DNA of 64,000 nucleotides from Hoplostethus atlanticus (Eukaryota; Chordata; Actinopteri; Trachichthyiformes; Trachichthyidae). A program made the translations under genes and the position numbers. This document shows, piece by piece, positions 1 to 64,000 of this stretch (positions are counted from its first letter, which is position 1; each line of letters opens with the position of its first letter). The notes under the pieces are model-generated. The model searched no databases. It had not been told where the DNA came from and saw only the letters and a list, made by a program, of their open reading frames with translations. The DNA lies in contig JAXDDX010000024.1 of NCBI GenBank assembly GCA_034670405.1, positions 3,588,501 through 3,652,500 of the forward strand, given 5' to 3'.

Positions 1-942
1 CAAAGATGGATAATAAAGATATCCACCATTAACCGGCCTGATTAAATGGTCCTGTCTGATCCCTCCTCCACTATCCCATGCTACCCTGCAGCACCAGACC
101 ATGTTAAGCAGGTATCACTCATTAACCCACATATTAAATTCCCCTGACTGAGCTCTTCCTTAATGAACTACTCTCGTTAACTGGACAGGGGATGTAGAAA
201 CATACATGCATGCGTGCACAACACACAGATTGCAGGCAATGACCCGAGGGGTTTGGGATGTTTTCTCACATGAGAACATGGCGATGAGTACACTACATTC
301 AGATGAAAGAAACTAGGAACTATAAAAACACAACTGCACTGCAGAATTGCAATTAGTTGGTGAATTAGTGAATCACAAACCATTAAGACCTCAACATTAT
401 CATATTGTGACCCATGTATGGTAATGCTATTATCAGGAGCTCTCTGGTGATTTCAGCTCCCAATTACTGCATGTACCTAACCCCCAACTGCTCCGGTGGA
501 GCTACTCAATGGCCAGGCAGAAGAGAGTGGTTGTACTGGGCAGCTCCCAGTACAATGAATGTTTGTAACTGAATGAATGCCAAGCAGGGCTCTCCTGAAA
601 AAGAGTGTAACTGCTCAGCAAATCTCCTCTGGTTAAATTCAAAGTAAGAAATATCAAAAGAAATAAAATAACTGTCACTCATAGAAGCTATGGATTTTGT
701 CATATAGCATTGGAGTAAAGACAAAAGGAGGCCTTGATCAACTACTGAGGAAGGAGCCTACTCACCCTGCTGCTACTCATCTGCCATTAATCACCATTGC
801 AACACAGTATGCAGCCAGAGACAGAGGCTATGTCTACAGCTCATAATGTCTAGAGATACGAATACACAGAATCTATTGTAGGTACGTATTGGATGTGACA
901 TGTGTAGGATTAATGTAATGCTGTGAAATTGGATTTAGTGAC

Positions 943-965
943 ACATATATATATATATATATATA
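943..965. repeat. (AT)n microsatellite
   Basis: About eleven AT units form a simple run in the probable atp11a intron. Confidence 0.9.
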
Positions 966-2439
966 ATGCAAAAAAAATGTGACACCGTTACAAAACAAAA
1001 GCCCCAGTGATCTGCTTTGTGCTTTCATTTGGTCCAACTGGCAGTTGTTGGTCTCTACTTTGCTGGAAAAAATAGAATGCCAAGTTACACATCAAAAGTG
1101 TCAGTGAGGGGGGAAATAAGGCAATGTGGAGATGGAAAGAGGAAGGGGAAGAGAGTGCTGATGGTTGCTATAACAATTCATTAGACAATCTCAGTACATT
1201 ATGTAGCAGTGGGTTCCGCAATTGGCTCAAAATTATGAGTTGGCTGTAAATAAAAAATGATGATTGGGTAAATACTATCTCACCCACTGGTGTTGATGAC
1301 ACAGACCACCATGATTTTCACAAGAGCTGTAATGATGTAAATAACAGAAAACCTGCTACAACACCGAAGGACGAGAGGGCAAGTGAGCAGATTAGAGCAA
1401 CATGACAACATCTGTATTCTTTTATTCCCTGTGCTTTGTCCCCCACTTGCCTTGATGTGATCTAACTGTTACACAAGTCTATAATCCAGCTGTGCTACTT
1501 CTCTCCTCTCCCCTCACTCTCTCCTCTCCTTTTCTCCCACCACCCTAATCCGCTTCCTACAAACTGCCTTTCTCATTTTGCCTAAGTTTAAAGCTGACAA
1601 CATCCTAATGTGTAGCATTGAAACGCTGAAACTTGTAATGAAACCTCATGAAACCCATCTCCGGGGCATGCCGTAGCAAACAAAACACCATTCTCATAAG
1701 CCAACACACAAATGCATGGCTGTTCTCTCTGATGTACACACAGGCCAGTGGGCACAGCTTGGCCCGCACCAAACACAAAGCCACTGTGTGTTCGTCACCT
1801 ACAGCCTCTCTCTCCGCCAGGGCCCAGTCTCTGAGGGGGGCAGTGGACAAGAATAGACTGCCCTTATCCGTTTGTTGCGGTAAAAGTTAATGTGGCTAGC
1901 AGCAATCTCCCAAGCTGAGCTCTGCCTTTCAACACTAGCCAAGGGACTCATAGAGCCGTAAAGTTGCTAGAAAGCTCTCTAATGCCCTGCAGCCGCCTGG
2001 GACCCGCCGGCACCCTCTCAGATCAGAGGGAAGGATCCGACCTGCGGGCCTTGCTCATATCGGTATGGAGGTGTGAGAGGTTTACACCAGCGTTATGCAT
2101 AGAGGAAAGGAGTGAGGACAGAAGGGAACAAGCGTAAAGAAAGCTGAAGGAGGAAGCAAATATGAAAGCAATGGCTATGATGCTGATGTAAACCGAAATG
2201 TCACCGTCACTAGCAAGCAAGCAAGAAGCAAATTGGTATGCTTTAAAGATAAGAGGACATATTTAACCCTGTTAAGGTGTCAGTCATTTTCAATATGACC
2301 GCCGCCTGCACACACATCACCAGATTCCTATCCAGATGACCTCATGCAGTAAGAGATCTCTTACTTTGCCACTCTGAGGCATCACTCCACCGCTATTATT
2401 ACCAGATTACAAAAGGGCAACCCAACAGGAGGGAGTGGA

Positions 2440-2558
2440 AGCACACACTCACACATGCACCGCACACACTCACACACTCACACACTCACACACTCACACA
2501 CTCACACACACACACACACTCACACACTCACACACTCACACACTCACACACTCACACA

Positions 2559-2595
<37 letters not shown>

Positions 2596-2622
2596 ACTCA
2601 CACACTCACACACTCACACACA
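2440..2622. repeat. Interrupted (CA)n / CACACT array
   Basis: CA dinucleotides are broken regularly by CT, giving a CACACT-type higher-order unit over about 180 bp. The reading frames across it (poly Thr-His-Ser) are artefacts. Confidence 0.9.
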
Positions 2623-3812
2623 GGAGGTTGTTTTACAGATAAATCTCATTATAAATAAATTGTCTTCCTGCTCTTTGGTCTGTTGTGATAGGAGAACAAG
2701 AGTTCACACATGCGCACACACACACCTGTGATATCTTTCTATCTTGTTGCATAAAGTCTTAGAATTTCCTTTATGCTGGCAGAGAGAAAAACGTTGAACA
2801 GATATAGGTTGTTACAGACTTCTAGACAGTACAAAATGCGTGGCCTTTACAAAATAAAATGTCATTGTCCTTAGAAAGTGCTGCTGTGCTGTATTTGATA
2901 GATGTGAATAACTGGCTGCAGTTAGTAATGAAGGATATTAGGCTGCTCACCTCGCATCCCCTTTGTAATGACTGCTGGTTTGCTTTCAGTTAAGGCGGAG
3001 AATTTAGGAATAAGCTAAATCATGGAATGATCTCATATAATTCATGTTTGAAATCAAAGGTGCAAGCAAAGCACAGTTGGTCAGAACTGAAAAAACACAA
3101 TTTCACCTCTGGCACAGATTACACAAAAACACACCAAGGTCAAGCCACAACTCAGTGACAGGGTGACAGTAAGGTAACAAGATATAGGTTAACAGTGAAA
3201 GTGTAGAATGAATGGCTCGTAAACTTGAGCAGTCAAGTAACACATTCTGCTCTGAGATACCAAAGTGGCTGAAATCTGAAATATTTCCTTTCATGGCTGA
3301 AGAAAATGCACTACTTCAGTCATTTCCTTTTCAATGCCAAAGTCATGAATAAAAGCATTAGCGGCTTGCAAGTGACCCTGCTGCATGCAAAAGGCAAGGT
3401 TTACTAACGCTAGCAGAAAAAAAGGTTGCAATAGCCCTGCTAATCACATGTTAGTAACCGTGTACAGCGCTTGTTCCGCTACGTACCCTCATTAAGGGAG
3501 CAGCCGCAGAGGTGATGGCAGGGTTAATAGAAGGTGATACAAAAATAATAGAGGTCCGACATGCATCTCGCCATCCCTCCATTTCTACATAATTGAATTC
3601 ATGTTCACATGTCTCTCTGCCTGCTTGCTCACGTTACCATGGCAAGGTGACCATGACGTGATGCAAAGGAGGAGGTCTGGACAGCCGGGTGAGAGATGAG
3701 GCGAGTGTTCAATGACCCCATCCCTCCTCCTCTCCGCCTCACTAGTGGATTTGATTTCCCCCGGCGTTAGCCCTGGTGGGCCATCCGTCATGCCCCCAAC
3801 ACATCATCACCA

Positions 3813-3813
<1 letters not shown>

Positions 3814-3872
<59 letters not shown>
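3814..3872. repeat. (CA)n microsatellite
   Basis: An almost pure run of about 29 CA units. Confidence 0.9.
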
Positions 3873-3875
<3 letters not shown>

Positions 3876-4813
3876 CACACACTTGAGTGGTGATTATCTT
3901 CACAGCACCTGAGCCAGGTTTTAAAGGTTAGGTCAAAGGATTACAGAGTGTACATAGGAGATGTGTTGCTATAGTCCAGAGGTGTCCAGTCTGATGGCTG
4001 CGATGAATCCTGTCAGAGTCGGTCCTGGTTCCTGTGAAACCTTCTTTCTCTAATTCAACCGCCCACCGACCAGCTGCTTCCTGTCCTGGCAGATAATCAG
4101 AGGCTGCTGATGGCCCTGGCCTTTTTTAACAGTCAGACAAACCGGTAATATGGCATTATGCAGACATTTCCTGCTTGCAGACAGACTAGATCATTGATTA
4201 GAGATGCTGATTAGACCTTGGTGAACTCTGTTTATCTGAAGGTGTATGGCTGTGTTTGATTGAACGTGACAACGTGCCCTTTCCTTTAAGTCCCTCATGT
4301 GTGACACATAGCCTTTCTCGCTCTGTGTGTCATCAAGGGAAACGGCTGGAAGTGAGTACCTATTGCTGCAGAGGCCACTCATGTTAGGCCACCTGCCTCT
4401 GCAACTCCAGAGCAGGTGAAAGCCATCAGACACTTTCAACCTTAGTATGCACGCATGTTTTAGCTCACTAAAGCAACTTCACTGGCCACAGCCAAGTTCA
4501 TTTCTATTCTACACACCCGTCACCGCATCTGGATCCACTAGCACATTCCCCATTCAGCTCCACAGAAGCAGTGTGTAAAGCCCACAGCCACTGGCCAGTG
4601 AAGCAGCTCAAATGCTTATCATCACAGAAGAGCAAAATGTTTATCGACCTGCAAAGTCCACACTTTTCAACAAGTCAACACTATGTTATTTTATCTGCAA
4701 AACGGAAATAAGTGAGAGGCAAAAGCAGAAAGATGACATGCGTGACAGATGTGAGTTGCACTTGCAGACACCGAGCTACAATTCTAACACTGTTGACAGA
4801 CGGGGCCCCTTAC

Positions 4814-4852
4814 GTATCTACTGATGAGATTCCGGAGCAGGCTGAAATCCAT
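4814..4852 (-). CDS. atp11a: First coding exon of atp11a (P4-ATPase flippase), partial
   Basis: On the minus strand an ATG in a strong context (A at -3, G at +4) opens 13 codons, MDFSLLRNLISRY. A consensus splice donor (TAC|GTAAGG, donor at 4813) follows directly. Human ATP11A begins with the closely similar MDCSLVRTLVHRY and continues with CAGEEN, so the break falls where a first exon should end. ATP11A is a plasma-membrane phospholipid flippase that moves aminophospholipids to the inner leaflet and works with a CDC50 partner. The rest of the gene would lie left of the window; I found no second exon in 1-4813. SOX1 followed by ATP11A on the same strand is also the human 13q34 order. The match is short, so atp11c or chance cannot be fully excluded, but the N-terminus fits ATP11A better. 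An overlapping 66-codon plus-strand frame is treated as a shadow. Confidence 0.75.
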
Positions 4853-5350
4853 CCTCTTGACAGCCCCGGCGGCGACTAAACCGTGCAGTAGAGACGTTCA
4901 GCTCTCCTCGGATCCTCGTAAACGCTACCTAAAGTGTGTCTTTTCACCAGTATCCATCGCTCACGACCCCGGTGTCTCCATCTGTGATCGTGAGAAGCAG
5001 CGGTCTCTCAGTCGGCTGTTTTGATTTTCATGGCATCCTTGTGAAGAGCCATGTAGCAACCGGGCAGATATAACAACCTCTACTCACGGTGCTGGCTGCA
5101 TTTCCGGAGATATTTCACCACGTGCAACTCAACAGATCGTCTTGTATGTGACTCCCTGGATATTTTAGTGTTTTATTCCTGCAAAAAAAAAAATCTTTCA
5201 TGCAGTCTCTCTGTGTCCTGCTCTGCCTGTACAGAGGTGGCCCTCGCTGTAGCAGAGCAATGCGAAACGTACATTGCATTCACACGTCAGATGACTACGC
5301 TGGGCATGCGTACTGCGATTTTCCCACCCCTCCGGGAATACGTTTGAATA
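4853..5350 (-). promoter_or_regulatory. atp11a 5'UTR and promoter region (inferred)
   Basis: This is GC- and CpG-richer sequence directly upstream of the atp11a start exon. The minus strand has no acceptor-like break before the ATG, so it probably carries the 5'UTR. The transcription start is not visible. A near-consensus NRF1 palindrome (ACGCATGCGCGA, about 5738-5749) lies further upstream and may belong to the same promoter. Confidence 0.4.
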
Positions 5351-5925
5351 CTGCACTATAATAAAAGAAGGAAATGGCTATAATAACCTCTACACGAAGA
5401 AGTCCCGGTGTGCTCTATACCCACGTGAGAGAACCGTTATGAAGAAGAGCTACAGTGTGCCTAGACGATACTGTACAAATATCACAGCACAACAATAAGT
5501 CCCTATAGGTATATTATTGGAATGCAGTTATTTATCGGTAATTTGTGAAATAATTTGGAGTAATTTTGACTATTTGACCAGTTCATCGCAGAGCTCTATA
5601 TTTTACGTGATTATTTCCCCCTAACCGCCGTAAAGCCTCACAGACTTCAACCTGTGAGTATTTTTAGGCCGAGACATTTCACATGTTCAAGTGTCACAGC
5701 CGCTTGTTTCCATAACATGCCAAATGGGACTCTCACTACGCATGCGCGAACACACGCGCTTGCACGCGCGTAAGCACACACAACTAACGACATGACTGTA
5801 ACATTCCTATACTATTCCTGTAGGGACTTTCACCCTGTCTGTTCTCAGTAGCGAGTTTTTAGTAACCTTATCGTACTGTAGCTATGGATTTTTTTCACAC
5901 ATTTATATCAAACACATACACACAC

Positions 5926-6000
5926 GCCGACTCTCTCTCTTTCTCTCTCTCTCTATTTCACGCACGCACGCACGCGCACGCACGCGCACACACACACACA

Positions 6001-6045
<45 letters not shown>

Positions 6046-6050
6046 CCTCT
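5926..6050. repeat. Compound (CT)n/(CA)n/(CG)-containing microsatellite
   Basis: CT runs, an interrupted CACG block and a second long CT run lie together. It explains the 143-codon frame that crosses it. Confidence 0.85.
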
Positions 6051-7574
6051 ATTACACATAGGCTACACACACACCCTCTCTCGCGCGCACTCTCTATACT
6101 GCAACTACAACAGCGGTCCTACGTCAGGTGGACGTCTGGTCGTCTTGGCTGTTATTGCACTATCAGCACTTTATAAAACGTCTACTGTATTTGTGAGCAA
6201 ATGGAGAGGAAATCTAAAATTAGCTCCATCTCCATCAGGGGATCCTCTGGCAGCGGAACGGCAGGGTGACGTCTGCCCCAGACGTTTCATTTGCGGAGTT
6301 ATGACTTTCAATTAGTACAGACGCTATTAATAATGCATAGGGATCCAACACTTTCAGCTCTGACGGACTAATGCTGGATGTCGCTGTTTACCTCCCTCAG
6401 GCCCCCAAGTCCATTAATGTTTCATGATGAGTTTGCCTCAATAGACAGATTGCAAAATGCCTTTTGTTTATAGGTACAGTTATAATGTTCCTCTCTATAT
6501 AACGCGATGTTTTATTGCAACGTGACGTCATGGTGTGTTTGGCTAAGTGCCCTTTTTCGCTTATTTGATAATTGATTTGTCCCTCGCGAAAAATAACTAG
6601 GCTATAGTAAGTTAATAGAAGGATACTATACAAATATCAGCAAAACTACAACTAAGCTTCTGTTATAGCATAACTAGTCATCCATACATCCCTGAAGAAT
6701 TTCATTCCAAAATGAGATATCCACCACCTTCTCTCAGAAATGATAGACACAATACAATCAGATTGTGGATTTACGTACAGGATAGTAGGAGACCTAAATC
6801 CTTTGTTGATACTTACACCTTTACAGGCTGCAACCTATGAATTTTTGATGCTGAATGATGAAATAAAAGCAATCCCACGCCCAAATGGATATATAGTATT
6901 TTGGAAATGAATTATTCAATCCCATAAGTATCTCTCAATACTGATTTTGTCTCCAGATGCTGATCGGCGAATCCCATTAGGAGTGAAGAGCAGCAGGCCT
7001 TCACTGACCCTCGGCAAGGGTTCGTGCTCCGTGTGTTTGTCACAGTAGTTTTCTCATAGATGACCGAGCATCAGGGCTCCAGCTGAAGAAATAGGGTCGT
7101 TGTTAATTCTTTCCCTCTGTCTTATTGCGTGGGCAAGAGAGAGCCGCAAAATGGGGCAGTAGGTTACTTCTCATCGTAGTCAGTGTTACCATTACACTGC
7201 TCCGTGCAGATCTTCTGGTCTGTGTCTTGGGATGGTGTTTTCAGTTTTTTCAGCTATGTCTTTTTGATGGCGGTATGCTGGCGGTCAGACTTCAAGCCGG
7301 CATGCCCTGCAGGGACAGAAAGAACAACCCCAAAGGATGGAGTAGCAATTATGAGGCCTGTTTATGTGGTGAGGGACAGTGTGGTCTGCTATGATGTTTA
7401 CTTAAACACTCAATAAGGGTAGGTGTATCACTTAGTGAAATCAATACCCGATGACAGTTTATGAGTAATCGATCGAGACCGTAGGATGTGGAGAAGTTCC
7501 GCTAACAGAAATGATGAGCAGCCATCGTAGACTACAGTGGTTGCAAATGTTAATACGCAGGGAACACAGGTAGA

Positions 7575-7592
7575 CGGCGCCATCTAGTGGCC
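7575..7592 (-). promoter_or_regulatory. CTCF-like site
   Basis: The minus strand reads GGCCACTAGATGGCGCCG, matching the CTCF core pattern CCASYAGRKGGCR at every position. It lies between atp11a and sox1, where an insulator would make sense. The motif match is seen; binding is inferred. Confidence 0.5.
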
Positions 7593-8348
7593 GTTATGCA
7601 AAAACACATTCGTTGCGTTAATGAATCAGGCTTTATAGATATCAGCATGCTCACAGCCACATCTCCGAGGCTGTAGATTTAGTACAGCTATGTAGCTACT
7701 AATTAATTGCTGTGATTAGTTGCAACCGTAGTATAGTTTAAGTACGTTTTGCCGTTTTTCAGGAAAGAACAAATTAATAGAAATTGATAACTACAGCACG
7801 TATTTAGTCTATAGCTTTATAATAAACACAACCAGAAGTTTCAATAGTGTTACAGTTATTTGATTGATTCGCTATTACTTGTGTGTGAGTGATGGAGCGC
7901 GTGACTTGAGTCGGTGAGCAGGTGAGCGCGCATGCGGGCGAACAAGCCTACACGTTTCTGTAAGAGCTCCCGCGTAATGGTGCGATCAGAGGCCAAATGA
8001 ATGCACCCCAAACACCTGCTAAGTTTAAGGATGTGTGCGTGTAATCGCCGCGCACACTGCAGGACACCGCTCCCCCTCCGCTCAAAGATAATAGGTGTGT
8101 TTGTCTGTGTCTCCGGCGGAGCCGCGGTGCGTCACATGCCTCCTCTCTCCATGCCCACTCCGGGTGCCAAGAGAGGGGCTTAAACCTGCGTCTGGAGATG
8201 GGAGCTGTGGAGATCCCAGGGAGCGGTTGCTTGGCACCGTGAAATAGGATTTGGGGAGGACCGAAGCGATGAAGCGAGAGGGAGAGGAGCCACTGCCAAG
8301 TCCTCTCTACGGATTTGGTGCCCCCCTCACCCCTCAAACATATTCAGT

Positions 8349-8393
8349 TCACACACACACACACACAGACACACACACACACAAACAAACATA
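8349..8393. repeat. (CA)n microsatellite
   Basis: A CA run with a few interruptions, followed by purine-rich sequence to about 8480. Confidence 0.8.
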
Positions 8394-8872
8394 CATGCAC
8401 ACAAACGCAGAGAGTTAGAAAAAGAGAGGGGGTGATTGCGGGTGGAAAGAGAGAGAAAAGAAAGACAGGGAGGGAGTATAATAAGAAGAACAGTGTTTTG
8501 GAGCAGTGACAGTGCAGTCAGAGAGACGGTGACCTGAACATGTGTTCCTCACGGTAACCATCTCATACAACACACTAATCCTGCCAGGGCTTTACCAGGT
8601 GCCTCCTGCGTGCGTGCGAGCGTGCGTGTATATATATGTCTGCGCGCCTATGCTGTGCATGTGTCTGTGTGTGCGTGTGCTTGTGTGCACGTTTGAGTAT
8701 GATCATTCTCCAAGTGACAGACACAGAATGACAGGACACAAAGGGGAGGGAGGAGTGGGGAAATAAAGGGGCGGTGCCACTCACATGGCTGTCAATGGAG
8801 GTGATTGATTTTCCGCCTCCTGTTATCGAGGCCAACAGCCACAGTGTCGCCTGATACCATTCCCTGTCTAGG

Positions 8873-8995
8873 TCTCTCTCTCTCTCTCTCTCGCTCTCTC
8901 TCTCTCGCTCTTTCTTTCTCTCTCTCCGCTCTCTCTCTCTCAATACAATATCAGCAGCTCAATACACAGAGGATAGGCCTATAAAGTATCATCTT

Positions 8996-9052
<57 letters not shown>
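8873..9052. repeat. (CT)n and (CT)n(CA)n microsatellites
   Basis: Two pyrimidine-rich arrays (8873-8941 and about 9000-9052), separated by 60 bp of unique sequence; the second passes directly from CT to CA. Confidence 0.85.
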
Positions 9053-9054
<2 letters not shown>

Positions 9055-10432
9055 CAATAGCCACTATCTAATCAGCGTAGTTGTCTTGATCTGACAGACA
9101 GAGTGCTAGAAATGGAAAATAAATCAGTGATTGGAGGGTCAAGATGTTTTTGAGCTTCAGAAAGCGAGATGAGTCTATCTCAATGGATACTTCTAGACAT
9201 TTCTATTTCCTCTCACATCTATCTGTTTATGTGAGACTATGTTGAATGTTGATCTGAAAGCCTCTTCTACGAAAAGCAAAATAAATAAAAAAGAAACAGC
9301 AGTATTTGTACAGAGGAAGTTGACAGCTTTCTGTGTTGGAATGTTGTGATTTTACCCACACTAACAATATTGATGGAAAAAGTACTCCAGGGAGAAAATC
9401 AATATTCAGTGAACATGTGTTGAGAAAATCTTCAAGGTGAAACAGGAGCACTGAGTCTTTCTGCCTCCCCCACCCTCTTTTCTTTCCCTGGCTCCTTCTC
9501 TCTTTATTTTTCACTTAGTTTTCCTTGCCTCTATTTCCATGCCCTCTCCACCCTCTCTTGATAGATTTCTTCTTTTTTTTTTTCCCCCAACATCCTACAA
9601 AGCACTTGGACAATTTTGCCATTACTCATATTATTGGTGGTGGTTGCAGACTGAGCCTTGGCTCCATTCCTCAGGGGTAATTGGAAACTGCAGGTGTGAG
9701 AGGGCACATTAGCATACACAGGCCATGCACGGCGCACTGCTCCAGCCCTAATGGCAGCATGAAAAATACATCTATCACGCTAATGCCGGGGAGATGGATG
9801 TGTGCTGTAGTTATAGCTCTGAGACCTCTGAGCGTGCGCACTCACTACTTTCCCAAAAGTGTGTCCATGTATGTGTGTGTGCATGAGAGACAGAGACAGG
9901 AAGATGGCACTGTGTGCTGATATAGCTGAGAAACTATATGCATGTGGCCCAAAACAGCTGTCATTTTCAGGCCAGGTCACTGTGACAGCATGTTCCTGTG
10001 TACATTGCAAATCAGATGACACGTACAGTATGCCATTTGATACAGTGCAGGTAGGTGGTCACTGTACTCTGAGGATTTTATACAGGACTCTGCGCTCAAT
10101 AGAACACCTCACTACTGGTTTCTGCGCGTCTATAATAACAAAGAGTAGAGTATTTCGAGTATTTTTGTATTGAATATCAATAATGGGTCTTGGTAGGCAG
10201 GGCTGCGATCTTTCAAATGTTCCACTCAGCCCAAGTGTCACTGTGGCAAGGAAGTATTGCTTTATTCCACTTTTATAGGGCAGCACACCAGCATTCAAAA
10301 GAGGAGAAATGTAGAGCAGAGCAACCAATTTCTTCCTTGGAGGCAAAGTGACGACCCAATTTGGACCCCCCATAGGGTGACATGTGGGCCCCCTCAACTT
10401 GCTAACCCTAGTCATGTGTCATTACCATATCC

Positions 10433-10440
10433 GCACGCAC

Positions 10441-10517
<77 letters not shown>

Positions 10518-10537
10518 CACACACACATACACACTTG
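10433..10537. repeat. (CA)n microsatellite
   Basis: About 100 bp of CA with a few single-base interruptions. Confidence 0.9.
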
Positions 10538-10826
10538 CAGGGGCTTTTCTTTGTTCTCTGTAGTTTTTCTTGTCAATAGAACTGTGCTGAAACAGCTTGT
10601 TACACTGTGACATCCATTGACTCCCAGACCCCCTGCTGGGCATGTCTCACTGCAGTTAGGGCTTCAGAGGAGGGAACCAGCCATCGCTCCACTCCTTCAG
10701 AAAAGGCTTTGGTTACCTCACAGGGCACAAGGTTGCTGAACAAGAGACAGTGACTGGTGGCTCAAAGTGCCTCCCAAGAGCATGCATCAAAATGTATGGA
10801 CGTGTGGTGGATGTGTACTGTGAACA

Positions 10827-10860
10827 TATGGATGGATGGATGGATGGATGGATGGATGGA
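10827..10860. repeat. (GGAT)n tetranucleotide repeat
   Basis: About eight GGAT units. Confidence 0.85.
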
Positions 10861-10947
10861 AGGGTGACTTCAGGTCAGGGGACAAAGCAAGTCATTAAAA
10901 GAAAAAGAGAGGAGCGAGAGAAGAGAAAGAGAGGAGCAAGAGAAAAG

Positions 10948-11060
10948 TATGCCCAGTGTAGAGGTTAAGATCCCCGTCTCTGAGCCCACCTGTCCCCCTG
11001 TTAGCCTGGGATTCAAACCCAGCTTTACCTCTTGTCTGTTTCAATAAATAACAAATCCTA
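10948..11060 (+). mobile_element. Candidate tRNA-derived SINE
   Basis: An A-box-like segment (GTGTAGAGGTTAAGA) is followed about 60 bp later by a good B-box (GGGATTCAAACCC) and then a pyrimidine-rich tail with AATAAATAA. This is the layout of a tRNA-derived SINE head, different in sequence from the SINE at 43449. Boundaries and family are uncertain. Confidence 0.45.
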
Positions 11061-12454
11061 CAGTGACTTAATGACTTCAGCAGATCTAGAGGGATGTAGA
11101 TGCCTGGCCTGCTGGCAAGCATCAAAAAAGCCAAGGAGAGTGGACTGCCCCCTCTCCTTTTAGAGAGAGAGAGAGAGAGGAGAATACCCCAGGATTTCAG
11201 CATTGAAACATATTATCCCTACGCCATTAAAGCGGTAAACTGCAAGATTCTCAAATGTATTTATTTTTTAGGTGCTAAGCGATCATTGTTGTGGTCTTTC
11301 TGCACTGCACTTCCCAAAGATCACTTGTCAATCAAACAGCGGGGCGTCTTTTTCCTTAGATTTTCTGTTGAAGTTTGATTTTCGCTCTATTCTTTGTCTG
11401 TTCAGCCATGGTGGCTATCGCTGCTCATGCTAAATACCCAGTTCTTCTATTTATTCCAAACAAACCGCTGTTGCTGCGTCCAGAAACCTAAAGTGCCAGA
11501 GGATTTTTCCTGGGAAAGGGCTACCTGACACCTGTTAAGAACAGGAAATGTAAAATCTTTCATGTACTGGGTATAGGTTGAATGAGTCGGTGATAGAGAG
11601 TAGCAAAACGGGCATTTATTTATATGAAGATGGTGAAGATTATCACTTTAAGAGACTTCGGGAAACTGTAATATGAGAATAAATATGAAAAGAGGGTACG
11701 TGTGAGGTTGTGACAGTATCCAGGATGGGTTTTGGGGCGATCCTTTTACATTTTCTAGTTTTCTGTTGTTTTTTTGTTTGGTAGCACTGCCATAATAAAA
11801 GCACACCTCAATGTAAAAGTAGAGACAAGCAATGCATGAGTCCACAAACTCAGTTTCCCCTTCATTGTTCAGAGACCAACTCCAGGTTGTTGGTAGTGAG
11901 GTTTGGGGGTGTCCTTCATGTTCACAACACCTAATTGGACTTACGTTGGTAATATGAGCAACATTTTTGAATTCAGAAAATGAGGTATTCCCCTGGCTGT
12001 GAAAATAAGACAAATCAATTACTCTCATGGTCATCAATCCAAAACCTGTCTATCAAACCTATCAATCAGTTAATCAGTTAACACTCTTGAGACTGATAGT
12101 AGTCAAAGGCTATGGTACAGATGGTTAAGCAAAACTTTCATTGAGAATTTTGTCGTCTATAAGAAAGTCACCTGTCTTTGTGTTTGTGTCCTCGATCTCA
12201 GATGCACGTGTAATGGTACCTGTGAAAACCTGTGTGTGTGTGTGTACGTGTGTGTGTGTGTATGCGCGCACATGTGTTTTCCTTGCAGGAGGTCAGGATA
12301 CTCCCATGTTGACTGACTGTGAAGGATTATTATGGGATTAGGGGTGTCTCAGTTACCACGATGAGATGATAATCACAGTGGCAGTCCTCTGATCTCCACT
12401 GGGATAGGAGTGTCAATCAAACTGGAGATTCTCAGAGAGGAGAGGGAACACTGC

Positions 12455-12471
12455 TGTGTGGCTGTGTGTGG

Positions 12472-12516
<45 letters not shown>
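12455..12516. repeat. (GT)n microsatellite
   Basis: An almost pure GT run of about 25 units, preceded by two copies of GTGTGGCT. Confidence 0.9.
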
Positions 12517-12517
<1 letters not shown>

Positions 12518-13020
12518 ATGTGAAAACCTGTGTAGTGTTTTCTTCAGTGAGATATTTTATGTTGTGCTTATGTATGGATGTTTTGTTTTAATGTTAGACA
12601 AAGGTGAGTTGTGTTTTTTCATCTTGCCAGTGGATGAGTGAATTTATGTTTTATGGAAATAAAATATCGCCCCCACCCCCCTCCCTGCCTCCAGATGGTC
12701 CCTGTGGAGAGAGGGTGATTATCTGGCCCATCTGAGCCAGGGAACCTGAGAGTGTTGATGTTGGGTGGGCAGTGTGGTGCCACGCCAAGCCTCCTGTCCC
12801 CAGGAGCCTGAACACGATCCCCCTTACCTGCCCCTTGTCTCTGGCCCTCTCCCTCCCTCCCCTACCCCACCACCGGCTAGACTTACTGCCCCCCCCCACC
12901 TCCCTGTCCCGCCCTGGGATAGACTTTCCTCCACCTGACAAGGCTTGGCCTGGATTACTGGAATACCTGGACAGGTAAGTCTACTGAGGAAGGTGTCAAG
13001 TGCATGCGTGAGTTTGTATT

Positions 13021-13021
<1 letters not shown>

Positions 13022-13089
<68 letters not shown>

Positions 13090-13136
13090 AGAGAGAGAGA
13101 CAGAGAGAGAGAGAGTAAGAGAGAGAGAGAGAGAGA
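13022..13136. repeat. Compound (GT)n(GA)n microsatellite
   Basis: About 27 GT units pass directly into about 60 bp of GA. Confidence 0.9.
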
Positions 13137-14199
13137 AGGTAGTGTGTGATGCTTAGCAACCTATCAGGAACAAAACAGCAGCAGGCACAACATGGTTGTT
13201 GAGAATTTGGCAGGGCATTCTGTTCCAAAGTCCTCTTTAGTAATCCCATGAATAAATAACCAAGGGTCACTAGCTCCGTTAATAAAGTCTTCCTCGTTTT
13301 GATTTTCAATCTTCTCTCCCTCCTCTCTCTCCCTCTCTCCATCTCTCTCGTCCCGCCTGCTAATTAGGCCAGGTCTACGGTTTCCTCGTCATGTGTGATA
13401 TGAGTTTATCTGAGCTGTCTGTCAGGCAGGGGTCAGGGAACAGTGTTGGGCCAATAACCAGGCTGCAGCCTGAGCCAGAGCACAAGAAAGAAGCTAACTG
13501 GCTAACGGATCAGAACTAAAACAGATCCTATCTGAGCTGCAGGCGTTTTGGTTTCCAGCTCAGAGACGCTGAGGCTCAGTAGAGGACAAGAGTTCATGAA
13601 GGGACCACTCTCTGATATAACAGGCACTGCTACGTGGTTCCACTGTATGTACTTGTTTTACCATTGCCACCACTATTCCATTATACCACTACCACTAGGC
13701 CTACTATAATTTAAACACTGAAGTTCACCTCACGCCTATATGGATGTCACTCTAAAAAATAAGGGCTTCAAAAGTGTTCATAGATATTGAACCTTTTTGT
13801 GTCTGGTTTTCAGCAGGCTGCCCAGGGTAAAAAGTTCAACTTGTTTTGCCCTATTTTCTGAAACATAGTAAAATAGGTAATTGAGTTAAATCTCATGAAT
13901 TGACCAAGACTCTCTGTCTGTTAACATAGTATGTTTTATTCTCTGATCTCTAATGTCTCAGATGTAGTTATATGTACAATAGATCCTTGAAAAGTTGATC
14001 TTTGTGAAAATAAGCTTTTATAATTTTTCACAACTAATTTAACTCAACATATTTTATATACAGTAACCTTCAAAAAAAAACTTTCAAACCTCACAATTGG
14101 CTTTCACATAGGTTAAGTCTATTTAAGATGTCTTAAATTCCTTGTTTTTTTTAACAAAAAGGTAGCCCGATTGTTGATGTTTGGGCATAAAGATTCTCT

Positions 14200-14344
14200 T
14201 GAAAAAATGGGGTCGCACTCGACAAGATAGTCTTTAATAGAGGATCAGTGATGAAGGTCAGAAGGAAGGAAACATTTTGTTTGCAAAGGGAATATAGTGA
14301 TCCTCTATTAAAGACTATTGATCTAGTGTGACCCCATTTTTTCA
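14200..14344. repeat. Fold-back element with 48-bp inverted arms
   Basis: The left arm (14200-14247) and right arm (14298-14344) are near-perfect reverse complements. Both include GAAAAAATGGGGTC at the outer end and TCTTTAATAGAGGATCA at the inner end. A 50-bp loop separates them. This could be a small MITE or a transcribed hairpin. No clear target-site duplication was found. Confidence 0.7.
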
Positions 14345-15559
14345 GTACTAAGTTCTATTGACAGGATAACACACACTGGTCTGGTCTTAAGAAATAGGCC
14401 TTAAATAGTATAGAATACTTTCAAAGGTTTAATTAGTAAAAACCCTGTACGAAAATGAGTGTGTTACCAATTAGTGAGTCGTAGCAATACCAAGTCAGTT
14501 GCCATTGTTGCTCCATCATGTACAAGACCAGCAACCGGTGCTATAGTTGCCCCAAGGTCCTAGGCTCATTTCATGTCATTAGTTGCATCTGGCAAAAAGG
14601 AAGACTGCTTCCTGAGAAGTGTTATTGTACTTCATCTTTTCTTACACGTAGGGTTTTGGTTAGAACCACAAAAAATATATAAGGGATCAGAGGAACCCAT
14701 AAAGGTAACAAGTATCACAGGATAAGCAGACGTAGGAGTGTATACCTATATATTAGATTTATTTATATGAACAGCAGTGAGGTAGCAGTGTACATGTGTT
14801 AAAGAGCATTTATATCAAATGATAATTGGGCAATAAAGAAAGATTTAATTGATTCTGTCTCATTTAAAAAGTCTCATCTAAAAATGATTGTCAGTGGTGT
14901 GACATTTCTAAATCTAGATTTTTCAATTTCTACGTTTTCCATTGCTGCGGCACTTCACTAGGATACACTGCAGTGCATTCAAAAGAGGGCAGTGTAACCA
15001 CACACGCAGGGTTTGCATGCTTCCCCCTATTTCAGTCTCTATCTCTCACACATGAATGATGTTACTATTTGTATCAGCCACATGTAAATCTATCTCAGTT
15101 AATCTCTGCAAATCTACCCCACCAGCACCAACAAGCGTTTTGTTTTGAACAGATGATCTCTGCATTTGTAAGGGGGAAAAGGCTAAAAAAAAAAGTCAGC
15201 TAATATGATTTCAACATGCAGTCAAACTGAAAGTCCGGTGGTCAAACTGTGAAGAAAAAGCTGTAGGTGTTAATTGCTGCAACATTCATCAGAAAATCAG
15301 GAAATACCTTCATATCCTCGACTAAATTTCAGCGAAATTAGCATCATGGTCAGTGCACTTATTGTGTCAGTGAAAGCAGAGGTTCATTTGCCTGGCCCTG
15401 GGTGGCATCATTAACACAGTCTGGAGTAACATGTTCAAATCAGATGGCATTGTCACAAGTGCAACTCGAGGCATTACAAACATGTGATTATTGTCACCTA
15501 TTTTTGATTAATATGCTATGTTGGCTGTGAAGCCCTTGCATCTATGATTAATGTACTGC

Positions 15560-15640
15560 AGAGTAATGTAATAATGTAATGTAATGTAAGTGTCTGTGTG
15601 TGTGTGTGCGTGTGCATGTATGTGTGTGTGTTTGTGTTTC
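15560..15640. repeat. (TAATG)n and (GT)n short tandem repeats
   Basis: Four to five TAATG-type units are followed by an interrupted GT run. Confidence 0.7.
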
Positions 15641-17201
15641 TGTGCTATTTTCAAAGAACTCCGAATATTTGCTTCTCTCTTTGGGACTGTGTGTCACAGT
15701 ATGCAGCATCCTTCAAATCCCTCTTCAGTCAATGGCCACAGCAAAGGTCAGCCCAAAGGAAATGTCAGCAAGAGCCACAACTGGGCACTTGGACTCTTCA
15801 AGTCTTGAGAGTAAAGTAGGGACCCTGCCCGACCATGATTAATGGCAGGGAAAAAATAATAGTTTTAACCACTACTGTAAATCAGAGACAAAGACATGGA
15901 TGCATATGCAGAAACTGGCGCAGTCCTAGTATGAGCAGGTAAAGTTGGTGGGAAGCTGACATATAAATCCACATCCATAGACAGAGCTGTGGTCCCATGG
16001 GTCTAGCTTATATGACTGCCTGAGGGCTGGTTAGGGTGTGACCAGGACGCTGGAAACCAGAGCCTCACTCTCTTCCTTCACAGCTCCCTTGCCTGTGCCC
16101 ACTTCTACTTTTGTGCCCACAGAACTAAAGGAAAAAACATACAGCTTGGCTATCGTCACTGTTGACCTTTTGATGTCTACGCCACTATCCTCTCTCTCTC
16201 TCTCTCTTTTGTCCCCCTTTCCCCAGTGGTGACAGAGAGGGAGGATATAGGGGTCTGTAATTAACTGGTTGACCCTGGGGTTGGGTTGTGTGACCCCGGC
16301 AGCCGTGAAGCGCAGATCCAGGCTGATCAGATGAGTAGTTCAGAGGGATCAGTGGTTGAAAGACAGCCGCCTCCACACCTCAGCCAACCCAGTCACATTA
16401 GCCAGCACGGCCAAGACAGGCACAGTTACAGGAGCGCAGCTGCCTAGCCCATACAGAGTCACACACACCTGTCTGGGTAGAGTACATACGTTCACGTACA
16501 GACACATGCGTCTGCACACAAACACAGAAAGACACGCATAGGCAGTGACACAGTTGGGACACACACTGCTCTTAGCTGCCTGCCACTACTCAAGGAGGAG
16601 AGAGGGAGGGCTGAGGGGTAACCTGATACAGGTAGGGGAAGGATAGGGGTGGGAGGAGATGGGAGGGGAGGGAGGGGCAGTGCTGGCCCTCGGTCAAGTG
16701 CCTTGTATTCCACCAACAGGCCGCATCCAGTTACACTCTACCTGAGACGCTGAGCCCGAGGAGGGGATTCAAAGAAAAGCATGTGGGCCTCCCTCCCACT
16801 AGTGCACCTACCTTGGCTAATTGAAATATATTTCATACTAAGAAAACAGAGTTCCTCTCTGTGCTGTATCAGACCTGTCTCTCAAGGGATTTGCTGAAAA
16901 TCAAGACGTACTCCAGTCTTGTGAGTCACTTCATGTGTAATTATTTTCTTTAGTTACTTAAATACTAAAAGCATTGCAGCTGTCCCAGAGGCGCCTCTGA
17001 GCAGGTCGATAATTGGTAAACGTGGCTCAGCTGTCTTTGCTCCCTCCACTGCTCGCTATGCCAATTAAAAGCAGTGAGACGGGAGAAAGGGAGAGAGTGT
17101 CATCAAGGACATGCTGGGAGACGTATACCTGAGACGGCAGAGTCACTGATGCTCCGGGCACATCAGTATGACCTGAACACCACCGCTGTTTGAAGTTGTG
17201 A

Positions 17202-17202
<1 letters not shown>

Positions 17203-17233
<31 letters not shown>

Positions 17234-17428
17234 GAGACAAAAGTGTCTGAATCTAAAACTGTTGCCCTTGGGGGAATGAAGAGAGCGGAAGAAAATGATA
17301 CAAGATAAGAGAGAGAGGGAAAGTGAAATGAGAGAGAGGAGATATAAACTGTAGAGATAGGAGGAGAGGAAAGAGTGGCAGAAAGAGGCAAGGGGAATGG
17401 AGAGAGAAACAGAGAGAGAGCGAGAGAG

Positions 17429-17463
<35 letters not shown>
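17203..17463. repeat. (GA)n microsatellites
   Basis: Two GA arrays (17203-17238 and 17397-17463) are joined by purine-rich sequence. Confidence 0.85.
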
Positions 17464-17465
<2 letters not shown>

Positions 17466-17943
17466 CCCTTCTCTCATGTCAGTGAGAAAGTTGAGGGCTC
17501 CTCTTTAGGATGATTATTGTTCAGATTTACCTGCAAGCGCTGCTTGCTGTCTCTCACTTTTCATTGCTTAGCCCTCCTTCATTTCTTCCTCTTTACCTCT
17601 CTCAAGTCATCATGTTTACACAAGCTGTTACTGCCATTTCCCTGTTGTCTAACCCTCTGCTGTTTTTCCTCCTCCTTTCCCCTCTTTCTTTGTCTTTTTG
17701 CTGCTGGTTGGAAATCTGCAAGGCTTGCTCATCGGCGCCAGCCTCCGTTAATCCCCTCCCAAAGCACCTTAGCAACGCTAGGAATTTAGAGATGCTAAAA
17801 AAAACACACAACGACGACAACGACAACTGTTCTTAACACTGGGCTCATATTGGCAAGAGTGGCCACATCTTGAGATGTGTGTGTGTGTTTTCCATAAGTA
17901 GTTCAGAACAATCTGGAAGGGTGTGATAACCAGGGATCTCTCA

Positions 17944-18012
17944 GGAGTGTGTGTGTGTATGTGTGTGCGCGCATGTGCTTTTGTGTGTGTATGTGTGTGT
18001 GTGTGTCTGTGC
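17944..18012. repeat. Interrupted (GT)n microsatellite
   Basis: GT with GC and AT interruptions. Confidence 0.8.
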
Positions 18013-18227
18013 GCGTGGAATGAGAATGTACGCTTATGTGATATAGTTCCTATAACACCAACAACCTGGTAATCACTGCATGTAGTCACCTGAGATGCTC
18101 ATTACCCCGTCCCTGTGCACTTCCTGTCTGAGTCTCTTCACTGAAACATGGGCGACTCATTTCAGTTCATACCTTAATACAAACGCCACAACTGCTGGAC
18201 TGTTCAGGGTGTTTGGTCACACATGAA

Positions 18228-18262
18228 TAAATGAGTGAATGAGTGAATGAGTGTGTGAGAGA
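18228..18262. repeat. (GAAT/GAGT)n short tandem repeat
   Basis: Repeated GAGTGAAT units. Confidence 0.75.
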
Positions 18263-18993
18263 GTGAAAGAATGAGGGAGTAAATGACTGACAGAAAGTAC
18301 TGAAGCAAACCAGACAGGGCCAGATACCTTAACACAAACATCAATGAAGCAACACACCAACGCACATAGCGATTATGCTATGAAGTTGTAACTGGCTCTC
18401 TTTTTTCATTTGTTTCACACTACCCCCCCGACACACACACACATACCCGACAAATCACCCTTTTCTCGTATTTCAAAATCAATTACTTGGGGGCGATGGT
18501 AATAAAAACTGAGGGCAGTTTTAGGCCTTGAAATTAATAAATTGTTTAAATGTGGAAACTTGTACGTTTAATTTACCCGCCAAATTGGATTTTCACAAGA
18601 ATAATACAGTACATTTTCTCCCTAGGATGTAACGAGAGGCAACATCACCTTGACAGAGTTTATTAATCAAGTCCTGCCCCACAAGACAATAGTAGAACCA
18701 TATAAATAACTAGTAAGAATAGTACTTTATTTGAAATTTTAGATTTCAAAACAGAAATGCACAAGCAAGATGTTAACAACAACCACAGAGCATATATGAA
18801 TAATGAATGATGATAAAAACACAGAAAAGTCAATAACTTTCCATTGTAATCCTCTTGAACAAGAAACGCTCTGTCAGAGGTTACTTGTCATATTTATCGT
18901 TCATCACATATCTGAAAGGCAGATAATGTTAACTAGCCTGTCTCTACTGTGCCAACCTTAATATTATAGTAATATTCAGTGATCCAGTGATTA

Positions 18994-20172
18994 ATTATTG
19001 TTGATAAATAAATAGAAGTTATGATTGAAATTAAATTAACATTTAAATGATGCAATTAATAAAACAGTTAATAAAGAAATTAATAAAATGTTCTATTATT
19101 GTTCAATTATTAGTTGACAAAAAAAACACAAAGTCCAACCCACACTGTAGTAACAGGAGCTCTCATTGGCTAGCTGACACACCCTGTTTGCAGTAGGCAA
19201 GCAGCACAGTGTCAGGGACGGGGAACGCTCAAATTTAATCAAAAAGCAAAAACACTGCACTGAAGACTGAATTAGGTGTAGTATGTAGAATGAATATCTT
19301 TGACAAAGAAAGGTTTTGCACAGTAAAATATGGCATTTGCGATTGAAAAATATTTAATTGATCAGCATGAGGATACAGATGTTTCAGCGTAAAGCGTTCA
19401 TCAGTGTATTGGTGAGAATAGGTTATTTCTCAAAAGAACCATCAATAAGATCATCACACCCTATACTGACCTGAAATGGCCTACATTGATATTACTGCTA
19501 AGAAATTTTGAGAAACTGGGATTTGTTCAGTATGCTAGTAGTTGCTCGATGGCTTCACTGATGATGTTAGGCTAAAGTTAACCCCGGCTAATGGCTAATG
19601 CTAGCTCTTACCGTCCACTGGATTTACTCCACCACTGTTTGATGGGTTGGAGGAGGACTGTCTACACAGTCAGGCTGGCCTCCATCTGGTCTGCCAGACC
19701 AGGCTGAAGTTGAGGGATCCCCGTCCCTGACACTGTGCTGCTTGCCTACTGACGGCCAATGAGAGCTCCTGTTACTTCAGTGTGGGTTGGACTTTGTGTT
19801 ATGTTTAGTGTGGCACACTGGCTTAATGTTGTCTAATTAAAAAGATTCACTCAATAATGAAGTGTGGCCCAGACAGGAAGTATAAATAATAAAGCAGTAG
19901 ACAAATTAATTGTGAGATGGAAAATGAAAAGGAAAACACATTACTAAATGGAATTACAAAAAGTAAAACTTCAATGCCTAAAAATCATTTTACAAATCGA
20001 TTTATAAATATCACTCAAAGACAGACTCATGAAATGGAATTATTATTTCACACATTTAATGAACATTTTATTGTTTTATTAACAGTTTTATTAGGTGCAT
20101 CATTTAAATGTTAATTTAATGAATTACTTTATAAATTGTTTTTAATGTTTCTATTCATTAATCAATAATAAT
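18994..20172. mobile_element. Non-autonomous DNA transposon with long inverted arms
   Basis: Outer arms (about 18994-19100 and 20041-20172) share, in opposite orientation, TTAACATTTAAATGATGCA and TAATAAAACAGTTAATAAA-like blocks. Inner arms (about 19124-19222 and 19719-19800) share ACAAAGTCCAACCCACACTG, AACAGGAGCTCTCATTGGC and GTAGGCAAGCAGCACAGTGT. The right arm carries about 240 bp (19801-20040) missing from the left, so the arms are unequal. AGTGATCC abuts the right end. On the left, AGTGATTA lies at the end and a perfect AGTGATCC lies 8 bp further out, which suggests an 8-bp target-site duplication as made by hAT-type transposases. No transposase frame is present. Family is inferred from that duplication only. 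Confidence 0.7.
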
Positions 20173-20689
20173 AGTGATCCTTTTGCCTCTGTCCAAATAG
20201 TGAGGGCTATTAGGACAGAGTCAACAAACTGCATGTTAAATACATTCTGGCTGTAGAAATATTCATTACAGGCATTTTGATGGATTTTACAAATCTTAAT
20301 ATGCAGAGGGTTCTTGGAATACATGCCAACTGAGGGACTAAGAGTATTTAGACAGTGGGGCTGGCACAAATGAAAGGGAATGAGGGAGGGGAGCTGTTGT
20401 AGACTCTGCTGGTTTTTGTTTGTTGGTTTGTTTTTGTTTTTGCTGAGATGGGTGAAATTTACAGCCAGGGTTGGAGTGGATTGTTATTGTTAAATGGGTT
20501 ATGCAGTGTTCGATCTTCTGGTGAGGCACACATGAAAAATTGAAACTTCCACTAAATTGCTGCTCTGAAATGAGGCATTCTACTTAGATACAAGACATTA
20601 GGCCAGTAGGAGAAAAGGGGTTGCGATGAATGGGTAGCATACTAGGGGGGAAGAGTGGATAGAGGAAATTTGGGACTCTGACTGCCATT

Positions 20690-20840
20690 GACATTTCCAT
20701 AAGGTATTCTCGCCCGTAGAGCATATCTTCTAGCGCTCATCATAATGATGGCCTGCCAGCAGATGAGACAAGGTGCTATCTGTCAATCACAGGTCCCCAC
20801 AGTGATCCATGGCCAGCCTTCACTAGCAATAGCCATGATG
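20690..20840. promoter_or_regulatory. Candidate conserved non-coding element
   Basis: High-complexity sequence with TGTCAATCA (PBX/MEIS-like, near 20782) and CATCATAATGATGG, free of repeats. It is offered only as a candidate enhancer in the sox1 flank. Confidence 0.25.
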
Positions 20841-21089
20841 GACACCCTGGAAGGAGAGAGAGAGAGAGAAGAAGAATGAGAGAGAGGATATTGATTTAGT
20901 GAGACATCAAAAGGTCAGCAGTCAGTAAATATAGATACAGCCGAACAGAACTTATATTAGACTCAGACTGCAGATGAGATTTGCCACGGCAAACATTCAT
21001 GTTAAGAATTCAAGTCACCTATAATACATACTGTATTTATACACAGCATATACATGTATGCATACATGAAAAGACATACACTTGTGCAT

Positions 21090-21091
<2 letters not shown>

Positions 21092-21131
<40 letters not shown>
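21092..21131. repeat. (CA)n microsatellite
   Basis: About 19 CA units. Confidence 0.9.
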
Positions 21132-21133
<2 letters not shown>

Positions 21134-21711
21134 TATCAGTTGTCCACATGGGCCAATCAGTTGAATTTGCTTAATAGCCAGTAGGTTATCAGTTCAATTA
21201 CAAAAGGATCAAATTCATCCCATACCTCCTAGCTTTGCTAAACTGTCTGATAGCTGACAACAATCTAATGGCTCTGGAAACAAATGGAGTAGTGCTATCA
21301 TAATAATTAAGGGCAATTTATCTGTTATTTATGTGTACCTCTCTGACAGATTACTGCAAAATACACATCCTTCACATGTTCCAATCTGACCTATCTAAAT
21401 GACCTGGTTTGTTGATCACTTGACCCTGCAGAGTTCAAAGGTCAGCCAGTTCAAACAGCTATCAGTGCGCTGCAGAGTTGCAGCAGGCACCATAAAACTG
21501 CTGTTTCTTATCTGAACTCTTTGACCCCCCATTAACACCTTTTCTGCCACTTTGAAAATTATCACCTGCCACAGAGGTATAGAAATCCTTTACAGCATCC
21601 GGTGGGTTTGTATGTGTGTGGGCCGGCGATAGAGAGTGGGTGTGTTGTACACCACACTTTATTGAGTGAATGAGCAAGTGACTGTCAGTCAGTTAGCGAG
21701 CTAGCCTGTAT

Positions 21712-22470
21712 GTTTTTTTTTATTTTAAAAATACTTTATTTAGTTTAGAGTCATTGTAAACTCAATAATAAATAACATGCAATTTTTTTATGATGAAACA
21801 AAAGAGAAACAAAGCAAAACAATGACAAAGACAAACTGTTCTTAACTAAAAACAAAGCCAAAGATCAAAGCATCCTCCATTACAGAGCAAATGATGTCAT
21901 TGTAGCACCACTGTTGTTTACAATCATCCATATTATTCATTGCTTTGTAAAATCTAAAATCAACCCACACTCTGGCTCTCACTAGTGCAACAAATAAAGG
22001 GACTACTTCCTGACCAGGGCTGTTCTCTACCTTACTCTTCCTGCTTTTGTATATAGCCAACTTCGCTTGCCCAACTATGAAATTTAGTAGTTGCCACTTA
22101 TTCTTGTTCACCTTTCTATATCTAGCTCCAAAAATAAAAACAGTTTTAGAAAACGTTTCTCAGAAGGACAGGAACAAGGTGTCTAGCACACCAAATAAAG
22201 GTACAAGTCTTCTGCATTCTGCAAACCCATGAAAAATGGACTCCACCATCCCACAGAAAGGGCATCTATTGGGGACTGTTGGGTTAATAACTATGAACTA
22301 ATTTACAGCAACAGAGCCATGCAAGACACAGACACAGACACAGACACAGACACAGACACAGACAGATTTTCCAGCAGTGTGGTAAAGGGATTAGCTGTTC
22401 TAACAGCAGTGTGCCTATACTGCTTTTCAAGACAGGAACATCTTTCTTCCCTGAAATAGAGCAATCAACC
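21712..22470 (-). mobile_element. 3' end of a non-LTR retrotransposon (LINE), broken
   Basis: On the minus strand, frames read CPFCGMVESIFHGFAECRR (about 22275-22205). This is the Cys/His zinc-binding segment that follows reverse transcriptase in fish LINEs. A C-terminal block with NFIVGQAKLAIYKSRK ends at about 21842. Upstream, around 22440-22370, EKQYRHTAVRTANPF-like sequence continues the same protein in another frame. Stops, frameshifts and a (GACACA)n run (22325-22367) break it. Downstream on the minus strand is a short 3'UTR ending in AATAAAG and an A-rich tail at about 21713. The element is 5'-truncated and inactive. It looks L1/Tx1-like, but the clade is not certain. Confidence 0.75.
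22325..22367. repeat. (GACACA)n hexanucleotide repeat
   Basis: About seven units, lying inside the LINE remnant. Confidence 0.9.
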
Positions 22471-23954
22471 TGCCGAATGTATCTATTTGTTAGGCTTCCT
22501 TACACCACTGTTAAGGTCAGTGTGTGTGTACTGTATGTGTGTGTTTGTGTAAGAGTCTGATCATGGGTAAGCGATGGAGTGAAAAAGAAGCAAGAAAGAA
22601 AGATAGAAAGAAAGAAGCCTTCCCCTTGTTTCAAGGCCATGTCATCTTTAAATAATAATACTCTGTGGGTCATCTGTGGGGCATCATTACTGCCTAACTA
22701 TTCCAGCTCTACTCCCAAGAGCCACGGGCACACCGTTACGTGCACGTCATCAGCCATCCTCCACCCCCACCCACACATCCCGAGCCCACAGTCTATTTAC
22801 AATTGGCCAGTTCCCCACAACAACAACAAACAAACAGCCAGGCACAATCAATGTGCGATCCATAAGCATCAAGTCTTTTTTTTCCTTTCAGTCCAATTAT
22901 ATTCAACTAGCGAGAGAAGGCGTTACATTTCAAAGTCACGTATAGCTGTTGCATAGCCTACCAGCTCTGCCTAACACTGTATTAAGAACTCTAATAATTG
23001 ATTTTAGAGGGGGAAATGGATTTGACATCATGCTTCTATCTGTGTGCTACACTTGTTTATGTCTGACTCAAAACTTGGATCTGATGAATGCACTGTTTTG
23101 TCAGGCAAAAAGTAGAACTGAATAACATATGTTGAATGGCTTATGGTTCAGTGGTTATCGCTTATATGTGAATGTGCCATTTTTCATTTTCTGTACAGTT
23201 TCAGGGCCCATGCACTTACATAGACGAGAGTCAAATAAAAGCAGAGCTGTGTTTTGAGTCATTGAGTATGAGCAACAAAGATGCATAGCCTATATATATC
23301 TTCTTCAAAATAAGAGGAAACATCACCCCAAATGACAGATTAATTTTAGATATTCTAAATTTAATCTTATTAATAAAGACATTTTTGATGTCTCATTCAA
23401 GGCCTTCACATTGCAAGATTGACTTTAGAATAAATGTGGAGTAGATGTGATAGTTTTGAGAGAGGGCAAACCTTCACTCCAGTATCACATTAGATTTTTT
23501 TTACTTACTTATTTACTTTACCCAGTCTCTGCGGTAATTTCTGGATTACACAAATATAGGCTGTGTACTCAGTAGTACTATGCTCTATTCAATAAAACAA
23601 ACAAAGTTTTATTGATCAAGTCCATTTCTGATAGTTTATCATTTTAAAACTTTAAGTCTACATACTCTCCAGGATAACCATGTCTGAACCTAGGAATAGG
23701 AATGAAAACCATAAAGGTGTGTCCAACTCCACTGGGAAGAGATTTTATCTTACTGCTTTAGAAACTCATTTCTGACTGTTTGATTCTAATTGTAATAGCT
23801 ATTCAATTCTTCCACAATATCAATATCATTAAATATAATATGACTATTTTCTACCATAACCTTGATAATAACTCTTATTGTGACGATAACAATGAAGCAC
23901 GTGCCGTAAAAGGAGCCCTTGATTTTTACTGAACAATGCCATGTATACACACAT

Positions 23955-25112
<1,158 letters not shown>

Positions 25113-28100
25113 ATTGTGCATACTTTAAATTTATGGCAGAAAGTCAACCTAAAAAGGTGAGTAAATCCTTTACCGCAAATAGAAATTGAGTTTAGGTGGT
25201 TTTACCCTGCACTACATGTCTGCTTGTGCCTCTACTCACAGTGGAATTGCTACGTTTATGAGTGGGGCTCATTCTCATGCGATCCGTCGCGCCTTCATTA
25301 TGATACACTGGTGGGAAATGAGAGGTCCGCTTGCTGCTGGCGCACTGATTACTAGTCCTCGGGGACCCTCTGTTTTTCCCCGGTAATTGATAGTTAGGCG
25401 CTGCTCTAATCAAATACACCGTCTGTCTCCAAGATAGAGACCTATAGCCGGCCAAACGCACGCTCTGGTGCAATGAGGGGGTATTTCCGATTTAAGCAAA
25501 GCGGTTAACCCTGTGAACCAGTTATTTCAGATGAGTAGGAATTAGAAGTTTTTTTTCTTTTGCATAAAGGCCCTCTATGTTAGACAAAATCCATACATTA
25601 AATCCTACAGAGTAGCCTCGTTTAACCTGACAGACAAGAATGAAGGCTGTAAATGTCCGTTCTAAATTTGCAGTAGCTATATTTTCAACTAGGACAGTTT
25701 TTCCCGTCCATATCGGAAGGCTTCTCGTCCTTTCAGTCACTGATGGACAGGGAGGCCACGGGGTAAAACTCCCCCAAAACTTCCATCTTCTTCAAACTCA
25801 TTCTTTTCTTTCTCCTCCTCCCTCAAAAATCCCCGGTTCCCGTGGAGCGCTTGTTTTGTGTGGTCCCAGCACTGTCCCGTTTTTATCACTCCTCTGACGG
25901 GTTACCCCGGTCCCCCTCGCACCTGCGTCGCTCCCAGGTCCCTTCAGGAATGCGCTGGGGCTTGTAATCGCCTTTGTGGGGGCCATTGAGTTGTACGGCT
26001 GACTGAAACTTCCCAACCTCACAGAGCGCTGGCCGCTGAATGGGGCTCAGCGTGGGGCGGCTCTCCAAACCACGGCCGCTGCCAAATTCCTACAGTGGCG
26101 CTCCACAATCACTCCCACACAGGCCCCGCTATACCGCCAGGCAGGAGGGATGGGGGAGGAGGAGAGGGATAGATTGGGATGTGGTGCTGGTGGTAGTGGT
26201 GGTGGTGGGGGGTGAGAAAGAAGAGAGGGATGGGAAAAGTCCAAAGTGAACTCTAAACAACACGGCCAGTTTTGTATCATCACTCTTTATATATTACCAC
26301 TCTGGGACATCGCGGCGACATCCTAAAAGTGACACTTTTTGTTACTTTTCCACATTCTTGATTTGAAATGATATTCTAGAGTAAGAAAAGGCCAGATATT
26401 GATGATCATTTTCGAATCTGATTTCAACTAACTAGTAAATTGGCAAGTCTAAAAGTTCCAATGGAAATAAAGGCTAGACTATTTGACTATAAGGACTATG
26501 AAAAAATCAGAAAAAACTCCACTATTGTGTATGCAGGACAAAGTTTGAAAATAGAGCATTTTTTATAACTTTCAGTGCATTTGAGCTGCGTTTCGGTGCA
26601 TTAGGTCTGTGTACCGGCATATAGCGGGGTAGCTGTGGGTAGATAGAGCAGCACTGCAGGATTAAGAGGCAGCAAGATTGTTAAACATGTCAACGTGTAA
26701 TTGCACGATAAGGCCCTTCCGAGGAATTCATTGGCCCAGTTGCTTTCTCTATTCCGCGCTAATCTCGCCCGGCACATTCGTTCTGTGCAATCTGTCTCCA
26801 TAATCTTCTGTGACAGAGCGGGCGACGAGAGCAGGCTGCTTGGTAATTTTTTTAGGGGGGGGGGAACGGAGAAAATATGCAGAGGCGTGATAAAGTGACG
26901 CTAATTATCCCCATTTAGGACAGGGAGTGCAAGGGATCGGGGCTTTACGAGCAACCGAGTGTGCGCTGGTGCTGATGGCCTCCTAGTGCGGAATATATCG
27001 GTGGCTACAAGATAAGAGTATCGCATGGTGGAGAGATTTATTGGTCGGTCAGCACCCCCTAAACACACACGCGCGCGCGGACACACACGTACACTCACAC
27101 GCACTCACGCACGCCCACACACACACCAGAACAATCATCGCCACCACCACACCTATACGTTGTGCCCTACACTCACCCCTCTTGCACCTCAAGGTGTAAT
27201 TTATTCGGGTTAAATTTGCCAGAACGCTCCTCTTTTAGCCTGGCGATGTGCCGTGACGTGCTCCGCCTCTCCGGTCTTTCAGTGTTAATCCGCGTCTCTT
27301 TACATCAGAAGATAAGATAGAAATAGGTGCAAAACACAGAGGAGGCCATCCCATCCCATACGCTCCGCGGTGTCGTATGAGATGTCTGCACAGATGCCGT
27401 TTCAGCCGGGTTTTGGACTTCAAACTCATTTCCAGACATTGTTCTCCAGATTTTTTATTGAATAGATTATTGCGCAGCCATACTTTACACGCTCACTATG
27501 AGGCCTAACAGGTTTAATTGACATGCCATGCAAGTCTTCATCAGTGTGAAATAGGCCCTTTAACTACGTATTTGAGATTAATTGATTCTTTAAAAATGCC
27601 TAAGTAGGCATACATTTCCTTCATTTGCATGTGTATGGCTATTAGTCTATTTCTAAATATGAGGCCTAAAGGCAATAAGAATTAACCTAAATAACAAAAC
27701 TAGCTGTGACCTGTCAAAAGATGTCACATCCAGTACATCACTTGTTTTTATTATTTCAACATGAATATTGATCTGCATGACAGTACATGGGCAACCTTTC
27801 TCTATACACTGAATAAGCAATTCAAGCAATTTATGAAGGTGACTTTGCCATAAATCCCAAAACCATCATTCATCTAAAATGAAACATCTACACCTGGATG
27901 TCGCCTAGATGATACAACCTTTAAACTATGAGATTCTGACGAGTCATCAATAACCCCACGAGAAACACACAGTCAAGATTGTGCTCAGTTTAATTGGCCC
28001 ATGGGAAGCCCCAGGTCCGTTTGTAGCCACACCAGTGTGAAACAGTTATCACTTTGGTTGTGGATGTTAAGTGCACTAAATCCCAGATGTTTCCATGCGC

Positions 28101-29879
28101 TGCTTTGGGTAGTGAATCTATTCTCCGAGTGCAATGCTGTGTCTTATAGCTTGATGAAGTGCCATTAACTTTTTTTCTTCCTTAAGTATGATGTACTATT
28201 TCCTAAAGAGCTTAATTCTAGTGGCCGTACCGGTGACGAATCTAAGCAACTTGAGTTAAATGCTCATATTTCTGCCTGACGCAAGTTATTCCTTCCTCAC
28301 CCAAACAAGAAACTCTCTTACACTTTTCCCAATTCCCCTTCCCAGACTCTAGGTGTCATGTTTAAAAGAACAGAAAAGATTAAATATGTCACTGTCTCAG
28401 AACTTCACTAACCAATATCAAGACCAATAACCTGGGCAAAATAGTAGTTATATATATTCAAAATATTTTAAATCACATCGTGCACTTGAAGCTGCCACTT
28501 ATGATGTGGCAAGTCAAACGTCCCTAAAGCAGTTCAAATATTTGAGTCTAAATCATTTATTTTGATCTAGGTCTGCTGTAGGGTCGGTTACCATATCCTA
28601 TGGTTACCATATATAAATATATAAATTAACTTGATTATCTCTCAGTTCATAGAATTATACTCCACAGCATAAACAATTAAATGGCAAACGGAGGGTGATA
28701 TACAACTCCGAGTTGCAGTTCAAGTGAAACTTCATTGAAAATAATTAATTAAATATATATATATATGTTCCTCTCGTCGATGTACTGTCTTGTATTTCGT
28801 GTGTTGTTCATTATTTCCCTTTCAGTATTACATGCTTTGTCGGGGGTTCAAGGCAGAGAACCCTGCAGTGTAAACATTGTTCACAAGTTCACAAAATGTC
28901 TCTCTGAGTGCATGAAAGATTTCAACCTACAATGATGTTACATGCACATTGTCATAAATTGATGTCATGTTAGATTAAGTTTGTGCGTTATGAATTTAGA
29001 ACATGATTTGAGAAGTCAAAGCACATCAGAACAGAGGAGCCTAGCGTTTGTTTCGAAGCATATGACAATTTAAAATCTTGTGTGATTTGTTCAGGAAATT
29101 GAGTTGCATCTTGTAGACTATGTCGTTTGACAGCAAAATAAAATTCCATTACTGACCAATAAAGTGATTGATCATTAGTTGAGAATGAAATGAAGAGCAA
29201 AATATGATGCAGAATTCTTTCTACCGTTCAGCAGTTTTTTTTCTCTGCAAATATAAGCATCTAGAAGAAGTCATTTTGCAATACAATAATTAATTTGACG
29301 TTGCCTTAATAATATCCTACTAACAGGTGGTTTGTCATATTAGGCCAACGCTTATGCGCACAAAGTTCCTCTTCAATCGATATTATTAAAATGTTGAAAT
29401 AATTCACAAGAAAACCTGGAATGAGGAATCATACTGATATAGCATGAAAGGAGATGTAAAAATGTAGGCAAATGAACATGTTGTGCATAAATATTTGAAA
29501 TGGCTCTATAATATTGTTTTATTGTAATATTATAATATTGGCCTCCACCTCCACTGAAATAGAATGAGGCCATTTAATTAATCAATTAATCCTAATGACC
29601 CATCATAAAAGTTTAGCTTTATGAACAGCCAAAACAACTTAACCCTACCAAGAAATTGGTGGACGCAGGCCTACCGACCACAGCTTTCACGCACAATTAC
29701 GCACAGACAATTAGGCTATTTAAAAGATTGTGTGATCTATGGACTGCAGCAATACGTGGATATGGCCCGACAGTCTGTCTGGATGATATTCTCATAGCCT
29801 AAAACATAAAACACTGTTGTTAGACATAGAATAGTGAAAATAATCAATCTAAGACCGCTCTTTTAAGAATCAAAGCAAC
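25113..29879. other. Intergenic sequence downstream of sox1
   Basis: No gene is seen. Parts at 25180-25520, 25860-26270 and 26580-27430 are GC- and CpG-richer than their surroundings and look like regulatory DNA. The section 27500-29870 is AT-rich, without recognised elements. Confidence 0.4.
26580..26860. promoter_or_regulatory. Candidate conserved non-coding element downstream of sox1
   Basis: High-complexity sequence with GTAATTGCAC, TTCATTGGCCC (inverted CCAAT) and AGATTGTTAAAC (SOX-like), bounded on the right by a G run near 26862. It is a candidate enhancer only. Confidence 0.3.
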
Positions 29880-30472
29880 ATATGTGAAATTTATTCAGTT
29901 CTTCTTCAATGCAATATCAGGGCTTTTCACTTGCAGAAAAGCACTTAAATTACAACAGCAGTTGCCCGTCAGTCTTTGAAATATTAAAATTATTCACAAT
30001 TTACAATAATTAGGTTTTACAATAAAAAGAGATGATTTCGAGAATTAAGACACAGGCTTCTGCAAATGAACACAAATGTTTAAGGAATGCGATTTTTCCA
30101 TATATATTTTAAAGCACTTTTTATGATTATGACACATCTTATCTCATTTTCAATAAATTACAAGAACCCCAAAAATTATAAGACAATTTAACCAAATATC
30201 TTTGTGAACTTGGCGTATCCCTCAACTAAGACTGTGTTAAGTAATGGACAAAAAATGATAGCACAATAACCAATATTTCAACATCATCTTCGTTATATAA
30301 TTCCACTGTTGGCTATTCAAAAAAGCCGAAATGAATATGCTATTTACCCTTCATTTACAATATCATAAACATTCTGTACAAAATGCAGGTAGTTCTGGGG
30401 CCGGGATAATTTAGAAAAGAGGTAAATATTTGGTTATGTGTTGGTTTGCAGTTTTCAATTATTCTGTGAGCT
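29880..30472 (-). other. Probable sox1 3' untranslated region
   Basis: This AT-rich stretch directly follows the sox1 stop codon on the minus strand. A polyadenylation hexamer AATAAA on that strand (plus-strand TTTATT at 29890-29895) gives a plausible end about 590 nt after the stop. Other hexamers lie further left, for example near 27750, so a longer 3'UTR is possible. The end is inferred from the motif only. Confidence 0.45.
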
Positions 30473-31507
30473 CTAAATGTGTGTTAGAGGGACCGTCCCG
30501 TTCACTCCGGCCGTGGCGCTCTGGTAATGCTGCGGCAAGGCGTGGAATCTACTTTGCACTGACGGGTCTGCCGGTTCTCCGGTTGGTAAATACATGCTTA
30601 TCATCTCTCTCAAGTCTCCGGGGCAAGGACCCCGTGAGTGTGTGCTGCTGACGGGAGGGCTTACACTCGGCTCCGACTTTACCAGCGACCCTAACGTCCC
30701 CATGGCAGCTGAAGTGGAGACGCCGGAGCCCTGGTGCTGCGTGTAGGTGATCCCGCCGTAGCCGGATGGAGAGGCGCTCATGTAGCTCTGAGAGTTCGAG
30801 ATGGGGCTGTACTGCAGGGTTGTCATGTCGTAGCGGTGCATGGGCTGGGGGTTGTGGGAGTGATGGTGGTGCGAGTGGTGGTGGTGGTGCGCCCCGCTTC
30901 CCGGGTGCTGGCTGTAGGCTAGCTGAGCCTCCTGCATCATCGCTGCGGCCGCCGCGGCTGCAGCCACCTGCCCCGAGTACGCACCATTCGCCCAGCTGTT
31001 CATGTGCGCGTAGCCGGAGCTGGCGGAGCCCCCGTGACCCCCGGGGCTCTCTAACCTCTGTCCGACCCCGGATGAACTCATGCCGACCCCTAAACCAACT
31101 CCACCGGGCCCACCAGCCCCAGAAAGCAGCCCACCAGCGAGGGAATACTTGTCCTTTTTCAGCAGCGTCTTGGTCTTCCGTCTTGGTCGGTACTTGTAAT
31201 CCGGATGCTCCTTCATATGCATGGCTCGCAGCCGTTTCGCCTCGTCGATGAAAGGGCGCTTCTCAGTTTCGGACATCACCTTCCACTCGGCACCAAGTCG
31301 CTTGCTGATCTCAGAGTTGTGCATTTTGGGGTTCTCCTGTGCCATCTTTCTCCGCTGCCCGCGGGACCACACCATGAACGCGTTCATCGGTCTCTTCACC
31401 CGGTCCTGATTCGCTTTAGACCCGCTGTTCGGCCCCGTTTGCCCCGTGGTCGTATTCGTTTGGGGTCCAGGGGAATGGAGGTCAGTTTCCATCATCATGC
31501 TATACAT
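30473..31507 (-). CDS. sox1: Sox1 transcription factor (SoxB1 HMG-box), single exon
   Basis: The complete intronless reading frame has 344 codons and a TAG stop. It starts [14 protein letters not shown] and ends NGTVPLTHI, the hallmark ends of vertebrate SOX1. The HMG box spans about residues 36-110, with RPMNAFMVW at 39-47 and [12 protein letters not shown] at 61-72; it bends DNA in the minor groove at ACAAT-type sites. The basic tail [14 protein letters not shown] (105-118) follows. Further along are a glycine-rich linker (125-165), an eight-alanine run (182-189), a histidine-rich stretch (207-219), the sumoylation-type motif VKSE (276-279) and a Ser/Pro-rich C-terminal activation region. 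SoxB1 proteins keep neural progenitors undifferentiated in the nucleus, usually with POU partners. Length and order are normal and no frameshift is seen. Teleosts keep sox1a and sox1b. The neighbouring atp11a exon favours sox1b, but the paralogue is not proven. Antisense frames over this gene are shadows. Confidence 0.98.
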
Positions 31508-32000
31508 TCACCTGGTTTTCAAACTTCGCCACCAACAGAGAAAAAATCTATTTCAAGGTAAGATAGGACAGGCGCACACAAGATCGTTGGTGCGCACGGG
31601 ATCGTTAGATTGCAAAACTACTATTCTACCCCCAAATGAATCAAATGCCAGATGACAAATAATCCGAAAAAGGAATATAAAATGTTCTCCACCATCAGTA
31701 TTTTACCCTCTCTTCGCTTGGGCTGGTTCACATCCACTGTGATAGAATGCGCATTTGAGCCACTTTCCCTGTCGGAGTTGAGAAGTTAGTTAAAACCGCG
31801 GCCATATGATGCGCACTGACAGCGGTTAAATGAGCCACAAGCGGCCAATGAGGCTCTAGCAGCAGGATGATTTGCATGGCGTTTGGTCAGGTGACTCTCA
31901 GACCGTAGAGGAAGAACGCACAGGAGTAGGAGGGGGCGGTGGTGTGGGTGGGGTGTGGGGGGGGGGGGGGGGGTGAAAGGAGGGTCACCCCCACAAATAG
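31508..32000 (-). promoter_or_regulatory. sox1 5' region and proximal promoter
   Basis: This lies immediately upstream of the sox1 start codon. It holds a perfect POU octamer (ATTTGCAT on plus, 31870-31877), about 365 bp before the ATG, and a CCAAT-type box (GCCAATGAG, about 31843-31851). A 17-base guanine run (31957-31973) lies beyond them. No clear TATA box was found in the minus orientation. SoxB1 genes are known targets of POU factors, so the octamer is a sensible control site. The transcription start is not visible. Confidence 0.5.
31870..31877 (-). promoter_or_regulatory. POU octamer ATGCAAAT
   Basis: An exact octamer lies in the sox1 upstream region (minus strand ATGCAAAT). The match is seen directly; binding by a POU factor is inferred from known SoxB1/POU co-regulation. 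Confidence 0.5.
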
Positions 32001-32635
32001 GACGAGGCATATGAAATCTCCAAGCACACACGCTTAAAGACTTAAACTAAAAAAAGAGTAACTAATAAAGACTTGAAATGAAAAGGTGGGTCCAGTCAGT
32101 AATGATCATAATTCAGACATCCACCAGTATTAACAAAACAAATCTGAAAATAATTAATTTATACTACTTTTCCCCTATTAAAATACAACTTCCTCATATA
32201 ACTAACATCAGTTTGATACTGCATCCCTAATTGTAAGTCAGCAAATTAAGCCGGCCACTTCCCATCTTTTGTAGACGAATGTTCCTTTAAGAAAATGTAC
32301 TCATGTGCTTTTAGTTTCATTTCCAAATTTCATGGGGACGAATTAAAGGTTTCTGTACTGCCCTGATAGTTTAGGGCACCGGAGGCCCGATTCAAATTCA
32401 ATCGTTTTGAAGGCACATCCTACCTCATTTTGCAGAGCATATCTCTCTTCTCTCTCTCTCCTCTCTCCTCTTGCTCTCTCGCTCTCTCTCTCTCTCTCTG
32501 CAGGTAAAGGCAGTGAAGCAAGCCTACACACTCAACGCACAACATGATGGGAAAGAGATTTGGCAAACTGTTGGTCTAATAGAGAAGCCCACTAGGATAA
32601 CCTGTGTGTGAAATTGCCGGGGCAAAGCGCTGTTA

Positions 32636-32652
32636 TCGCCGTCTACTGGTGA
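32636..32652 (-). promoter_or_regulatory. Second CTCF-like site
   Basis: The minus strand reads TCACCAGTAGACGGCGA, close to the CTCF core with one or two mismatches. It lies about 1.1 kb upstream of the sox1 start codon, in the same orientation as the site near 7.58 kb. Confidence 0.35.
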
Positions 32653-32799
32653 CGGTGAATCAAGTCTGGTGACGCTACTGTGCGGGTCCACAGATGGAAA
32701 GAAAAGGCCAGAAGCAAAACTGTATGCTTTTTGTGGGCACATTTTTGTAGACATTTTATGTGGTAAATATCCAGTCAAATATGATGCGAGATGATGAGA

Positions 32800-33190
32800 G
32801 GAAAGGGTCTATAAATCATCGGGTCCGCGCACATATAATCCAAATTTCACAGTTGACCTCCCCTGAAAAGCCCAATCGACCTCTAATTGAAAGGGAAAAC
32901 AAAATACCCCTTCCCTGCGGCGAGACTAACGATTTAATCATTCTATCATACTTTGGTGTTTTTAATTAGAGCTTAGCCTGATATAGCTCTCAGTTTAGGA
33001 CCTGCGGGAGCGGGATCACTCAGACGGATCCGTGCGCGTTTGGTAATAGGGTTAACGGGATCTCACAATGGTCAATAAACATTTCCAGTGATCCAGGCCG
33101 TGTGGCTTACGGCCCGAGGACGATCACATTATGATGATGACACCCAGAGAGCTTGGGCGGTGTGTGCCACTGAAACTATTCTGAGACAGG
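32800..33190. promoter_or_regulatory. Candidate enhancer about 1.3-1.7 kb upstream of sox1
   Basis: Repeat-free, high-complexity sequence with several homeodomain cores (TCTAATTGAAA, TTTAATCATT, TTTTAATTAGAG) and a SOX core ACAATGG (33065-33071). SoxB1 genes often carry SOX/homeodomain-driven neural enhancers close upstream, so this is a likely control element. Confidence 0.35.
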
Positions 33191-36119
33191 ATATCACACA
33201 TCCTAGTAAATGGACCCTTTTAACTTTTGTTGGAAGAAAAAAAATGTTTTTAAGAATGCAACACAATCCGATAAGCCATAATACTTCCATAACAATATCC
33301 TAAACGTGTCACTATATATAATAACAGGATGTCTTATAATAACAGGATAATAACATAATAACATAACATAATATAATAATAATGATAAACTAACATTAAT
33401 ATAAAAATAATAATAAATATACAAATTATGATCACCTGACGATTATGAAGGTGAATGCATAACGCTTTATTTAAAACAATCAAATGTTTTAAGTGTTTAA
33501 GTGTAAGAATTACTGATTTTGTTTGACCAAAATATAGGTATAGGCCAAATGATACAAAAATAAACTGACAGTTTGCAGAAGCAGATTAGTACATACTATT
33601 CCTAATTTTAACCAAAAGAAATGCAGGCTTTTAAGTTTGCTTTATAGCACTGAATTAGCGCATGATCCTTATACCTTAATATAAAATAATTTTAACAGAT
33701 ATCACAATGCACCGTGCAAGAAGACAGCCGCGTCCAGCAGGTGTTATTAGCCTCAAACAAACTGACAGCATGCATTTCTACAAAATAACAATTGATCATG
33801 GTCCAGCCTGAAGATTAGGCCTGAACAACAATAATAATAGTAGTAATACAAATAAAACTAATAATAATAATAATGATAATTTAGATTATTTTATTTTGTT
33901 ATTATTCATGTCATTGTTGAGCCAATACTATGAGTGGCCTTAACCTCAGACTACCTAAGGGATTAGCCTTTAGAACGACACCGGGACACTGGTGGCCCGT
34001 ATTTACTCTCCCTGTCATTCCCCATCAGTCGCTTCTCTTTTTTACAATCCTCCCCGCTCCTTTGTGCGCCCTCTGCAATAGGCTGTGTGCGCTAACTGCG
34101 ACGGTGCACGACTAAGGGGCTAAGGGTCACCGCAGTTATTCAGCCCCCTTCCCAAAGAAAACAAGAGCATTGGGTGCTTTTTATGTGTGTTGTTCAAATC
34201 AAAGTTTAGCTAACGAGTGAAAGCTTATGAATAAACTCAACCACAAGCCTTCCGAGATACACAGCGACCTGAGGGTTTCAATTCTGCATCTCTATCCTCA
34301 CTCGAGCCGAAGTGAGGTTGATAAAAAATAACACTCAGTGGCTACCTGTTTCTGCATAAGCCATTTCTAATCATAAAACTCCATCCTTCACAATGTACGC
34401 TAAAAACAAAATCCACCCACCCCCATACAAAAGTTAACCAATTGTGTCTGGGTTAGTCTATGATACCCAGACTCCCAGACTGATACCCAGAGATTAATTT
34501 TCACGTGTTCTGTGCATGCTTGTGAGAGTGTGTTTGTGCGCGCGCCGGCGATGGAGGGGTTGGGGGGCGGGCTGGTAGTTTACGCGAGAGAGAGAAAGAC
34601 AGGAAAATAGATGTCTGATCACCTAGACATAAGACAATGCGGTATGAAAGTTCGCATGGGTTAATGATCTGACTCTGCTATCAAGTGAAAACACCTGTTC
34701 CACGGAGGTCCAACGAGCTCCAACCTAAACAGATCTGTTGACCAGTTTCCCTCCTCACCACCCGCCTGTTGAAAACTGGGGAAAAAAACATGCAGACAAT
34801 CTGTTACCTCACTCAGCCTTCCATGTGCAAAACATGGATTTAATAACCATTTAATTCACGAGAAACATCGCATTGCATCGTTTACAAAGGTGATAGCTTT
34901 CACTCCCAACTGCATCAGTAGGCTAATAAAGATCCATGAGCCCAGACTCTCTGTCAGAGAAACAGCCTGTGTCGGGTAGAGAGCAACTAGTAGCACCATA
35001 CCATCACCGCTCGTACAGCCAAACCTTTGCGGAGCTCACTTCCCCTCAAATAAAACGACAGCCCGAAGCTAGAAACACACATGATGCGTTGAATTAAACA
35101 CAACAGAGCGCACTCATTCTGAAAGTAAGCTTGCCAATTAAAACGCCTTTAGCGACTGATTTATTTCAGTACGCAATCGTTGAGCATAGGTATCAAATAT
35201 GTTTCATTTAGTCGTTTCACTTCGCATTTCACGATAAATTTGGATTTTACGCACAGCAGACATGCAGGCTGATAGACGGTGCATATGTAGGCTAGAGATT
35301 TATAATAAATGCGTACATAAGTGTCGTCTCAGTTGTGCAAACTTACGCATGTTTCCCTCGTTCCCTCTACTGCAGACCATGCGGGAAGATCTCTCCCTCC
35401 ATACTCCTAAAGCCGTCCTAAACCCTCCAAAGCTTCATGTAAGACCGCTATTCCCTCTAAAATCTGGCCGCTTGTGTGCCAAGGCCATCCATGCCTGGTG
35501 CCCAAACCCACCACTCAACACACACTGAGGGGGAGAGACAAGAAGAAATTACATTTATTATACACTCTAAAAAGACAATTTCAAGTTATTGTTTCTCTCG
35601 GCGATAGGGGTTTGCTTCTAACATAATGAAGCGTCTTTTGTGTGGCACGGAACAATACAAAACAAGTATTCTAATAAATAGCCACTTTTTTGTTGGCTCT
35701 CCAGGATGAATGGGTTGGAGCGGCGGGGCTCTGAAAGGCAGCTGTGCCGCATTCGGGGAGGAGGGGCGGGGACTTGGCGAGGAGCCCCGTCCGCGTCCCC
35801 GTCCGTCCGTCACCCCCCCTACCCCCCCCCCCCACACACACACACACACACACCATCCTGGATACTGACTCCCATTACCGATCCTGGCACAGAAGAAGAT
35901 GGAAAGAGAGGGGGAAAGGGGGAGAGGTTGACTTTTGAGGCTGTTTTACTTTGTACATTCTGTTTCCTATAATGCCCAATAGGTCTACTGTCAAATAATC
36001 ACAGATTGCACCATTTACCGTAAAGTCCACAGTATTCACAGCGTCCACAGTCAGATTTAGTTTATATGAACATGCACAGCTTGCCAGCATATGTCTCTGA
36101 CAGCTTCAGGATGGAGAAA
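33191..36119. other. Intergenic, no gene seen
   Basis: The stretch 33300-33430 is low-complexity ATA/TAA sequence. From 33900 to 35560 it is mostly unique sequence, with C-rich and (CA)n runs at 35812-35852. No coding signal was found. Confidence 0.4.
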
Positions 36120-36120
36120 C

Positions 36121-36167
<47 letters not shown>

Positions 36168-36194
36168 GCACATATACAGCACAGTATTAATCTC

Positions 36195-36226
<32 letters not shown>

Positions 36227-36237
36227 GAGATTCTTCC

Positions 36238-36284
<47 letters not shown>

Positions 36285-36291
36285 ACACAGC
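36120..36291. repeat. (CA)n, (TATC)n, (CT)n(CA)n microsatellite cluster
   Basis: Three arrays lie in a row: CA (36120-36162), TATC (about 36196-36226) and CT/CA (about 36235-36290). Confidence 0.9.
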
Positions 36292-36319
36292 TTCAGTTTG
36301 AGTAAGAGGTGAGAAAGAC

Positions 36320-36480
36320 TGTTAGCGTTTGTTTCAGATAGAATTAACCCCTGACTCAGATCTGTTAAGTCTCTGCTCCCATCCATTGATCACTGAAATT
36401 CAGATGGATTCACCTGTGTTAATTACCTGAGAGATTAATTTCTCTCCCTCTAACCCTCACTATTCCCATTTGTTTTCCTA
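36320..36480. promoter_or_regulatory. Candidate regulatory block with paired E-boxes (copy A)
   Basis: This contains CAGATGGATTCACCTG (36401-36416): E-boxes CAGATG and CACCTG four bases apart, inside a 30-bp sequence (36394-36423) repeated in reverse at 46567-46596. ATTAA-type homeodomain cores flank it. E-boxes of these types bind proneural bHLH factors and Snail/ZEB repressors. Function is inferred. Confidence 0.4.
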
Positions 36481-37235
36481 ACAGAGTAGCAGATCCTGGC
36501 TAAACAGTTCAGGCTGGCTGAAGTGCCGGATGTTGATTCCCTCCTCGCCTATTAGAGTCTCCTTGCTAATCGCAGTCTGTTGGCCACAGGGTTGCCAGAG
36601 CAGACAGACTCCCAAACTTGTGGCTGCTGTAGCTGGCAGGTGTCTGCCGTGTCTTTGCTGTTTAACACATCCATCTGCTTGGCAGTGCTGGCAAAGCCAT
36701 GGGGGATGACATGGGGCTCCTATAAAAGCGACTGCTTGGCCCCATGATTGGAATATTTTATGATCATGCAACATGTTACGAGGAGCAATGATGACAAGAT
36801 AATTCTTCAACAGGACAAAGATATGCAATCAGGCAGAATGTTTGAGATACAGTGTTGCTTTATTGCAAAAATGACAGATCTCCTTGCCTGTGTACAATGT
36901 CATTGCTGTATAATGACTGGATGAGTTTAACAGGACAGACTGCGGGCAAGCTCTCCCACACACTGAATAAAGGAATCAGGGAGGTTGTAAATGTAGCACA
37001 ATGAAATCTGTGATATTAACAATAACAATGTAAGTTTGTATCTGAATATGTCTAGTTCTGAACTGAATCTGCATTAGTTTCAAAAGGATTATTACTTTAA
37101 CGAGGTACCTGAATAATCCCAATCTATTTTCTTGGGCACAAACCCTACAAACAATTATCTTGTTACGCTCTTCCAATGCTGATCCATGGTGCAGTCTGGT
37201 CACTTCGTGCATGCCCGGGCCACGTTAACATCAAC

Positions 37236-37530
37236 CACATAAGCAATAACCCATGACAGGCCGTGGTATATGGAATTTATATCACAGTCAAGGTGCGTTA
37301 CTTGCCTGATGCACAGCAGAGGGACTACTTTGTCACAAAATACTGTAAAAGTAGTCCGAAGCAACAACCAAAGTTAGTATCCGACCTGCATAGAATGTTT
37401 ACAGTTTTTTTTTTGTTTGGCCAATATTTACAGTGGAGTAATATGGAACGAGGAAGAGGCCGTCATGGTAAGTATGGTATATAGGATATGCATGTACCAT
37501 GCTTGGTATATATAGGATATATACCACAGC
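37236..37530. mobile_element. Possible degraded MITE with GTGGTATAT ends
   Basis: The left part has GCCGTGGTATATGG (about 37260) and the right part has GGATATATACCACAGC (about 37515) in opposite orientation. The ends resemble common fish MITE ends, but the match is loose and boundaries are unclear. Confidence 0.3.
37434..37467 (+). other. Exon-like cassette A (34 bp)
   Basis: A pyrimidine-rich acceptor (ending ATTTACAG) precedes 34 bp containing an ATG with MERGRGRH, then a consensus donor (ATG|GTAAGTATG). It joins in frame with the cassette at 37821. It could be the start of an unknown small gene, a transposon-derived exon or chance. Confidence 0.25.
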
Positions 37531-37820
37531 TGTTTCTCTAGTTGATTAAGCTACTGATGCAGAGACTAATGGCCAATAACAGTTATACAACAGGTAAATA
37601 TGAGTTTTTAATTGCCTTTTGCTTCATTTTGACACTTAAGTCAAGCTCTTCAATAATGTGTGTAGCCCACATTTATATGCTAAAACTCTTTATAGATTAA
37701 TGCTCTGCTATGGTATTTGATTGGATTGTTTTACTGGTGTTGTACTTGTGTGACACTTTAAATTCTCAAATTTTCTGTTGCACTGTTTAGCTAGTAATTG
37801 TGAAATGTTATCCTTAACAG

Positions 37821-37865
37821 GTGAATCCAAATCTGGGGCCATAGCTGTACATGATTTATATGAAG
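37821..37865 (+). other. Exon-like cassette B (45 bp)
   Basis: The acceptor TTATCCTTAACAG and donor GAAG|GTATGT enclose 45 bp. Its reading frame continues from cassette A without a stop (ESKSGAIAVHDLYE). No third exon with a matching phase was found. Confidence 0.25.
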
Positions 37866-39433
37866 GTATGTATAAATATTATTTTCAGTGGGACAAATGT
37901 GAGATTCCTGCAATGTCTTGGTTTATATATACCTGCCATCTGGAATTTAGTTTTCTTCTTTTAAACCATGCTTCTGTTTGGCCTTAGTGTGAACATTCAT
38001 GACACATTCATCAATACACAGGATGTATATATACACAATACACATTCCCTTGTGCCATAATCCAGGGCAAACACTTGTAGAAACCCAATTCAGATATTAT
38101 ACGAATGATACAACAACCACCAAATGAACTCTATAGCAAACATCAGGCTACACCGTCATAAATCTACAGTCATTCGTCAGATGGCACCTTTCACCAACTA
38201 CCTACTCTAGCCAATAGCGCTACGTGGCATGTCATTGGGGTTATCAAGTGAGCACCTTTCTTCACCGATTTTCCGTTGAGTTGGGCCGACGACACCATAA
38301 GAAGGGGCAACAGTGTATTCCATTCATTAACCTAGCCTTGACTCAACATCAGTATAACAATACAACCTATCTATATGATACAACAACACAACTAGACGAA
38401 ACGAATAGTTCAGTATTAGGCTTTCTATCATGAAAAAAAGGCTGGAAATAAATGAATTAAGTCCAGTTTCTGTGTTGGTCACCACTTCCGATTTCCAACC
38501 AACTACTGCCATCCATCAATTTATGCTCTCTTTGCCAGTTTGAAGACTTGGGTACTAAATTCCTACACTTTTCTGTCCCTTTGGCTTTACCAGTAATACA
38601 CAATATTCTTTCTACTCTCAGATTTTTGCCATATTTTCAATCTAATTTCAATTTCATAAACTTAATTTCACAGATTGTTGATGATGACGATGCTGCTACC
38701 ATCTAAGGTGACCTCTCTACATTGATCCTTAACATCTTCGTTGTCAGGAAAGCCAGCAATGAAGCCATTGTCAAACCAGCTGGGCGAGCCAATGAGGGAG
38801 CAGAGGTTATTTTTGGTATTCCTGGTGTGGCACATGCATGTACCTACCTGACGCCTTATAAGTTTTTTTTAGAAGAAACTGAAATATACCTTTGAGTTTT
38901 TTCAGAAAACTCTCTCTAGAGTTGGAGGACGTGAACAAAAAAATGTCCTCCAAGGTCCACACTTTCAAGGTCAGTCTACATGCCTAAGAGCCATGTAGAC
39001 CTTGAAGGCAGAGGGTTTTAGTGAAGTCCCTCCTGTCAGGTTGGAGTTTTCATTTTAACTGCTAATTGTTCTTTCACTTGAAGATGATTAATTCAGATTA
39101 TGCAGACAAACAATGTAAATGGACTGTTTTAGCTTTTGTGTGTGAGTTTCAACCCTGCAAGAGGTTCTCAGGGTAGAAGAAATTATTATGTTAGTACCTA
39201 TCTAGTTAGTCTCCTGGCTCTTACTTGCAGCACACACACAATATGTATTCTCTATCTCTGTCTCTCTCTGATCTTGTTCTCTCTCTCTCTCTCTTTTTTT
39301 TGAATGCATCTGTTTTGGCATAGACGTGGTAAATCCTTAAGAAAATGTCATTTCACTTTGCTGATGCCCATTGCATATTTTGTTAAAATATTTGTCTGTG
39401 GGGTTTCAACTCTGTAGGATGTTCTCAGGGTAG

Positions 39434-39437
39434 ATAG

Positions 39438-39488
<51 letters not shown>

Positions 39489-39520
39489 CTTTATTGATCC
39501 TGGGGGGATTGTTATACACT
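39434..39520 (-). mobile_element. Truncated retroposon 3' tail with (GATA)n
   Basis: Read on the minus strand it is GGATCAATAAAGTATC followed by a TATC array, the tail type of a widespread fish non-LTR retroposon. The array is 39434-39488. Only the last few dozen bases remain. The family is not named. Confidence 0.5.
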
Positions 39521-39525
39521 GTGAA

Positions 39526-40471
39526 CAGGTCCTTGAAAATGTATTCATACTCCTTGACTTCTTCAACATTTTGTTGTGCTGTTATTTCAGACTGCATTTG
39601 TTTAGTATTTTTGTCTGGGTTATATGCAAAGCCCTTCATTCTATCAAAGTGAAAACAAAACAGTAGAAAATGTATGTTAAAGTTAATTCAAGTACAAGTA
39701 TTCAACCTTTGCTTCACTTAGGCTAAACAGCCACACTAGTAAACATTTCTTATCTACTTAGATGTCATGTTTAGATTGTATTTAGTGGTGCTGGTATCTA
39801 GTGGTTTTCCTTTCAAACTTTTTTTTATTTTGTCTTTTCATGCTAACAAAGCTGAGACATGGTCCCTCCAATACATCTTAATGGGACTTAATGGTATTTT
39901 ATTTTTTTGGGTGGACTCTCCATCAGAACACTTGAGCACAGCATGGAGTATATGGTTCATTTATGGATGACATTTGAGACCACTTCTTGAAATATCACAG
40001 AAAATATAAATCATCACTGTCCCATCACTATATTTGAAAATACAGAAAGTGCAGTTTCACTTTATTTTTCCAGTCCAGCTTTACTATGGAAGTCAATGGA
40101 GTCACATTGGACATGAAAAACCCACTAAAATTGCACCCTGTATTTTCACAAACAGTGATGGGAGGGTGATTTGTATTCTCTATGAAACTTCAGGAACTGG
40201 ACTCAAATGTCATCATGAATGTTGAAGTATCCACACTTGCTATCCAAATGTTGCTGATGTGGATCAAATTAAGCAAATGGGTTGAATACTTAATGCATAC
40301 TGCAAACTCAATTTCTCTGTTAATTGAATTTTGATTTCACTTTGATAGAATAAAGGGCTTTGCATAGAACTAAACAACACATACAAAAATACTAAATAAA
40401 TGCATTGAGAAAAAACAGCTCAACAAAATGTTGAAAAAGTCAAGGGGTATGAAAACATTTTCAAGGAACTG
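39526..40471. mobile_element. Non-autonomous DNA transposon with about 190-bp inverted repeats
   Basis: The left arm (39526-39715) and right arm (about 40280-40471) are reverse complements through the TCCTTGAAAATG end, TTTTCAACATTTTGTTG-like, TTTAGTATTTTTGT, GCAAAGCCCTTTATTCTAT-like and AAGTATTCAACC blocks. TA follows the right end (40472), as for Tc1/mariner insertion. The core (39720-40280) has no transposase frame. The left arm starts just after the (GATA)n retroposon tail. Confidence 0.75.
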
Positions 40472-40499
40472 TAAAATAGCACTTCCATTTGTACTTATT

Positions 40500-42048
40500 T
40501 TATTCAGGAGGATTTTATAACCTCAGGTGTTTATTGCTCCTCTCCTGGCTTTTGACTCTTATATGAATATATTCTTTATTTTGTTATATATTGTGAATCC
40601 CTGGAGTTCTGCACTTATAGCACTTCAGAATGTTAGAAATGTAGCTCCATTTTGTTTCTCTCTGTCATACCTCCTGCCAAACGGAGTGTGCAATGTATGT
40701 GGATGTTTGTCCAGTCTAAAAGGAGAGGAATCTTCAGTATGTTTGTTGCGGTCATTTTCACCAAAGTAAATAAGCAACTAAATGTAACTTTTAAATGACA
40801 GTTCTGTTTCAGAAAAACAAAGCGGATCCCACTTAAAATAATGAAATAATTAAGTTGGTTTTGCTTATAAATGGACTTAGTAGATCATAGATTCAAAATA
40901 AGAGTATCGAAGTGCTAAAATCAAGTTTGCTATATTCAGGAATGCATTTTTTAAGTACAAAAACTGAAGTGGCTAATAAAAAGACTGGTCTTGCTGGAAC
41001 CATATAAAAATCTGATGCAAATAGTTTTTATGTAGAGCAAGCTGTATTTTTTTTATCAACGCATTCTCTCTAAAATCTTGTTTAGCAAGTTTAACAAGTT
41101 GGATACATTCCATTAATGTGCCGTAACGAAGGGGATGTCATCATTCCTTCAACTCAGCACAATGTACGCCCTATACAATGTCATGATACTCATCATTGTA
41201 TTTCTTTTCTGACTCATTAGACAAGGAGCGATTAACCAACCTTTGCACCTTTTTATCTTCTTACTACCCAGGATCTGCCTCTCTGCAGATCAAAACAAAA
41301 CTTTGTCACTTTGTTAGATGTTGATTCTACTGGATCGAGTAAGCAATTACGTAAGTTTGAATAAGTAAAAAATGTGAACTAATTTGATCAAGAACCAGGA
41401 GATTGACAGAAATTGGTAAGTTAGGTAAAAGCAAAGTTGAAACTATAGAGAAAGAAAACAAGAAAGAGAGAAAGAGAGATCAGGTCAGGGTCAGGCCTAA
41501 AAGCATTGAGGAAAGATTGAGCCAATCGGCTAATAGCAGAGAGGGTCTCGGCTCTGTTCATATGATCTATCTCAGACAAACACAAATCTCCATAAGCAGA
41601 CCCTCAAAAAACAAAACAAGAAGAAATGAAACACACACGCACGCACGCACACACACAAATCCAGTGTTGGAAATAATTAGCACTCATCACATGTAAAAGT
41701 TAGTAGTTGGTAAAGATTGGTTTAAATAAAGGATTGCAAGACTTATTTATAGCACTAATTTATAGTATTTTGTAAATAGCGCAATCCTTCAAGTCCTCAT
41801 TGAGTGCTAGAGCAGAATGCTAGCCCCAAACTGCCAAACAGAAAGTCTACATTTTTTGACGGAGAGAGCGTAACATACCATTCAAATCTGGGGCACTCTT
41901 GTCTAAAAGCAATTTGTTCTTTTGTTGCTCCATGTGCTCTAATTTCATCTTCTTCTCTGAGTAACATCATATGATAGTAGAATAGAAGGGTTAGATAGAG
42001 GGGTGAATCAAGACAGAATGACATGAAAAAGTGAATGTGTCTGTGTGT

Positions 42049-42084
<36 letters not shown>

Positions 42085-43420
42085 CCAGGGAGGCCAATGT
42101 CAATCCCATGGCAAACAGCAGTGGATAATCATGGGCTTTGGGAAAACACTGTGTCCATAATGCTATTACCCGGGATTACCTACTCCAGCAGAGAGGGCGA
42201 GACTCTCTTCACAGTGTGCCACAGACCTTTCAGATAATCATCTTATCACAGATGACAAACCCAGAAGAAACATCCCATTATTCAAGAAGAAAACCCCTAC
42301 AGCATATTTACATGAAGACATAGGGCTATATTATTGGAGTGGAAAAATATCAGATTTTCAAATTAGCACACCAGTCTTTCCCCCACTATCTCTCTTTTGC
42401 TCTCTCTCTCTTCCTCTCTCGCTGTCTCTTTCTCCCGGGGCTCTTTATTTTTTCCCTGCAGGGCAATTAGAGACAAGATTTTATGCATTGTTCGGCTTAT
42501 CAATTAGCCATAACACCTTCCCCTCTGATTGGTCTGTAATGAGTGTAATGCTTTTTAACAGTCAGGAGTCGCAACTCTTAGAGGGGCTGTGCTAATGGTG
42601 TCGCCACGGCAATGGATTCACAGTAACAGCTCCGTGGAAGGGGGGGGGGGGTAGTCAGCTCTCCCTAACACATCTCTAATTAGAGCTCACAGTCAGTCAT
42701 TACTGATGTAATAGGGTATAACACTAATGGCTATCAGGCAAGCCCCCACAAACAACAGAGGGGGGTTATGAGAGTTGTAAGGTGAGAGGAACAGAAAATG
42801 TATAGAGGAGAAAATGTCTGGAGATTATCGTGAGGAGACGAGGTGAAATGGAAAGTAATAGGGAAAGCGGGGGAGCAAGGAGTGAAGGGAGAGATTAGAG
42901 GAAAGTGCACCAAGCAGCAGAAGAGGTTTTTAATGTTTTAATGTAGAGTAGTCAGTCAGGGGAGGTCAGGAACCATTAATGGAAGACTTTTTTTTTTGAT
43001 GATGCTGAATATCTGCCACGTTACATACTGGCCAGAGATAGGGACGGCAAGAAAGCATAGGTAAAAACAAAATGATGAGCGGCTTGGTGGGGTGAGGTGG
43101 AAAGCAGAGGAAAGTCAGAGCAAGAGTGACAGAGATGAGGGTGAGGGAGAGGAGGGGGGGCAGTGAGATGGTCGCCTAGTTAAGCACTTTGGCACTTAGA
43201 CCTTGTTAGCACTGATGTACTTTACAGCCGTAGCAGCTATTGATGTGTTTTTACACTTGTCAGCACTAAACTGCAACTACTGTAGCAAAATCGGGGAACT
43301 GGAGGTACAGATGCGGAGGGTGGATGACAAGAAACCAATGTTAGGAAAACAGAAAGGTGAGTGAATACGATTCTTCCTCACTGGCCTCTCTCAGGATAAG
43401 AATCAGGTCTGGGTAGCTAG
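40500..43420. other. Intergenic, no gene seen
   Basis: AT-rich to about 41400, then mixed sequence with a short CACG run (41632-41657) and a GA run (42047-42085), a C/T-rich patch (42378-42440) and a G run (42639-42650). A candidate enhancer is listed separately at 42450-42660. Confidence 0.4.
42450..42660. promoter_or_regulatory. Candidate enhancer with SOX and homeodomain cores
   Basis: It contains CAATTAGAGAC, a SOX-type CATTGTT (42486-42492) overlapping ATGCAT, ATCAATTAGCC and CTGATTGG. It is repeat-free and of high complexity up to a G run at 42639. Candidate only. Confidence 0.3.
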
Positions 43421-45020
43421 CGTCGTGGTCAACATTATGGGCACCCTTTTATTTTTTTGTTAGCATTTTCCCTTTATTTGACAGTCAGCTGTAGAGAGAG
43501 ACACAGGAAAGATGGAGTGAGAGAGGAAAGATGACATGCAACATAAGTCCTGGGTCAGATTCAAACCCATGATGTCACGGTTACATGGTAGCTATAGGCC
43601 TTAGACTACTAAGCCACCAGGACGTCCCGGCACCCTTGCATTTGCAGATAATATACAATATGTTCTGAAATTATTGGAAACTGAAACAACATTCGGTCTC
43701 CACACATTCATCTATCGATTTACAACATCAACACATCAAACAATAAGAATAAAAAAATAAAATCTTTAATGGTTGGCCATGATTATTGGCGCCCTTTACA
43801 ACAATTCAAATCAATTTTGTTGGATTCTCATTTTCCTTGTAATTCAACTCCCCTGTGACAGGTTGCAGGTTCCCACATGGTATAAATGAACCAATTATCT
43901 ATTTAAAAGTGATAAAACAGTCTGTTCTGCTTCCCTGGTTGTCTGTGAAGAGAAAAGATCTGTCAAGTCAAAAAAACTATTCATTCATTCATGCATTCAC
44001 AAGGCTATAAGGCCATCTCTAGAGACCTTGGTATTCCTGTTTCCACAGTTCAAAATGTTATTAAGAAGTTTGCTGCTCATGGAATTGTTAAGAATCTCCA
44101 GGACGTGGTGTTAAGAGGAAATCTGATCTGATGTTGTCAAAGGTGTGAGCCATTGAAGAAACACCTTGCATCACATCCAAAGATCTCAAGGCTGACAACA
44201 ATGGCTTTATGGTCGGAAGGCCACGGAAGAACCCACTGCTGAAAGAGAAACACAAGAAGGACTGACTGATATTTGCCAAAACCCACCTGGACAAACCTAA
44301 ATCCTTCTGGGAAAATGTTCTGTGGATCGATGAAACCAAATTAGAGCTCTTTGGCAATGCAGATCAGCGTTTTGTTTACAGATGACGAAATGAAGCTTTA
44401 AAAAAAAGAACGCCCTACTTACAGTCAAGTACGGTGGAGGTCCCATAATGCTGTGGGGCTGCTTTGCTGCCGTGGATACCGGACGTCATGAATGTATTAA
44501 GGACATCATGAAATCAGAAGATATGATGAAAAGTGCTACCCAGTGTCAGAAAACTGGGTGTCAATTGAAGGTCATGGGTCGTCCAGCAGGACAATGACCC
44601 AAAACACACATCCAGAAGCTCCCAGGAATAGTTCAAGAGAAAATGTTGGACTGTTCTGGAGTGGCCAGCAATAAGTCCTGATCTCAATCCCATTGAGAAC
44701 CAATGGTGAGACCTGAAATGTGTAGTTGGTCAAAGGTATCCTTTAAACATTGAAAAACTGGAGTGGGTTGCAATTGAAGAGTGGGAGAAACTGCCAGCGG
44801 AAAGATGCAGGAAGCTTATTGATGGTTACAAGAAACGTTTGGAAGCAGTCATCATTGCTGAAGGCTGTGCAGCTATTAGAAAAGCATGCCAATAATCATG
44901 GCCATAGACACTTTTCAATTTTGAAGCCCGATTTTATGTTTGTTTTCTTATTGTTTGGTGGGAAGATCGAAAGTTGTTTCAATTTCCAATTATTTCAGAT
45001 GATATAAGATATTAGGATGT
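43421..45020 (+). mobile_element. Tc1-like transposon, copy 2, dead, with SINE insertion
   Basis: This is the same family as copy 1. The left outer repeat GTGGTCAACATTATGGGCACCC (43425-43446) is split by a SINE at 43449-43628. The inner left repeat TGGCCATGATTATTGGCGCC (about 43775-43794) and inner right repeat GCCAATAATCATGGCC (about 44889-44904) are present; the outer right repeat is lost near 45010. The transposase is broken by frameshifts and by a deletion of about 57 bp near 44195 that copy 1 lacks. It keeps ATCGATGAAACC (first catalytic Asp) and CAGGACAATGACCC (second Asp). Confidence 0.9.
43449..43628 (-). mobile_element. tRNA-derived SINE nested in the Tc1 terminal repeat
   Basis: Read on the minus strand it opens with a tRNA-like head: A-box TGGCTTAGTAGTCTAAGG and B-box GGGTTTGAATC. 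It continues with CTGTGTCTCTCTCTACAG and ends in a short AATAAAGGGAAAATGC/A-rich tail. GGCACCCTT flanks both sides (43440-43448 and 43629-43637), fitting a target-site duplication of the interrupted repeat. Confidence 0.8.
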
Positions 45021-45710
45021 GGCGTAGGTGGAAATTGGCATAATTGAAAATGCTCTGTTTGGGAAGGAGCCAGTAATGCCCACCAGGTGATTTTTATAAC
45101 ATAACATTCAATGGTTACATAGCAGACAAAGGTCTAGGCAGTGCAATAACCCAACAAGTATCTACACAAGCAAGATAAGCAAGAGACAAGCTGTTAAATC
45201 TTATAACAGATGAAACTGTCAACAAAACACATAACTCACAAACGCATGCCCCCATGGTTGTTAGAAAGGATTTAACTGCCAGTGGGCTGAATTTAAACCA
45301 AGGATCTGATTACTTTCCAGTATACCAAATTAATAGTTCTCAGCACAAATGAATGCCACGTCTAACATAGGTTAAATGAAACAATTTCATTGAAGACACA
45401 GAAACAGAAATGTGTAAAAAGCAGAGAGAAAAGACAAAATACTGAAATTATTTTTTAAAATGCTGTTGTTGAAAGAATGCCAGAATTTAGCTTCTACAAT
45501 GTATTTTTTTGTATTTTGATACAAAATATTTATATTTTAATTCATATAATTGAATACATTTCTTGACACCCGTAATTTGTAAAGACACATTTTGATGTAT
45601 TTTTGCCCATCTTTGCTATTGTGTGCAGTAACCTTACTACAGTGGCAACACCTTGGCCTTTGGAGGTAAAGGACTTCAGGGGGGCTCACTATTACTTGAG
45701 CTCAGCCACA

Positions 45711-45768
45711 GTGTGTGTGTGCGTGTGTGCGTGTGTGCCTGTGTACGTGTGTGTGTGTGTGTGTGTGC
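45711..45768. repeat. Interrupted (GT)n microsatellite
   Basis: GT with GC interruptions. Confidence 0.85.
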
Positions 45769-46317
45769 AGCTGAGGCTTAGGGGGGCTCCTCAGTTGCCT
45801 AACTATGGTTGGCCCATACCCCCTCACCCAGAATTTGAAATAAGGTCATCGTCCCCGGGAGGCCCCAAGTCAAAGCCTTCCTTTTTCACCTGCCCTTTAA
45901 CTCTCTTCACCCCCCTCCTCTTCCTAATTTTCCAGGGTCCCATCTTGCCCTCCTTCCTTCCCTTTATTTCCTTATCTTTCATTCCATTTTTCCTTGTTTG
46001 TACTATAATGGCTGATTCATTGGGTAGATTTCATGGCTTCCCAAAGAGAACATGAAGACCAAAGAACGAAGCATCACAATGATTCACCAGCCTCTTCAGT
46101 TATGCTTAAATTAAACATTGCCCTTTAGCTCAACAGTTGTAGTTTGTTTTTGTTTGTTTGTTTTTCTCTCAGCCTCTGCAAAAAGCAGCTCTCAGTAATG
46201 GCATTGGGCCTTAATACTGTAATTTGATTGGAGAAATGAATATTTTGGATTAGCAAAACATTAGAAAGAGAAATGGCATCGTTAGTAGATAAGGCAGGTA
46301 ATAAGTGTATTAAAGCT

Positions 46318-46318
<1 letters not shown>

Positions 46319-46376
<58 letters not shown>
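46319..46376. repeat. (GT)n microsatellite
   Basis: About 26 GT units ending in GCGCGC. Confidence 0.9.
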
Positions 46377-46439
46377 CGTGTCAGTCAGACTGGAGCAGCA
46401 CAGATGCATATCCAATAGGAGGCTGAGTGAGCAGGACAA

Positions 46440-46660
46440 TAACACACTATTCTAATGCTAATCAAGGAGGCCATTAATGTTTACATTCAAAATCAGGCCC
46501 TTCCAAAGAAATACATTCACTCCCTGCTAAACTAGGATAATTACTTCCCTCTTAAACCCATATTCCATTAACTCAGGTGAATCCATCTGAGTTTCATCAA
46601 ATTTCTGCTTTATTTTGTATGATAATGCAATTTAAAAGCAAATGACATATTCAGACTACT
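46440..46660. promoter_or_regulatory. Candidate regulatory block with paired E-boxes (copy B)
   Basis: It contains the reverse-orientation copy (46567-46596) of the 30-bp paired-E-box sequence at 36394-36423, with 28 of 30 bases equal. Homeodomain cores (CTAATGCTAATC, CCATTAATG, GATAATTAC) and ATTTAAAAGCAAATGA surround it. Confidence 0.4.
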
Positions 46661-47557
46661 GGTGGAGGGAGGGCACCTATGATGAAAATAAATATGGATA
46701 TGTGTAAAATGCATCATGTTCTATTCTACCTGTAATTGTCAATATTTAAAAGAGTTTCCATAATTTAGTGTGACTGGTTTAGGCATAAATTCATCTTTAA
46801 CTGTAAACAGCTTATTGGAGATTAGTGACTGATGCTTCAAATGCCTACTGCTGGTTTTCTGCTTACTTAATACCTATGACACTTCATATTACAGCATCAC
46901 CCTGATGCCGTAAGGCTGACACCACAAGGCCTACTGTTGGGGACAGTGTAAATTTCCTCATTTAAAGGGAGCTTGTTCCACAAAACAACTTGCCCGCAAC
47001 TCACTAAAATAACACAGAACCACCTTTGGCTTCGCTTTGCTGAGTGAAACGCTCGCTTGTGTTTGGTGTTTTCACCAAAGGAGGGAGGGAGGGAGAGAGT
47101 GTGAATGGAAATCGCTGGTCTCTATTGATCCACAAACATACACACATGCACGCACACATGCACGCATGCACACATCAAGCTGACCAATGGAAGTCTGGGC
47201 ATTTTTTTTTTCCAGAATAGTTCAGCAGCATCAGCATTCAGACCCCCTCCAACTCTGTCGTGCTGAAAACACAAAAGCCCAAACAGAAAACTCTGCTTGT
47301 GCCATGCACTTCTCCCATGGTGAGAAAAAGAGAGAGAGAAAGAGAGAGAGAGTGTGGTGTATGGATGTTTGGGAGTGGGGGTTAATATTTTATTTCATTT
47401 ATTTTATTTCACAAAAACATTTAAATAAAAAAATACATTACATCTCCCCTCTTGTCTTAGACTCTATGTCTTTATTTCTTATGCTCCGTTACAACACAGG
47501 CATTTACTGTAGTGTAAACACTTTATGATTTATACAGGTAGTGTAGCCTCAGATGTT

Positions 47558-47560
<3 letters not shown>

Positions 47561-47591
<31 letters not shown>
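47561..47591. repeat. (CA)n microsatellite
   Basis: About 15 CA units. Confidence 0.85.
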
Positions 47592-47593
<2 letters not shown>

Positions 47594-47744
47594 GTGTAAT
47601 GGATAGGAGCTGGCTGAGGGCGTCTGTCAGGGGCGACTGTTCTAATCAGAGCAGTGGGGAGAGAGATAAAGGAGAAAATAATGAGTGTGGCATCGGGCCT
47701 TTCATAGCGCAACAAAAGGCCACGGGATCAGATAGACACACACA

Positions 47745-47835
47745 ATGTGGAGAGGAGAGGAAGGGAGGAGAGGAAGAGAGGGAGAAGAGAGAGGAATGGG
47801 AGGAGGCAGGGCGGGGAGAGAGAAAGAGGGATGCA
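47745..47835. repeat. Homopurine tract
   Basis: About 90 bp of almost only A and G on the plus strand. It is the cause of the Arg/Glu/Gly-rich frames that cross it. Confidence 0.75.
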
Positions 47836-48164
47836 CTGGGGTTGATGTAAGCCTATGTAGCCGGCGTTATGAAAAGCACGCTTATGTTGGACTATGCAAG
47901 GACGGGATGCGATCAGGTGGGTTTGAGGGAAGTCTCTATGACAACACTTGCCAACAGAAAGATAAAATTGGGTCACGCATTGCCTCAACATAAATCATAT
48001 TAGCATATTAGCAGAGTAGGCCTACTGCAGGAACTGATTACACATGTATTTCCCTTTTCATATCTTTCCATTTTCTCTCTCAAAATACTACGTCCCCCTC
48101 CTGCCCCCTTTTCTTCTTGCTGATTAGTGCTGCTTCATTTGCTGTGTGTGATAATTTCCAGTCG

Positions 48165-48240
48165 TCCTTTGATTATTAATGCTTAATTTACCCAGATTAC
48201 ACTCCTTTGATTATTAATGCCTAATTTAGCCTGATGACTC
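48165..48240. repeat. 38-bp tandem duplication with homeodomain cores
   Basis: Two units (48165-48202 and 48203-48240) share TCCTTTGATTATTAATGC, then TAATTTA, and diverge in the last third. Each carries ATTA/TAAT cores and CCTTTGAT, a TCF/LEF- or SOX-like core. The block sits in repeat-free sequence and may be a regulatory element. Confidence 0.7.
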
Positions 48241-50276
48241 CAATCATTAGATAGTGCCCAAACTGAAAGCAAACAACCTTAGTGGTCTTCCAGTGTAGCG
48301 ATACAGCCTCTTTCACAGCTAATGATACTGTTCAGAGAAACCAGTGGGCCTGGGAGTGTTAAGTCAATGCCCACGTTTTTTACCCAAACTCCCATCAAAC
48401 TTTAAAGAGAAAAGAAATACTAATTAGAAACCGCAAGCTAGGAGAAATGAGCAGGCAGACTCAGAACAGAAAATCCTATTCAGAGACTTAATGAGCTTGT
48501 CGAAGCTGAATAATTGATTTCTAATTCTAGCCTGCAGCTGTTGACCCAACCAGGGAGTGTTTTGAATGGAGCTGAAATATGTTGCGCTCTGAGCTGGCAC
48601 CGTCGGCTTTCTGGTAGCTCCTGCAGAACCGTTACCAAAGTATTCTCGTGTCCATCTCAGACTGTTAAGTTTTATTTCGACTAAAGCATGAGACATTAAG
48701 TGCTCTCAGTCAATGACTTGATTTTGGTGCACAAATAAGACAAAAAAAAGGGCAATATAAAGTGTCTCTTCCTTTGATCATTTCATCATAGGGACTCCTC
48801 TAGAAAACAAAATATTTCATATTTTAGTTTGAAAACGATTTCGATAAGAGGCCGTTTTGCTTTTGAGCTGTGAGAGCCTGGTGAGGTAACTCTTTTGGTA
48901 AACTCTCCCGGCGTATAGAGTGTTGTGAACCACAGTCCATATCAGATTGAGGTGTTTTTTGTCGCTCTCATTTACTGTGGAGTGATTCTTTGTTGCCCTG
49001 TGTGGACGATCATATCCTGGGGGCTCTGGGACAGGAGCAACACAGAGCAACCTGTGTGTGAACCACAGCCGCCCAGCGTCCCTGTAAGATGACCTCACGG
49101 AAAATAGACCTAATTATTGCCGTGACAGCCCATGCTATCATATTCAGCCTGATCAGTCACTACGTAGGGGGGGGAGAAAAATTAACAGAAATATATACCA
49201 CCGTGCCACCAACCCCCCCTAAACTGACCCCATTTATTTTTAATACCCTAATCAAGCAGGTCCCAAAGGGGGCTTGGCTCTCGCTCCCTCACACAGACAG
49301 ACACAGGTGAGTACAGGTAAGCCAGCAGGGAGAGAGGAGGAGGTGGATGTGGGGAGGAGGTGGATGTGGAGCGGAGGGGCAGGAGGAGGCAGGGACTCAG
49401 GGGTTCGGTGGGAGAGGCATTAGCTTGCATTGGAGGTTTGATTAACGAATGGAAATTAAAGTTGCTCACAGTGAATCATCATCATCGTCATCTGCCAAAG
49501 AAGTCTTTGCATTAACTTCTAATGGAAACTGGCACCATCATTGAATAGCTTTCAAACGACAACCTTCAGTTTCAGGTAAACGTATTTGCGTATGGGAAAC
49601 AGCATGGGAAACGTTCAACCCGGGGAGGAGGGGCTGGATGAGTGAGATGGTAGAAGATAGAGAGATAAAGAGGCGGTAGAGAGGAGAGAGCAAAAGAGAC
49701 GAAAGGGGGGGCAGAAGGATGAGGTAATTACAAGACAGAGAGTTTAAGGCAGACAGCAGTGATTAACTCCAGGACTGTCCTACTCCTGAAGCCATAGTCA
49801 TTAGAGTTGGATCATTATATGATGGATTTCAGGGCCACTTTCCTGGTTTTGTTCCCAGAGACAGTATTCCGAGGAACACCCTGGGAATGGGACATACTAC
49901 ACCAATGGCTACCTCTGTGAGAAAACAGGCCACTCCGATCTATGGATGAAGAAACCAGACATGGGTCCAATAGTGTTTTGCAAATAATTATACACTTTTG
50001 TTTTAACTTTGATTACCAGATTGGTGAGAATTACCACACAGGAAGTTTAGACAATCACGAGAAAGTATTTGGAAATCAATGTAGTTTTTCTGTGACACAC
50101 AACTTACCCAACCCCGTCTGAATTGTCTTGAAGTGGTAACTGTGGTCCCTGCACGTTAGAAGCATAAAGAATTATTTGAAAATACTGTTTGACCCGGCTG
50201 GTCTTTATTCTACATTATTCTCTAGTTTAGACCATGAATAAATCTAACGCCGGTGAATACATACAAGCACGAACAA

Positions 50277-50297
50277 ACACACACACACTCACACACT

Positions 50298-50346
<49 letters not shown>

Positions 50347-50445
50347 CAATCAAGCAACACTATTAAGATAATAATTTGATTAAATCCACTGATTACAAAA
50401 TCAACCTTGTTAGGATGACTGTTTGTGTTTTGGTTTGTGAAAGTG

Positions 50446-50477
<32 letters not shown>

Positions 50478-50505
50478 AGTGCGCACGCGCGCACGTGTGT
50501 GTGTC
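50277..50505. repeat. (CA)n then (GT)n microsatellites
   Basis: CA (50277-50343) and GT (50443-50503) arrays lie 100 bp apart in opposite sense and could pair as a large hairpin. Confidence 0.85.
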
Positions 50506-50774
50506 TTTTTGCTGGGAAAGAAAAGAATACAGTAGTAGCCCTTGTAACCCAGCCCTGCCCTCCACCCCCAGCCCCTCTCTCTGTCAGTGGCCGTGTGTAG
50601 TGTGTAATAGGCACTGACAGTCGCTGTGCAGGTCAGTAACCCTGTGGCCCTGTCTAATTGAGGCTAAGGATCCCGGCTTGTCCTGCCATCTATAATTAAC
50701 TACATCATCTGCAGCCGTATGAAAGATTCAGCTGGACTGGGAGTGGTCGACATATGATCCTGCTGTTGGTGTTC

Positions 50775-50777
<3 letters not shown>

Positions 50778-50821
<44 letters not shown>

Positions 50822-50930
50822 GTCAATCCACTGGAGTCACATTCAATATGAAGAATCTTTTGATTTACCCAACAGGTAGAATAATGATAAATATGAATAC
50901 AATATTAATATTATTGAATAATATAAGTTG

Positions 50931-50963
<33 letters not shown>
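50778..50963. repeat. (GT)n and (TATC)n microsatellites
   Basis: GT (50778-50819) and TATC (50933-50963) arrays. Confidence 0.9.
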
Positions 50964-51359
50964 AGACTAAATATAGACATATAAATATGTCTTTTTGCAA
51001 ATTTGCAAAACATTATTGTATGCATTTAAGCCCAAAAAATATTTGCATGCATATAATGTGAACAGAGTTTGTAGACGATGTTGTTGTAGACAGACAGACA
51101 CAGGAACCCACCGCTAAAGGCTGCTTGTAAAGAGAGCCAATGAGGATATGTGTAAGGAACAACAGTAAATCCCCACGTATCCTTCCTACCTTCCCCATTT
51201 CTCCCTTTATCCCCCTCCCCAGCTTGATCTTTGGCGTGGCAGAACCTTGAAGTGCACTCTGCCCCTTCAAACACCTTGGCTCTGCCTTCCCCTGCTCTCT
51301 CCCCCCTCCTCACTCGGCTCTCCCTGCTCGCCCCACTCCACTCAGCTCCTCTCTTTCCT

Positions 51360-51480
51360 GTCGATGCCTTTGAAATGCGGCTTTCAAAAATGCTGCTTTT
51401 TGAATTAATGAATCATTTTCGCCAGGTGTCGTTGGGGGAGGAGGGGGGGGAAAAAGGGGGAAGGTCGAAGGGAGGGAGTG
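51360..51480. promoter_or_regulatory. Candidate conserved non-coding element
   Basis: It contains TTTGAATTAATGAATCATTTTCG with several homeodomain cores and CAGGTGTC, followed by a G-rich run. Candidate only. Confidence 0.25.
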
Positions 51481-52864
51481 GAGGGGCTAATAAATACAGA
51501 GTGGAGAGAGTCTCGCCACACCTCCCCCTCGCCTTTCCCTTCCTCCCACAGCCCTCCACCCCCAGCCTTAGATGAAAGGCCTGGCTCGTTCCTGTACCTT
51601 TAATTTAGAGCTGAAAAGGAAAACGAGAGCGGGGGGTGCGAAACACGCTTATGAATATGGAGAAAATTGAATGAGAATCGTCCCTTTGAATAAATCCGTC
51701 TGAACATCCTCAGGCCTTGGTGGAAGGAAGGTCGCAGGAGAGCCTTGGATACACAGATGGAGAGGAGTGTGATGGACCTGTGAGCATGGGTGTGTGCGTG
51801 CATGTATGTGCGTCCTTGTTATGCAGAAGTTTAGAGATGCGGCACTGCAGCCTTGGGAAGTTCGTTCACAGCAAATGGTAAGACAGGTGCTCCGTGATGC
51901 TGCAGGGAGGGAAGAAAAAAAAAGAAATATACATGACATTAGAAAAATAAACACTTTAACACAAAAAACAATACAAATATAATAGAAACAACAGGAGGGT
52001 TATATGAGTGGGAGTATAGGGGAGAGTATGGATTCCTTGCATGTTTACCTATACAGCTGTTATTTGTAATGGTGGGTACAATTAGTCTTTTTACGCCAAA
52101 GAGATGTGACCTTTGTGAAGAGGGTTGAATGAGCTATTTTAGGCCTCATTACCTTGGTGCCCATCACACTCCTTGGGTGCTGCAAACCTGCGGTCTGCGG
52201 TGTCCATCAAGCTAATGAGGTGTTGATCTGTTCACTTAAAGCCAGTAACGTCCAGTCCAACTCCTGTAAGACACGTAGGTTGCAGACTTTTGTGTTCATC
52301 AACTCAACGAGCACCTGGGCTTCGGTTACCGCTGCTGATTTTCTTGTTTACTTGGTCTGGTTTTACAAGACCAGGCTATCTAAGCAGCTCGCTTCAGCAC
52401 ACTCTTGGATTAAAAAAAAGCTGAACGAGCAAAAATAACCAAGTGAATATAAATGGAGAGGCACAGGAGAGGGAGAGATGGATGGAGAGGGTTGGAGAGA
52501 GAGAGAGAGTGAGCGAGAGAGAGATGGAAGGTGGGAAGACAGAGGCAGAGCAGATTGATTGTTAGGCCTATCATTTTGAGATTGTCCCTCCCCAGTTCCT
52601 TGTCTATTGTGAGAGTGAGGCAGTGGATCTACTGACTGACGCTCATGAGTTAAACGCTAATGGAAGGCAGTAAAGGTTTAGACGTGAGTACTGAGAGCCC
52701 AGTCTGAATGGCGCTTGGCCTTGGACTGAGAATGCCACAATAGAAGGAGCTAAAAGCTGTATGTATATTCTTGGTGCTAGCACTTATATGGGTGCTCTAG
52801 TGTGTGGACAGAGAATGAGAGACAGACTCTGTTCATGTATACATACATGTGTTTGTGTGTGAGC

Positions 52865-52865
52865 A

Positions 52866-52920
<55 letters not shown>

Positions 52921-52944
52921 AGAGAAAGAGAGAGAGAAAGAGAA
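52865..52944. repeat. Compound (GT)n(GA)n microsatellite
   Basis: GT passes directly into GA, as at 13022-13136. Confidence 0.9.
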
Positions 52945-54959
52945 TGAGAATTTATTGTATTTGGTGGAACAAAACACATAAAATCCCAGTGTAAATGCAC
53001 CCAAGATGCATTGAAGTTTCCACTTGCCCAAGTCAGTCAGAGATGCATTTGGCCACAATAACAACGAAGTGCAAATGCAATTGCATCTGCTTACTATACC
53101 ATAGACTGAAGAAACTAATGGACAAAGTGAATGTAACGTGTTGACTTTCTACTGGCCTGTTTGAAGCCTGGGGATTTCTGGACACCAACATGTTGCGATT
53201 TTGGAGCCAGAGTATGAGTAGTAGAGTAAAAGGGTGGAGTAGATGGATTGAAGATGAAGCCAGTAACTGCAGGAAAAGCCAACCCATGATCACATGGTCA
53301 TAAAGCATGTCTGCATGTTGCCCGGCTCTGTGGCTGCTGCTAGCGAGAACAGGATTATGCAGGTACTCCTCTTATACGCACTGAACTTAATGCAAATATT
53401 CCCAATGGCATAATTTGTTTAAAAAAACATTAGGAGAAATGAAATTAGGTATTACAATTTTAAATTGTTGTAGAAAAAATATTGACTTTATATTTCTAGT
53501 TAGAAAATGGGCCTCAATGACTTGTACTGAGGTAGATGGATTTTCAAGTTGTTTCACACATTGACTACACATTGACTTCAGAAGCCAAGGACAGTTTAGG
53601 CCCTTTGGCACACATTCAGTCACACACATGGAAATAAGCAGTTGCTCACAGATCCAACAAGAAGGGGGCACGCAAAGCAAATAGATGGCAGGCTCCTCGG
53701 ATAAAGTCGGAAGTTGAAAATAATAACTTGTGTCTGCTGAAATTTGGTCTGATGAAACTATTAATAGTAATCAGCTCCATAAAGCTGCCTTCTTGTCAGC
53801 TGTTGGCTCCAGTGAATCTGCAGTCTAAGATGACTTTTACTGTTTGCTACTCATATCAACCCCGAGGGCTTTCCGCGTCTCTAAAGGATGTCAATATTAC
53901 AAGGTAAAGTGATGTGCATGGCAAATCAGCATGTAAGATAAATGTAATCCAGCTAATCATATCTACTGTAGACACAAATCTGGAGACATGATCATTGCAG
54001 GTGTAAAGGGGGCCTATGAAGTTAGCATAGCAAACTACCGTATAGCCCACTGAAGCAGTTGCATGTATCTTCACTGTATGGAGTAAAAAATGAGGTGAAA
54101 ACCAGTTGAAAATAACTAATAGCTATTGCCTAAACTTCACCTTCCTATATAAAATCCAATTCTTAACTAAAATGCCCTTTACCTAAACTTAATCCTGTCT
54201 TTAACTGCTCCCTCTTCTTGCCTAGACTGAAAGACTGACATTTTTTACTTTTTAGCATTGTGAGCACAGAATGAAATAAAACTACCTGGGCTTACTTTGC
54301 TGTGTTTGTATAAATGGATGATCTGTAGACTAAGGTCTTAAAATGAAGTGAGTGATGGCACTACAATTCCACAGAGGAGCCAATATTGGTATTGCACCTT
54401 TCATGAACTCCAGAAGTTTGCGCAATAAAAAGTGAAAATATTCCACCAAGGTTAGATATCATCTTGTTTTAAATGCTACATAATAACCAGCTAGCATAGT
54501 CCTTTTTTAAATAAGACAGTTAGCTATTGCAAATGTCTTTCTCAAAACATTATGTTAGGTTTAAACTCACAGCCTCATGCAAAATCTGAGGTAATATGGA
54601 AAATGTCATATTCTGACTTTCTGAGTGAAATCTTGCTGGGATCGTGGTTTAATTGTAGTTGAGGGAAATGTCCCTGACTGTACCAATGTCTTATGACCCA
54701 CACACACATGCACGCACACACCTCCAGCACTACACAGTCCACAGAGGCTACGTGGAGAGGAGGTAGGGTTCAAGTACCGTCAGGCTAATTAGTTTTCCAG
54801 CAGACCATAACTGAGACCGTTCTAGCACCATGTTTCTAGCTGTGGGTTCAGGGCCTTGGCCCTCCTCTCCTTCTTCGCTCATTCTGCTCAGTTCTTACAG
54901 ATTTAAAGGGTTTAATACTCCTTGGTTATATAGGCTGATAGACAAGCGTGAAAACACAG

Positions 54960-54962
54960 GCG

Positions 54963-55024
<62 letters not shown>
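54960..55024. repeat. (CG)n(CA)n microsatellite
   Basis: A short CGCGCG run leads into about 24 CA units; alternating purine-pyrimidine throughout. Confidence 0.9.
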
Positions 55025-57179
55025 TTGTTAATCCAGTTGTTATCCCTATGGTTGTTGCTAAAGATTTATATTGATTTCTCCTACCTACCCCCTCCTCCCG
55101 CCATTTAGTCACAACTATGTTGAAGGACATAAAAAAAAGGACATTGCAGTCTATACACCAAGTCATAATCAAATAAAAGCACTGACAAGGACACAAGAGT
55201 ACTGAAACCAATTTCTCTTTCGTGTAGGCACAAAATCAAGGCAAGCATTCAATTGCATTAAATTCCAGGGACAGTGTATAAAGGGTACAAATGGATATGG
55301 GTTATAGATAAGCATTTGATCTCATGTAGAGAGCTTGCACCACACGTGCATGCACACACAGACACACACACTCTCCCAAAAGTGACAAGGCTCTGAGTGG
55401 AACCAGAATGGCCTTGATTTCAGATGAGCAGAGAATTGTTTACATTTATTTATTTTTTTAAATGGAGAGGTTTGTCACAAGGCCACACACCTCTCCCTGC
55501 TGTGCTAATTACAACCTGATTAGCCAGGAAGGACTCAGATGCTGCAAACTCCTTCAGTGAGGGACATCTGTGGCTGACATCCAGCCTCAGTGACTAATGA
55601 ACAAACACAAGGGTTTTTCTCAGATTCATTATCGTCACATTGAATGAATTCCAGGTTCTTTTGGTTGTCGTTCTCAGCATATTATCTTTCCATCAGCCTG
55701 TCAATCACCTCAGCTTGCAAACAAATCCCTATCTGCCCACATAGATACACATAAACACAAACGCACACAGACACAGATACAACCAAACACACAGTCACCC
55801 ACATGCGCACAAACACACACACACATGTGTATGTGTGCGCATGCACACAAACACATGCACACACCCACAGAAAATCAGATCAGCTAATTAAGATGTGATG
55901 GGTGAGTGGGGAGTTAACTAAAACAGGGCCGGACAGATGTCTCACTCTGGTGACTTCAAAAGGGAACTAAAGAACACAGGACCATGTAATGTGATTTAGA
56001 TATAATGCTTCCAGGTCAGGGGTGAGGGCTAGACTGCTGGGCAGTGGGAGAGCAGCTGACAAGCGTGTAACTAACCATGACGGATGGGAATTCAATGGAC
56101 TGCCTACTCTAGACACTTGGAGCTGCACAGGCACAAATCACATGACTGAACACCTTATGGGCCAGATTAAACATCCATCCACATACAGTATAACAGTGAT
56201 GACATATTGACTGATGAGGAAAAAGATGGTTTACTTTACTGTTCTTCTCTATAAACAAATTAGAAGCACATGCAGAACATATAATCTTGGAGATACTTGG
56301 CTTGAAAATGTCAATGGACAGCATTCAAAATCTGTAGCAGCAATGAGACAGTTTCCACTGCGACTTGAACACTGAACTCCAGTGCTGGTGTGTTTGAGGC
56401 ACGTATAAGTTGCAAGAAAATCTGACTGATGTTTTGATCAGTATGTACAAGCAAACACCTCTCCCTTTACAGTATATACTTAAATACATATGTTTCACAA
56501 AGGTTATAGTGATAGATCTGTCTGATTATTTTCAGACGAGCAATAAAACCTTTTCCACTGGAGCAACGGACATGATACAATTGTTAATTCTCGCAAGCTG
56601 CCACTATCTGAAGCTCTCTCTGATAAAATGTTTTGGGAATTTGAAAGACAAAGACATTTTTGAAACTCCAGAGAACTCAGAGGGTGAATGCAAAAGGGGG
56701 TGGGGAGCAGAGATGAGCTATAAAAATACAGGGAAAAAAAGAGAGTGCAGACATGAGTAAGGAAGAGGTGAAGGAAGGAATCAAGACAATGAAGGGTTTA
56801 AACATTTTACCTATTATGCTCTCACCTCTCCATACCCTCAGAGAGAAATTACAGGAGAAATTAGCAAAGCAATTATCACTTTTAATTGGACTAATTCTTC
56901 TGGTCTTGTCACAGCTGCATCCAGAGGAACACTTTTAAACCTCTGCATACGTCTTTTTCACCCCTTCACAAACGCTATTATTAATTTCATGATTTTCTGT
57001 CGACCTCTTTTCAGCCTCTGACACCTGAGTCACCGAAGGGAAACTGCTGTCAGCTTCCCTCCAGATTATTATCTTCCCTCAGTATCTCTCCATCTTTCTC
57101 TCATGCAGGCAGTCCCCTCTGCCTGCTCTCTCCATCACTTTCTCATCTCTCCTTCTCGATGGAACAAAATAATAGTGGA

Positions 57180-57420
57180 GTCAGAGAGGAAAATGGCTGC
57201 AATCAACAACAGAGCTCCAATCTTGTGTAAGCAAACTCTTGGACAAACAGGGCTGTCATTGCAATTACATTGCCTCTTATGTTTGACTTGTTTAGAGAAA
57301 GTTAAATTGACTCAATCTGCCCATTGTATTTCCACATATGTCATTGGAGTTATTAATTCAATTTGTCTGCTTCAGCTGATTTACCAAAAGACTTACACAA
57401 ATTATGACACTGTAAACTAA
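57180..57420. promoter_or_regulatory. Candidate conserved non-coding element
   Basis: Repeat-free sequence with GCAATTACATTGCC, AGTTATTAATTCAATTTG and TTAAATTGACTC. Candidate enhancer only. Confidence 0.25.
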
Positions 57421-57957
57421 AGATTTTAGATGAAAATGACAATCCTCTTGTTTAATTGGAACAAATTGATTGCTGACAAGAAAGAAATGTCCCTTCCTCC
57501 GCAGTGTCAGGAGAACATCACCTTGTGTGCGATCAGTCTCTCTCAACATTATTAGCTCAGCGATTCATTGATTAGATTGATCCACGACTGTTTGACTTGA
57601 GATGGATTTAAAATGTTTTTTTCAAGAGAGAAGGAGAGGCGGGAGCATCTGTTACCCCTGATAGCTTTGACTTATTTGACTTATCCTGACACAGAAAGAT
57701 GGGTGTCTGCTTTGAAGCACCGCAGATCTCTTACAATACGTTAGCCAGGCCCAGAGCAGTGATTCCCGCTGGGGCCAGTCACAGAATGCCCTGCCCTGAT
57801 GGGCTGATGGGAATCAGAGGAAATCAATAAGCAATGATAGACTTCTGCTGTCCACTCAGCTAATCCTGTTAGTGATAGCTGTGGATTTAATCGAATGGTT
57901 GCACACACTACAGACACTCAGACACAGAGACAAGAGTATGTGCACACATGAGCAACA

Positions 57958-57961
57958 CGCA

Positions 57962-58041
<80 letters not shown>
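57958..58041. repeat. Long (CA)n microsatellite
   Basis: About 38 uninterrupted CA units, one of the longest pure arrays in the window. Confidence 0.95.
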
Positions 58042-58847
58042 ACCTACTACACTTGACCCCTATAACATTCTTATGGATAAGATCTGTGGCTCTCCTACAC
58101 ACTCTCTCCGCTGTCATTTTGTTGAGACAAGCAGCAATTTTGTTGAGACAGTTCATTCAGAATCAGTCAATTTATTCAAGCCTTTGCTCAGAGTCCAGGT
58201 TGGACTGGATTGTGAGAACATTTTCATTGGAGCTGAAGACGCAGAATAAAGACACATTTTGTCCCTATGATCATTCGATAAAGGATCTCTTCTTTGATAT
58301 GGAGATCAGTACAATGCATGGCAGAGTATGGGGAGCTGAGCAGAATTGGACTTCCTTTGAAAAAGAAGATCTTTGTACATAGCGTATACATATCAAAGTG
58401 ACATAAACCCTGATAACTACTCTCAATACATGAACCATACATATGTTGCAAAGTACTTCTGGGTTAATATTTTGACCCCCATGAATGAAAAGACATTATA
58501 AAAGTAGACCCCCGATGGCACATGTTTAAAGGTACATTAAGAGAGCACATCAATTCCAGATGACATAATCCCCAGCCCTCTCTTCAATCGCGCTCTCTCT
58601 CCCTTAATCTCTCCGTTCCTTAACCCTCATCTTCTAAGAGGCTGAAAGCTCCCTTCATCTTCTCCTGAGGCTACAAGGGAAACCACAAGCTGCCTGGGGA
58701 GCGAGGAGAAGAGGTATTACCAAAGTTTGATTCAATTAACTGTGATGCAGATTTTTTTTTTAGCCTTTTTTTTTTTTAGTCTCTATCTGCCTATATGGTG
58801 TCCTTGAAAATTTGTTGAACTCGGTATATGAGTGGTTGTGTGTATGC

Positions 58848-58872
58848 ATGTGTGTGTGTGTGTGTGTGTGCA
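58848..58872. repeat. (GT)n microsatellite
   Basis: About 12 GT units. Confidence 0.8.
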
Positions 58873-61069
58873 TCTGCTTTCAATGAATGACTCTGTTAGC
58901 AGTCTGCGTTATTAGTAGGATCCACGACTTGGGATCCTGATTTGCATAGGTGACTATGGTAATGCTAGCTATTAAAAAGCTAGAGTGTAACGCCCCCCCA
59001 GCCCCCATCCACCCCCCCAACCCTCTGTAACCACCTCCAGCCTTGCCCAGCCCTCCTCAAAGAAACAGCATCCCCAGTAGAAGCACTTTAATTACAATGT
59101 TTCTACATCCAAATAACAAGAGGTTTACATAACTCCCGCATGAGCTACTCCTTATTCAGAAACTATTCTTGCTATCCCTCTCTCCCCCTCCAATACAAGT
59201 GGTGCACAACCACGTGTGAGCTCCCACAATACACTGCAACTATGTGCCTGTGTGTCTGGGCCTCGTCCTATGGGTTAAAGTGAAATCAAGAAAAGTTCAC
59301 CCTGGCAGACCTTACTTCCAATTTACCATTTACTTCCCATATGAAGTCCATATGATTAAACTACATCTATCTGAGGCTAATTAATCATTTCTATTGTGTC
59401 TAATATTGTCATAAGAAAGGTGCTTAGTAGACACTCTAATTCATACAATACCTCTCGCCTGGTTTGATCGGTACAATGTGCCAACAGTAGCAAGAAATAG
59501 TATCTAGCACTTCTGAGAGTGTTAATTAAATTCAATATGGACATTTGCCATGACAATGTATACAAAGATGATAGTACAAAAGAAATTAACTTGAAATATA
59601 TTTATGTTGGCATCAAAGCCAATGAACCTTTTCAATCAAATATCTACCAAAAAGAAAATATCTACCAAAAGATGTTCACAACATACCATCAGTAACAATC
59701 AAGGGCACTTCACAAATGAATGATCATTTTTCCTCGAGAACCCACGTGTACTGTATAAATGTTTAACAAAAGGTGTAATATTTTCATTCCTCCTGCATTC
59801 ACTTCATCACCAAACCTTTTTTCCCCCCTCACAGAATTTTGCAGAATCTCCATATATCACATTTGATCCTAATTTATCCAAAAAAAATGGCCACCGTATG
59901 GAAATTGTGCAATTTTATTACTTCTGGCTATTCAATGTCTGAACCAATGGCATTGTCCTGCTTCTCCTTCATTGACCCCGTCCTGCCTCCTCCCATCTGC
60001 TCCAACAAGGTGATGTTTATCTCCACCAGGAGGAAATTAAAGCCTTGCTTCATGAGCTGGAGATATGCAAATCATATACAGTGCAAATAGATTGCAGAGC
60101 AGCACAGTGGGCAGTGTGTGTGTTGGGCCACCCATTGAGGCCCATTGGTCTGAAATCCAAATCAAGACCCATTGAATTACAAGAGACACATATGGTTTCC
60201 CCAAAATCATGGCAAGTTTAGAATATTAAGTCAAATAAATCACTTGAAGGATAAAGAATTAATGGCAGACATAAAAAAACAAACAACAGATGATTTATCC
60301 TTCAGGTTAGATATGGTTTAATAACTCGTACGGCCGATCTGCTCAACCACAGGTGAACGCTTATCTGAAGCTTTGACACAGCCGGCATGGAAATAAGTTT
60401 CTCCGATGTCACCAGTACATGGGATGTGTATTTTCTTGAACACACAAAATTGGAAAGTAATAGTGGTCATGCAAAGTACCTTGCTTTTGTGGAGTATGTA
60501 ATTTTGATATGCATTAGTGTTATTGTCAGGCAGGGTATATAGGCTGTTGCCTGGTGTGATTGCAGGTCTGGCTTGTATTGTGGGAGGGAAGCGGACAGGA
60601 GAAGATAGTATTAAACCTGTCCTTGCCAACCCAATCTGTCTGCATGTTTCTCTTTATCATTCTGCAGTTTCTATCCACTTACACTATAATTAAGTTTCCT
60701 GACCCTTGCCTTGCAGCCTTAACTAGGCGTTGGGAAATATACAGCCACTGCAGATCTCTTAGCCTGATGCGCCCCCCCCCCCCCCCACACTCCTTTCCTC
60801 CCTCCCTCTGAAAATCTCTCTCTCGCTGTCTCTTTTTTTCTTTCTCTAAGTCTCTATGGCACTGTAATGGAATAAGAATTATTAATCGAGTAATTGTGTG
60901 GAACACATTAGCTTGCATTGAATTTCCCTCTCTCATTTTCGACGGTTGATTATCAGGCTATTGGACAAACTCTACTACCCCTCCCTTTACGTCTCTACCC
61001 CCCTCCACCCCACCCAAAACACATACACATGCCCACACACAGACAACTAATGAATCCACTGTGGCAGAT

Positions 61070-61175
61070 CACACAATCTCTCTCTCTCGCTCTCTCTCTT
61101 TCGTTCTCTTGCATGGACAGACACACATATACAAACTCTCACACACACACGCACTCACGTTCACACACACACACA
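61070..61175. repeat. (CT)n and (CA)n microsatellites
   Basis: A CT-rich run followed by interrupted CA. Confidence 0.8.
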
Positions 61176-61449
61176 TTGGGCTGAAGTGTGTGTTTGTCAT
61201 TACACCAGATACTTGATATGTGTGTAAGGTCTGATGATGTGGAAGAAAAGGCTCCAGGTGATGAAAGATTTTGTAATGTCCCTTTAACCTCCAACCTGTC
61301 TGATAAAAGAGCCCGGGGCACACAAAATAACCTCTGGCTCTAACACACGCAAACAAATGGCACCAAAATAGAATTCTGAATTGGTTGCCTAAAAATCCTC
61401 ACATCAAAGACAGGAGTACTGGCAAGGACAACAACAAAAAAAAAACCCC

Positions 61450-61760
61450 TCATCAATCATAATTAGGCTAATTAATTTCAATCAGCGTTGGATGTCTATC
61501 TAAATACAGTATGAAGTGACACCATGCAATGAACATCCTCCCTGCAGCGCACAGCCTCGGCCTGTACGTTCCCATAGTGCAACACACCCTCGTAGGATTA
61601 GAGCAGAAGAATAGGGGGATTATTATTTCATGACCTTTCAATCCGCTGCCTGTCAGGTTGAACTAAAGCCATATATGCTGCTGGAGGACTAATCTCCTTC
61701 TCCCTTTGTGTCCGCAAGGGATGTGTCATTTCTTTATCCCCTCTATCCAGATTTACTCCA
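61450..61760. promoter_or_regulatory. Candidate conserved non-coding element
   Basis: A cluster of homeodomain cores (CAATCATAATTAGGC, TAATTAATTTCAATC) is followed by unusually complex, repeat-free sequence for 250 bp. Candidate enhancer only. Confidence 0.3.
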
Positions 61761-61961
61761 TAAAATAAACTTCCTAGTCTGATCTGATAAGAAGCCATCT
61801 CCTTACCGGGATAAGGCTGTGGTGCCTCTGCTCCCTGCTTCCCCGTATCCGTATTTTTGGGGTGTCAGATAACTCAGACGGGGATGGGAACAGTCAGGAA
61901 ATGCCACTTTGTCTGTCTGGGAGCAGGTGACAACAAAACGACAGTGACTCTGATTAGAAAA

Positions 61962-61994
61962 CACCCCCCCCCCCCCCCTCCATACACATACATT

Positions 61995-62039
<45 letters not shown>

Positions 62040-62046
62040 TCTCTCT
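61962..62046. repeat. C run and (CA)n microsatellite
   Basis: A run of about 15 C, then about 20 CA units and a short CT run. Confidence 0.9.
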
Positions 62047-62543
62047 CTTTAAAACCACAAAATCACATATTATCAACACATTGCCAGGTTGTGTGTGTGA
62101 AACATAAATAAATTGATATGTAGGGGGAATTGCGGGCACATAAAGACTCACCGACTCACAGACCAATCACACTCACGTTGCTTATGTTATCGTCCCATCT
62201 TAATTACCGCTAAGTCATCACTGCTCCGGCTGTCAGTCATATCGAGCCCGACCCCATGATCTGCCAGACTGACCATCCTGTCTCACCGTTTAACCTGTGT
62301 CACTGTACTGTCCATATACTCACTGTCTCTCCTGTCTCTAATCCGTCTCTGTCCTCTCTCCATATGTTATTTCTTTTACATTATTTGCGCCACCTCTGCT
62401 CATTAATGATTAAGCTAGAGACCGCAGGGCTCAGACTCTTCAGCTAGACATAACCATTTTGTTTCAGGAGTTTTGATGCGCAAAATGTCTGCTTTTGTAT
62501 TTTTTTATCAAATGTACAATGTCATGTTGCCTAGAGGTCACAG

Positions 62544-62557
62544 CCTACAGGTGGCAG
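62544..62557 (+). promoter_or_regulatory. Weak CTCF-like site
   Basis: CCTACAGGTGGCAG matches the right half of the CTCF core (AGGTGGCA) exactly but differs in the left half. Orientation is opposite to the other two candidates. Confidence 0.25.
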
Positions 62558-64000
62558 AGATGAGTATCGATTACGTCAGCTATTTATGGACTGGTGAATT
62601 ACAGGTTTGCAAGAGCCATTATAGTCAATATGTGTACTGCAGTGAAAGTACTGATGTAAAAAACAAAATCATGTGGAAAAGCCGATGAACAGTATTTAGC
62701 CTTAGCCTGGGGAATGAAAAATATGAAGATGTGACATTTATTGCAAAAACTAGGCCTGTTGGATAATGCTTTATAAGGACTGTTGTTTTCTGTAAAGACG
62801 CAAGATAGCGAATCGATTTTTTCATCAGAAAATAAAAGATTACAACACCGTGTGTGACCAATCACAGACTACACAGAATAAGGACCAGTCCGTATAGTCG
62901 AAAGCACATAGCCTATCCTATTCAAGATATTACTGTTCTTCAAAACTGCAGACAAAAAAATGAAAAAGGAATAAAATTAAAGGTTATTTACTTGCAGAAG
63001 AAAATGCCACGCTTCGCAGCAATCAGCACAATAATTTTTAGAACGGATAAATTGCAGAAAACATATAGGGCAGAGGATTGGGGCTAAGGCAGAAACTATT
63101 TCTTAGTGGACCAGCATCAGTTTTAACAGATGCTCGCGGTGTAAGAGCTGGTGAAACCATGCAATGGGAGGAGATGGCGGAGATGTGATAAAAACTTCAA
63201 ATGTCGTGGGTTTGTTGAAGTGAAAATATATAGCCAATATAACAGTTAGGGGCATTGCAGAGACCAAACGAAAAATCACGAGTCCTATAATATTCCTGTA
63301 ATAATCATAGGGATTTATGCGGTACTAATAGTGAGTTTATTGAGAACTTTCTGGAATTTTTCTTTTATCGTCTATCTGGTATGACTGCAGTATTCCTATA
63401 AAGTTCGAGGATATTATAAACACGTTATAGTTTTGCTGCGATACTGTCCTTTTAAAATGTGTTGTAGGATTCCTAGGGGACATTGCAGATACTATATATA
63501 AGCACCCAAATTTACCAATTTAGCCAAAGGGTAAGTGTTGCTGTTCAATCAGGTTGTGTGACAGCCACTGAATTGTCCTCCTACTCCAGACCTCCCCGCC
63601 GGTCTGATCTCCGTTTGTCCCCACTGGCCACACTATAACCAAGCACCTATTCATCTCGTCCTTTTATTTAGTTTCTACTGTGTATCCTTCGCTCCTTCCC
63701 TACTTCCTTGCTCTGCCACACGGCATTATTGCTGGGATTGGCACTGCAGAACATTGCTACACAAGATCCCCATGCAGACAAGGTCAGTCTTTTTTTTTTT
63801 TTAAACACGGTGACACAATAGAAAAAGCAGGTGCATTTTTTGCAAACACTGGCTATATACGAGCACCTATTACCAAACGGCTTAAAATAAAGAAAAAACA
63901 AGTGAAGTGAGGGGGCATCAAATAACAGAATAAAAACTGTATCCGACAAAAAAAAAAACGTCTCGTTTAAAATGTCAGAGTTAGAGTGATAAGAATCTGA

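Follow-up and report, generated by a model that had tools for sequence, protein, structure and literature searches.

Conserved non-coding elements (CNEs) are reported around both sox1 genes of Fugu (PMC1896008), and Table 3 of that article gives, among the duplicated CNEs (dCNEs), an element of SOX1 that recurs close to SOX2. A 32-nucleotide CNE of HOTAIR has a paralogue in HOXD, and the flanks are of limited homology according to the accessible portion of PMC7139118. With regard to binding proteins, PMC8431614 deals with the half-site preferences of bHLH dimers at E-boxes and describes CATCTG as a site of Tcf3-Neurod1 and CACCTG as the choice of TCF3 homodimers. ZEB proteins are described, in the excerpts at hand, as binding two separated CACCT(G) sequences with a spacing that may vary, and the accessible text of PMC11960506 presents the TWIST1-homeodomain Coordinator as an E-box, an A-rich spacer and TAATT[A/G]. 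Here, we compare with these systems a 30-base sequence that is present twice upstream of sox1 in a 64-kb window, which is the whole stretch of Hoplostethus atlanticus DNA that was analysed.

A 30-base sequence present twice upstream of sox1

The window contains an open reading frame of the SOX family at positions 30473-31507 of the minus strand, which encodes 344 amino acids with the Pfam domains HMG_box and SOXp and whose closest solved chains are those of SOX-2. We take this gene to be sox1 from its end sequences and from the initial annotation. As it is located on the minus strand, higher coordinates are upstream, and the copies of the 30-mer are found 4.9 kb (copy 1; 36394-36423, plus strand) and 15.1 kb (copy 2; 46567-46596, minus strand) upstream of the start codon. 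In the comparison within the window, the copies are identical at 28 of 30 positions, the two mismatches being C/T and A/T, and the longest perfect match amounts to 17 bases. Common to both is the core CAGATGGATTCACCTG, located at 36401-36416 (plus strand) in copy 1 and at 46574-46589 (minus strand) in copy 2. Coordinates, strands, degree of identity and common core had all been given in the initial annotation and were exact on recheck. Only two copies are present in the 64-kb window, and at every other site the mismatches to either copy number at least 11 in 30; the sole lower value (10 of 30) was obtained for copy 2 read on the opposite strand.

When unmasked 30-mers with a common exact 8-mer were listed at a cut-off of at least 25 of 30 identical positions, with the Tc1-like copies set aside, six pairs were obtained for the window, the present one among them with 28. 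The others were a foldback at 19191/19722 (30 of 30), two pairs within inverted arms near 39.5/40.4 kb (28 and 26 of 30), a close direct repeat at 48164/48202 (27 of 30), and a pair at 25081/43426 (25 of 30) that links ends of Tc1-like copies. For this listing, a first mask that had covered half of the window was loosened to a coverage of 22%; the background sites for the tests of flanks, missing arms and frequency of two E-boxes, and for the final simulation, were taken from the first mask.

A search of the whole window against Rfam at gathering scores gave no matches, and a known structured RNA was thus rejected. Neither the 16-base core nor its reverse complement was matched in a text search of 5.39 million papers, for which figures and supplements are beyond reach, and among the matches listed for sox1 enhancers no description of the 30-mer element was encountered in titles and beginnings of abstracts. 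A degenerate form of the 30-mer had no exact match in viral contigs and its last 26 bases had none in prokaryote contigs, results that are uninformative about fish.

E-boxes, dyad symmetry and candidate binding proteins

The core consists of two E-boxes with a 4-base spacer, CAGATG at 36401-36406 and CACCTG at 36411-36416 in copy 1, which read on the plus strand as CAGGTG (46574-46579) and CATCTG (46584-46589) in copy 2. Single boxes of these types are frequent in the window (46 of CACCTG/CAGGTG and 57 of CAGATG/CATCTG). Among 32,306 complex 30-mers, 282 (0.9%) contain two E-boxes that do not overlap, and the window contains three complex sites of the form CANNTG-N4-CANNTG, two of which are copies 1 and 2.

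Part of the 30-mer forms an imperfect dyad of 24 bases, in which 10 of 12 pairs are matched in copy 2 (46570-46593) and 8 of 12 in the corresponding bases of copy 1 (36397-36420). Above the complexity cut-off, 46570-46593 is the sole 10/12 dyad of the intact window, while simulated sequences contained 0.71 such dyads on average and at least one in 48% of 300 cases. One such dyad per window is ordinary and is noteworthy just for coinciding with the repeat. The opposite orientation of the copies, which had been stated in the initial annotation, is correct as far as the strands are concerned but carries less weight, because the unit is itself partly palindromic. In the joined unmasked sequence two dyads were counted, compared to one in the intact window, and this difference is due to different masking or to the joining.

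The 30-mer had originally been read as a bHLH/ZEB-type switch. The bHLH half of this reading fits, as CAGATG and CACCTG are two CANNTG sites with CAG, CAT or CAC half-sites, as in a class A bHLH pair, and agree with the preferences for CATCTG and CACCTG mentioned above. The ZEB half is weak, because each 30-mer has one CACCT where ZEB proteins would bind two; a second CACCT(G) is located 102 bases from the core centre in copy 1 and 92 bases in copy 2 and, as the spacing may vary, might complete a long-spaced ZEB site. The E-boxes are a better match to class A bHLH dimers than to ZEB. An overlapping match of the CACANNT type is present in copy 1 and absent from copy 2.

Two composite sites were rejected. 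In the case of the Coordinator, copy 1 reads CACCTG TGT TAATTA, with a spacer that is not A-rich, and copy 2 lacks TAATTR at this place. The E-box-GATA composite of Tal1/Gata has the form CTG N6-9 GATAR, and none of its 26 matches in the window overlaps either 30-mer, the closest one beginning at 46524, 43 bases to the left of copy 2. Tal1 is a possible CAT-preferring partner of an E-protein. For zebrafish, PMC5884927 reports that tal1 mutants show a strong reduction of sox1a and sox1b expression in the KA' region, that gata3 mutants lose it, and that row 1 cells retain sox1 in both. The same article suggests a failure of KA' neurons to differentiate in these mutants, so that sox1 may be lost indirectly.

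Possible origins of the repeated sequence

With slightly less than even confidence, we favour the explanation that two distinct cis-regulatory elements of sox1 share one short bHLH-binding module, for which we infer binding, a role in enhancers and the constraint that the initial annotation had assumed. The two E-boxes, 10 bases apart from centre to centre, would be placed about one helical turn from each other in a partly palindromic frame. An E-protein and a CAT-preferring partner of the NeuroD, Neurogenin, Olig or Twist type, or Tal1, might occupy CAGATG, and an E-protein dimer might occupy CACCTG, with both dimers facing one side of the helix. The near symmetry of the frame would make the proposed module usable in either orientation, and sox1 would receive two inputs from one factor pair via two elements. 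Identity at 28 positions over 30 bases between unrelated flanks favours such a module, because neutral decay would be expected to leave an even identity along a longer copy. Also in its favour are the simulations described below, the low frequency of 30-mers with two E-boxes, the share of the two copies among the CANNTG-N4-CANNTG sites and, as far as the accessible parts of the articles go, the site preferences of Tcf3-Neurod1 and TCF3 (PMC8431614), the reduction of sox1a/sox1b in tal1 and gata3 mutants (PMC5884927) and the CNEs around both Fugu sox1 genes (PMC1896008). Against it count the possibly indirect loss of sox1 and its persistence in row 1 cells in that mutant study, the lack of an overlapping CTG N6-9 GATAR, the presence of TAATTA beside CACCTG in copy 1 but not in copy 2, a dyad that is ordinary for the window and weaker in copy 1, the abundance of single E-boxes, and a length of 30 bases that exceeds the need of two E-boxes.

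It is possible, if rather doubtful, that the two copies are what is left of a single dispersed repeat, for example a MITE end or a SINE core, and that their position near sox1 is incidental. The window does contain two Tc1-like copies (at about 23.97-24.94 kb and 44.0-44.9 kb) and further inverted-arm elements (19.0-20.1 kb and 39.5-40.5 kb), and transposon ends can resemble a partly palindromic 30-mer. However, the similarity ends at 30 bases on each side. Flanks aligned in the orientation of the 30-mers showed no homology, with scores at shuffle level, and a plain inverted segmental copy, against which the initial annotation had already argued, was therefore rejected. By eye, no target-site duplication was found outside the pair (..GATCAC versus TCAAAT..), so that the copies were also rejected as ends of a single 10.2 kb transposon, and neither such a duplication nor a nearby second inverted arm, as would be typical for a MITE or a terminal inverted repeat, accompanies them.

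The loose TAATT..CCCTCT..AACCC likeness noticed previously is indeed present beside both copies, as pyrimidine-rich blocks at 36436-36466 and 46538-46566 on the plus strand. Their resemblance is direct on the window and thus inverted relative to the 30-mers, contrary to what an inverted copy would show. It gave p values of 0.007-0.011 for that single comparison, but as the best of eight comparisons it was equalled by 47 of 1,500 random sets; the resemblance is marginal and possibly due to chance. A short element of the type A-B-A', composed of the 30-mer and this block, was rejected, as no A' adjoins either B (p = 0.72 and 0.45). By simple arithmetic, two copies of a dispersed repeat in 64 kb would be unremarkable only at about ten thousand copies per gigabase.

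Chance agreement of two unrelated 30-mers at 28 positions is improbable in our opinion, even if such a pair is expected somewhere when very many windows are scanned and real genomes are less uniform than Markov sequences. In order-3 Markov simulations with a sequence length of 47,056 bases, low complexity and Tc1-like copies being excluded, complex two-place pairs with at least 28 of 30 identical positions were obtained in none of 1,509 runs, those with at least 27 in one run and those with at least 26 in 12 runs, and the matching 30-mer additionally contains two E-boxes. Simulations with the same exclusions that did not separate two-place pairs from self-matching palindromes reached 28 of 30 in 1 of 241 and in 5 of 1,690 runs, and the eight matches displayed from the latter were all palindromes on reading. 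The repetition of the 30-mer upstream of sox1 is real and probably did not arise by chance.

We give little probability to a functionless relic, in which some 30 bases would have been copied inside the locus by a duplication, an inversion or a template switch. The single locus, the inverted, short and sharply bounded copies and the second weak likeness adjoining both would suit such an event, but that likeness is wrongly oriented for a single inverted copy and 93% identity without function would need a recent event, which would be expected to be visible in the flanks if more than 30 bases were copied.

A more far-reaching form of the favoured bHLH module, to which we give small credence, is that two enhancers of one sox1 gene would both employ a double-E-box dyad of fixed geometry, about 24-30 bases long and preserved together with its non-E-box bases. 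Selection would then act on the dyad as a whole and not on the single E-boxes, and a higher-order bHLH assembly would recognize it and might also bridge both enhancers.

Comparison with known systems

Should both copies prove to be conserved among other fishes, the early neural gene sox1 would have one rigid bHLH module in two enhancers, and the pair would constitute a natural test between enhancers that need fixed spacing and symmetry and those that are loose collections of sites. If they are fragments of a repeat, they would be a further warning against taking short repeats near developmental genes for switches.

With the bipartite site of ZEB1/ZEB2, the 30-mer shares one CACCTG in each copy; two separated CACCT(G) are described for ZEB in the source excerpts, whereas the 30-mer has a single one, and a search of 150 bases around it places the closest further one about 100 bases away in each locus. 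With the E-box pairs of bHLH proteins (the TWIST1 double E-box and E-protein/proneural sites), the 30-mer shares two near CANNTG with CAG/CAT and CAC/CAG half-sites. The spacer of the TWIST double E-box has 5 bases, in contrast to 4 in the sox1 30-mer. Like the HOTAIR CNE, about 30 bases are kept twice with limited homology of the flanks; the HOTAIR copies, however, are on two Hox clusters and conserved across jawed vertebrates, and an E-box dyad is unmentioned in the accessible portion of PMC7139118. In contrast to dCNEs, whose definition requires conservation across vertebrates and which are located near paralogous genes, both known 30-mer copies are at a single gene, about 10 kb apart, and are known from one genome window. 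They resemble dCNEs in being a short non-coding sequence in multiple, nearly identical copies (28 of 30) near a vertebrate gene for a developmental transcription factor.

A paired E-box 30-mer upstream of sox1

Direct comparison within the window confirmed the coordinates, strands, likeness and common E-box core given in the initial annotation: the 30-mers at 36394-36423 (plus strand; copy 1) and 46567-46596 (minus strand; copy 2) are identical at 28 of 30 positions, their longest exact match comprises 17 bases, and the exact 16-base core CAGATGGATTCACCTG is present in both. The observation of a near-identical repeated 30-mer stands. A SOX-family ORF encoding an HMG box and a SOXp domain is located on the minus strand at 30473-31507, and the nearest solved chains to its product are those of SOX-2. 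Following the initial annotation, we named it sox1 because both ends of the product match what we take to be those of SOX1. Given its strand and position, both copies are indeed upstream, at 4,887 (copy 1) and 15,060 bases (copy 2) from the start codon.

Each copy has the architecture CAGATG-GATT-CACCTG, with E-box centres 10 bases apart and CAG half-sites pointing outwards at both core ends, and besides the two copies the window contains only one other complex CANNTG-N4-CANNTG place. The core is framed by an imperfect 24-base dyad (12 possible pairs), which reads AACTCAG..CTGAGTT in copy 2 and differs by one base in each arm in copy 1. In the intact window, no complex 24-mer other than copy 2 reaches 10 of 12 pairs. 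However, the dyad is weaker evidence than the double E-box, because one or more such dyads turned up in 48% of 300 simulations (mean 0.71) and four of its pairs come from the two E-boxes alone. We consider the chances about even that the pair represents a bHLH module common to two sox1 elements, and the constrained switch initially proposed would be a plausible candidate reading.

Other repeats in the window include two similar stretches, presumably of Tc1 type, in the same orientation at 23970-24940 and 44006-44919 (93% over 260 bases, with further matching blocks); around the second, open frames are short and none exceeds 91 aa. At 39525-39621 and 40376-40472, 97-base inverted arms that are 88% complementary and 754 bases apart look like a foldback or MITE-type element, and 19037-20113, with several nested inverted matches (19149/19755, 19203/19719, 19037/20096), is probably another foldback element. 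A 30-base direct repeat (27/30, starts 38 bases apart) occurs at 48164-48231.

Alternative origins of the pair

That both copies are fragments of a dispersed repeat is less probable than the bHLH module, although it is the likeliest of the alternatives. All remaining places in the window show at least 11 differences to either 30-mer, the lone value of 10 being copy 2 on the other strand, and no target-site duplication bordering the pair was found by eye.

A chance likeness of two 30-mers appears improbable. The same search was applied to sequences from an order-3 Markov model, fitted per 4 kb block to the unmasked window minus the Tc1-like copies (47,056 bases). Pairs at ≥28/30 occurred in 1 of 241 simulations, in which self-matching palindromes were not separated from two-place pairs, and complex pairs in 5 of 1,690, in which both cases were again mixed; the eight printed matches from this latter set look palindromic. 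With palindromes separated (1,509 simulations), two-place complex pairs reached ≥28/30 in none, ≥27 in one and ≥26 in 12, whereas one-place palindromes reached 28/30 in nine. This puts an upper bound of roughly 0.2% per window on a chance origin. The figure is low, but scanning many windows would still turn up pairs this good. The scarcity of complex 30-mers holding two non-overlapping E-boxes (282/32,306) also leans against chance.

A functionless local copy seems about as improbable as chance. In 30-mer orientation, no likeness remains between the 400-base flanks on either side (local scores 19 and 19 versus shuffled means of 19.0 and 18.7), as initially claimed. When all eight combinations of 100-base flanks were compared, seven were at chance level. 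The remaining likeness (36436-36466 versus 46538-46566; score 26) corresponds to the 'TAATT..CCCTCT..AACCC' resemblance of the initial annotation, but its weight is marginal, since single-comparison p values of 0.007 (resampling) and 0.008 (versus random window places) become 47 of 1,500 random sets reaching 26 when the best of eight is counted. It is in direct orientation, opposite to the 30-mers, and therefore cannot belong with them to one inverted copy. An element with terminal inverted repeats including it was also rejected, as neither locus has the predicted arms (p 0.72 and 0.45). This second likeness may be due to chance and is the main unexplained detail of the pair.

Copy 1 has a CA/GT microsatellite at 36124-36289, some 105-270 bases away, and copy 2 has another at 46322-46370, at a distance of about 197-245 bases; in terms of 30-mer orientation, the two lie on opposite sides. 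The region 46440-46700 around copy 2 is AT-rich and non-repetitive, with homeodomain-, GATA- and E-box-type words; its resemblance to a conserved enhancer is an impression only.

Candidate binding factors

In a Tcf3-Neurod1 structure on CATCTG, CAT is taken by Neurod1 and CAG by Tcf3, and CACCTG is selected by TCF3 homodimers (PMC8431614). The bHLH partners on CATCTG may be ordered either way, as the same review elsewhere assigns TCF3 to the CAT half-site in such heterodimers. In zebrafish, sox1a and sox1b expression in the KA' region is strongly reduced in tal1 mutants and lost in gata3 mutants, and is unaffected in row 1 in both (PMC5884927). This effect may be indirect, since the authors suggest that KA' cells do not differentiate in these mutants. 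A window scan found no CTG N6-9 GATAR composites overlapping either copy. ZEB proteins recognise a pair of separate CACCT(G) motifs, whose spacing and orientation vary (PMC8304685, PMC3795639). The 30-mer holds a single such motif and another lies about 100 bases away at each locus, so ZEB binding to either locus would be possible, though the repeat itself gives no pointer to ZEB.

Conserved elements at sox1 loci

A text search of a library of 5.39 million papers did not find the 16-base core. Exact-match scans of viral contigs for a degenerate 30-mer and of prokaryote contigs for its last 26 bases gave 0 matches, which bears on contamination alone. Both Fugu sox1 genes are ringed by conserved non-coding elements (11 around sox1.2), at least half of which are partitioned between this pair of genes; a counterpart of one SOX1 element lies near SOX2 (PMC1896008). 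Conserved elements around fish sox1 are therefore expected, and duplicated ones are already known as a class. The consulted parts of PMC1896008 and PMC2781166 describe no local, inverted pair at a single gene. For the size of the present 30-mer, a 32-base conserved element with two copies and diverged flanks (PMC7139118) provides a precedent.
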